Origin: Cyanobacterium sp. T60_A2020_053
Lineage (GTDB): Bacteria; Cyanobacteriota; Cyanobacteriia; Cyanobacteriales; Cyanobacteriaceae
Direction of reading: 5' to 3'
NCBI GenBank assembly: GCA_015272165.1
Contig: JACYMF010000015.1
Location: forward strand, 1-35,688
DNA length: 35,688 nt
Position 1 is the stretch's first letter, and each line of letters opens with the position of its first letter. The translations under genes were made by a program, and so were the position numbers. Below are positions 1-35,688 of the stretch, one piece after another. The notes under the pieces are model-generated. The model was given only the letters and a program-made list of their open reading frames with translations. It had not been told where the DNA came from and made no database searches.

Positions 1-57
1 ACCTGCTACCTGAAACCTCCCTTAACGTAACATTTGAATCAGTGCGTAACGTCAGTT
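1..57. repeat. Dispersed repeat, inverted copy of 22097-22157
   Basis: This stretch matches the reverse complement of 22097-22157 with only a few differences. The shared part includes a CCTGAAACC-type end and the core TTGAATCAGTGCGTAA. It lies upstream of murG, while its partner lies upstream of the response regulator gene. No gene is seen here. It may be the end of a small mobile element cut by the window edge. Confidence 0.6.
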
Positions 58-128
58 ATTAAACTATAACAGCCTTAGTCAGTGCTGATAATTCTGTAGT
101 TAAATAATTAGTTATTCCATCTCAAAAC

Positions 129-134
129 TATAAT
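129..134 (+). promoter_or_regulatory. Possible -10 box of murG
   Basis: A perfect TATAAT lies 27 nt before the murG start codon. No good -35 hexamer is visible 16-18 nt upstream, so only the -10 is supported. Confidence 0.3.
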
Positions 135-160
135 TACAATTTTAGAAAAATCATATCACC

Positions 161-1222
161 ATGTCTATGAAAAAATCTCGACTTCTCATCGCCGCCAGTG
201 GCACGGGAGGGCATTTATTTCCAGCCCTTGCGGTAGCACAACAATTACTCGATTATGACATTCAATGGTTAGGAGTGCCAAATCGTCTCGAAAATACTCT
301 GATTCCTAAATCTTATCCTCTCCATACCATCGATATTGAGGGTTTTCAAACTAAATTGGGCATCAAAACCTTATTTTTACTCGGTAAAATGTTAGGCTCA
401 ATTGTTGCCACTTATCAGTTAATTAAAAAAGAGCAAATAGACGTTATTTTTACCACAGGTGGTTATATCGCCGCCCCAGCGATTATGGCAGGGAAAATGG
501 CTAAAATTCCTGTAATTTTGCATGAATCTAACTATTTACCCGGTAAAGTAACCAAATTATTAGGTAAATGGTGCGATTTAGTTGCCGTGGGTTTTGAAGG
601 CACAAAAAAATATTTACCTTCCGTTAACACTGATTGGATTACTACCCCTGTGAGGGCAGATTTTTTAAACTCACAACCTCTTGACTTCAACATCCCCAAC
701 TCAGCGCCCCTCATCGTAGTTATGGGGGGGTCACAAGGGGCTGTAGCCATTAATAAACTGGCTCGACATGGCGCACCCCAATGGGTGGAGATGGGCGCTT
801 ATATAGTGCATTTAACGGGGAATAGAGATGATGATTTTGGCACATTTCAACACCCTAATTATATCGAAATGAATTTTTATGATAACATGGCAGGACTATT
901 ACAACGGGCGGATTTAGCCATCAGTCGTTCGGGCGCTAGTGCCTTGACAGAGTTAGCCATTACCAATACCCCTTCTATTTTAATCCCTTATCCCTACGCC
1001 GCCGAAGATCATCAATTTTATAATGCCCAAGTGTTTGCGGTGAAGGGCGCTGGGTTATTATTTCGACAGGAAGAGTTAACAGCAGAAACCCTTAATTTAC
1101 ACGTTATTGATTTATTAAATAATCCTGATAAGTTAAAAATGATGGGTCAAAAAAGTAGCGATTTAGCCTCTTTAGATAGTGCTAAAATTTTAGCTGATAT
1201 AATCGCACAGTTTTGCCAATAA
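161..1222 (+). CDS. murG: MurG, UDP-GlcNAc:lipid I N-acetylglucosaminyltransferase
   Basis: MurG transfers N-acetylglucosamine from UDP-GlcNAc to lipid I to make lipid II, the last cytoplasmic step of peptidoglycan precursor synthesis, at the inner face of the plasma membrane. The protein has 353 residues, usual for the family. It shows the N-terminal loop GTGGHLFPA at residues 14-22, HESN..PG near residue 121, the GGSQG loop near 189 and the sugar-nucleotide region SRSGASALTEL followed by PYPYAAEDHQ. The two halves form a GT-B fold in known members. A second in-frame ATG two codons on could also be the start. The gene stands alone, with no mur or fts neighbours in the window. Confidence 0.96.
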   Translation: MSMKKSRLLIAASGTGGHLFPALAVAQQLLDYDIQWLGVPNRLENTLIPKSYPLHTIDIEGFQTKLGIKTLFLLGKMLGSIVATYQLIKKEQIDVIFTTGGYIAAPAIMAGKMAKIPVILHESNYLPGKVTKLLGKWCDLVAVGFEGTKKYLPSVNTDWITTPVRADFLNSQPLDFNIPNSAPLIVVMGGSQGAVAINKLARHGAPQWVEMGAYIVHLTGNRDDDFGTFQHPNYIEMNFYDNMAGLLQRADLAISRSGASALTELAITNTPSILIPYPYAAEDHQFYNAQVFAVKGAGLLFRQEELTAETLNLHVIDLLNNPDKLKMMGQKSSDLASLDSAKILADIIAQFCQ

Positions 1223-1635
1223 CTATTAAAAATAACATAGCAAGTTTTATATATTTCGGGCTTCTAGCCTGATTTTGGAGGAAATCTGGTGAATTAACAA
1301 AGCTAACAATCAAAATTAGCTAAAGGGATGAAGTAAAATAAAATTTTACCAAGAATTTTAAAATCACCCAGCGCCCTCCGCCCCAGTATTATTTAATATC
1401 ACATAGAATAAAGTCAATTAAATAAAATCTGTAAATAGATGATTGCGAGTTTATTGGTGAAATTATGGTTATTGATTTTTAAATCTCCTTTTATACTCGG
1501 AAAATCTTTACTAAAAACTAATGTTAAAGATGAAAAATAAGAATTAATACAACAAATTTGGCTCTCCATCACTTGGTATGCAAATTGCATTTTGAGAAGG
1601 AGAGAGTAAGGCTTACAGTCTCGGTAGCATACTAT
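1223..1635. other. Gene-free gap between murG and the RM pair
   Basis: AT-rich and without a convincing reading frame. It carries one copy of the iterated AGCGCCC motif near 1372. At 1562-1604 there is an inverted repeat: CTCTCC pairs with GGAGAG, enclosing ATGCAA/TTGCAT at 1578-1590. There is no T-run beside it, so it is not an obvious terminator. murG (+) and the methyltransferase (-) converge here. Confidence 0.5.
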
Positions 1636-2493
1636 CTAGTGAAGACCCAATATTTCTAACTGTTGATATTGATTATCATTACTTTCTACCAAAGATAAAT
1701 CATAGTTAGCAATAAATAATTCCTTCCCACTTTGATTAATATTACCATTAATATTTCTCATGCCATAAGTTAAATTCCATGACTGAATATTAGCCCAAGA
1801 AAATAAACTTTTAATATAATCACTATCATCATAAGTCATTAACCATTTATGATTAGTATATTTAAGAATATTTGCTAATTTTTCATGATCGAATCCTTTA
1901 TGTAAATGTCCTCTTTTGCCGTATAAAGCAGATTTTTCCGCACTATAATAAGGAGGATCTAAAAATAAAAATACATCTTTTCCTTCTGTTTCTAAGAGTC
2001 TTTGATAGTCATAATTAGTAATATCAATATTGTTTAATATTTGTGATAAATTTTTAACTCTTTCAATACTAGAATCAGTAAATCTTTTTTCAAAGGCTTT
2101 TTGAGAATAACCACCACTTTCCGTTGTGCCAGAAAAAGTTATTCTATTAAAAATAAAAAATGCTGACGCTTTCTCTAGTTCGTTAAATTTTTCGAGATTT
2201 CCTATTAAATATTTATATAGTAATTTACCTTCTTTAAATTCTTCTTTCCATGCAATAACCTGATTAATTAAAGTATCTAAATCAGTTTGACAATACTGCC
2301 AAAAATAAAATAAATTTTCGTAAATATCATTAACCCAATAAATTCGCTCAGGATATAATTGTTTCAGATAAATAAAAACAGAACCTCCCCCCAAAAAAGG
2401 TTCTCTATATTCCTTAAAATCAGGAACTAAAGGAGCGATAAATTTGATAGCTTTACTTTTACCGCCGGGGTATCTTAAAGGACTTTTAATCAT
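1636..2493 (-). CDS. DNA adenine methyltransferase, D12 (Dam/DpnM) class
   Basis: This enzyme should move a methyl group from S-adenosylmethionine to the N6 of adenine in a specific DNA site. The 285-residue protein has the D12-class marks: RYPGGK at residues 7-12, the AdoMet loop EPFLGGGSVF at 31-40 and the catalytic DPPY at 179-182. The family includes Dam, M.DpnII and M.EcoRV, so the target site cannot be read from this sequence. Its first 8 bp overlap the end of the upstream nuclease gene, implying coupled translation. The gene is visibly richer in AT than murG. Most likely it is the protective half of a restriction-modification system; an orphan regulatory methylase is less likely given the neighbour. 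Confidence 0.93.
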   Translation of the reverse strand: MIKSPLRYPGGKSKAIKFIAPLVPDFKEYREPFLGGGSVFIYLKQLYPERIYWVNDIYENLFYFWQYCQTDLDTLINQVIAWKEEFKEGKLLYKYLIGNLEKFNELEKASAFFIFNRITFSGTTESGGYSQKAFEKRFTDSSIERVKNLSQILNNIDITNYDYQRLLETEGKDVFLFLDPPYYSAEKSALYGKRGHLHKGFDHEKLANILKYTNHKWLMTYDDSDYIKSLFSWANIQSWNLTYGMRNINGNINQSGKELFIANYDLSLVESNDNQYQQLEILGLH

Positions 2494-3601
2494 TTAATAT
2501 TCCTCCAATTTTCACGATAAAATTATTTATATTTGCTTCTTGAAATAATGTATTAATAATATTAATTTGTTTACTAGATAATTTATTTTGGCAGATAAAT
2601 TTATTAACCTCTTCTATATTATTTTTGGCAGAATCAATTAAACCAAATAATTTGTCAGAGGATAAATTTAAAACAGGAATTTTGTCGATGAACTTATTAT
2701 CTAATTGTGTATTTTCAAGATTGCTATACAAAATCATCTTTAATAATCCATCTTTAATATCGCTGAGGCTAGGTAATTTAGAATTTTTACTATGTTTGGA
2801 CTCAATTAAATATAACTCATTATCAATTATAATTACTTCATCCACCGTAAAAAAGTATAATCCGCCCAAATAATTTTTAATAGTAATAGTTGCTTTTGAT
2901 AAAGTGCCTAAGAATTCCTTTGGTTGAATTGTTTGTGTTTCTCTTACTTGTGCTAAACGAGATTTTACTCTGGAAGTTTCCATAAAATTGTTTAACCCTT
3001 TGAAGATAGTTTCTTGAAATTTATTAATTCCTTTTTCATCATGTAATTGAACACTTAATTTATCACTAATATTTCCATAAGATGTTTTAACTTGACTTAT
3101 TAAATTGGGTAAAGACTCTCTGATTTCTTTTAAATTCCAGTGCAATGCTGAACTATAATAATTCTTAATTTCATCTATTTTTTGGTTAATATAATCACTA
3201 TTAAATTTTTGATTTGTAATTTTATCTTGTCTCGTTTTGTGCTTGGTGGCACTATCATAGTATCCTAAAATAACATAAACATCTAATAAACTCATTAAAG
3301 ATACTGTATCCCACTGAATAAAATCTCGATCCCCGTTTATGCCTTCATCTTTAATAATAGGAATAACACTAATTTTTTTTGAAGATGACAAGATATTATA
3401 CACCCTTTCATAAGGATAAGATCGAGTTCTTTTTGGCGATACCCATTTACAAATTCCAAAACTTAGATTACGTTCAGAATAGCTTAGTAAACAGGTGGAA
3501 GATATTAAATTTATATCAAAATCAGAATTATTTATGATTTTAAGTTCAGAAGGAAAATTTTTTTGATATTTTATCCCAGTAATTTCTGCAAATATATCCA
3601 T
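2486..3601 (-). CDS. Probable type II restriction endonuclease (PD-(D/E)XK)
   Basis: The 371-residue protein is read just before, and overlaps by 8 bp, a DNA adenine methyltransferase, which suggests it is the matching endonuclease. A PD-(D/E)XK-like core is visible: an acidic pair D254/E255, hydrophobic strands, then E267-S-K269 followed by HSK. Upstream, residues 78-115 hold a block with KDEG, GDRDF and QWDTVSLMSLLDVYV that I recall from other restriction-type proteins; that is memory, not a search. Its base composition is very AT-rich and lysine/asparagine heavy, as is common for transferred RM genes. The cleavage site is unknown. The function is inferred from context plus the nuclease-like motif. 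Confidence 0.72.
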   Translation of the reverse strand: MDIFAEITGIKYQKNFPSELKIINNSDFDINLISSTCLLSYSERNLSFGICKWVSPKRTRSYPYERVYNILSSSKKISVIPIIKDEGINGDRDFIQWDTVSLMSLLDVYVILGYYDSATKHKTRQDKITNQKFNSDYINQKIDEIKNYYSSALHWNLKEIRESLPNLISQVKTSYGNISDKLSVQLHDEKGINKFQETIFKGLNNFMETSRVKSRLAQVRETQTIQPKEFLGTLSKATITIKNYLGGLYFFTVDEVIIIDNELYLIESKHSKNSKLPSLSDIKDGLLKMILYSNLENTQLDNKFIDKIPVLNLSSDKLFGLIDSAKNNIEEVNKFICQNKLSSKQINIINTLFQEANINNFIVKIGGILND

Positions 3602-3639
3602 AAAAGAAATAATAAATATTAAATTTATAATGGTATCTT

Positions 3640-3656
3640 AATACTTTCTTAGTATT
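3640..3656. promoter_or_regulatory. Inverted repeat ahead of the RM genes
   Basis: AATACT and AGTATT are separated by 5 nt, about 40-55 bp upstream of the endonuclease start (minus strand). This is where an operator or promoter would sit. No controller protein gene is seen nearby, so a regulatory role is only a guess. Confidence 0.25.
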
Positions 3657-3767
3657 TGATATTTTTTCAAGATTCACCGTGTTTATCTTCTAAGGGTGGA
3701 GGGCGCTTTTTGGTGTATTTCAATAAATATTTTAATCAGGAATTGTTGACAATTATCATGATATGGC

Positions 3768-3930
3768 AAGACTCATACTCAACATCTTCGCAGATTGAGT
3801 GCAATACTTAACCTCTGGTTCAATGCCAATAATAATTAAAATATCCTATAAACTTTGACATAAATAAGGATATAAATAACTGTTTTTAAGGACATTTTCT
3901 AAAATCAAAAGATGATTATTTAATGTTTTA
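3768..3930 (-). pseudogene. Possible decayed reading frame
   Basis: On the minus strand one frame reads about 50 plausible residues (for example YLYPYLCQSL, one stop, then IIIGIEPEVKYC). It is broken by an in-frame stop and ends upstream at the R1 repeat at 3930-4062. I do not recognise the family. It may be the remains of a gene cut by the repeat, or chance. Confidence 0.2.
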
Positions 3931-4062
3931 TACAAATCTCTTCGAGATTGACCACATCTTAGTTCAATTTATTGAACGGGATACTATAAGCCGTGTAATT
4001 CATTACATGGTGGGTAAAGTGCGAAGATGTAATCTTCTTGTAACTAATTCTCTAAACTTGAT
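3930..4062 (+). repeat. R1 element, copy A
   Basis: Copy of a dispersed element of about 140-150 bp with two internal palindromes: GTTCAAT/ATTGAAC at 3962-3977 and CCGTGTAA/TTACATGG at 3991-4010, the second with one G-U pair. The right end AAACTTGAT matches the R1 terminal repeat. The left end is diverged and carries a small hairpin, AATCTC/GAGATT, at 3935-3949. A 47-codon frame (3923-4066) runs through it; see findings. Confidence 0.75.
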
Positions 4063-4105
4063 CTAAACAAAATTTGTTCAATTTAAAAACTAGCGCCCGA
4101 AAAGA

Positions 4106-4135
4106 TTGCAGTATGAGACAGTTATGAGCTATAAT
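4106..4135 (+). promoter_or_regulatory. Main promoter of the ribosomal protein operon
   Basis: TTGCAG at 4106-4111 and a perfect TATAAT at 4130-4135 are 18 nt apart, the layout of a sigma-70-type (SigA) promoter. Transcription would begin near 4142, giving an untranslated leader of about 260 nt before rplC. It is the best promoter upstream of the cluster. Confidence 0.7.
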
Positions 4136-4141
4136 GTTTGT

Positions 4142-4403
4142 TTGTGACGAAAAACGAAAACTAGCCTCTCCGAGATACTGAGGATTAAAACTCCTTAAGT
4201 CGACAGAGTGTCAAGGCTCAAAACTACATCCCTAAGTGGATTAGTCAGTTTAAGTAATGTCTGTTTGATCACAGTGCTGAGTCAAATTAAGTATATAGAT
4301 TTGACTCAGCATTGAGTTGCAGATAGTTACATCACAGTGAGAGATAATCTTTCCTGTGAACAAAATCAAACCTGTAGTTTAGTAATTTAGAGGGATAAAT
4401 CCC
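4142..4403 (+). promoter_or_regulatory. Structured leader of the rplC operon
   Basis: The leader holds a strong hairpin at 4276-4310: GCTGAGTCAAAT pairs perfectly with ATTTGACTCAGC around an 11-nt loop, and four more pairs (one G-U) extend it to 4272-4314. A second weaker stem, TCACAG/CTGTGA, lies at 4332-4359. No T-run follows, so these are not terminators. Enteric S10 operons are controlled by L4 binding such a leader; a similar role here is inference. The ribosome site AGAGGGA is at 4389-4395. Confidence 0.55.
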
Positions 4404-5087
4404 GTGAGCTTAGGTGTACTTGGTACAAAACTAGGCATGACCACAATCTTCGACCAAGAAACAGGAAAAGCTATTCCTGTCACAGTTGTTCAAGCCGGTC
4501 CATGTCGAGTTACTCAAATCAAAACTAAAGAAAAAGACGGTTATGTTGCCTTACAGATCGGCTACGACGAGTTACCAGATCGCACCAGAACCTTAAATAC
4601 CAAAGAACCGAAAGAAGTTAATAAATATTTAAGTAGTGGTGAATACGGTCACTTGGCAACCAAAGGACTTCCAGCCCTTCGTCACCTCAAAGAATATCAT
4701 GTCGATGATGTTAGCACCTACGAAATAGGTCAAACTATCGGAGCTGATTTATTCAATGAAGGCGATATTGTGGATGTCGGTGGTAAAACCATCGGTAGAG
4801 GATTCTCTGGTTATCAAAAGCGTCATAACTTCAAAAGAGGTAACATGACCCACGGTTCTAAAAACCATCGTCTGCCCGGTTCGACGGGCGCTGGGACAAC
4901 TCCCGGGCGCACCTACCCCGGTAAAAGAATGGCTGGTCGTTATGGCAACACGAACGTAAAAATTCGTAAATTAACCGTAGTAAAAGTAGATGCCGAGCGC
5001 AACTTACTTTTAATTAAAGGAGCAATACCCGGTAAAACCGGCAATTTAGTTAGTATTACCCCCGCCACCATTGTCGGGCAACAGTAA
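4404..5087 (+). CDS. rplC: 50S ribosomal protein L3
   Basis: L3 is an early assembly protein of the large subunit, with a loop that reaches towards the peptidyl transferase centre. The 227-residue product opens with the family start ([11 protein letters not shown]) and has the long glycine/arginine-rich central loop at residues 131-181, including [11 protein letters not shown] and [11 protein letters not shown]. It begins with GTG, chosen because AGAGGGA lies 8 nt upstream and the protein homology begins here. It is the first gene of the operon; rpsJ, first in many bacteria, is absent as expected in cyanobacteria. Confidence 0.97.
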
Positions 5088-5125
5088 ATTAACACACAGT
5101 TACAAAAAATATCACATTAAAAATT

Positions 5126-5764
5126 ATGGTTAATTGTGTAGTCAAAAATTGGCAAGGTGAGCAAATCGGTGAAGCACCTTTAGAAATGAGAATTGCTAAA
5201 GAAGAAAACGCCGAGCATATCGTTCACCGTGCCTTAGTTCGTCAACTACATAATCAGCGTCAAGGTACAGCATCCACCAAAACCAGAGCAGAAGTGCGTG
5301 GTGGTGGTCGTAAGCCGTGGCGACAAAAAGGAACAGGTAGAGCAAGAGCCGGTTCAATCCGTTCTCCCTTATGGCGAGGCGGTGGTGTAATTTTTGGACC
5401 AAAACCCAGAGATTACAGCGTTAAAATGAACCGCAAGGAAAGACGTTTAGCATTGCGTACTGCTTTCATGAGTCGTAGTGAAGATTTAGTAGTAGTAGAA
5501 AACTTCAATCAAAATATTGAAGCCCCCAAAACCAAAGTAATGGTGGAAGCCTTCGGGCGCTGGGGTGTTGATCCTTTCTCTAAAATCTTAATCGTAATTA
5601 CCGAACCTACCTCCGAAAACCTTTATTTGTCTGTCAGAAACTTAGGTAATGTAAAAATGATCAATCACGATTGTTTAAACATTTATGATCTGCTTTACGC
5701 TGATAAAATAGTTGTTACCTCTGACGCATTGACAAAATTACAGGAGGTTTACAATGCCGAATAA
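5126..5764 (+). CDS. rplD: 50S ribosomal protein L4
   Basis: L4 lines part of the peptide exit tunnel. The 212-residue protein shows the basic tunnel loop at about residues 51-110, with [20 protein letters not shown] and [17 protein letters not shown]. The gene ends 11 bp inside rplW, so the two are likely translated together. In E. coli L4 also represses its own operon through the mRNA leader. Whether it does so here, through the hairpin before rplC, cannot be told from sequence. Confidence 0.97.
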
Positions 5765-6092
5765 AAGATACGGAAAAACCACCGCCGTCAGAAAAACGGA
5801 AGCGGAATTACCTGATTTGGTCATCCGTCCTATTGTCACAGAAAAAGCTACTTATATGATGGAAGATAATAAGTATGTTTTTGAAGTGGTTAAACAGGCA
5901 ACTAAACCCCAGATCAGAGCCGCTATCGAAAGTTTATTTGAGGTCAAGGTAGTTAAAGTTAACACCATGAATCAACCTCGTAAAACTCGTCGAGTTGGTC
6001 AAAACGTAGGTTATAAACCTCAATATAAAAAAGCTATAGTAACCCTTGCTGAGGGAGACTCTTTGCAAAGTATATTCTTCCCTGATCTTTAA
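5754..6092 (+). CDS. rplW: 50S ribosomal protein L23
   Basis: L23 sits at the tunnel exit and is the docking site for trigger factor and SRP. The 112-residue product has the family core [21 protein letters not shown] and ends with the [13 protein letters not shown] loop. The ATG lies inside the rplD end, with AGGAGG just upstream in the rplD coding sequence, which supports this start and coupled translation. Confidence 0.96.
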
Positions 6093-6132
6093 GGGAATTG
6101 TTCACCGCAAACTGATTAGGTAAAACAGAATT

Positions 6133-6975
6133 ATGGGTGTTCGCACATACAGACCCTATACCCCCGGTAGAAGACAAGCGGTAAGCTCAGATTTTTCCGA
6201 AATTACTAAAAGTACGCCTGAAAAGTCCCTCACAAAATACGTCCATAGAAAAAAAGGTCGTAATAATCGTGGGGTAATTACCAGTCGTCACCGTGGTGGT
6301 GGTCATAAAAAACTTTATCGTATTATCGATTTTAAACGGGATAAGCGTGATATTGGCGCTGAAATTTTAGCTATCGAGTACGACCCAAACCGTAATGCTC
6401 GTATTGCCTTGGTGCAGTACGAAGACGGAGAAAAAAGATACATTCTAGCGCCCGCCGGCATTGCAGTGGGAGCGAAAATCATCGCCAGTGAAACAGCGCC
6501 CTTCGAGATAGGCAATGCTTTGCCATTGGGTAAAATTCCCCTTGGTACAGAAATCCATAACATCGAAATGGTAGCTGGAAAAGGTGGACAAATTGTCCGG
6601 GCAGCCGGTGGATTTGCTCAATTGATGGCTAAAGAAGGAGACTACGTTACCATCAAACTACCATCGAAAGAAGTACGTTTAATTCGTAAAGAATGCTACG
6701 CTACTATCGGTCGGGTAGGTAATATCGAAGCCAGAAACCTCAAACTCGGAAAAGCTGGTAAAACTAGACATTTGGGTATCAGACCCCATGTTCGTGGTAG
6801 TGCTATGAACCCTGTAGATCACCCCCATGGTGGTGGAGAGGGACGGGCGCCCATCGGTCGATCTGGTCCTGTATCTCCTTGGGGGCAACCGGCGCTGGGT
6901 AAGAAAACTCGTAAGAAGAAAAAACTCAGCAATAAATACATCGTTCGCCGTCGTAATGCCAACAAAGGCAAATAA
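6133..6975 (+). CDS. rplB: 50S ribosomal protein L2
   Basis: L2 is a core large-subunit protein needed for subunit joining and peptidyl transfer. The 280-residue protein is full length. It carries the near-invariant stretch [19 protein letters not shown] at residues 225-243, with His230 at the place of the functionally important E. coli His229, and a lysine-rich tail. It lies 40 bp after rplW in the usual S10 order. Confidence 0.98.
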
Positions 6976-7016
6976 GGCAATCATCGTAATTTCCATCACT
7001 AGAGTAAAAAAACTTT

Positions 7017-7295
7017 ATGAGTCGTTCATTAAAAAAAGGACCTTTTGTAGCGGATAGTCTGCTCTCCAAAATTGAAAAATTAAACACCAAAGGAGAAAAG
7101 CAAGTTGTCAAAACTTGGTCAAGGGCTTCCACTATCCTCCCCCAAATGATCGGTCATACCATTGCCGTCCATAACGGTCGTACCCATGTACCCGTCTTTG
7201 TTTCCGAGCAAATGGTTGGTCATAAATTGGGAGAATTTGCACCGACTCGTACCTTCAGAGGTCACGCTAAAAGTGATAAAAAAGCTAGAAGGTAA
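7017..7295 (+). CDS. rpsS: 30S ribosomal protein S19
   Basis: S19 is in the head of the small subunit and forms a complex with S13 near the A site. The 92-residue product is full length and starts with the typical [10 protein letters not shown], later showing [16 protein letters not shown] and [14 protein letters not shown]. It follows rplB and precedes rplV, as in other S10 operons. Confidence 0.97.
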
Positions 7296-7356
7296 TAGAT
7301 TTGGGGCAGGATTTTAATTAATGTCCTCCTAACAATATCAAGATTGAATAACTATC

Positions 7357-7731
7357 ATGCCGAAAACAAAGGAAAAAATTGAGGTTGATACTAGCCAAGA
7401 AGTTAAGGCTATCGCCCGTTACATTAGAATGTCACCATCAAAAGTGAGAAGGGTGCTGGATCAAATTCGTGGGCGCACCTATCGAGAAGCATTAATTATT
7501 CTCGAATTTATGCCCTACCGAGCTTGCGAGCCCATTATCAAAGTGCTTCGTTCTGCCGTAGCCAATGCCGAACATAACGAAGGATTAGACCCCACCAGTT
7601 TAGTGGTAAGTACCGCTTTTGCCGATGGTGGTCCTACCCTCAAACGTTATCGTCCTCGCGCGCAAGGTCGTGCCTATCAAATTCGTAAACGCACCTGCCA
7701 CATTACTGTAGCAGTAGCACCAATGGTATAG
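7357..7731 (+). CDS. rplV: 50S ribosomal protein L22
   Basis: L22 spans the large subunit; its beta hairpin lines the exit tunnel near the constriction with L4. The 124-residue protein has the core [20 protein letters not shown] and the tunnel hairpin region [20 protein letters not shown]. The N-terminal 15 residues are a short acidic/lysine extension. A 61-bp gap separates it from rpsS. Confidence 0.97.
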
Positions 7732-7751
7732 TCAAGGAACAACATAACAAT

Positions 7752-8480
7752 ATGGGACAGAAAGTACATCCAGTGGGTTTCCGTCTCGGATATACCAAAG
7801 ATCATTTATCTTGTTGGTATGCCGATCCTAAGGAATATCCCCAACTTCTTCAAGAAGACCACAAAATTCGTCAGTACATCGACAAACAACTTGCTAACGC
7901 CTCCGTGGCAGAAGTAAAAATAGATCGTAAAGCAGACCAAATCGACCTCTCCATTCATACCGCCCGTCCGGGTGTTGTGGTAGGTAAGGGGGGCGCTGGT
8001 ATTGAAAAACTTCGTACTGACTTACAAAATTTACTAAACAATCAGCGTCAATTTCGAGTTAACGTCATTGAAGTTGCCAATGTGGACGCTAACGCCGCCC
8101 TGATGGCAGAATTTATCGGCTCACAGTTGGAAAGACGGGTGTCCTTTCGTAGGGTAGTACGTCAAGCCCTACAAAGAGCAGAAAAAGCCGAAGTAAAAGG
8201 CATTAAAATTCAAGTTAGTGGACGTTTGAACGGCGCTGAAATTGCTCGAAGTGAATGGATCAGAGAAGGTCGAGTTCCTCTTCATACCCTTCGTGCCGAC
8301 ATCGACTACTGTTATCGGACCGCCTCCACCATTTATGGAATTTTAGGCATCAAGGTCTGGATTTTCAAAGGAGAAATTATCCCCGGCGAAGAAAACCTAC
8401 CAGCGCCCACCAACCGAGGCAACAGAGAACGCCGTCAACCGCGCCGTCAGAAATTTGAAGATCGCTCAAGTGAAGATTAA
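7752..8480 (+). CDS. rpsC: 30S ribosomal protein S3
   Basis: S3 lies at the mRNA entry channel and helps the helicase activity of the ribosome. The 242-residue product has the N-terminal signature [14 protein letters not shown], a KH domain with the GKGG loop at residues 78-81, and the C-terminal S3 domain with [13 protein letters not shown]. The last 25 or so residues are a charged arginine-rich tail. Confidence 0.97.
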
Positions 8481-8507
8481 GCCACTATTAACTATTAACT
8501 AACCATC

Positions 8508-8924
8508 ATGTTAAGTCCAAGAAGAACAAAATTCCGTAAACAACATCGGGGCAGAATGACGGGCAACGCCTACCGTGGTAATACCATTAACTTCGGAGAC
8601 TACGGTCTTCAAGCCATAGAACCTTGTTGGATCACCTCCCGTCAAATCGAAGCGGCCCGTCGGGCAATCACTCGCTACGTGCGCCGGGGTGGTAAAATCT
8701 GGATTCGCATTTTCCCCGACAAACCCGTTACCATGCGCCCGGCTGAAACTCGTATGGGTTCAGGAAAAGGTAATCCTGAGTTTTGGGTGGCAGTGGTTAA
8801 ACCCGGTCGAATCATGTTTGAAATCGCCGGTATTCCTGAAGCTACCGCTAGAGAAGCTATGCGCCTTGCTTCGCAAAAACTTCCTATCAAAACTAAATTT
8901 ATTACCAGATCGGAGGAGTACTAA
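8508..8924 (+). CDS. rplP: 50S ribosomal protein L16
   Basis: L16 contacts the A-site tRNA and is a late assembly protein. The 138 residues match the family length. Key regions are the start [16 protein letters not shown], then [19 protein letters not shown], then [19 protein letters not shown]. It sits between rpsC and rpmC, with 5 bp to rpmC. Confidence 0.97.
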
Positions 8925-8929
8925 AAATT

Positions 8930-9151
8930 ATGGCTTTACCTAAAGTCGCAGACGCAAGAAAACTTAGTGATGAGGACCTAGCACAGGAAATCATTAACGC
9001 CAAAAAAAAGCTCTTTCAATTACGTTTAGAGCAAACCACTGGACGTTTAGATAAACCTCATCTGTTTAAACATACAAAACTTTGGATCGCCCAACTGCTT
9101 ACAGTACAAGGTGAAAGACAAAGACAACCAGACCAAGCTACTCAAGCATAG
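8930..9151 (+). CDS. rpmC: 50S ribosomal protein L29
   Basis: L29 is a small two-helix protein by the tunnel exit, next to L23. The 73-residue product shows the family pattern LSDEDLAQEI..KKKLFQLRLEQTTG followed by a histidine/lysine turn (LFKHTKLW). The ribosome site GGAGG lies within the rplP end, suggesting coupling. Confidence 0.94.
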   Translation: MALPKVADARKLSDEDLAQEIINAKKKLFQLRLEQTTGRLDKPHLFKHTKLWIAQLLTVQGERQRQPDQATQA

Positions 9152-9167
9152 GAGTTAGTCACATAAT

Positions 9168-9416
9168 ATGGCACAAAAAGAAAGAGTTGGGGTTGTAGTC
9201 AGTAACAAAATGGATAAAACCGCTGTAGTTGCTGTAGAAAACCGTTCACCTCACCCCAAGTACGGCAAAATTGTCGTTAAAACCAAAAAATATAAAGCCC
9301 ACGATCCCGAAAATCAATGTCAAGAAGGTGATCGTGTGAGAATCAGAGAAACCCGTCCCCTTAGTAAAACTAAACGCTGGGAATTGACGGAAATTATCAG
9401 CACCAAAGCAATTTAA
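9168..9416 (+). CDS. rpsQ: 30S ribosomal protein S17
   Basis: S17 is an early-binding small-subunit protein with an OB fold. The 82-residue protein begins [20 protein letters not shown] and contains [18 protein letters not shown] and the [14 protein letters not shown] loop, all typical. It lies between rpmC and rplN as in other bacteria. Confidence 0.97.
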
Positions 9417-9463
9417 CATTGGTCAAAACTATTGACCCTTTGTAATCAATTTACCAAACAATC

Positions 9464-9832
9464 ATGATTCAACAACAAAGTTACCTCAACGTAGCCGACA
9501 ACAGTGGCGCTCGTAAAATCATGTGCTTAAGGGTGTTATCCACCGGTAACTGTACTTATGGTGGCATCGGTGATGTAATTATTGCCGTAGTCAAGGATGC
9601 AATTCCTAATATGGCAGTGAAAAAATCTGACATCGTTCGTGCAGTAATTGTCCGTACTAAACAATCTTTACGTCGTGAAAGTGGTATGAGTATTCGTTTT
9701 GACGACAACGCTGCCGTGATCATCAACAAAGATAATAACCCCAGAGGCACTCGTGTATTTGGTCCTGTGGCCAGAGAATTGCGCGACCGCAACTTCACCA
9801 AGATCATCTCTCTAGCTCCGGAGGTACTCTAA
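9464..9832 (+). CDS. rplN: 50S ribosomal protein L14
   Basis: L14 is on the subunit interface and contacts 16S rRNA. The protein has the standard 122 residues, starting [21 protein letters not shown] and containing [15 protein letters not shown] and [10 protein letters not shown]. The stop codon is 3 bp from the rplX start. Confidence 0.98.
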
Positions 9833-9835
9833 ACC

Positions 9836-10192
9836 ATGAGATCAACAAATCAAGCGAAGAAAACTCCTGTACGCGCAAAAATGCACGTAAAAAAAGGTGA
9901 TACAGTACAGATTATCTCAGGAAAAGATAAAGGTAAAGTGGGAGAAATTCTCCTTTCCATCCCGAAAGATAGTACCGTGATTGTGAAGGGAGTTAATATC
10001 AGAACCAAACACGTTAAACCCCGTCAGCAGGGAGAATCAGGACAAATCACCACCTATGAAGCTCCGATTCATAGCTCCAAAGTAATGCTTTATTCTGAAA
10101 AAGAAAAAGTAGCTAGTCGTATTAGTTATGTCATTACTGAAGAAGGAAAAAAGGTGAGAAAACTGAAAAAAACTGGTGAAATTATTGACTAA
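9836..10192 (+). CDS. rplX: 50S ribosomal protein L24
   Basis: L24 starts large-subunit assembly. The 118-residue product contains a KOW motif at about residues 19-40 ([20 protein letters not shown]) and the [13 protein letters not shown] segment. A short basic N-terminal extension of about 15 residues is present. The start lies 3 bp after rplN, with GGAGG within the rplN end. Confidence 0.96.
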
Positions 10193-10254
10193 TTTTCAGT
10201 TACTAATTAAATCTCACTAACGGTACTAATATATAACCATCAGTAACCAAAGCA

Positions 10255-10797
10255 ATGTCAAGACTAAAAACCCTTTATCAAGAAACAATTACTCCTAAAC
10301 TAAAAGAACAGTTTGGTTATGAGAATATTCATCAAGTTCCCAAAATTGCCAAAGTTGTTATTAACAGAGGTTTAGGAGAGGCTTCTCAGAATGCTAAAGC
10401 ACTAGAGTCATCACTTAGTGAACTAGCGATTATTACTGGACAAAAGCCCGTTGTTACCCGTGCTAAAAAAGCTATCGCCGGTTTTAAAATCCGTCAAGGA
10501 ATGCCGGTGGGCGCTATGGTGACATTAAGATCAGATAAAATGTATGCTTTCTTAGATCGTCTCATTAGTCTAGCGTTACCCCGTATTCGTGACTTTCGTG
10601 GCATCAGTCCTAAAAGTTTTGATGGTCGAGGCAACTATAGTTTAGGGGTGCGTGAACAGTTAATTTTCCCTGAGATTGAATACGACACCATCGATCAAAT
10701 CAGAGGTTTTGATATTTCCATCATCACCACCGCTAACACTGACGAAGAAGGACGAGCATTACTCAAGGAAATGGGTATGCCCTTTCGTGACAAATAA
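10255..10797 (+). CDS. rplE: 50S ribosomal protein L5
   Basis: L5 binds 5S rRNA and sits in the central protuberance. The 180-residue protein has the family blocks [54 protein letters not shown] and the C-terminal [18 protein letters not shown]. It is 62 bp after rplX. Confidence 0.98.
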
Positions 10798-10826
10798 TAT
10801 AAGGTAAGAGAGGAAAAGAAGAAAGA

Positions 10827-11228
10827 ATGCCAGCACACGACACCATCTCAGATATGCTGACTCGTATTCGTAACGCCTGTGCCGTACGCCACCCTACCGT
10901 GGCAATCCCCAGCACACGCATGACTCGTAGTATTGCTGATGTATTAAAAACAGAAGGCTTTATTGGTACTTACGAAGAAGTCGGCGAGGGAGTAAAAAAA
11001 GACATCGTTGTCTCTTTAAAATATAAAGGGAGAAATCGTCAACCAATTATCCAAAATATTCGTCGAGTTAGTACCCCCGGTTTAAGGGTGTATAGCAAGA
11101 AAAAAGATTTACCCAGAGTATTAGGTGGTATTGGGGTAGCAATTATCTCTACTTCCCAAGGCATCATGACTGACAGAGAAGCTAGAAAACAAGGTGTTGG
11201 CGGAGAAATTCTCTGCTACATCTGGTAA
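10827..11228 (+). CDS. rpsH: 30S ribosomal protein S8
   Basis: S8 binds the central domain of 16S rRNA and in E. coli represses the spc operon. The 133-residue product shows [23 protein letters not shown] and the C-terminal [20 protein letters not shown]. It follows rplE directly; rpsN, which separates the two in many bacteria, is not here, as is usual in cyanobacteria. Confidence 0.98.
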
Positions 11229-11245
11229 TAATAGACAAAGAAAAT

Positions 11246-11287
11246 TTGACAATGATCTGTTGTCAACCTCATTGGTTTTGTCAACAG
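11246..11287 (+). promoter_or_regulatory. Alternative hairpins in the rpsH-rplF gap
   Basis: Two stems share the same bases. One is TTGACAA (11246-11252) with TTGTCAA (11260-11266). The other is CTGTTG..AACC (11257-11268) with GGTT..CAACAG (11274-11287). They cannot form together, the design seen in switching leaders. The gap is 126 bp, one of the longer ones in the operon. No T-run follows, so any effect would more likely be on translation or mRNA stability. Confidence 0.35.
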
Positions 11288-11354
11288 AATATTGGAGATT
11301 ATTAATTGTTTGTTGTTTAGATAAATTCACAAATTAGAACTTAAAAATTAAATC

Positions 11355-11894
11355 ATGTCTCGTATTGGAAAACGTCCCATAACGATACCTGCTAAAGTAA
11401 ACGTTGAGATCAACGGTCAACAAGTAAAAGTAGTTGGACCTAAAGGCAATTTGGATCGAGAATTACCATCTTTGATCACAGTTGTTCAAGAGGGAGACAC
11501 TTTAGAAGTTAGCCGAGTTAATGATTCCCGTAAAGCTAGAGAAAGACACGGTTTGTGTCGTACTTTGGTGGCGAATATGATCGACGGAGTTAGTCAGGGT
11601 TTTGAAAAGAAATTAGAAATTCAAGGGGTTGGTTATCGTGCAGCCGCTCAAGGTTCAAAGCTGACCCTTAATGTGGGTTACAGTAAACCAGTGGAAATGG
11701 AAATGCCGAGTGGTATTTCTGTGGCGGTAAACAACAACACAGAAGTGGTAGTAACTGGTATCGATAAGGAATTAGTCGGTAACATGGCTGCGAAAATTCG
11801 TGCAGTTCGTCCCCCTGAAGTTTATAAAGGCAAAGGTATTCGCTACGCTGGTGAGTACGTCAGACGTAAAGTAGGTAAATCAGGTAAGAAATAA
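11355..11894 (+). CDS. rplF: 50S ribosomal protein L6
   Basis: L6 lies near the GTPase-binding region of the large subunit. The 179 residues include the start [12 protein letters not shown], two repeated alpha/beta domains and the C-terminal signature [20 protein letters not shown]. The long untranslated gap before it holds competing hairpins. rplR begins 2 bp after its stop. Confidence 0.98.
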
Positions 11895-11896
11895 TT

Positions 11897-12259
11897 ATGA
11901 CCATTAATCGTAAAAATCTGGTTCAACGTCGTCATTTACGGATTCGGAAAAAGGTAACTGGAACACCTGAGCGCCCTCGCCTCGCCGTGTTTCGTTCTAA
12001 TGTGCATATTTACGCTCAAATCATTGACGATGTGGCTCAACATACCATTGCTTCCGCTTCTACTTTGGATAAGGAGTTACAAGAGAAGTTAAGTTCTACT
12101 TCTAATTGTGATGCTTCGGCTGAGGTGGGCAAGTTGGTAGCTCAAAGAGCTTTATCGAAAGGCATCGGGAAGGTAGTTTTTGACCGTGGTGGTAATATTT
12201 ATCATGGACGAGTCAAAGCCTTAGCGGAAGCCGCCCGTGAAACTGGTCTAAACTTCTAA
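11897..12259 (+). CDS. rplR: 50S ribosomal protein L18
   Basis: L18 carries 5S rRNA into the large subunit with L5. The 120-residue protein has the basic N-terminus [10 protein letters not shown], the core [20 protein letters not shown] and the C-terminal [24 protein letters not shown]. It is flanked tightly by rplF and rpsE. Confidence 0.97.
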
Positions 12260-12271
12260 GAGGAATTAATC

Positions 12272-12829
12272 ATGGCAAAAGAGCGCGAACAAAGAGATCA
12301 AAAAGATCAACGCAAAGGCAAGCAAAGAAAGCAACGTGAGAAAAAAGATACTACTTGGCAAGAGCGAGTTGTGCAAATTCGTCGTGTTAGTAAAGTAGTG
12401 AAGGGCGGTAAAAAGCTCAGTTTCCGTGCCATTGTGGTGGTAGGAAACGAAAAAGGACAAGTAGGTGTTGGTGTGGGGAAAGCTGGAGATGTCATCAATG
12501 CAGTGCGTAAGGCTGTTACTGACGGTAAAAAGCATCTCATCTCCGTTAACCTCAATAAAGCTAGTTCTATTACCCATGTTAGTAATGGTGTGGCGGGGGG
12601 AGCTAAAGTATTTATGCGCCCGGCTGCTCCGGGTACTGGGGTAATTGCGGGGGGCGCTGTGCGTACAGTGCTTGAATTAGCTGGAATCAAAAATATTTTA
12701 GCGAAACAACAAGGGTCTAATAATCCTTTGAATAATGCTCGGGCAGCGGTTAATGCTCTCCAGCAAATTCGTAGTTTCTCTGAAGTGGCAAGGGAAAGAG
12801 ATATTCCTTTAGAACAAATTTATTCATAA
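12272..12829 (+). CDS. rpsE: 30S ribosomal protein S5
   Basis: S5 helps decoding accuracy and lies at the mRNA entry site. The 185-residue product starts with about 35 highly charged residues, then has the S5 double-stranded-RNA-binding-like domain ([20 protein letters not shown]) and the C-terminal domain with [15 protein letters not shown]. rpmD (L30) is missing between it and rplO, as in cyanobacteria and plastids. Confidence 0.97.
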
Positions 12830-12853
12830 GCCCATTGTTAAAAAAAGATAATT

Positions 12854-13324
12854 ATGAGACTTCATAACATCGCTCCAAAACCTTCCTCCAAAAAACGTCG
12901 TCGCCGGATCGGTCGGGGTATCTCCGCTGGTCAAGGTGCTAGTGGCGGTTTCGGCATGAGAGGTCAAAAATCTCGTTCTGGTACGGGTACTAAACCCGGG
13001 TTTGAAGGGGGGCAAATGCCTCTCTACAGACGTGTACCGAAGTTAAAACATTTTACAGTAGTCAATCGCAAGGAATACACCATTATCAATGTGGAGAAGT
13101 TAGCTGATTTACCTGCTAATAGTGATGTCACCATTGAGTCTTTGATGGAAGTTGGTATTGTTACTACTAATGACGGTCCTTTGAAAATTTTAGGTAATGG
13201 AGAAATCTCTGTGGCTTTAAATATCAAAGCGGCTGCTTGGAGTAAATCTGCTGAAACTAAGGTGACGGGCGCTGGTGGTTCAATTTCTATTCCAGAATAT
13301 ACTCAAGGCAATAGTGATCAATAA
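12854..13324 (+). CDS. rplO: 50S ribosomal protein L15
   Basis: L15 is a late assembly protein with a glycine-rich extended N-terminus. The 156 residues show [30 protein letters not shown] and [14 protein letters not shown], and a globular C-terminal part. A 199-bp gap with inverted repeats follows before secY. Confidence 0.97.
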
Positions 13325-13337
13325 GTGTCAAGATGTT

Positions 13338-13365
13338 AAGGTATGGGTTAACGTAACTCATCCTT
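13338..13365 (+). promoter_or_regulatory. Hairpin after rplO
   Basis: A 12-pair stem with one bulge and one G-U pair: AAGG-T-ATGGGTTA, loop ACG, TAACTCATCCTT. It starts 13 nt after the rplO stop. The bases after it are mostly A, not T, so on the plus strand it is a weak terminator at best. It could set a 3' end that stabilises the upstream mRNA. Confidence 0.4.
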
Positions 13366-13398
13366 AAAAAAGTCTTTTCCCTTCGGTTTTTATTAAGT

Positions 13399-13455
13399 AG
13401 TTCTATTTGTGAGTATTTTTATGACTAAAGTCATAACCATGAACTTATTAGAACT
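13399..13455 (+). promoter_or_regulatory. Nested inverted repeats before secY
   Basis: An outer pair AGTTCTA (13399-13405) / TAGAACT (13449-13455) encloses a near-perfect palindrome TTATGACT-AA-AGTCATAA at 13419-13436. The element lies 68 nt before the secY start. It may be an RNA structure controlling secY separately from the ribosomal genes, or a protein-binding site. Confidence 0.4.
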
Positions 13456-13523
13456 GAGCTGGTAAAAAGAATAATTAAGGGAAAGTGTATTTGTTCACCA
13501 TTTATATTGATATTTTTTAGATC

Positions 13524-14837
13524 ATGGTTGTTAGCAGAGAAAAAACTCCCACTGCTCAAGAAACTTTTATGCAAATGGCTCAAGCCGCTGGGCTTCGTGG
13601 TCGTTTGCTCGTTACTCTAGGGTTACTGGTGTTGATCCGTTTAGGTATTTATATCCCTGTACCGGGTATTGATAGAGACGCTTTTGAGGCGGCGGTGCAA
13701 ACTCTTCCTTTTTTGGGCTTCTTAGACCTATTTACAGGAGGCGGTTTAGCTTCTGTGGGCATATTTGCTCTAGGTATTTTACCTTATATCAATGCTTCCA
13801 TTATTATTCAGTTGTTAACTTCTGCTGTTCCTGCACTGGAAGATTTACAAAAGAATGAGGGGGAAATCGGGCGCCGTAAAATCGCTCAAATTACCCGTTA
13901 TGTGGCTTTAGGGTGGGCTATCATTCAAAGTACGGGTATTACCATTGGGTTACTTCGTCCTTATGCGGTTAATCCCGGTCCTTTATTCATCCTTGAGACG
14001 GTATTGGCTATTACGGCTGGTTCTATGTTTGTGATGTGGGTATCGGAATTAATCACTGAGCGCGGTTTGGGTAATGGCGCATCTTTGTTGATTTTTGTAA
14101 ATATTGTCGCAGTGTTACCTCGTACTTTAGGCAATACCATCGATTATGCTCAAAGTGGTGGACGAGAAGCTATCGCCCAAGTGGTGCTATTGATTCTCGT
14201 GTTTTTGGTAATGATTGTGGGGATTGTTTTTGTGCAGGAAGGTACGCGCCGTATTCCTATTATCTCGGCTCGTCGTCAAGTCGGGCGCCGTTTATACCGT
14301 GAACGCACCAGTTATCTTCCTTTGAGACTTAATCAGGGGGGTGTGATGCCAATTATTTTCGCTTCGGCGGTGTTGGTCTTGCCTTCCTCTGTGGCTGGTT
14401 TTGCGGAAGAAACTCCCTTTAATGCTTTACTGAATCAGGTAGCTTTGGCTTTGCGTCCGGGTTCAATTTGGTATGTGGTAGTTTATTCTGTACTGATCGT
14501 CTTTTTCAGTTATTTTTATGCTTCTTTGATTTCTAATCCTGAAGATATTGCTCAAAATTTGAAGAAGATGGGTTCTAGTATTCCTGGCATTCGTCCGGGT
14601 AAGGCTACGGTGGCTTATTTGGAAGGGGTGTTAAATCGTTTAACTCTTTTAGGGGCGGTTTTCTTAACAGTGGTGGCTACTGTGCCTACTTTCGTGGAAA
14701 GTGCGACGGGAGTTACTACTTTTCAAGGTTTTGGGGCAACTTCCCTGTTAATTCTTGTGGGTGTGGCTATTGATACCGCTAAACAGGTGCAAACCTATGT
14801 CATCTCTCAACGTTATGAGGGTATGGTTAAGGAGTAG
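13524..14837 (+). CDS. secY: SecY protein translocase subunit
   Basis: SecY is the channel of the Sec translocase, moving or inserting proteins across the plasma and, in cyanobacteria, thylakoid membranes together with SecE and SecG. The 437-residue protein is rich in hydrophobic segments consistent with the usual ten helices. It has the family signature GILPYINASIIIQLL near residue 85, the basic cytoplasmic loop RRIPIISARRQVGRR near 240 and NLKKMGSSIPGIRPGK near 345. It is the last gene of the spc-type part. The long structured gap before it suggests some separate control. Confidence 0.98.
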   Translation: MVVSREKTPTAQETFMQMAQAAGLRGRLLVTLGLLVLIRLGIYIPVPGIDRDAFEAAVQTLPFLGFLDLFTGGGLASVGIFALGILPYINASIIIQLLTSAVPALEDLQKNEGEIGRRKIAQITRYVALGWAIIQSTGITIGLLRPYAVNPGPLFILETVLAITAGSMFVMWVSELITERGLGNGASLLIFVNIVAVLPRTLGNTIDYAQSGGREAIAQVVLLILVFLVMIVGIVFVQEGTRRIPIISARRQVGRRLYRERTSYLPLRLNQGGVMPIIFASAVLVLPSSVAGFAEETPFNALLNQVALALRPGSIWYVVVYSVLIVFFSYFYASLISNPEDIAQNLKKMGSSIPGIRPGKATVAYLEGVLNRLTLLGAVFLTVVATVPTFVESATGVTTFQGFGATSLLILVGVAIDTAKQVQTYVISQRYEGMVKE

Positions 14838-14870
14838 TTGGATAAAAGTTTTATATATATCCATGGGTTA

Positions 14871-14905
14871 TGTGGGGTTTCGTATCCTCAACCCAACCTA
14901 CAAGT
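14871..14905. repeat. Dispersed cyanobacterial repeat
   Basis: The text TGTGGGGTTTCGTATCCTCA plus CCCAACCTA recurs in variant form at 27359-27392. I recall similar pieces as common intergenic repeats in cyanobacteria. It is directly followed by the palindrome at 14910. Confidence 0.55.
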
Positions 14906-14909
14906 TGAA

Positions 14910-14929
14910 CAATGGGCTTAAGCCCATTG
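14910..14929. repeat. Perfect 20-bp palindrome in the secY-adk gap
   Basis: CAATGGGCTTAAGCCCATTG is its own reverse complement and would form an 8-bp stem with a TTAA loop in RNA. There is no T-run after it. It could be a dispersed palindromic repeat, an mRNA-stabilising or processing structure, or a weak terminator between secY and adk. Confidence 0.6.
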
Positions 14930-15011
14930 CCATAGGTTTGTTTCATGGTAATTAAGCTCTTTCAAGTTAGGGGGAGGTTAAAATCAGTAAAAATTTAAAC
15001 AGGATATTGGG

Positions 15012-15566
15012 ATGACAAGACTAATTTTTTTGGGGGCGCCGGGCGCTGGGAAGGGTACTCAAGGACAGATGTTGGCTCAAAGTTTAAGAATCCCTCATAT
15101 TTCTACGGGGGATATGTTGAGAAGTGCCATTGCTTCTCAGTCTCCTTTGGGTTTGAAGGCTAAATCTTATGTGGATAATGGGGATTTAGTTCCTGATGAG
15201 TTGATTTTAGATTTGATCAAGGAAAGATTACGTCAAAATGATGCTCTTAAAGGTTGGATTTTAGACGGTTTTCCTCGTAATGTTTCTCAAGCTGAGTTCT
15301 TAGGAAATTTATTGAGTCAGTTAAACCAAAATTGTCAGTCGGTAATTAATCTAAATGTCCCAGATGATACTTTGATTAAGCGTTTGTTGGCAAGAGGAAG
15401 AAAAGATGATAACGAGGAGACTATTGCTAATCGTTTAGAAGTGTATCGCCAAAAAACAGCGCCCCTCATCGATTTTTACGATCAGAAGGGTTTACTTAAA
15501 AATGTGGATGGCGATCGACCTATGGCAGAAATTAGTCGGGACTTACATACGATGGTCAAATCCTGA
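15012..15566 (+). CDS. adk: Adenylate kinase, short form
   Basis: Adenylate kinase converts ATP plus AMP to two ADP in the cytosol. The 184-residue protein has the P-loop GAPGAGKGTQ at residues 8-17, the AMP-binding ISTGDMLR near 31-38 and DGFPRN near 86. The LID region is short (LLARGRKDDNEETIANR) with no zinc cysteines, so this is the short-LID variant. It is placed between secY and infA, a common bacterial arrangement. Confidence 0.97.
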   Translation: MTRLIFLGAPGAGKGTQGQMLAQSLRIPHISTGDMLRSAIASQSPLGLKAKSYVDNGDLVPDELILDLIKERLRQNDALKGWILDGFPRNVSQAEFLGNLLSQLNQNCQSVINLNVPDDTLIKRLLARGRKDDNEETIANRLEVYRQKTAPLIDFYDQKGLLKNVDGDRPMAEISRDLHTMVKS

Positions 15567-15643
15567 TGATAACCCCAATTTATCAACCTGTATAGATTTG
15601 GTATGCTCGACAAGGATTAAAATAAAATTAAGAGGACTAGAGT

Positions 15644-15874
15644 ATGTCAAAAAAAGACTTGATTGAAATGGAAGGCACTGTGACGGAATCACTACCTAAT
15701 GCCATGTTCCGAGTGGACTTAGATAACGGATTTAACGTTCTTGCCCATATCGCTGGGAAAATTAGACGTAATTACATCAAAATTTTACCTGGTGATCGTG
15801 TCAAAGTTGAGTTAACTCCCTATGATTTGAGTAAGGGTAGAATAACTTACCGACTTAAAGGAAAAAAAGCCTAA
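15644..15874 (+). CDS. infA: Translation initiation factor IF-1
   Basis: IF-1 blocks the A site during initiation. The 76-residue product is an S1/OB-fold protein of normal length, with [20 protein letters not shown] and [20 protein letters not shown] ribosome site AAGAGGA lies before the ATG. It is followed by rpmJ after a 128-bp gap that holds a promoter. Confidence 0.97.
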
Positions 15875-15945
15875 AGTTTAGTTGTTAAGTTTTATCAAAA
15901 TGAGCAAATTTAGCACTAATTAAGGTTTTGAGCCATACTCAAAGT

Positions 15946-15975
15946 TTGACAGTAAAAATAAAATATTGTTATAAT
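15946..15975 (+). promoter_or_regulatory. Consensus promoter inside the operon, before rpmJ
   Basis: TTGACA (15946-15951) and TATAAT (15970-15975) are both perfect hexamers, 18 nt apart. Transcription would start near 15982, about 20 nt before rpmJ. This should give the rpmJ-rpsM-rpsK-rpoA-rplQ block its own supply of message beyond read-through from the main promoter. Confidence 0.75.
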
Positions 15976-16002
15976 TAAAGGCTTGCAGTGTAAACTAATA
16001 CT

Positions 16003-16116
16003 ATGAAAGTTAGAGCATCAGTTAAAAAAATCTGTGACAAATGCCGTGTGATTCGCCGTAAAGGTCGGGTAATGGTCATTTGTGAGAATCCCAAACACAA
16101 ACAACGTCAGGGATAA
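16003..16116 (+). CDS. rpmJ: 50S ribosomal protein L36
   Basis: The gene encodes only 37 residues. L36 is the smallest large-subunit protein. It begins [14 protein letters not shown] and carries a zinc ribbon: Cys11, Cys14, Cys27 and His32, so it is the zinc-binding (C+) form. It lies between infA and rpsM, its usual place. Confidence 0.97.
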
Positions 16117-16178
16117 ACTTAAACACCAGTTTAAGCTAAAAATACTAATTAGGCAAAACAAGAAGGAAACTATTAGAC

Positions 16179-16559
16179 ATGGCACGGATTTCAGGTATCG
16201 ATTTACCTCGTGATAAGCGAGTGGAAATAGGTTTAACCTATCTATACGGTATTGGTTTAGTGACTTCTCAGAAAATTTTAGCAGCTACGGGAGTTAATCC
16301 CGATACTAGAGTTAAAGATTTGACCGATGAGGAAATCGCTAAATTAAGGGCGCAAATCGAAGAAAATTATCGAATTGAAGGAGATTTACGCCGTCTCGAG
16401 ACAATGAATATTAAGCGTCTGGGCGATATTGGTACTTATCGTGGTCGTCGTCACCGTCAGGGTTTACCCGTGCGAGGACAAAGAACCAGAACCAATGCTA
16501 GAACTCGTCGAGGACGTAAACTTACCATTGCTGGTAAGAAAAAAGCACCTAAGAAATAA
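16179..16559 (+). CDS. rpsM: 30S ribosomal protein S13
   Basis: S13 is in the small-subunit head and contacts P-site tRNA through its basic tail. The 126-residue protein starts [20 protein letters not shown], has the helix-two-turn-helix region [20 protein letters not shown] and ends in a lysine-rich tail. It heads the alpha-operon part. rpsD, often in this block in other bacteria, is not here. Confidence 0.98.
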
Positions 16560-16704
16560 ACTTAAACTTAAACAGAAACCATTGATGGAAAATACGTTGC
16601 ATCCACCGATGGTTATTCTTGTGAAATTTGAGTTAAGACTTACTGCCTAAATGTAACCATTAAATTAATTTACAAACTAAATCAGTTAAAGAGGTAAAAC
16701 TACC

Positions 16705-17097
16705 ATGGCAAAACCTACCAAACGGGGAGGACCAAAGAAGCAGAAAAAAAATATTCCTAGTGGTACTGCTTATATCAAATCTACATTCAATAATACCATC
16801 GTCACCATTACTGATACCACTGGTAATGTGATTTCTTGGGCAACAGCTGGCTCTAGTGGTTTTAAGGGAGCGAAAAAGGGTACTCCTTTTGCGGCTCAAA
16901 CTGCTGCTGACATTGCGGCGCACGTCGCCATGGATAATGGCATGAAGCAAGTAGAGGTCATGGTTAGTGGTCCGGGCGCTGGTCGTGAAACCGCCATTAG
17001 AGCTTTACAAGGTGCAGGATTAGAAATCACTCTCATTCGAGATATTACCCCGATTCCCCATAATGGTTGTCGTCCTCCCAAGAGAAGAAGAGTATAA
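16705..17097 (+). CDS. rpsK: 30S ribosomal protein S11
   Basis: S11 forms part of the platform near the E site. The 130-residue protein shows [35 protein letters not shown] and the C-terminal [18 protein letters not shown], all strongly conserved. It is separated from rpsM by 145 bp in which no gene is seen. Confidence 0.98.
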
Positions 17098-17194
17098 GCT
17101 CATTTTTTATACTTAGAGAATTTTTCTCTGTTTGAGCCATGGCTCAATGAACATACATCGAAACCAGACTTCATACATCGAGGAAATAATCACT

Positions 17195-18181
17195 GTGGCT
17201 GTGTTTAAAATAGACTGTTTAGAAAGTAAAACTCAAAAAAATCAAGGTCAGTATGGTAAGTTTGCTCTCGAACCGTTAGAGCGGGGACAGGGGATTACCG
17301 TCGGGAATGCTTTGAGACGGGTTCTTTTGTCTAACTTGGAAGGGGCAGCAGTAACCGCCGTGAGAATTGCGGGGGTTAATCATGAGTTTGCCGTGATTGA
17401 AGGGGTTAGGGAAGATGTCATGGAAATTATGCTAAACATGAAAGAACTCGTGTTTAAAAGCTATACTGACACTACTCAAATCGGTCGTTTAGTGGCGACA
17501 GGACCCGATACTATAACGGCTTCTCAATTTACTTTACCTTCAGAAATAGAAGTGGTTGAGCCGAACCATTATATTTGTACTTTGGGTAAGGGCGCTAAGT
17601 TAGAAATGGAGTTTAAAGTAGAGCGTGGCACTGGTTATCGTGCTATTGACAAGAGCATGGATGAGAGTTCTTCCCTTGATTTTCTACAGATTGACTCTAT
17701 TTTTATGCCTGTTGCTAAGGTTAATTTTACGGTGGAAGAAATTCGTTATGAAGGTGAATTATCTGACCGTTTAATTTTGGAAATATGGACGAATGGTAGT
17801 TTAAAGCCAGAAGAGGCTTTATCCCAAGCGTCTGAGATTCTCATTAATTTATTCACTCCTCTACAGGATGTGGATAATATTAAAGGAAAAGTTGAACCAA
17901 CAGTGGAAGAGGAAGACCCCACCAGCCAAATTCCTATTGAGGAATTGAACCTGTCTGTTCGTGCCTATAATTGTCTGAAACGTGCGCAGATCAACACTGT
18001 AGCAGATTTATTAGACTTTACTCAAGATGACCTTTTAGAAATTAAGAATTTCGGTCAGAAGTCGGCGGAAGAGGTAATCGAGGCATTACAAGATCGTCTG
18101 GGTATTACTTTAGCTGAAGGTAAGAGTAAGGAGGGCGCTGGTGATTTGATTGATAGTCAAGAGCCTGTGGCTACTCCTTAG
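17195..18181 (+). CDS. rpoA: RNA polymerase alpha subunit
   Basis: Alpha dimerises to start RNA polymerase assembly and contacts activators and UP elements. I place the start at GTG 17195 rather than at an in-frame TTG at 17132: family similarity begins with AVFKIDCLES, and GAGGA lies 10 nt upstream. The 328-residue product has the N-terminal domain with LEPLERGQGITVGNALRRVL and LSNLEG. A C-terminal DNA-binding domain begins near residue 245, with LNLSVRAYNCLKRAQINTVADL and the helix-hairpin-helix region ending ALQDRLG. It sits between rpsK and rplQ as usual. Confidence 0.95.
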   Translation: MAVFKIDCLESKTQKNQGQYGKFALEPLERGQGITVGNALRRVLLSNLEGAAVTAVRIAGVNHEFAVIEGVREDVMEIMLNMKELVFKSYTDTTQIGRLVATGPDTITASQFTLPSEIEVVEPNHYICTLGKGAKLEMEFKVERGTGYRAIDKSMDESSSLDFLQIDSIFMPVAKVNFTVEEIRYEGELSDRLILEIWTNGSLKPEEALSQASEILINLFTPLQDVDNIKGKVEPTVEEEDPTSQIPIEELNLSVRAYNCLKRAQINTVADLLDFTQDDLLEIKNFGQKSAEEVIEALQDRLGITLAEGKSKEGAGDLIDSQEPVATP

Positions 18182-18348
18182 TGTTGGAGAGGGAGAAAGG
18201 GAAGCAGGGGAGACAGAGGGAGAGGGAAAAGCGGGGAGTAATTAATAATTAATTTTTGCCTTTTTCAAATTTTCTATTTTTGCTCTTTCAAAAATTTTTC
18301 CCATTATCAATTATCCATTGTCCATTATCAATTATTTAGGAGGAATTT
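18182..18348. repeat. Polypurine tract and ATTATCAATT-type repeats
   Basis: About 18182-18239 is almost all A and G on the plus strand. After a T-rich stretch, 18301-18333 holds short repeats of the ATTATCAATT/ATTGTCC kind that recur at 25377-25410 and 33731-33768. It is an unusual insertion between rpoA and rplQ. The ribosome site AGGAGG lies just before rplQ. Confidence 0.6.
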
Positions 18349-18699
18349 ATGAGACATCGTTGTAAAGTCCCTTTGTTGGGATTACCGGCGGATCAGCGCA
18401 AGGCGTTGTTACGCTCCCTTACTACAGAACTATTAAAAAATGGTGAAATTGTCACCACCAAGGCAAGAGCTAAGGCAGTACGCACTACGGCTGATAAAAT
18501 CATTACTTTGGCAAAAGATGGCTCGGTTGCCGCACGGAGACGGGCGCTGGGTTATGTTTACGATAAAGATTTGGTTAATGATACTTTTGCAAAAGCGCCC
18601 GAACGCTATGGCAATCGCAATGGTGGTTATACCAGAGTAGTTCGCACTAAAAGCCGTCGTGGTGATAATGCAGAAATGGCTATTATTCAGTTAGTCTAA
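18349..18699 (+). CDS. rplQ: 50S ribosomal protein L17
   Basis: L17 sits near the tunnel exit. The 116-residue product begins [20 protein letters not shown], a clear but slightly changed form of the usual MRHR..LGR.s.qR start, and ends [21 protein letters not shown]. The strong AGGAGG before it fixes the ATG. It is followed at once by truA. Confidence 0.97.
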
Positions 18700-18711
18700 T
18701 TGCTTTTAACC

Positions 18712-19533
18712 ATGACTGATCCTGCTAACTCCAAAAAACAACGAATTGTACTGGTGATTCAGTACATTGGAACTAACTTTTGTGGTTGGCAACGACAAGT
18801 AAACCAGCGTACGGTACAAGAAGAGATTGAACAGGCTATTGCGGTTAAGCTCGGTTATCATGTTACTTTACATGGTGCAGGGCGAACTGATAGCGGAGTA
18901 CATGGCTCGGCACAAGTGGCTCATTTTGATGCTTGTTCGAGGATTCCTCCAGACAAGTGGGCAAAAGTTTTGAATAGCGTCTTGCCTGATGATGTGTTGA
19001 TTCGAGCCTCAGCGCCCGTCACCGATGATTGGCACGCCTGTTTTACTGCTCTAGCCCGTCGTTATCGTTATACTATATACACGGGAAGTATTCCCAATTT
19101 ATTTCTCCAACCCTTTACATGGCATTATTATCATCAACCTTTAAATGAAAAAATCATGGCAGAGGCATTAAATCCCCTGCTAGGAAAGCATGATTTTAGT
19201 GCCTTTCGCCGCGCCGGTTCACCCCGTCCCCATTCTTTTTTGGAGATGCAAGAAATTTCCTGTGAGCGCACGGGAGATTTAATCCACATTGAAATTCAAG
19301 CTAGTGGTTTTTTATACGGGATGGTGCGCCTCTTGGTGGGGTTACTGGTGGAAGTGGGCAACGGGACACGCAGTCCCCAAGAATTTCAGGAGATTTGGCG
19401 CGATCAAAGGCGTGATCTAGTGAAATATTCAGCTCCTGCCAAGGGATTATGTTTTTTACGGGTGATTTATCCCCATTTCCCTATCCCTGAATCGGTTTGG
19501 TATAACAGTCAACCTATTTTTACTTTTAGTTAA
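18712..19533 (+). CDS. truA: tRNA pseudouridine synthase A
   Basis: TruA makes pseudouridine at positions 38-40 of the tRNA anticodon arm. The catalytic aspartate lies in [11 protein letters not shown] (Asp60 counting from the ATG). Other family blocks are [12 protein letters not shown], the TSIP-like region [13 protein letters not shown] and [12 protein letters not shown] start it at ATG 18712; an in-frame TTG at 18700 directly after the rplQ stop would add four residues. The 273-residue length is normal. Its place between rplQ and rplM is typical of this cluster. Confidence 0.95.
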
Positions 19534-19544
19534 AACTTTCAAAA

Positions 19545-20000
19545 ATGAACAAAACAACTGTACCAAAAATAGACGAAATACAACAAAAATGGTTTGTTGT
19601 TGACGCTGAAAATCAACGTCTTGGACGCTTGGCAACGGAAATTGCTAACGTTTTAAGAGGCAAAAATAAGCCTAATTTTACTCCTCACCTTGACACTGGT
19701 GATTTTATCATTGTTGTCAATGCAGAAAAAGTAGTAGTAACAGGAAATAAAGGCAGTCAAAAATTATATCGTCGTCACTCAGGTCGTCCGGGTGGAATGA
19801 AAACTGAAACTTTCGACAAATTACAGCAACGTATTCCTGAAAGAATTATCGAAACTGCGGTAAAAGGAATGTTGCCCAAAAATAGTCTTGGTCGTAGCTT
19901 GTTTACCAAGTTAAAAGTTTATAAGGGCGCTACTCATCCCCATGGAGCGCAACAACCTGAAGTGTTACATATTCAAACTATCCCCACGGGAGGTAAATAA
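19545..20000 (+). CDS. rplM: 50S ribosomal protein L13
   Basis: L13 is an early large-subunit assembly protein. The 151 residues include [42 protein letters not shown], and the loop [12 protein letters not shown], then [19 protein letters not shown]. rpsI follows after 2 bp, the usual rplM-rpsI pair. Confidence 0.98.
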
Positions 20001-20002
20001 AA

Positions 20003-20401
20003 ATGTCTGATCAAGTAGTATATTTAGGCACTGGTCGCCGTAAGGCTTCTGTAGCGCGCGTGCGCCTCGTACCCGGTACTGGTGCGGTTACAGTTAATAA
20101 GAGAGAAGGAACTGAATATTTCCAACAAATTCAGGGCTATATTCAAGCCCTCAAAGCGCCCCTCGAAACCCTCGGTTTAGAAAATGAATATGACATGGTA
20201 ATCAGAACCCATGGCGGTGGCTTAACTGGTCAATCTGATGCCGTTAAATTGGGTGTGGCGCGCGCTTTGTGTCAATTAGACCCGGAAAATCGTCAACCCT
20301 TAAAAGCTGAAGGTTATTTAACCCGTGATCCCCGTGCTAAAGAGCGTAAGAAATACGGTTTACATAAAGCTCGTAAAGCTCCTCAGTTCTCGAAACGTTA
20401 A
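20003..20401 (+). CDS. rpsI: 30S ribosomal protein S9
   Basis: S9 has a C-terminal tail reaching the P-site tRNA. The 132-residue protein shows [19 protein letters not shown] and [20 protein letters not shown], and ends with the invariant-type [11 protein letters not shown]. The ATG is 2 bp after the rplM stop. Confidence 0.98.
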
Positions 20402-20408
20402 ATTTATC

Positions 20409-20424
20409 AGGGGAATTTTCCCCT
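20409..20424 (+). terminator. GC hairpin between rpsI and rpmE
   Basis: AGGGG and CCCCT pair around AATTTT, and the following CATCTTTT is partly T-rich. It lies 7 nt after the rpsI stop. It may attenuate transcription into rpmE or mark an RNA end. The T-tract is poor, so confidence is low. Confidence 0.4.
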
Positions 20425-20464
20425 CATCTTTTCATTATTATCTAAAATTTATTAGGAGAAAAAA

Positions 20465-20710
20465 ATGCCTAAATCTGGAATTCACCCCGAATGGTATCCC
20501 GATGCCAAAGTAGTTTGTAACGGTGAAGAAATTATGCGTATTGGTTCAACTAAGCCTGAAATTAACGTTGAGGTTTGGTCAGGAAATCACCCGTTTTATA
20601 CTGGTACTCAGAAAATTATCGACGCTGAAGGGCGCGTGGATCGTTTCTTGCGTAAATACGGTATGCTTGGCAGCACTCAGACTAAAAAAGAAGAAGAGGA
20701 ACAAAAGTAA
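20465..20710 (+). CDS. rpmE: 50S ribosomal protein L31
   Basis: L31 bridges the subunits at the central protuberance. The 81-residue product has HPEWYPDAKVVCNGEEIM, EVWSGNHPFYTGTQKIIDAEGR and FLRKYG. Only one cysteine is seen, so the four-cysteine zinc site of some L31 proteins is absent. TTAGGAG precedes the start. It is the last gene of the large cluster. Confidence 0.96.
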   Translation: MPKSGIHPEWYPDAKVVCNGEEIMRIGSTKPEINVEVWSGNHPFYTGTQKIIDAEGRVDRFLRKYGMLGSTQTKKEEEEQK

Positions 20711-20722
20711 CCCTCACCCCAA

Positions 20723-20977
20723 CCCCTCTCCCATAGCAGGGTGTTTTCAAAGTCAGGATCAAAATTGATTTGTTTTTGACAAGAAGACAATATAAGGATG
20801 ATCCCCCCCAACCCCCCTTAAAAAGGGGGGAGATTCAGGGAGACAGGAGGATTTTTTACTATTAATTGATTTATTAGTAGTTAAAAACCTCTGAATTTCA
20901 GATTATTGGCTAGTTTGAGAAACTAACATTTTTGAGAATGAAAACGCCCTGCTCCCATAGGAGAGGGGCTTTTTTTT
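20723..20977 (+). terminator. Operon terminator split by an inserted element
   Basis: The left arm CCCCTCTCC is at 20723-20731, 12 nt after the rpmE stop. The right arm GAGAGGGG is at 20961-20968, followed by C and eight T (20970-20977). With the 215-bp R4 element and one 9-bp duplication removed, the two join into a perfect 9-bp stem with a CATA loop and a T8 tail. In its present form GCCCTGCTCC (20946-20955 region) pairs with GGAGAGGGGC (20960-20969), so the inserted end has rebuilt a usable hairpin. Confidence 0.75.
20737..20951. mobile_element. R4, small non-autonomous element with 9-bp target duplication
   Basis: The element has 13-bp terminal inverted repeats with one mismatch (CAGGGTGTTTTCA at the left; CAGGGCGTTTTCA on the other strand at the right). 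It is flanked by direct copies of CTCCCATAG at 20728-20736 and 20952-20960. It encodes nothing convincing. Its right 104 bp are about 90% identical by eye to 31793-31896. A C6/G6 hairpin at 20812-20830 lies inside. Confidence 0.8.
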
Positions 20978-20982
20978 GTCTA

Positions 20983-21122
20983 ATATCAAGTAATTTACCC
21001 ACCGTGTAATAAATTACACGGCTAACATTATCCCGTTCAATAAATTGAACTAAGATTTTTTTTAATTTATCTATAAGTGATCGCGCAGCGGCAGCCTTCG
21101 GCTGATCAAACGAACTTGATAT
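20983..21122 (-). repeat. R1 element, copy B
   Basis: A complete 140-bp copy with ends ATATCAAGT (20983-20991) and ACTTGATAT (21114-21122). The palindromes are CCGTGTAA/TTACACGG (21002-21021, loop TAAA) and GTTCAAT/ATTGAAC (21035-21050). A further block at 21073-21122 with the hairpin CAGCC-TTC-GGCTG also occurs in copy C at 25614-25663. Confidence 0.8.
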
Positions 21123-21244
21123 AGCTTCCTTTTTCATTTCTTTGAACTAAATTTTTGATTATCAAAAAACTCTTCTTTGCGTCTTTGTGCCTTTGCGAGA
21201 GGAGAGACAAAAAATGTAGTTTATTCATCTCAAATGCTCTGTAA
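21123..21244 (+). repeat. R2 element, copy next to R1 copy B
   Basis: It is similar to the R2 copy at 25498-25604 read in reverse: TTTTCATTTCTTT near the left, CTTTGCGTCTTTGTGCCTTTGCGAG in the middle region, then ATGTAGTTTATTCAT and CTGTAA at the right end. The left terminal TTACAGC is not preserved. It abuts R1 copy B without a gap. Confidence 0.6.
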
Positions 21245-21268
21245 ATAAATATTGACAACAGAAACAAA

Positions 21269-22021
21269 TTAACCGAAACGATAACCAAAACCTCTAACGG
21301 TAATTAAATATTGAGGATTACTGGGATCTTCTTCTAATTTTTCTCGTAACCAACGAATATGCACATCAACGGTTTTCGTGTCGCCGAGAAAATCTCCGCC
21401 CCAAATATTCGTAATCAACTGCTCCCGATCCCATACCCTCTTAGGATAAGTCATAAACAATTCTAAAAGACGAAATTCCTTCGGGGAAAGGTTAACCACT
21501 TCATTTCTAACCATCACCCGACATTCATCAGGAAACAAAGTAATATCTTTATACTGTTTAATATTAGCAGGAGAACTATTATTAAGAGAATTACGGCGCA
21601 GTAAAGCACGACAGCGCGCGACTAACTCCTTCATGCTAAAAGGTTTAGTTAAATAATCATCAGCGCCCACCTCCAAACCCAAAACCCGATCGGTTTCGGC
21701 AGCTTTAGCGCTTAAAATGAGAATAGGAATATGATTGCCTTTTTGGCGCAATAAACGACATATATCCAAACCATTTACTTCAGGTAACATCAAATCAAGA
21801 ATTGCCATATCAAAACTAGGATTTTCCTGATCAGGTGAGGAAGAATCTAGTAAAGTTAAAGCTTCTCGACCATTTTTTATCTTAGTCACTTGGTAGCCTT
21901 CTTCTTCTAAATTGAGGGCTACCATATTACGAATCAAATCTTCATCTTCAATCAATAAAATGTTATTACTCAAAGACTTTGAGGCAGGGGCGCTATGGGA
22001 AGGAATTTCCAGAGATAACAT
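21269..22021 (-). CDS. OmpR/PhoB-family response regulator
   Basis: This is a two-component transcription factor. The 250 residues hold a receiver domain (about 20-140) with the acidic pocket E25/D26, phospho-acceptor Asp76 in AILDLMLPEVNG, Ser104 and Lys126 in LTKPFS, so it looks able to be phosphorylated. The C-terminal winged-helix domain (about 155-250) ends TVDVHIRWLREKLEEDPSNP and TVRGFGYRFG. The C-terminus recalls cyanobacterial SphR/NblR-type regulators, but I cannot choose among them, so no symbol is given. No histidine kinase gene lies beside it. The first 19 residues form an extension before the receiver strand. Confidence 0.93.
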   Translation of the reverse strand: MLSLEIPSHSAPASKSLSNNILLIEDEDLIRNMVALNLEEEGYQVTKIKNGREALTLLDSSSPDQENPSFDMAILDLMLPEVNGLDICRLLRQKGNHIPILILSAKAAETDRVLGLEVGADDYLTKPFSMKELVARCRALLRRNSLNNSSPANIKQYKDITLFPDECRVMVRNEVVNLSPKEFRLLELFMTYPKRVWDREQLITNIWGGDFLGDTKTVDVHIRWLREKLEEDPSNPQYLITVRGFGYRFG

Positions 22022-22374
22022 AAAAACTCTCTACATTTTGTTCTCTGATTAAATATATAACAGAATATGGCATAAAAAATACAAATAATAATGATTAACT
22101 GATATTACGCACTGATTCAAATTTTGAGTTAAGGGAGGTAGCAGGTTTCAGGTTTAAAACCCTTCCCTCAATAGACTCTTGTACAAGAAAAAGATCAATA
22201 AATATAAGTTTCTTATCAATTCTTTAACCTAACACCGCGACACCCGACACCTGAAACCAACAATTAATTCTATTTTTGCCTAATAATAATGATTAATTTT
22301 GTTAAAAGATTGTCGAAGTCCGAAAAATATGGATTAAATTAGTAGATATACCATTATGGGAGACTAATCAAGTT
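22022..22374. other. Intergenic region with CCTGAAACC-type repeats
   Basis: This is the divergent gap between the response regulator (-) and the small membrane protein (+). 22097-22157 matches the window start in inverted orientation. GCAGGTTTCAGGT at 22141-22153 and CACCTGAAACC at 22247-22257 form facing ends about 115 bp apart, similar in layout to 30251-30395. Promoters for both genes must lie here, but I see no clear hexamer pair. Confidence 0.5.
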
Positions 22375-22497
22375 ATGGATGTTAAAATATTATTAGTAAT
22401 TTTAACGGGTTTATTTATTATTGCAGCGCCCTTCTTCGGCACTAGAAACGGTTTTTATGATTCCGATAACTATGACGGAAACGGATCAGCGCACTAA
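22375..22497 (+). CDS. 40-residue single-span membrane protein
   Basis: A short gene with GGGAG 12 nt before the ATG and a product of 40 residues. Residues 3-21 are hydrophobic (VKILLVILTGLFIIAAPFF) and would form one membrane span. They are followed by a polar tail, GTRNGFYDSDNYDGNGSAH. The pattern, a short span plus a tyrosine/asparagine-rich tail, recalls small cyanobacterial thylakoid proteins, but I do not identify it with a named one. It lies 12 bp before the metallo-hydrolase gene and is probably co-transcribed with it. The alternative is that it is a chance frame, which the clear membrane span and ribosome site argue against. Confidence 0.65.
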   Translation: MDVKILLVILTGLFIIAAPFFGTRNGFYDSDNYDGNGSAH

Positions 22498-22509
22498 CTA
22501 ATTAAAGGT

Positions 22510-24150
22510 ATGAATCAACAGGATTTAGCCTCGTCATCATCAGTCAACATTTCTTGCTATCCTCTCGCCGTGGGACATTACACCGAGGGGGTGGCATTAA
22601 TCTTGTGTTTAGGAAAATACCGCATCTTACTTGATTGTGGTTTAGAAAATATTTCTCCTTTCGTTACCGCAGAAGTTACCCTACCTCATTGGGTTTTTTG
22701 TAGCCACGCCCATCAAGATCATGCCAGAGGATTGTTAGAATTTCATCGACTACATCCCGAAATTCCTATTCTCGCCAGTGAAGTTACCAATAAATTATTA
22801 CCACTAAACTGGTTATCCCTTGACCATAGCACAATTAAGCCTTTTTGTCAAGTAATTGGGTGGAGAGCGCCCTTCGCCCTTGCTTCAGATTTAACGGTAG
22901 AATTTTACCAAGCTGGGCATTTGCCGGGCGCTACTGCCATGTTATTTCGTTATCAAACTCAAGAGAGAGAGTATAAAGTTTTTTATACGGGGGATTTTTG
23001 TTTATCTAATTTGCAACTAGCTGAGGGTTTATCCCTCGATAGTTTGCGGGGTTTAGCGCCCGATGTCTTGATTATCGAAGGCACTTACGGCACCGCGCGC
23101 CATCCCCATCGCCGTCAACAGGAAAAGCATTTGATGGCAAAAATTAGAGAAGCCATGGACGCTAATATCAATGTTATTTTACCCGTACCTACTTTTGGTT
23201 TAGGGCAGGAATTACTAAAATTATTACGGTCTCATCATCAGTTCACGGGCGCTAATCTGGATTTATGGGTAGATGGTAATATTGCCATTGCGTGTGATTT
23301 ATATTTAGATTTAATGGCTTATTTTCCTGCTAATGTACAGAATTTTGCTAAACATCAGCCATTATTCTGGGATGAAAAAATTAAGCCAAGAATGAGGCGT
23401 ATTGATAACAATAACCGTTCAAATTTAGGAAATAAACCTTATATTATCTTAACTGACAACATTACTTATCTACAGGAATATTGCCAAAAACAAGAGCAAA
23501 AATGGTTAATATTGATTTCGGAGCATTCAAAAGTTAATCACAATAAGATATTTAAACAATTTAGCAAAAAAGCAGACCCCGAGCAAATAATTATTGAAAA
23601 TTATCTTTTAGCCGAACATAGTGACGGGAGAAACACAACCCAATTAATTCATAATTTACGACCACAACATATTATTTTTATTCACGGTACACCAAATTAC
23701 CTTGCTGATTTAACCGCTTTAGAAGAATTACATAATCGCTATCAGTTACACTGCCCAGAGGTTAATATCACAGTGGATTTGCCCATAGTAGCTGAATTTA
23801 TCCAGCCCAAAATAACTCCTCAGCAATACTACGAGGGGGAATTGAACGAGACGGGCGCTTATATTACTATTACTTTACCAGAACAGTTAAATAAAGACCC
23901 TCGTTGGCAAAATTTTGCAGATACAGGCTTGATTGAAGGGCGCTGGCAAGGGGAAGAATTGGTATTGAGGGGATTATCACAACGGGAATTATTACAACAA
24001 AACAGCGCCCTCCGCCGTCAACTGAAAGCGGAATCCTGTGATAACTGTTTATATTTTCACGAAAAACAATGTGAAAATGAGCAATCACCCTTACATGGTT
24101 TCGCAGTGCCTGAAGATGGATTTTGTCCAGCCTTTGAGTTGAAAGAGTGA
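22510..24150 (+). CDS. MBL-fold beta-CASP hydrolase, RNase J/YSH1-like
   Basis: A 546-residue metallo-beta-lactamase-fold protein. The metal site is shown by SHAHQDH (His66, His68, Asp70, His71), then AGHLPGA near residue 139 and YTGDF near 160. The beta-CASP part follows, with PTFGLGQELLKLL, AEHSDGRNTTQLI and IIFIHGTPNYL, the pattern of RNA-processing nucleases of the CPSF/YSH1 type. The last 40 residues carry four cysteines (CDNC, then C and C) that could bind a metal. It is likely a cytoplasmic RNA exo- or endonuclease; substrate unknown. It is not a standard RNase J, whose C-terminal layout differs. Confidence 0.85.
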   Translation: MNQQDLASSSSVNISCYPLAVGHYTEGVALILCLGKYRILLDCGLENISPFVTAEVTLPHWVFCSHAHQDHARGLLEFHRLHPEIPILASEVTNKLLPLNWLSLDHSTIKPFCQVIGWRAPFALASDLTVEFYQAGHLPGATAMLFRYQTQEREYKVFYTGDFCLSNLQLAEGLSLDSLRGLAPDVLIIEGTYGTARHPHRRQQEKHLMAKIREAMDANINVILPVPTFGLGQELLKLLRSHHQFTGANLDLWVDGNIAIACDLYLDLMAYFPANVQNFAKHQPLFWDEKIKPRMRRIDNNNRSNLGNKPYIILTDNITYLQEYCQKQEQKWLILISEHSKVNHNKIFKQFSKKADPEQIIIENYLLAEHSDGRNTTQLIHNLRPQHIIFIHGTPNYLADLTALEELHNRYQLHCPEVNITVDLPIVAEFIQPKITPQQYYEGELNETGAYITITLPEQLNKDPRWQNFADTGLIEGRWQGEELVLRGLSQRELLQQNSALRRQLKAESCDNCLYFHEKQCENEQSPLHGFAVPEDGFCPAFELKE

Positions 24151-24159
24151 GAATAAATT

Positions 24160-24188
24160 ATGAATTATGAATTATGAATTATGAATTG
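24160..24188. repeat. Tandem heptamer ATGAATT
   Basis: About four copies of the 7-bp unit ATGAATT lie just after the metallo-hydrolase stop. The same unit forms a longer array at the end of the window (35628-35688). Confidence 0.8.
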
Positions 24189-24235
24189 TCCATTAATTGT
24201 TGCGCAATTAAACTTAATATTTGTGGGGAGAGAGA

Positions 24236-24295
24236 ATGAGTAATGATAAGCTGAATGATGCAATAAAATTTAAGATGACGAAAAGATATAGCTAA
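24236..24295 (+). CDS. Possible 19-residue leader peptide before hemE
   Basis: An ATG preceded by GGGGAGAGAGA opens a 19-codon frame ([19 protein letters not shown]) whose stop TAA shares its last base with the hemE start (TAATG). That arrangement gives direct translational coupling. The ribosome site is better placed for this frame than any seen for hemE. It may be a true regulatory leader peptide or simply chance. Confidence 0.35.
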
Positions 24296-25332
24296 TGAGC
24301 GATTTACCCCTATTGTTAAGAGTAGCCAGAGGCGAAAAAAGTGAGCGCCCTCCCGTGTGGATGATGCGTCAAGCCGGGCGCTATATGAAAGTATATAGAG
24401 AATTACGGGACAAATATCCTAATTTTCGGGAGCGTTCAGAAAATCCCGACCTCGCCATTGAAATATCCTTACAACCTTGGCGCGCTTTTCAACCTGATGG
24501 GGTGATTATGTTTTCCGATATTCTCACACCTTTACCCGGTATCGGTATTCCCTTTGATATTATTGAAAGTCAAGGACCAATCATCAATCCTCCCATCCGT
24601 AGTTTAGAACAAATTGAAAAACTACATCCCCTCAATCCCGAAGAATCTTTACCCTTCATCAAAACTATTTTAAACACTCTCCGCAGTGAAGTGGGCAATA
24701 AATCAACCGTATTAGGTTTTGTTGGTTCTCCTTGGACTTTGGCAGCCTATGCTATTGAAGGTAAAAGTTCCAAAAATTATGCCGTTATTAAAAGTATGGC
24801 ATTTTCTGAACCGGATATGCTTCACAAATTTTTAGGTAAAATTGCCGATGCTATCGCTGTGTATGTGCGCTACCAGATCGATTGTGGCGCTCAGGTAGTA
24901 CAGTTGTTTGACTCTTGGGCTGGAGAATTAAGTCCTCAAGACTATGAAATTTTTGCCTTACCCTATCAACAGAGAGTAGTTCAACAAGTGAAAGCCACTC
25001 ACCCCGATACACCGTTGATTTTATACATTAGCGGTAGTGCTGGAGTCTTAGAAAGAATGGGACAATCAGGGGTTGATATTGTTAGTGTAGATTGGACTGT
25101 GGATATGGCAGAAGCTAGGGCAAGGTTAGGACAATCCATGAAAGTACAAGGTAATATTGATCCGGGCGTGTTATTCGGTTCTCCTGAATTTATCCAAGCG
25201 CGCATCCATGATACTGTAAAAAAAGCTGGTAATGACGGGCATATCCTCAATTTAGGACATGGTGTTTTAGTTGGCACTCCAGAGGATAATGTGAGAGTGT
25301 TTTTTGAAACCGCCAAAAGTGTCAGATATTAA
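24295..25332 (+). CDS. hemE: Uroporphyrinogen decarboxylase
   Basis: HemE removes four carboxyl groups from uroporphyrinogen III to give coproporphyrinogen III, in the pathway to heme, chlorophyll and bilins. The 345-residue protein has the two family signatures, [13 protein letters not shown] near residues 19-31 and [16 protein letters not shown] near 141-156. It also has FSDILTP with the catalytic-type aspartate near residue 80, and [12 protein letters not shown] near the C-terminus. The start overlaps the stop of a 19-codon frame by one base. It stands as a single gene, between the metallo-hydrolase and a repeat-filled gap. Confidence 0.97.
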
Positions 25333-25424
25333 TTGATAATTAGGGGTTGCTGAAAAAGTGAGTCGTGAGGGCAAATTGACCATTGATAATGGATAATTGA
25401 CAATTATGAGGCTTTACTATCTTC

Positions 25425-25663
25425 GTAATTTACCCACCGTGTAATGAATTACACGGAACCAACAGTATCACGTTCAATAAATTGAACTAAGATTATTTTA
25501 CAGCGCTTTTCTAATGAATAAACCACATTTTTTATGTCTCGCAAAGTCGCCAAGTCGCAAAGAAGAATGCTAAGTGTGGTTTAAAGAAATGAAAATTGCT
25601 GTAATTGATTGATAAGTGATCGCGCAGCGGCAGCCTTCGGCTGATCAAACGAACTTGATATTA
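25425..25663 (-). repeat. R1 element, copy C, interrupted by R2
   Basis: It has palindromes CCGTGTAA/TTACACGG (25437-25456) and GTTCAAT/ATTGAAC (25472-25487), and the end AACTTGATAT at 25663. The 50 bp at 25614-25663 are the same as in copy B. Between these conserved halves lies the R2 copy, absent from copy B. The 25425 end is shorter than in copies D and E. Confidence 0.75.
25498..25604 (-). mobile_element. R2 element, complete copy inside R1 copy C
   Basis: The ends TTACAGC (25498-25504) and GCTGTAA (25598-25604) are perfect inverted repeats. The similarity continues, with gaps, to TAAACCACA on both sides, about 30 bp. The middle holds the GCAAAGTCGCCAAGTCGCAAA stretch seen in reverse in the other R2 copies. 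Confidence 0.7.
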
Positions 25664-25742
25664 ACCCTTATTCAGCAAACCCTAGTTCATAATTCATAAT
25701 TCATAACTCACTATCCCCTCTGCTTCCCTCTCTTCTCCTTTT

Positions 25743-26510
25743 ATGACGAATCAACCGCCATTACAAAAATTACTAGAAGCTATTGCCGAAGGGAAAATAA
25801 GCCCTCAAGATGGGGTGGAAAAAATCAAAAATTTTAGCTTTGAAACAGTGGGCGATTTTGCTAAAGTTGATCATCATCGGCAACTGCGCACGGGTTTTCC
25901 TGAAGTGATTTGGAGTGAAGGTAAAACCCCTGAACAAATTATCGCTATTATCCAAGCCATGAAGAATAATGGCACGGATTTGATCATGGCAACTCGTCTT
26001 GATGCTAATACCGCGGAAATTATTGCCACTGTCATTGATGATTTTCGTTACTATCCTTTGCCACGCATAGGGGCGCTGGGACAAAGTAAACTAAAGTATC
26101 AAGGCAAAATTTCTATTATTACGGCTGGTACAGCCGATCTACCTGTTGCGGAAGAATCTGCTCTCACGGCGGAATTATCAGGATTTCAGGTGGAAAGACT
26201 CTGGGATGTGGGGGTAGCTGGGATTCATCGCTTACTAAATCATCGTCATTTAATTCAATCTGCTGATGTTTTAATTGTCGTAGCTGGGATGGAGGGCGCT
26301 TTACCTAGTGTTGTAGCAGGTATGGCAAATTGTCCCGTTATTGCTGTACCTACCAGTGTTGGTTATGGTACAAATTTTGGAGGAGTAGCGCCCCTCCTCA
26401 CCATGCTTAACTCCTGTGCTACGGGTATCGGAGTAGTTAATATTGATAATGGTTTTGGGGGCGCTATGTTAGCTGGGCAAATTTTGCGCCTAGCTAATCG
26501 TTTTAAGTAA
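25743..26510 (+). CDS. larB: LarB, nickel-pincer cofactor biosynthesis protein
   Basis: LarB carboxylates and hydrolyses nicotinic acid adenine dinucleotide, the first step in making the nickel-pincer nucleotide cofactor of lactate racemase. The 255-residue protein has an N-terminal part with GDFAKVDHHRQLRTGFPEVIW and a C-terminal PurE-like domain with ITAGTADLPVAEE, VAGMEGALPSVVAGM and VPTSVGYGTNFGG. The family is often mis-annotated as an AIR carboxylase. The partner genes larC and larE are not in the window. The start ATG lies 56 bp after the repeat locus. Confidence 0.92.
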   Translation: MTNQPPLQKLLEAIAEGKISPQDGVEKIKNFSFETVGDFAKVDHHRQLRTGFPEVIWSEGKTPEQIIAIIQAMKNNGTDLIMATRLDANTAEIIATVIDDFRYYPLPRIGALGQSKLKYQGKISIITAGTADLPVAEESALTAELSGFQVERLWDVGVAGIHRLLNHRHLIQSADVLIVVAGMEGALPSVVAGMANCPVIAVPTSVGYGTNFGGVAPLLTMLNSCATGIGVVNIDNGFGGAMLAGQILRLANRFK

Positions 26511-26779
26511 TTTTACTTGGGGTCTGCTGAATAAATCAAAACCCTTGTCAAATAAAGGTTTAAAGTCTATTATACATAACAAAAAGTGTCATAAATTGAT
26601 TTTTTTCTCTAAGAATACTCTATTTTTTCCATCCCAATCAAAAATTATTGAGACAAATGAGCAATTTATGAAAAATAACTATTTGGCTAAAGTCTTTGAT
26701 TTATAAGGATTTCACCTGAAACCTGACACCCGAAGCCTGACACCTCCCCTCATCAAAATACTTTTTCAGCACCACCTAC
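26511..26779. other. Gap with repeat ends and CCTGAAACC repeats
   Basis: No gene is seen. GGGGTCTGCTGAA near 26519 and TTCAGCACCACC near 26765 may be diverged R3-type ends. Between them, at 26714-26751, are CCTGAAACC/CCTGACACC-type repeats. Confidence 0.4.
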
Positions 26780-27067
26780 TTACTCTTTAACTCGCTCTGC
26801 TTTTTCCAATTGCCAGAGAATTTGATTGCCTTCCCGGCGCACCCTCGACACAATCCAGTTACGCCATGCCCATTCTTCGCCCCGACTGGTGACGGCGCTG
26901 GCGTTAATATCCATCAAATCAGCTAATTCTGAGCTAGTTATTAAATAACCATTAGCAGAAATATCTTCAGCAATACGCAAAGTGTCAATCATATTTTTTA
27001 GTTGTTTAACTCTCTCATCACGGCTCAGAAATTGTTCTTCTATTCCATTGCTGTAGGGTTCATTCAT
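26780..27067 (-). CDS. Small conserved-looking protein, possible HTH
   Basis: I do not recognise this 95-residue protein. The central part, LITSSELADLMDINASAVTSRGEEWAWRNWIVSRVRR (in pieces, residues about 46-82), has the look of a helix-turn-helix followed by a tryptophan-rich wing, so DNA binding is possible. The N-terminus is charged (RDERVKQLKNMIDTLR) and may be a helix. It is the only gene in its direction here. A possible promoter for it lies at 27126-27153. Confidence 0.6.
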   Translation of the reverse strand: MNEPYSNGIEEQFLSRDERVKQLKNMIDTLRIAEDISANGYLITSSELADLMDINASAVTSRGEEWAWRNWIVSRVRREGNQILWQLEKAERVKE

Positions 27068-27429
27068 AATTTTTGATTAGTAAAGTTTGTTACTTTTTGC
27101 TGATTATCAAATTATTTTTAGTTTTACTATAATCTATTCTACTCAATTGTTAATACTTTTGACTCTTTTTTAACGCTATATTTATCCATTTTTATAAATT
27201 ATTTTGATACTAATTTATATATTGTTTCCTATATTAGTTATTTTTTCTTAAACTTTACTCTAAGTATTTTAAAAATTATTAAATAATCAGTATTTTTACT
27301 GAGAAGTTTTCTGAGAAACACAAAGCAACATTAAAAAATGTAATGATAACCTTAATTTTTGTGGGGTTTCGTTTCCTCAACACAACTTATAAACTATATA
27401 TATATGCAAAACACTCTACATTTTAAGAA
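27068..27429. other. AT-rich gap with a possible promoter
   Basis: The gap is very AT-rich and no gene is seen. On the minus strand TTAACA (27148-27153) and TATAGT (27126-27131) are 16 nt apart and could drive the 95-residue gene. At 27359-27392 is a variant of the repeat at 14871-14905. No clear terminator for trhO is seen. Confidence 0.4.
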
Positions 27430-28194
27430 TCAATTTTTAGGAATAGGATTACCCGATTCAGGGCATAGTTGATAACTTCCTTCTTCTAAACCGTGTTTGA
27501 CAGCTACTCTGTCATCAAAAACAAAACATTCTCCTTCCCATAGGCTTTCTTCTTTTGGAATTTCTTGTAAATATTTTAAAATTCCACCCTGCAAATGATA
27601 AACCTCTTTAAAACCTTTGCTTAACATTAAAGCGGTTACTTTTTCGCAACGTATACCACCAGTACAAAATAAAGCAATTTTTTCTCCTTTGCATTCACTT
27701 AAATTATGCTCAATATAATCATTAAATTCTTTAAAAGAATCAATATGAGGATTTTCTGCTTTTTTAAAAGTACCGATTTCTACTTCATAATCATTGCGAG
27801 TATCTACTACTTTAACATCAGCTTGAGATATTAATTGATTCCATTCTTGAGGATTAACGTATGTACCAACTTGCTTGAGGGGATCAGCTTCAGAGATACC
27901 AAAAGTAATAATTTCTGGCTTTATTTTCACTTTCATTCTTTCAAAAGGAATAGTTTTCGTTATACTAAATTTAATTTCTAGTTCACGATAGTTAATTAAA
28001 TTTTTAATTATATCTACAGCAGAATTAATGGCTATTTCTTCCCCGACAATGTTACTATTTATCCCTTCATGAGCAATTAAAATTGTCCCTTTTATGCCCA
28101 AATCATTACAAACTGACAATAGTTTTTGCTGTATAATTTCCAAATTATCAAGGGGGAGAAACTGATAAAATGAAGCAAATATAAATTTCATCAT
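27430..28194 (-). CDS. trhO: TrhO, tRNA uridine(34) hydroxylase (rhodanese family)
   Basis: TrhO (YceA) makes 5-hydroxyuridine at the wobble position of certain tRNAs using oxygen. The 254-residue protein has an N-terminal acylphosphatase-like domain (GIKGTILIAHEGIN near residues 33-46) and a rhodanese domain with VVDTRNDYEVEIGTF and the active loop FCTGGIRCEK, catalytic-type Cys177. It ends soon after FVFDDRVAV and lacks the long cysteine-rich tail of the E. coli protein, so it is the short form. Two ATGs are adjacent at the start. On the minus strand a TATAAT lies at 28226-28231. Confidence 0.92.
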   Translation of the reverse strand: MMKFIFASFYQFLPLDNLEIIQQKLLSVCNDLGIKGTILIAHEGINSNIVGEEIAINSAVDIIKNLINYRELEIKFSITKTIPFERMKVKIKPEIITFGISEADPLKQVGTYVNPQEWNQLISQADVKVVDTRNDYEVEIGTFKKAENPHIDSFKEFNDYIEHNLSECKGEKIALFCTGGIRCEKVTALMLSKGFKEVYHLQGGILKYLQEIPKEESLWEGECFVFDDRVAVKHGLEEGSYQLCPESGNPIPKN

Positions 28195-28513
28195 TGATTA
28201 TTTCTTTTCATCGACCACTCCCACTATTATAAGGTAAGACATATTTAACTTGCTGTTTTTATTCAGCCCTAAAAATAACTTAAACATTTAACGGTGGCTT
28301 TTTGCCCCTTGTCTTCTGCCCATCAACACCCAGCAAACTTAGATCCGAGGACCTTATCCACATCTTGCTGAAAAGGTAAGGGCGCCCTTCACCCTTTTAT
28401 AAATAAGTAGTTTTCCCACGAGAAGAAAGAAAAGAAGAATTATGGGTCAAATCATGATATTCTGTATTTTACTTCTAAAAAATAACTAATTAAGGATAGA
28501 GTGAAAATCAATT
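28195..28513. other. Divergent gap with a palindrome on the iterated motif
   Basis: No gene is seen. AAGGGCGCCCTT at 28378-28389 is a perfect palindrome containing the iterated GGGCGC motif in both directions. Flanking AAAAGG and CCTTTT extend it with a small internal loop. It lies about 125 bp before the DUF3727 gene. Promoters for trhO (-) and the DUF3727 gene (+) should both be here. Confidence 0.45.
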
Positions 28514-29098
28514 ATGTCCTCCAATTTTTCTTCCGAAAGTGAACAATATGACGGCACAGAAATCGTTACCATTCGTGATGACGACGGGCGCTGTTTGGAT
28601 TGTTATGTAGAAAATGAAGTGGATTACGAAGGCAAAAATTATGTCTTACTTATGCCCATCGATTTAACTATTATGATTCTGACGGATGACGTTTTAGACG
28701 AAGAAGAAGATAGCGACATCGAAACTGTGATTGTGGAAGATGATGACGAAATTGATGCTATTTTTGATGATGCGAAAGCTGTTTTAGCTGAACTTAATTT
28801 ATCCTTAAAAAGGAGCGGATTCTTATTGACTGCTAGTGGAGAATTACCTCCTTTAGAAGATGATAATTTAGTCAGTTTAGAATTAGATGAAGATAACGGA
28901 CAGATTGTTGGCGAAGAATTGCAATTTTTAGCTATTTTTTATAGTTTTGAGCAGAAATATAGTATCTTTACTCCTACTACTCCTATCATGTTTTTAGGGG
29001 AAAGAAAATCGTCAGGAAAAATCATTATTTTTGAGCCTGAAAATGAAAAACAACAAGCCATTTTGGAAGAGTTACTTTTTGAAAGTGATGAAGATTAG
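28514..29098 (+). CDS. DUF3727 family acidic protein
   Basis: A 194-residue, strongly acidic protein matching my memory of the cyanobacterial and plastid DUF3727 family (often with a DUF1292-like start). It begins with a region like EIVTIRDDDGRCLDCYVEN and DYEGKNYVLLMPID, then an aspartate/glutamate run at about 75-100, then a second domain with YSIFTPTTPIMFLGE. No catalytic motif or membrane span is seen. The function is not known to me. It stands alone, facing the next minus-strand gene. Confidence 0.8.
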   Translation: MSSNFSSESEQYDGTEIVTIRDDDGRCLDCYVENEVDYEGKNYVLLMPIDLTIMILTDDVLDEEEDSDIETVIVEDDDEIDAIFDDAKAVLAELNLSLKRSGFLLTASGELPPLEDDNLVSLELDEDNGQIVGEELQFLAIFYSFEQKYSIFTPTTPIMFLGERKSSGKIIIFEPENEKQQAILEELLFESDED

Positions 29099-29269
29099 TT
29101 GAAAGGGCGAAGGACAAGAGGCAAAATTTTAAATGTTTTAACATCAAAGATTTTGATATAGTGCTTATTTTTTATAATCTGTGAATTTGCTTCAATAATT
29201 TTTGAATAGGATAAAAGCAATACATATTTTTTGAGAAAAAAGACTATTTTTTTACTTATTCAATGCACC

Positions 29270-30217
29270 CTATTTAAAGTCAGTATTGTCATTACTTTTC
29301 AAAATAATAGCATCATTACCAATAAATGCTTTTCTAGCAATAATATTATTTTTTATATCAAAAAGATAAATTTTATTTAAGTCTAAATCTATACTTTTGT
29401 CAATAATATTCTGTGCCAATTCTTTCTGTTGATTTTCTGAAAGATTATACCATTCTTTACTTAATGTAAGTCTAATTTCACTACCTGAAAAATTAGCTTC
29501 AATATTCAAAATTAAAGTTTTACCATATTTTTTAGTGACATTTTCAATACTTTGGCGAATGTTGGCGATTAAACTTTCTTCTAAGGTTAGAGGAGTTATT
29601 TTTCCAGCGCCCTCCGCCTCAGATATTACCTCGTCATCAGTAATAATATTAGTATCTTCTTGAGAAGAAATTATTTCATCATCACTAACAATATTTACTT
29701 CTTCTTGGGGAGAAATTACAACATCTTCCGTTAATGATTGCTCATTTTTAAGGGGCTTTTCTGCTGGAGATAAATTAATATCAGTATCATTAGATAACTC
29801 AGTTTGAGAAGGTATTTCTAGGGATGGTGAAGGAGAATTATCCGTGATGTTAGAAGTATTGATAAATTGATTAGAGCGAATAATTGACCATGATACAATT
29901 ATAATAACGAGAGCAATAGTAATAAATAAAACCAGCGCCCTTCGCCCTTGCCACCATTTCCTCGCAGGATTGACAGGAGGAGGGGAAGGAAGCCAATCAT
30001 CTTCAGTATTATTCACAGAAAAAAGATTATCTTTATCACCCTGTAAATTTTCTAGTAAATTTAAGCTAATTTGTTGAAAATTTTGAATATTATTATCATT
30101 GAGACGAGGGATATTGTCAGGATTGCGAAGAATATTGATAGCTGATTGTAAATTATTAATGGTTGCTTCTAATTCTTCCACAAACATAGAATTATTAGGG
30201 GTATTATCTAAAGACAT
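29270..30217 (-). CDS. Membrane-anchored acidic protein of unknown function
   Basis: I do not recognise this 315-residue protein. Residues 1-60 are likely helical (ELEATINNLQSAINILR), followed by a proline-rich turn and a basic patch, ARKWWQGRR. One membrane span is at about 93-113 (ALVLFITIALVIIIVSW). Then comes an acidic serine-rich linker to about 215, with imperfect repeats of 15-16 residues of the type ISxQExxNIxxDDE. A compact C-terminal domain is at about 216-315. The basic patch before the span suggests the N-terminus is cytoplasmic and the C-terminal domain is outside or in a lumen. Confidence 0.7.
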   Translation of the reverse strand: MSLDNTPNNSMFVEELEATINNLQSAINILRNPDNIPRLNDNNIQNFQQISLNLLENLQGDKDNLFSVNNTEDDWLPSPPPVNPARKWWQGRRALVLFITIALVIIIVSWSIIRSNQFINTSNITDNSPSPSLEIPSQTELSNDTDINLSPAEKPLKNEQSLTEDVVISPQEEVNIVSDDEIISSQEDTNIITDDEVISEAEGAGKITPLTLEESLIANIRQSIENVTKKYGKTLILNIEANFSGSEIRLTLSKEWYNLSENQQKELAQNIIDKSIDLDLNKIYLFDIKNNIIARKAFIGNDAIILKSNDNTDFK

Positions 30218-30250
30218 AAAAGGCTTTTTCCATTTAATGATGAGATTATT

Positions 30251-30395
30251 AATTTAAGGGCAGGTTTCAGGTGTAATTTTCAGATGATGATATAATAATT
30301 CGAGAAAAAAATTGAACCGAAAAAAAATCAATTAATATCTATTTTTTGTCAATTCTTTCACCTAATACCTAACACCTGATACCTGACACCTTTTT
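30251..30395. repeat. Facing CCTGAAACC-type repeats
   Basis: GCAGGTTTCAGGTG lies at 30251-30264, and a run of CCTAATACC/CCTGATACC/CCTGACACC units at 30360-30392. The arrangement resembles 22141-22257, including the shared text TCAATTCTTT before the right-hand units. It looks like a small inverted-repeat element built from short repeats. Confidence 0.5.
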
Positions 30396-30403
30396 CAGAA
30401 CCC

Positions 30404-30694
30404 CTATTTACTACCATAATAAAAAAGAATTTCTTTCTCTTTTAAAGGCGGAAAATCAGCATCAATTAACATTTGATTTAATTCACTTTGAGGGAGATGT
30501 TTTGCCCCAATGCGCACAATACGAGAGCGCATGGTATTAGTCACTCCACTTCTTTTTCTTCCTGCTTCAAACCCCATAACTGTTTGATATAGTTGGAGTT
30601 TTTCGGGAGGAATAGGGCTACCATCTAAGTCTAACCCCTGTGCGATGGCTTGATCTACTGCATCAGCGCCCTTCATCTGATTTTCTGTACTCAT
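30404..30694 (-). CDS. Hypothetical 96-residue protein
   Basis: I do not recognise this protein. It has 96 residues, is soluble-looking and rich in charged residues. The middle, GFEAGRKRSGVTNTMRSRIVR, is basic and may bind nucleic acid or another acidic partner. The end, DADFPPLKEKEILFYYGSK, is distinctive. It is divergent from the ROK kinase gene across a 64-bp gap, so the two share an upstream region. Confidence 0.65.
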   Translation of the reverse strand: MSTENQMKGADAVDQAIAQGLDLDGSPIPPEKLQLYQTVMGFEAGRKRSGVTNTMRSRIVRIGAKHLPQSELNQMLIDADFPPLKEKEILFYYGSK

Positions 30695-30724
30695 GTTGTA
30701 TTTTTATTAGTGATTCAGTTAAAT

Positions 30725-30730
30725 TATAAT
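30725..30730 (+). promoter_or_regulatory. Possible -10 box for the ROK kinase gene
   Basis: A perfect TATAAT lies 28 nt before the ROK gene ATG, in the 64-bp divergent gap. The matching -35 region is only T-rich. Confidence 0.35.
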
Positions 30731-30758
30731 CAAAATGATGCAGTAAATAGAAGTAATT

Positions 30759-31646
30759 ATGAGTAAATCAGAAGTGATTGGGGTGGATTTAGGTGGCACG
30801 GCGATCAAATTTGGTCGTTTTTTAGCTGATGGCACTTGTTTAGAATCTTTTAGCGTGGCTACCCCCCAACCAGCTACCCCAGAGGCAGTAATTGACAAAA
30901 TCGCTTCTATTGTCAATGATTTACAAAAAAATCGCCATATCATCTCATTAGGTGTCGGTATGCCCGGTGCGGTGGATGTAACAGGTAGAATTGCCAAAGT
31001 AGCAATTAATTTGTCTGGATGGCATGATGTGCCTTTAGCCGATGAGTTGGAGAAAAAAACAGGCATTCAAACTACTTGCGCCAATGATGCTAATTGTGCC
31101 GGATTAGGAGAGGCATGGTTAGGCGCAGGAAAAGGTTATCAAGATTTAGTTTTAATTACCATTGGTACAGGGGTGGGGGGCGCTATTATTCTTGATGGTA
31201 AACTATTTACTGGGCATAGGGGCGCCGGTGGAGAATTAGGTTTAATTACCTTTAACCCCCATGGGCATCCTTGTAATAGCGGTAATACTGGCTCTTTTGA
31301 GCAACACGCTTCGGCGCGCGCCATTTATCGAGATACGGGCAAAAAACCTTCCGAATGGGGCGAATTGGCAGATAAAAATGACCCTGAAGCCTTGACATTT
31401 TGGCAAAATTATGGTAAGACTATTGCCATCGGTTTAGCCACTTACATTTATATGTTAACCCCGGAGGTGATTTTGATTGGGGGGGGAGTGAGTGCCAGCG
31501 CCCATCATTTTTTACCTTCAACTTGGGCAGAAATTGAAAAACGGGTATTACCTAGTTCGAGGGAAGGTTTACAATTAAAAGTAGCACAATTAGGCAATGA
31601 TGCTGGGATGACGGGCGCTGCTAAATTGGCATGGGCGCTAATTTGA
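30759..31646 (+). CDS. ROK-family sugar kinase, zinc site lost
   Basis: ROK kinases phosphorylate glucose or related sugars with ATP (or polyphosphate). The 295-residue protein has the phosphate loop GVDLGGTAIKFG near residues 8-19, the catalytic-type Asp110 in CANDANCAG and the second nucleotide loop GTGVGGAI near 136-143. The usual zinc site (GELGH... then CxCGxxGCxE) reads GELGL and C172-N-S174-G-N-T-G-S179-F-E181. The histidine and two of the three cysteines are therefore replaced. It could be a glucokinase; the exact sugar cannot be told. The cysteine-poor form may be normal in its own cyanobacterial branch. Confidence 0.88.
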   Translation: MSKSEVIGVDLGGTAIKFGRFLADGTCLESFSVATPQPATPEAVIDKIASIVNDLQKNRHIISLGVGMPGAVDVTGRIAKVAINLSGWHDVPLADELEKKTGIQTTCANDANCAGLGEAWLGAGKGYQDLVLITIGTGVGGAIILDGKLFTGHRGAGGELGLITFNPHGHPCNSGNTGSFEQHASARAIYRDTGKKPSEWGELADKNDPEALTFWQNYGKTIAIGLATYIYMLTPEVILIGGGVSASAHHFLPSTWAEIEKRVLPSSREGLQLKVAQLGNDAGMTGAAKLAWALI

Positions 31647-31649
31647 GAA

Positions 31650-31791
31650 AGGGCAGTTTTTGCAAAGTTGAACCAAAAATCTAAATTTTGGAAGAGGAAG
31701 CAGAGGAGGCACAAGAGAAAGCAGGGAATTTTCAAAGTTGAACCAAAAATCTAAATTTTGGAAGGGGAAGCAGAGGAGGCACGGGAGAAAG
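31650..31791. repeat. 70-bp tandem duplication after the ROK gene
   Basis: Two units, roughly 31650-31719 and 31720-31791, share CAAAGTTGAACCAAAAATCT and then AAATTTTGGAAG plus a purine-rich GGAAGCAGAGGAGGCAC stretch. Matching points (CAAAGTTG at 31663 and 31733) give a period of 70 bp. The second unit starts with an R4-like end. Confidence 0.75.
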
Positions 31792-31896
31792 GGAGATTTT
31801 TTACTATTAATTGATTTATTAGTAATTAAAAACCTCTGAATTTATGATTATTAGCTAGTTTGAAAAATTAACATTTTTGAGAATGAAAATGCCCTG
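31722..31896. repeat. R4-like element, second copy
   Basis: The left end CAGGGAATTTTCAAAG resembles the left end of R4 (CAGGGTGTTTTCAAAG). The right 104 bp (31793-31896) are about 90% identical by eye to the right part of R4, ending TGAAAATGCCCTG. The interior left part differs. No target duplication is visible here. Confidence 0.6.
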
Positions 31897-31938
31897 CTTG
31901 TTATCCCTGCTTATACAATTAATTTTATATGAGAATTT

Positions 31939-32090
31939 ATATGAAGTTCATTTGATTAATTATAAATCAACCAAAAATAATCTTAGTTCAATTTATTGAA
32001 CGGAATACTATTGGTTCCGTGTAATTCATTACACGGTGGGGAAATTGCGAAGATACAATCTTTTAATAACTAATTTACCTAACTTGATAT
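31939..32090 (+). repeat. R1 element, copy E, abutting mutL
   Basis: Palindromes GTTCAAT/ATTGAAC (31986-32001) and CCGTGTAA/TTACACGG (32017-32036). The right end AACTTGATAT finishes at 32090, only 6 bp before the mutL ATG. The left end ATATGAAGT is slightly changed. The mutL leader and any ribosome site therefore come mostly from the element. Confidence 0.75.
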
Positions 32091-32096
32091 TACTCT

Positions 32097-33734
32097 ATGA
32101 TGAGAATAAATAAACTACCCCTTGAAGTAATCAAATTAATTGCGGCAGGGGAGGTGATAGACTCATTAACAGCAGTGGTAAAGGAGTTAGTCGAAAATAG
32201 CCTCGATGCCCAAGCGAAACGCATTGTTATTACTATTTATCCTGAATTGTGGATGGTGCAGGTAGCAGATAATGGCACGGGTATCAGCGCCCTTCACCTC
32301 AGTAATGCGCCCCTCGCCCATACCACCAGTAAAATTAGTAGTTGTCAAGATTTAAACAATATTCAAACCCTAGGATTTCGAGGGGAAGCGTTACACAGTA
32401 TATCTCAGTTAGCAGAATTAACCATTGCCAGTCGAATCAAAGGAGATTGCGGTTATCAATGGCATGAAAACAAAAATATTACCCCCTGCGCCCTTGCCGA
32501 AGGTACAATTATTACGGTGAATAATTTATTTCATAATATTCCCCTGCGCCGTCAGGCTAATCCCCCTTTTAAACAACAAATTAAACAGATACAAATTTTA
32601 ATAGGTGAATTTGCCTTATGTCATCCTCAAGTTACTTGGCAGTTACTAATTAATGATAAATTAAGTTTACATATTAACGGCAAAAATCAAGCTGACCACA
32701 TTTTACTACAACTGTTAAAAAGTATTAATTATACTGACTTAAAAGCCCAAAAATTTTCCATAAATAACTTTTCAGAAGATCATAATTCTCAACTTGAAAT
32801 AGTATTAGGATTACCCGATCGCCTTTCTCGCCCTCGCCCTGACTGGGTTAAGATCGGGGTCAATGGTCGAGTGATTAAATCTCCTGAGTTAGAATCGGCA
32901 ATATTTAGCAGTTTTCATCGCACTTTACCAAGAGATCGTTTTCCTGTGGTATTTGTACATTTACATATTTCTCCCCGTCATATTGACTGGAATCGTCACC
33001 CCACCAAAAGAGAAATTTATTTACATAATTTAGATTTTTGGCAACAGCAAATAAAGGAAAGTATTGAGCAAATTTTTACCATTAGTGAACAAACTATTAG
33101 CAATCAAAGAGTAGAAAAATTATTAACTGTTGCAGAAAATAAACCTATTTATCAAATAGAAAAAAAAGAAAATACAGCTTCTTTAGGATTAATTGAATTA
33201 AAAGTTATCGCACAATCTCGCCATACCTATATTATCGCTGAACATTCCGAAGGTATTTGGTTAATTGAACAACATATCGCCCACGAAAGAATTATCTACG
33301 AACAATTATTAAAACAATGGGAGTTTATTCCCCTTTCTCAACCGCAGATTTTTGAGCATTTTTCCCCTCGTCAAGTAGAACATTTAGACTATCTCGGTTT
33401 TGATATTGATAGTTTTGGGGAAGGGTTGTGGGCGCTGAGAAATATGCCCCAGTTATTACACAGTCGTGATGATATGACAGAAGCGGTATGGGAATTGGCG
33501 AGGGGCGCTGATTTAGATAGTGCGAAAGTAGCGGTAGCCTGTCGTAGCGCCCTCCGTAACGGCACACCATTAACTATATCAGAAATGCAGAATTTAGTAG
33601 ATCAATGGAAAATCACTCGTAATCCTCACACTTGCCCCCACGGGCGCCCGATTTACCTATCATTAGAAGAATCGTCATTGTATCGATTTTTTCGCCGTCA
33701 TTGGGTATTAGGTAAAAGTCATGGTATCAATTGA
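32097..33734 (+). CDS. mutL: DNA mismatch repair protein MutL
   Basis: MutL links MutS mismatch recognition to strand removal. The 545-residue protein has the N-terminal GHKL ATPase with VVKELVENSLDA (residues 27-38), DNGTGI (58-63), TSKI (77-80) and GFRGEAL (93-99). The C-terminal dimer domain keeps CPHGRP (513-518) and ACRSALRNG (481-489). The nuclease motif DQHA(x)2E(x)4E appears as EQHIAHERIIYE (391-402), with Asp replaced by Glu and Ala by Ile. Endonuclease activity is therefore possible but uncertain. The start could be either of two adjacent ATGs. R1 copy E lies directly upstream. Confidence 0.96.
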   Translation: MMRINKLPLEVIKLIAAGEVIDSLTAVVKELVENSLDAQAKRIVITIYPELWMVQVADNGTGISALHLSNAPLAHTTSKISSCQDLNNIQTLGFRGEALHSISQLAELTIASRIKGDCGYQWHENKNITPCALAEGTIITVNNLFHNIPLRRQANPPFKQQIKQIQILIGEFALCHPQVTWQLLINDKLSLHINGKNQADHILLQLLKSINYTDLKAQKFSINNFSEDHNSQLEIVLGLPDRLSRPRPDWVKIGVNGRVIKSPELESAIFSSFHRTLPRDRFPVVFVHLHISPRHIDWNRHPTKREIYLHNLDFWQQQIKESIEQIFTISEQTISNQRVEKLLTVAENKPIYQIEKKENTASLGLIELKVIAQSRHTYIIAEHSEGIWLIEQHIAHERIIYEQLLKQWEFIPLSQPQIFEHFSPRQVEHLDYLGFDIDSFGEGLWALRNMPQLLHSRDDMTEAVWELARGADLDSAKVAVACRSALRNGTPLTISEMQNLVDQWKITRNPHTCPHGRPIYLSLEESSLYRFFRRHWVLGKSHGIN

Positions 33735-33768
33735 CAATTGATAATTGACAATGGACAATTGATAATTA
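33735..33768. repeat. ATTGATAATTGACAA-type short repeats
   Basis: Short AT-rich units (GACAATTGATAATTGACAATG and variants) directly follow the mutL stop. They are like those at 18301-18333 and 25377-25410, where the same trailing AATTATGAGG text also appears. Confidence 0.65.
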
Positions 33769-33887
33769 TGAGGTTTGACTAGCTTCGTGTAGCATCTGTA
33801 ATCTCGTATTTTAACCGCATTTTTATAAAAAAAAGCATCACTTTACATATTTTCTGATGGTTTTAGTCTGTTTTATATCAAGTCTTT

Positions 33888-34037
33888 ATATCAAGTCCGA
33901 TTGGTCACTTACAAATCAATTAAAAACAATCTTAGTTCAATTTATTGAACGTGATAGTATTAGCCGTGTAATTCATTACACGGTGGGTAAATTACGAAGA
34001 TATAATGTATTTGTAACTAATTATCCGAACTTGATAT
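33888..34037 (+). repeat. R1 element, copy D
   Basis: A complete 150-bp copy: ends ATATCAAGT (33888-33896) and ACTTGATAT (34029-34037), palindromes GTTCAAT/ATTGAAC (33935-33950) and CCGTGTAA/TTACACGG (33964-33983). A second ATATCAAGT at 33875-33883 suggests a duplicated or older end. Confidence 0.8.
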
Positions 34038-34046
34038 TAGTCCGTT

Positions 34047-34150
34047 TTACAGCAGTTTTCATTTCCTTAAACTATACCTTGAATTATCACAAAGATTCTC
34101 TTTGCGCCTTTGCGTCTTTGCGAGAAACAAAAGACATGGTTTATTACTCT
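34047..34150 (+). repeat. R2 element, copy between R1 copy D and lysA
   Basis: The left end TTACAGCAGTTTTCATTTCC matches R2. The middle has CTTTGCGCCTTTGCGTCTTTG and the right part reads GACATGGTTTATT. The right terminal repeat is not preserved. It begins 9 bp after R1 copy D. Confidence 0.65.
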
Positions 34151-34226
34151 TGCCTTTTGCCTCTTGCCTTCTATGATAAGATAATTTTCATAACCTATAA
34201 CTGACTGCTATATTTAATCAAAATAA

Positions 34227-35630
34227 ATGTTATTAACCGAAAAAACCAGCGCCCTTCGCCTCGTGGAAAAAATCGATGCCGAAGGCTCACCAAATCAGCA
34301 ATTATTACCCCTTAGCGCCCGTGTCAACGACCAAAATCACCTCGAAATCGGCGGTTGTGATGTGGTAGAATTAGTACAAAAGTTCGGTAGTTCGTTATAT
34401 ATTGTCGATGAATTAACCCTAAGAAGTAGCGCCCGTCAATACCGTGATGCGTTCAAAAACTATTATACAGGAGAATCCCAAGTAATTTACGCTTCTAAGG
34501 CTTGGTGTTGCACCGCTATAGTTGCCATTCTCGCTAGTGAAGGCATCGGTTTTGATGTAGTTTCTGGCGGAGAACTATATACTACCACAAGGGCGCTGAA
34601 TATGACCCACCAAGACCCCAATTATGCCGAAAATAAAATTTATTTGCATGGTAACAATAAATCTTATGATGAGCTAGAATTAGCAGTACATAGTAAATGT
34701 AAGATAATTGTCGATAACTGGCTAGAATTAAAAAATCTTACCGAAATATCCACGAAAAAAGCCCAAAACGTCTCGATTTTAATTCGTCTTACTCCCGGCA
34801 TAGAATGCCACACCCATGAATATATCCGCACCGGTATCATCGACAGTAAATTCGGTTTCGATGCCCACCAATTAGACGAAGTATTTGCCTATATTAAACA
34901 ACAAGACTATCTCCAATGTATCGGCTTACACGCCCATATCGGCTCACAAATTTTTGAATTACAGCCCCATCATGATTTAGCAGGGGTTTTGGCTGATTGG
35001 TACAAAAAAGCCCTTGATTATGGTTTACCCATGCAAGAATTGAATGTAGGAGGCGGTTTAGGCATTCGTTATACGGAATCCGATGATCCACCGAGTATTG
35101 ATGAATGGGTGAAAACCGTTGCTAATGCTGTTACTAGGGCTTGTCAAGAGCGCAATTTAGCGCTACCAAAACTGATTTCTGAGCCGGGTAGGTCTTTAGT
35201 GGGCAGTAGTTGTATTACCGCTTATACTGTAGGTGGTAGAAAGGAAATCCCTAATGTGAGAACATATATTGCCGTAGATGGGGGAATGTCTGACAATCCG
35301 CGCCCCATTACCTATCAATCGTTGTATGAAGTAATCATCGCTAATAAAATGAATCAACATTGTAGCGAAACTGTCACAGTAGCAGGAAAACACTGCGAAT
35401 CAGGGGATATTTTAGTGAAAAATGTTGCTTTACCTCCCACCGAAACAGGGGATATTCTCGTGATAATGGCGACGGGCGCTTATAATTATAGTATGGCTTC
35501 TAACTACAATCGTATTGCAAGACCTGCCGCCGTGGTAGTCAAGGAAGGAGAAGCTAACTTAATTATTCGCCGTGAAACCCTTGAAGACTTGGTGAAACAA
35601 GACGTTTTACCTAACCGCCTTGGGGAATGA
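34227..35630 (+). CDS. lysA: Diaminopimelate decarboxylase
   Basis: LysA makes L-lysine from meso-diaminopimelate, the last step of the pathway, using pyridoxal phosphate. The 467-residue protein is a fold-III decarboxylase. It has Lys91 in YASKAW as the cofactor lysine, HGNNKS (141-146), GLHAHIGSQIFE (233-244), the phosphate-binding GGGLG (275-279), EPGRS (319-323), DGGMSDNPRP (351-360) and Cys390 in CESGDIL. About 45 residues precede the barrel. The HGNNKS form is one I associate with cyanobacteria and plants. Biosynthetic arginine decarboxylase is the nearest alternative but is much longer. Confidence 0.96.
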   Translation: MLLTEKTSALRLVEKIDAEGSPNQQLLPLSARVNDQNHLEIGGCDVVELVQKFGSSLYIVDELTLRSSARQYRDAFKNYYTGESQVIYASKAWCCTAIVAILASEGIGFDVVSGGELYTTTRALNMTHQDPNYAENKIYLHGNNKSYDELELAVHSKCKIIVDNWLELKNLTEISTKKAQNVSILIRLTPGIECHTHEYIRTGIIDSKFGFDAHQLDEVFAYIKQQDYLQCIGLHAHIGSQIFELQPHHDLAGVLADWYKKALDYGLPMQELNVGGGLGIRYTESDDPPSIDEWVKTVANAVTRACQERNLALPKLISEPGRSLVGSSCITAYTVGGRKEIPNVRTYIAVDGGMSDNPRPITYQSLYEVIIANKMNQHCSETVTVAGKHCESGDILVKNVALPPTETGDILVIMATGAYNYSMASNYNRIARPAAVVVKEGEANLIIRRETLEDLVKQDVLPNRLGE

Positions 35631-35688
35631 ATTATGAATTATGAATTATGAATTATGAATTATGAATTATGAATTATGAATTATGAAT
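35628..35688. repeat. Tandem heptamer array ATGAATT
   Basis: Some eight to nine copies of the 7-bp unit start at the lysA stop codon and run to the window end without a change. The lysA stop TGA lies within the first unit. The array continues outside the window, so its length is unknown. Confidence 0.9.

Follow-up and report, generated by a model that had tools for sequence, protein, structure and literature searches.

Introduction

Cyanobacteria reportedly harbour very small mobile repeats, said to have been described by Elhai et al. in 2008, and elements of the IS630/Tc1-mariner type duplicate TA at their target. When transposons are nested, the order of insertion is often used to date their families relative to one another. 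Among the closest described systems to the elements analysed here are the type II MITEs of Anabaena sp. 90, with 147 complete or partial copies in that genome (PMC3542288). Like these MITEs (77-541 bp; PMC3542288), the three families that we call R1, R2 and R3 are short, have inverted ends and occur in many, mostly intergenic copies. In Anabaena sp. 90 there is no resident IS with the same ends (PMC3542288, available text), and none was found here in the places searched. The likeness is one of description, not of sequence. Nesting is not mentioned in the available text of the Anabaena sp. 90 paper (PMC3542288), and the word 'nested' is absent from the available text of a review of prokaryotic MITEs (PMC10969869).

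A three-layer nest between hemE and larB

The window, by which we mean the whole 35,688-nucleotide stretch of Cyanobacterium sp. T60_A2020_053 DNA that was analysed, contains a nest of R3, R1 and R2 between hemE (24295-25332, PF01208) and a larB-like gene (25743-26510, PF00731). The two genes are 410 bp apart, and 340 bp of this gap are filled by an R3 element on the plus strand. An initial annotation had proposed that R3 ends of 14 bp with one mismatch enclose an R1 copy, and this holds with a precise span of 25343-25682, the left end reading TAGGGGTTGCTGAA and the right end TTCAGCAAACCCTA. The interior of this outermost layer, which is both interrupted and internally deleted, belongs to a subfamily named R3b here, with uninterrupted copies elsewhere. 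In front of it lies TAATTA (25337-25342), the presumed left target copy, which agrees at four of six bases with its right counterpart TAGTTC (25683-25688).

The middle layer is R1 (25418-25660, plus strand). Its left end is missing, while its right end, CGAACTTGATA, is intact and is followed by TTA (25661-25663), after which the text continues as R3b. R1 is interrupted in turn by a 107-bp stretch from TTACAGC to GCTGTAA, correctly recognised at the outset as an R2 copy (25498-25604); R2 proper, also on the plus strand, is 101 bp long (25501-25601) and stands between two copies of TA (25499-25500 and 25602-25603). A 25-bp plus-strand module, GCGCAGCGGCAGCCTTCGGCTGATC, lies between GATC repeats inside R1 (25622-25646, with GATC directly before it at 25618-25621) and forms a fourth layer. 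The module is also present in R1 copy B (20983-21122, plus strand), which had been taken as an uninterrupted control. Copy B does serve this purpose at the R2 site, but it falls short of a full R1, as it lacks about 35 bp behind the left end.

Six uninterrupted R3b copies, L214 (contig C56), L215 (C61), L217 (C54), L218 (C12), L224 (C69) and L226 (C8), have an unbroken TTAACCC at the R1 site, with the variants TTAGCCC in L218 and TTAACCT in L224. The right end of the window R1 meets TTAACCCTTAT at the same base as the occupied TTA site of other R3b copies. For the inner joint, the R1 at C112:1777 (L063) reads TTATTTTAATTGATTGATAAG through the R2 site and thus represents the empty site. Among 222 loci of this genome, an R1 core is followed by an R2 end at a distance of at most 75 bp in four, and only in the window does R1 resume beyond R2. 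Neither of the two outcomes that the initial annotation had named as refuting was seen. These internal empty-site controls are unusually good. The nest, with R3 interrupted by R1 and R1 interrupted by R2, is confirmed, and the insertion order at this spot, R3, then R1, then R2, is supported because each host has uninterrupted copies elsewhere in the genome.

The assembly is in 118 contigs and repeats can cause misjoins, so that an assembly artefact, or a chance match of AT-rich text, might be suspected. Still, the R3 end word GGGTTGCTGAA has 76 occurrences across 3.36 Mb of genome (39 + 37 by strand), against two (0 + 2) for a backward-read control, the joints match the empty sites to the base, and such nests are found on many contigs. 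We find an origin of the nest in chance or misassembly barely credible.

Both the left end of R1 and the middle of R3 are missing from the nest, and where the R3b left arm meets the truncated R1 there stands a shared 9-bp word, TATCTTCGT (25418-25426, plus strand). Since this word is present both in L215, an intact R3b, and in R1 copies that are intact, a deletion between two copies of it would explain the joint. A similar joint, TATCTTCG, was seen in a copy on C117 (L022/L047). In the right arm of the window R3, 22 bp before TCAGC are missing relative to L214. The window contains a second pile-up on the plus strand, at 33736-34155 (end approximate), consisting of R3b left text (33736-33885), an R1 in reverse orientation (33889-34036) and an R2 that starts at 34050 and is cut off at its right end.

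The neighbours of hemE differ in the relatives that could be read, which leaves no orthologous empty site. Of 11 hemE loci from relatives, six were read on the side away from the downstream region because of their orientation, and in the other five no larB was recognised by eye. The nearest named HemE proteins among the best 80 of 582 matches come from an unclassified cyanobacterial MAG (93%) and Geminocystis sp. GBBB08 (92%).

Ends, targets and copy numbers of the three families

R3 ends pair elsewhere in the genome: a partner end lies at most 450 bp away at 33 of the 76 GGGTTGCTGAA loci. Among loci with paired ends, a length of about 255-258 bp is commonest. Identical 6-mers flank 13 of 31 elements after removal of double reads, compared with 8.2 expected, a value reached by 62 of 10,000 shuffles. 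Within the 6-mer only positions 3 and 4 are variable enough to inform (775 and 217 of 10,000 shuffles), so although a TAATTA-like target duplication of about 6 bp is probable, we infer its length of 6. The duplication is plainest for an R3 inside R1 at C110, which has TAAGTA on either side.

Directly behind the left end of R3 copies lies a block with a period of 7 (about 25371-25408 in the window), and this periodicity reaches p ≤ 0.01 in 29 of 42 elements, some of them read from the other end. The motif differs between copies and includes GTGTCAG, GAATGTA, GACAATT, GTGGGAA and others. An internal tandem array is also found in the BrickBuilt MITE of Porphyromonas gingivalis, whose unit is 23 bp (PMC4596501, available text), against about 7 bp in R3, with motifs that differ between copies.

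R1 has the inverted ends TATCAAGTTCG/CGAACTTGATA, full copies of about 150 or 174 bp and at least 40 matches in the genome. Its flanks follow a T-N-A pattern whose middle base agrees in 36 of 41 elements, some of them read on both strands, where 20 would be expected; none of 5,000 shuffles reached 36. The target duplication of R1 is TTA or TAA; the TA that had been suggested initially applies to R2. In L061, L212 and L124, TTA stands on both sides of R1 at an R3b site that is empty in six other copies. The duplication is shown at these sister sites, the left TTA of the window R1 having been lost.

The 25-bp module is present in 31 of 83 R1 core copies, while 28 have the right end but no module and 24 were left unclassed. 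A rule placed 28 of 30 observed module contexts in R1, and the remaining two also read as R1. By description only, the module resembles the very small mobile repeats reported from cyanobacteria in being a small sequence that a larger repeat may carry or lack. R1 matches were found in 11 of 60 genomes including its own, several by the core only. The exact R1 core had no match in a collection of genome contigs from which its own genome was possibly left out.

R2 has at least 40 matches in the genome. Scoring of 40 among 77 candidates gave the window copy itself, five near-identical copies (98-100%) and 34 diverged ones (73-84% identity). Since L063 reads uninterrupted at the R2 site and the window R2 has TA on both sides, TA has been duplicated, and the target of R2 is TA within TTAA. 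Across elements, the right flank is TA in 31 of 33, the left TA having been required by the search. The duplication is seen against the empty sites in L063, L072 and R3b copies, and all three cases of R2 in R3 (L100, L103 and L171) have TA on both sides. R2 shares the TA duplication with IS630/Tc1-mariner elements, yet the three DDE_3 loci of this genome are not bounded by R2 ends.

R2 matches occur in eight of 60 genomes including its own, in three of these through the inner repeat alone, and none was found in four congeners, one of which is 63% complete. In two genomes from a different genus of the same family (G008 and G012; L373, L374 and L381), R2 is 88-90% identical, above the 80-81% identity of hemE between its own genome and these two. 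Judged from sequence in a comparison that spans only about 100 bp, horizontal spread of R2 is possible.

A shared insertion site in R3b

R1 occupies one and the same R3b TTA in L061, L212, L124 and the window. This is what would be seen had R1 entered R3 once, the resulting composite then being copied as a single mobile unit to several places. However, R1 lies in both orientations at this TTA, and it is also found at other positions of R3b (L040, L233 and L171). A comparison of R3b backbones, from which L124 and the window copy were left out as too short, gave a difference of 15.2% between L211 (at the place of L061) and L212, each of which is closer to the unoccupied L214 (11.3% and 11.1%, respectively). 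The nearest rows to L211 are L215 and L220, the latter not covering the site. We consider a single copied composite unlikely, and the composites in L124 and the window could still share an origin.

A tally by eye, which omits copies with unclear joints, gave eight R1 insertions in R3b, four at the shared TTA including the window and four elsewhere (L040, L171, L233 and L022). If eight insertions were spread at random over 17 TTA/TAA sites, the number in one R3b reference, a site hit four times would be expected with p = 0.012. The TTAACCC that hosts R1 in other copies is occupied by R2 in L213 (the same place as L171). R3 text covers at least 30 of 120 flanking bp at 11 of 30 R1 loci (30 of the 40 matches), compared with 188 of 1,220 (15.4%) non-coding TTA/TAA sites from the same loci, which are not mutually independent (binomial p 0.004). 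This difference is a hint that R1 may prefer R3 for landing. It is conceivable, if somewhat doubtful, that R3 elements act as landing pads which R1 enters more often than other AT-rich non-coding sites, with the TTA as a hot spot (R1 in both orientations, R2 once), so that nests grow on nests.

Class of the elements and candidate parents

R1, R2 and R3 are MITEs, having inverted ends, many dispersed copies, a target duplication and no coding capacity, with no ORF of 80 aa or more within 25343-25682. The guide to the transposase class of each family would be its target duplication alone. In the places searched, no transposase gene was bounded by ends matching R1, R2 or R3, nor was any transposase so bounded at 12 DDE_3/DDE_Tnp_1 loci. 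Pairing by eye of about 100 of 124 places revealed no R1 ends 0.6-2.5 kb apart. Inward-facing pairs of R1 or R3 ends 0.9-1.2 kb apart were seen at four loci (L058, L087, L124 and L150), where the genes in between encode a PIN-domain protein, ExoD, an ABC transporter and a sugar transferase, and no transposase.

The R3-like matches near DDE_Tnp_1 loci appear to be fortuitous, being either isolated or internal to transposase genes. An IS982-type remnant (NF033520, E-value of 1.7e-48) that adjoins R3 text on C58 looked like a parent of R3, and was rejected: the ends at four of nine IS982 loci of relatives contain (C)AGTTCG, unlike R3, and the R3 end pair was found at none of the nine. The remnant (L253, G000:C58, bases about 1500-2045) is a broken gene with one TGA inside the match that abuts R3 text, and seems to be an IS that entered an R3 copy. 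On C75 (L208), TAAGCTAAGACGCATT repeats flank a DDE_3 transposase, and an R3b copy on C7 (L225) contains almost identical text; these elements may perhaps constitute another small family with a resident parent.

Rfam returned no matches, and the titles among the papers listed for GGGTTGCTGAA, 15 of 20, were unrelated. No description of R1, R2 or R3 was recognised by title or start of abstract in the literature searched, which mostly excludes subscription papers. The kind to which they belong, MITEs without a resident parent, is already known from cyanobacteria (PMC3542288).

The window is also rich in an octamer, GGGCGCTG, which stands at 32 places (for example 1045-1052 and 26071-26078) compared with 0.39 expected from dinucleotide shuffles. 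The usual cyanobacterial HIP1 octamer, GCGATCGC, is absent from the window, where 0.12 would be expected by chance. GGGCGCTG seems to take the place of HIP1, although it is not a palindrome. A paper on alternative HIP sequences contains neither this octamer nor its complement in the main text (PMC4390886).

Nest orders across the genome

The joined-flank test covered 121 elements with recognisable ends (44 R1, 44 R3, some of these read twice, and 33 R2). Comparing the joined flanks with host references yielded 15 nests: nine R1 in R3, three of them at the shared TTA and one (L131) at only 67% identity, three R2 in R3, and one each of R2 in R1, R1 in R2 and R3 in R3. The sole R2 in R1 is that of the window. 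The split-host test gave seven R1 in R3, including a nest on C7 whose direct guest in R3 is R2, as well as three R2 in R3 and one each of R2 in R1, R1 in R2 and R3 in R3. An R3 inside R1 at G000:C110 (L055) was missed by both tests and found by eye. These counts are not a census, the loci having been gathered by queries with R1, R2 and R3 themselves.

The C7 nest (G000:C7, L039 bases 355-808) has the structure R3[R2[R1]], with the order of R1 and R2 opposite to that in the window. TTA stands on both sides of its R1, and the second TA beside its R2 has one base changed. Each of the two opposite nests, R1 in R2 and R3 in R1, was seen once.

The initial annotation had taken the three successive insertions as dating the families, with R3 oldest and R2 youngest. 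Had R3 been active first and died, followed by R1 and then R2, the order at the hemE-larB locus would follow, and it would suit this history that R1 in R3 (nine) is far commoner than the reverse (one) and that six R2 copies are 98-100% identical. A strict age order of the families is nevertheless refuted, because R3[R2[R1]] exists at C7 and R3 in R1 at C110. The 34 diverged R2 copies speak against it as well, and we regard such a succession of families as very unlikely. The order of insertions stands for the hemE-larB locus; the family ages drawn from it do not. R2 is not simply young, given these diverged copies and its presence in other genera. Since insertions between the families went both ways, their activity periods overlapped, and nesting order is a property of single copies, not of families.

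Discussion

We consider it highly probable that three MITE families inserted one inside the next downstream of hemE, and that the activity of these families overlapped. Each would presumably have been moved in trans by its own transposase. R3b came first, at an AT-rich intergenic site, R1 followed into the TTA of its TTAACCC, and R2 was the last to arrive, at TTAA in R1, where it duplicated TA. Recombination between the 9-bp words common to R3b and R1 probably removed what lay in between, and the right arm of R3b was shortened by a further deletion. The nest is most likely neutral debris, and its order holds for this spot only.

The target duplications of three MITE families without a known transposase make for a narrower search for their movers. 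With both orders of the same two families in one genome, and with empty-site controls, nest order dates copies, not families.
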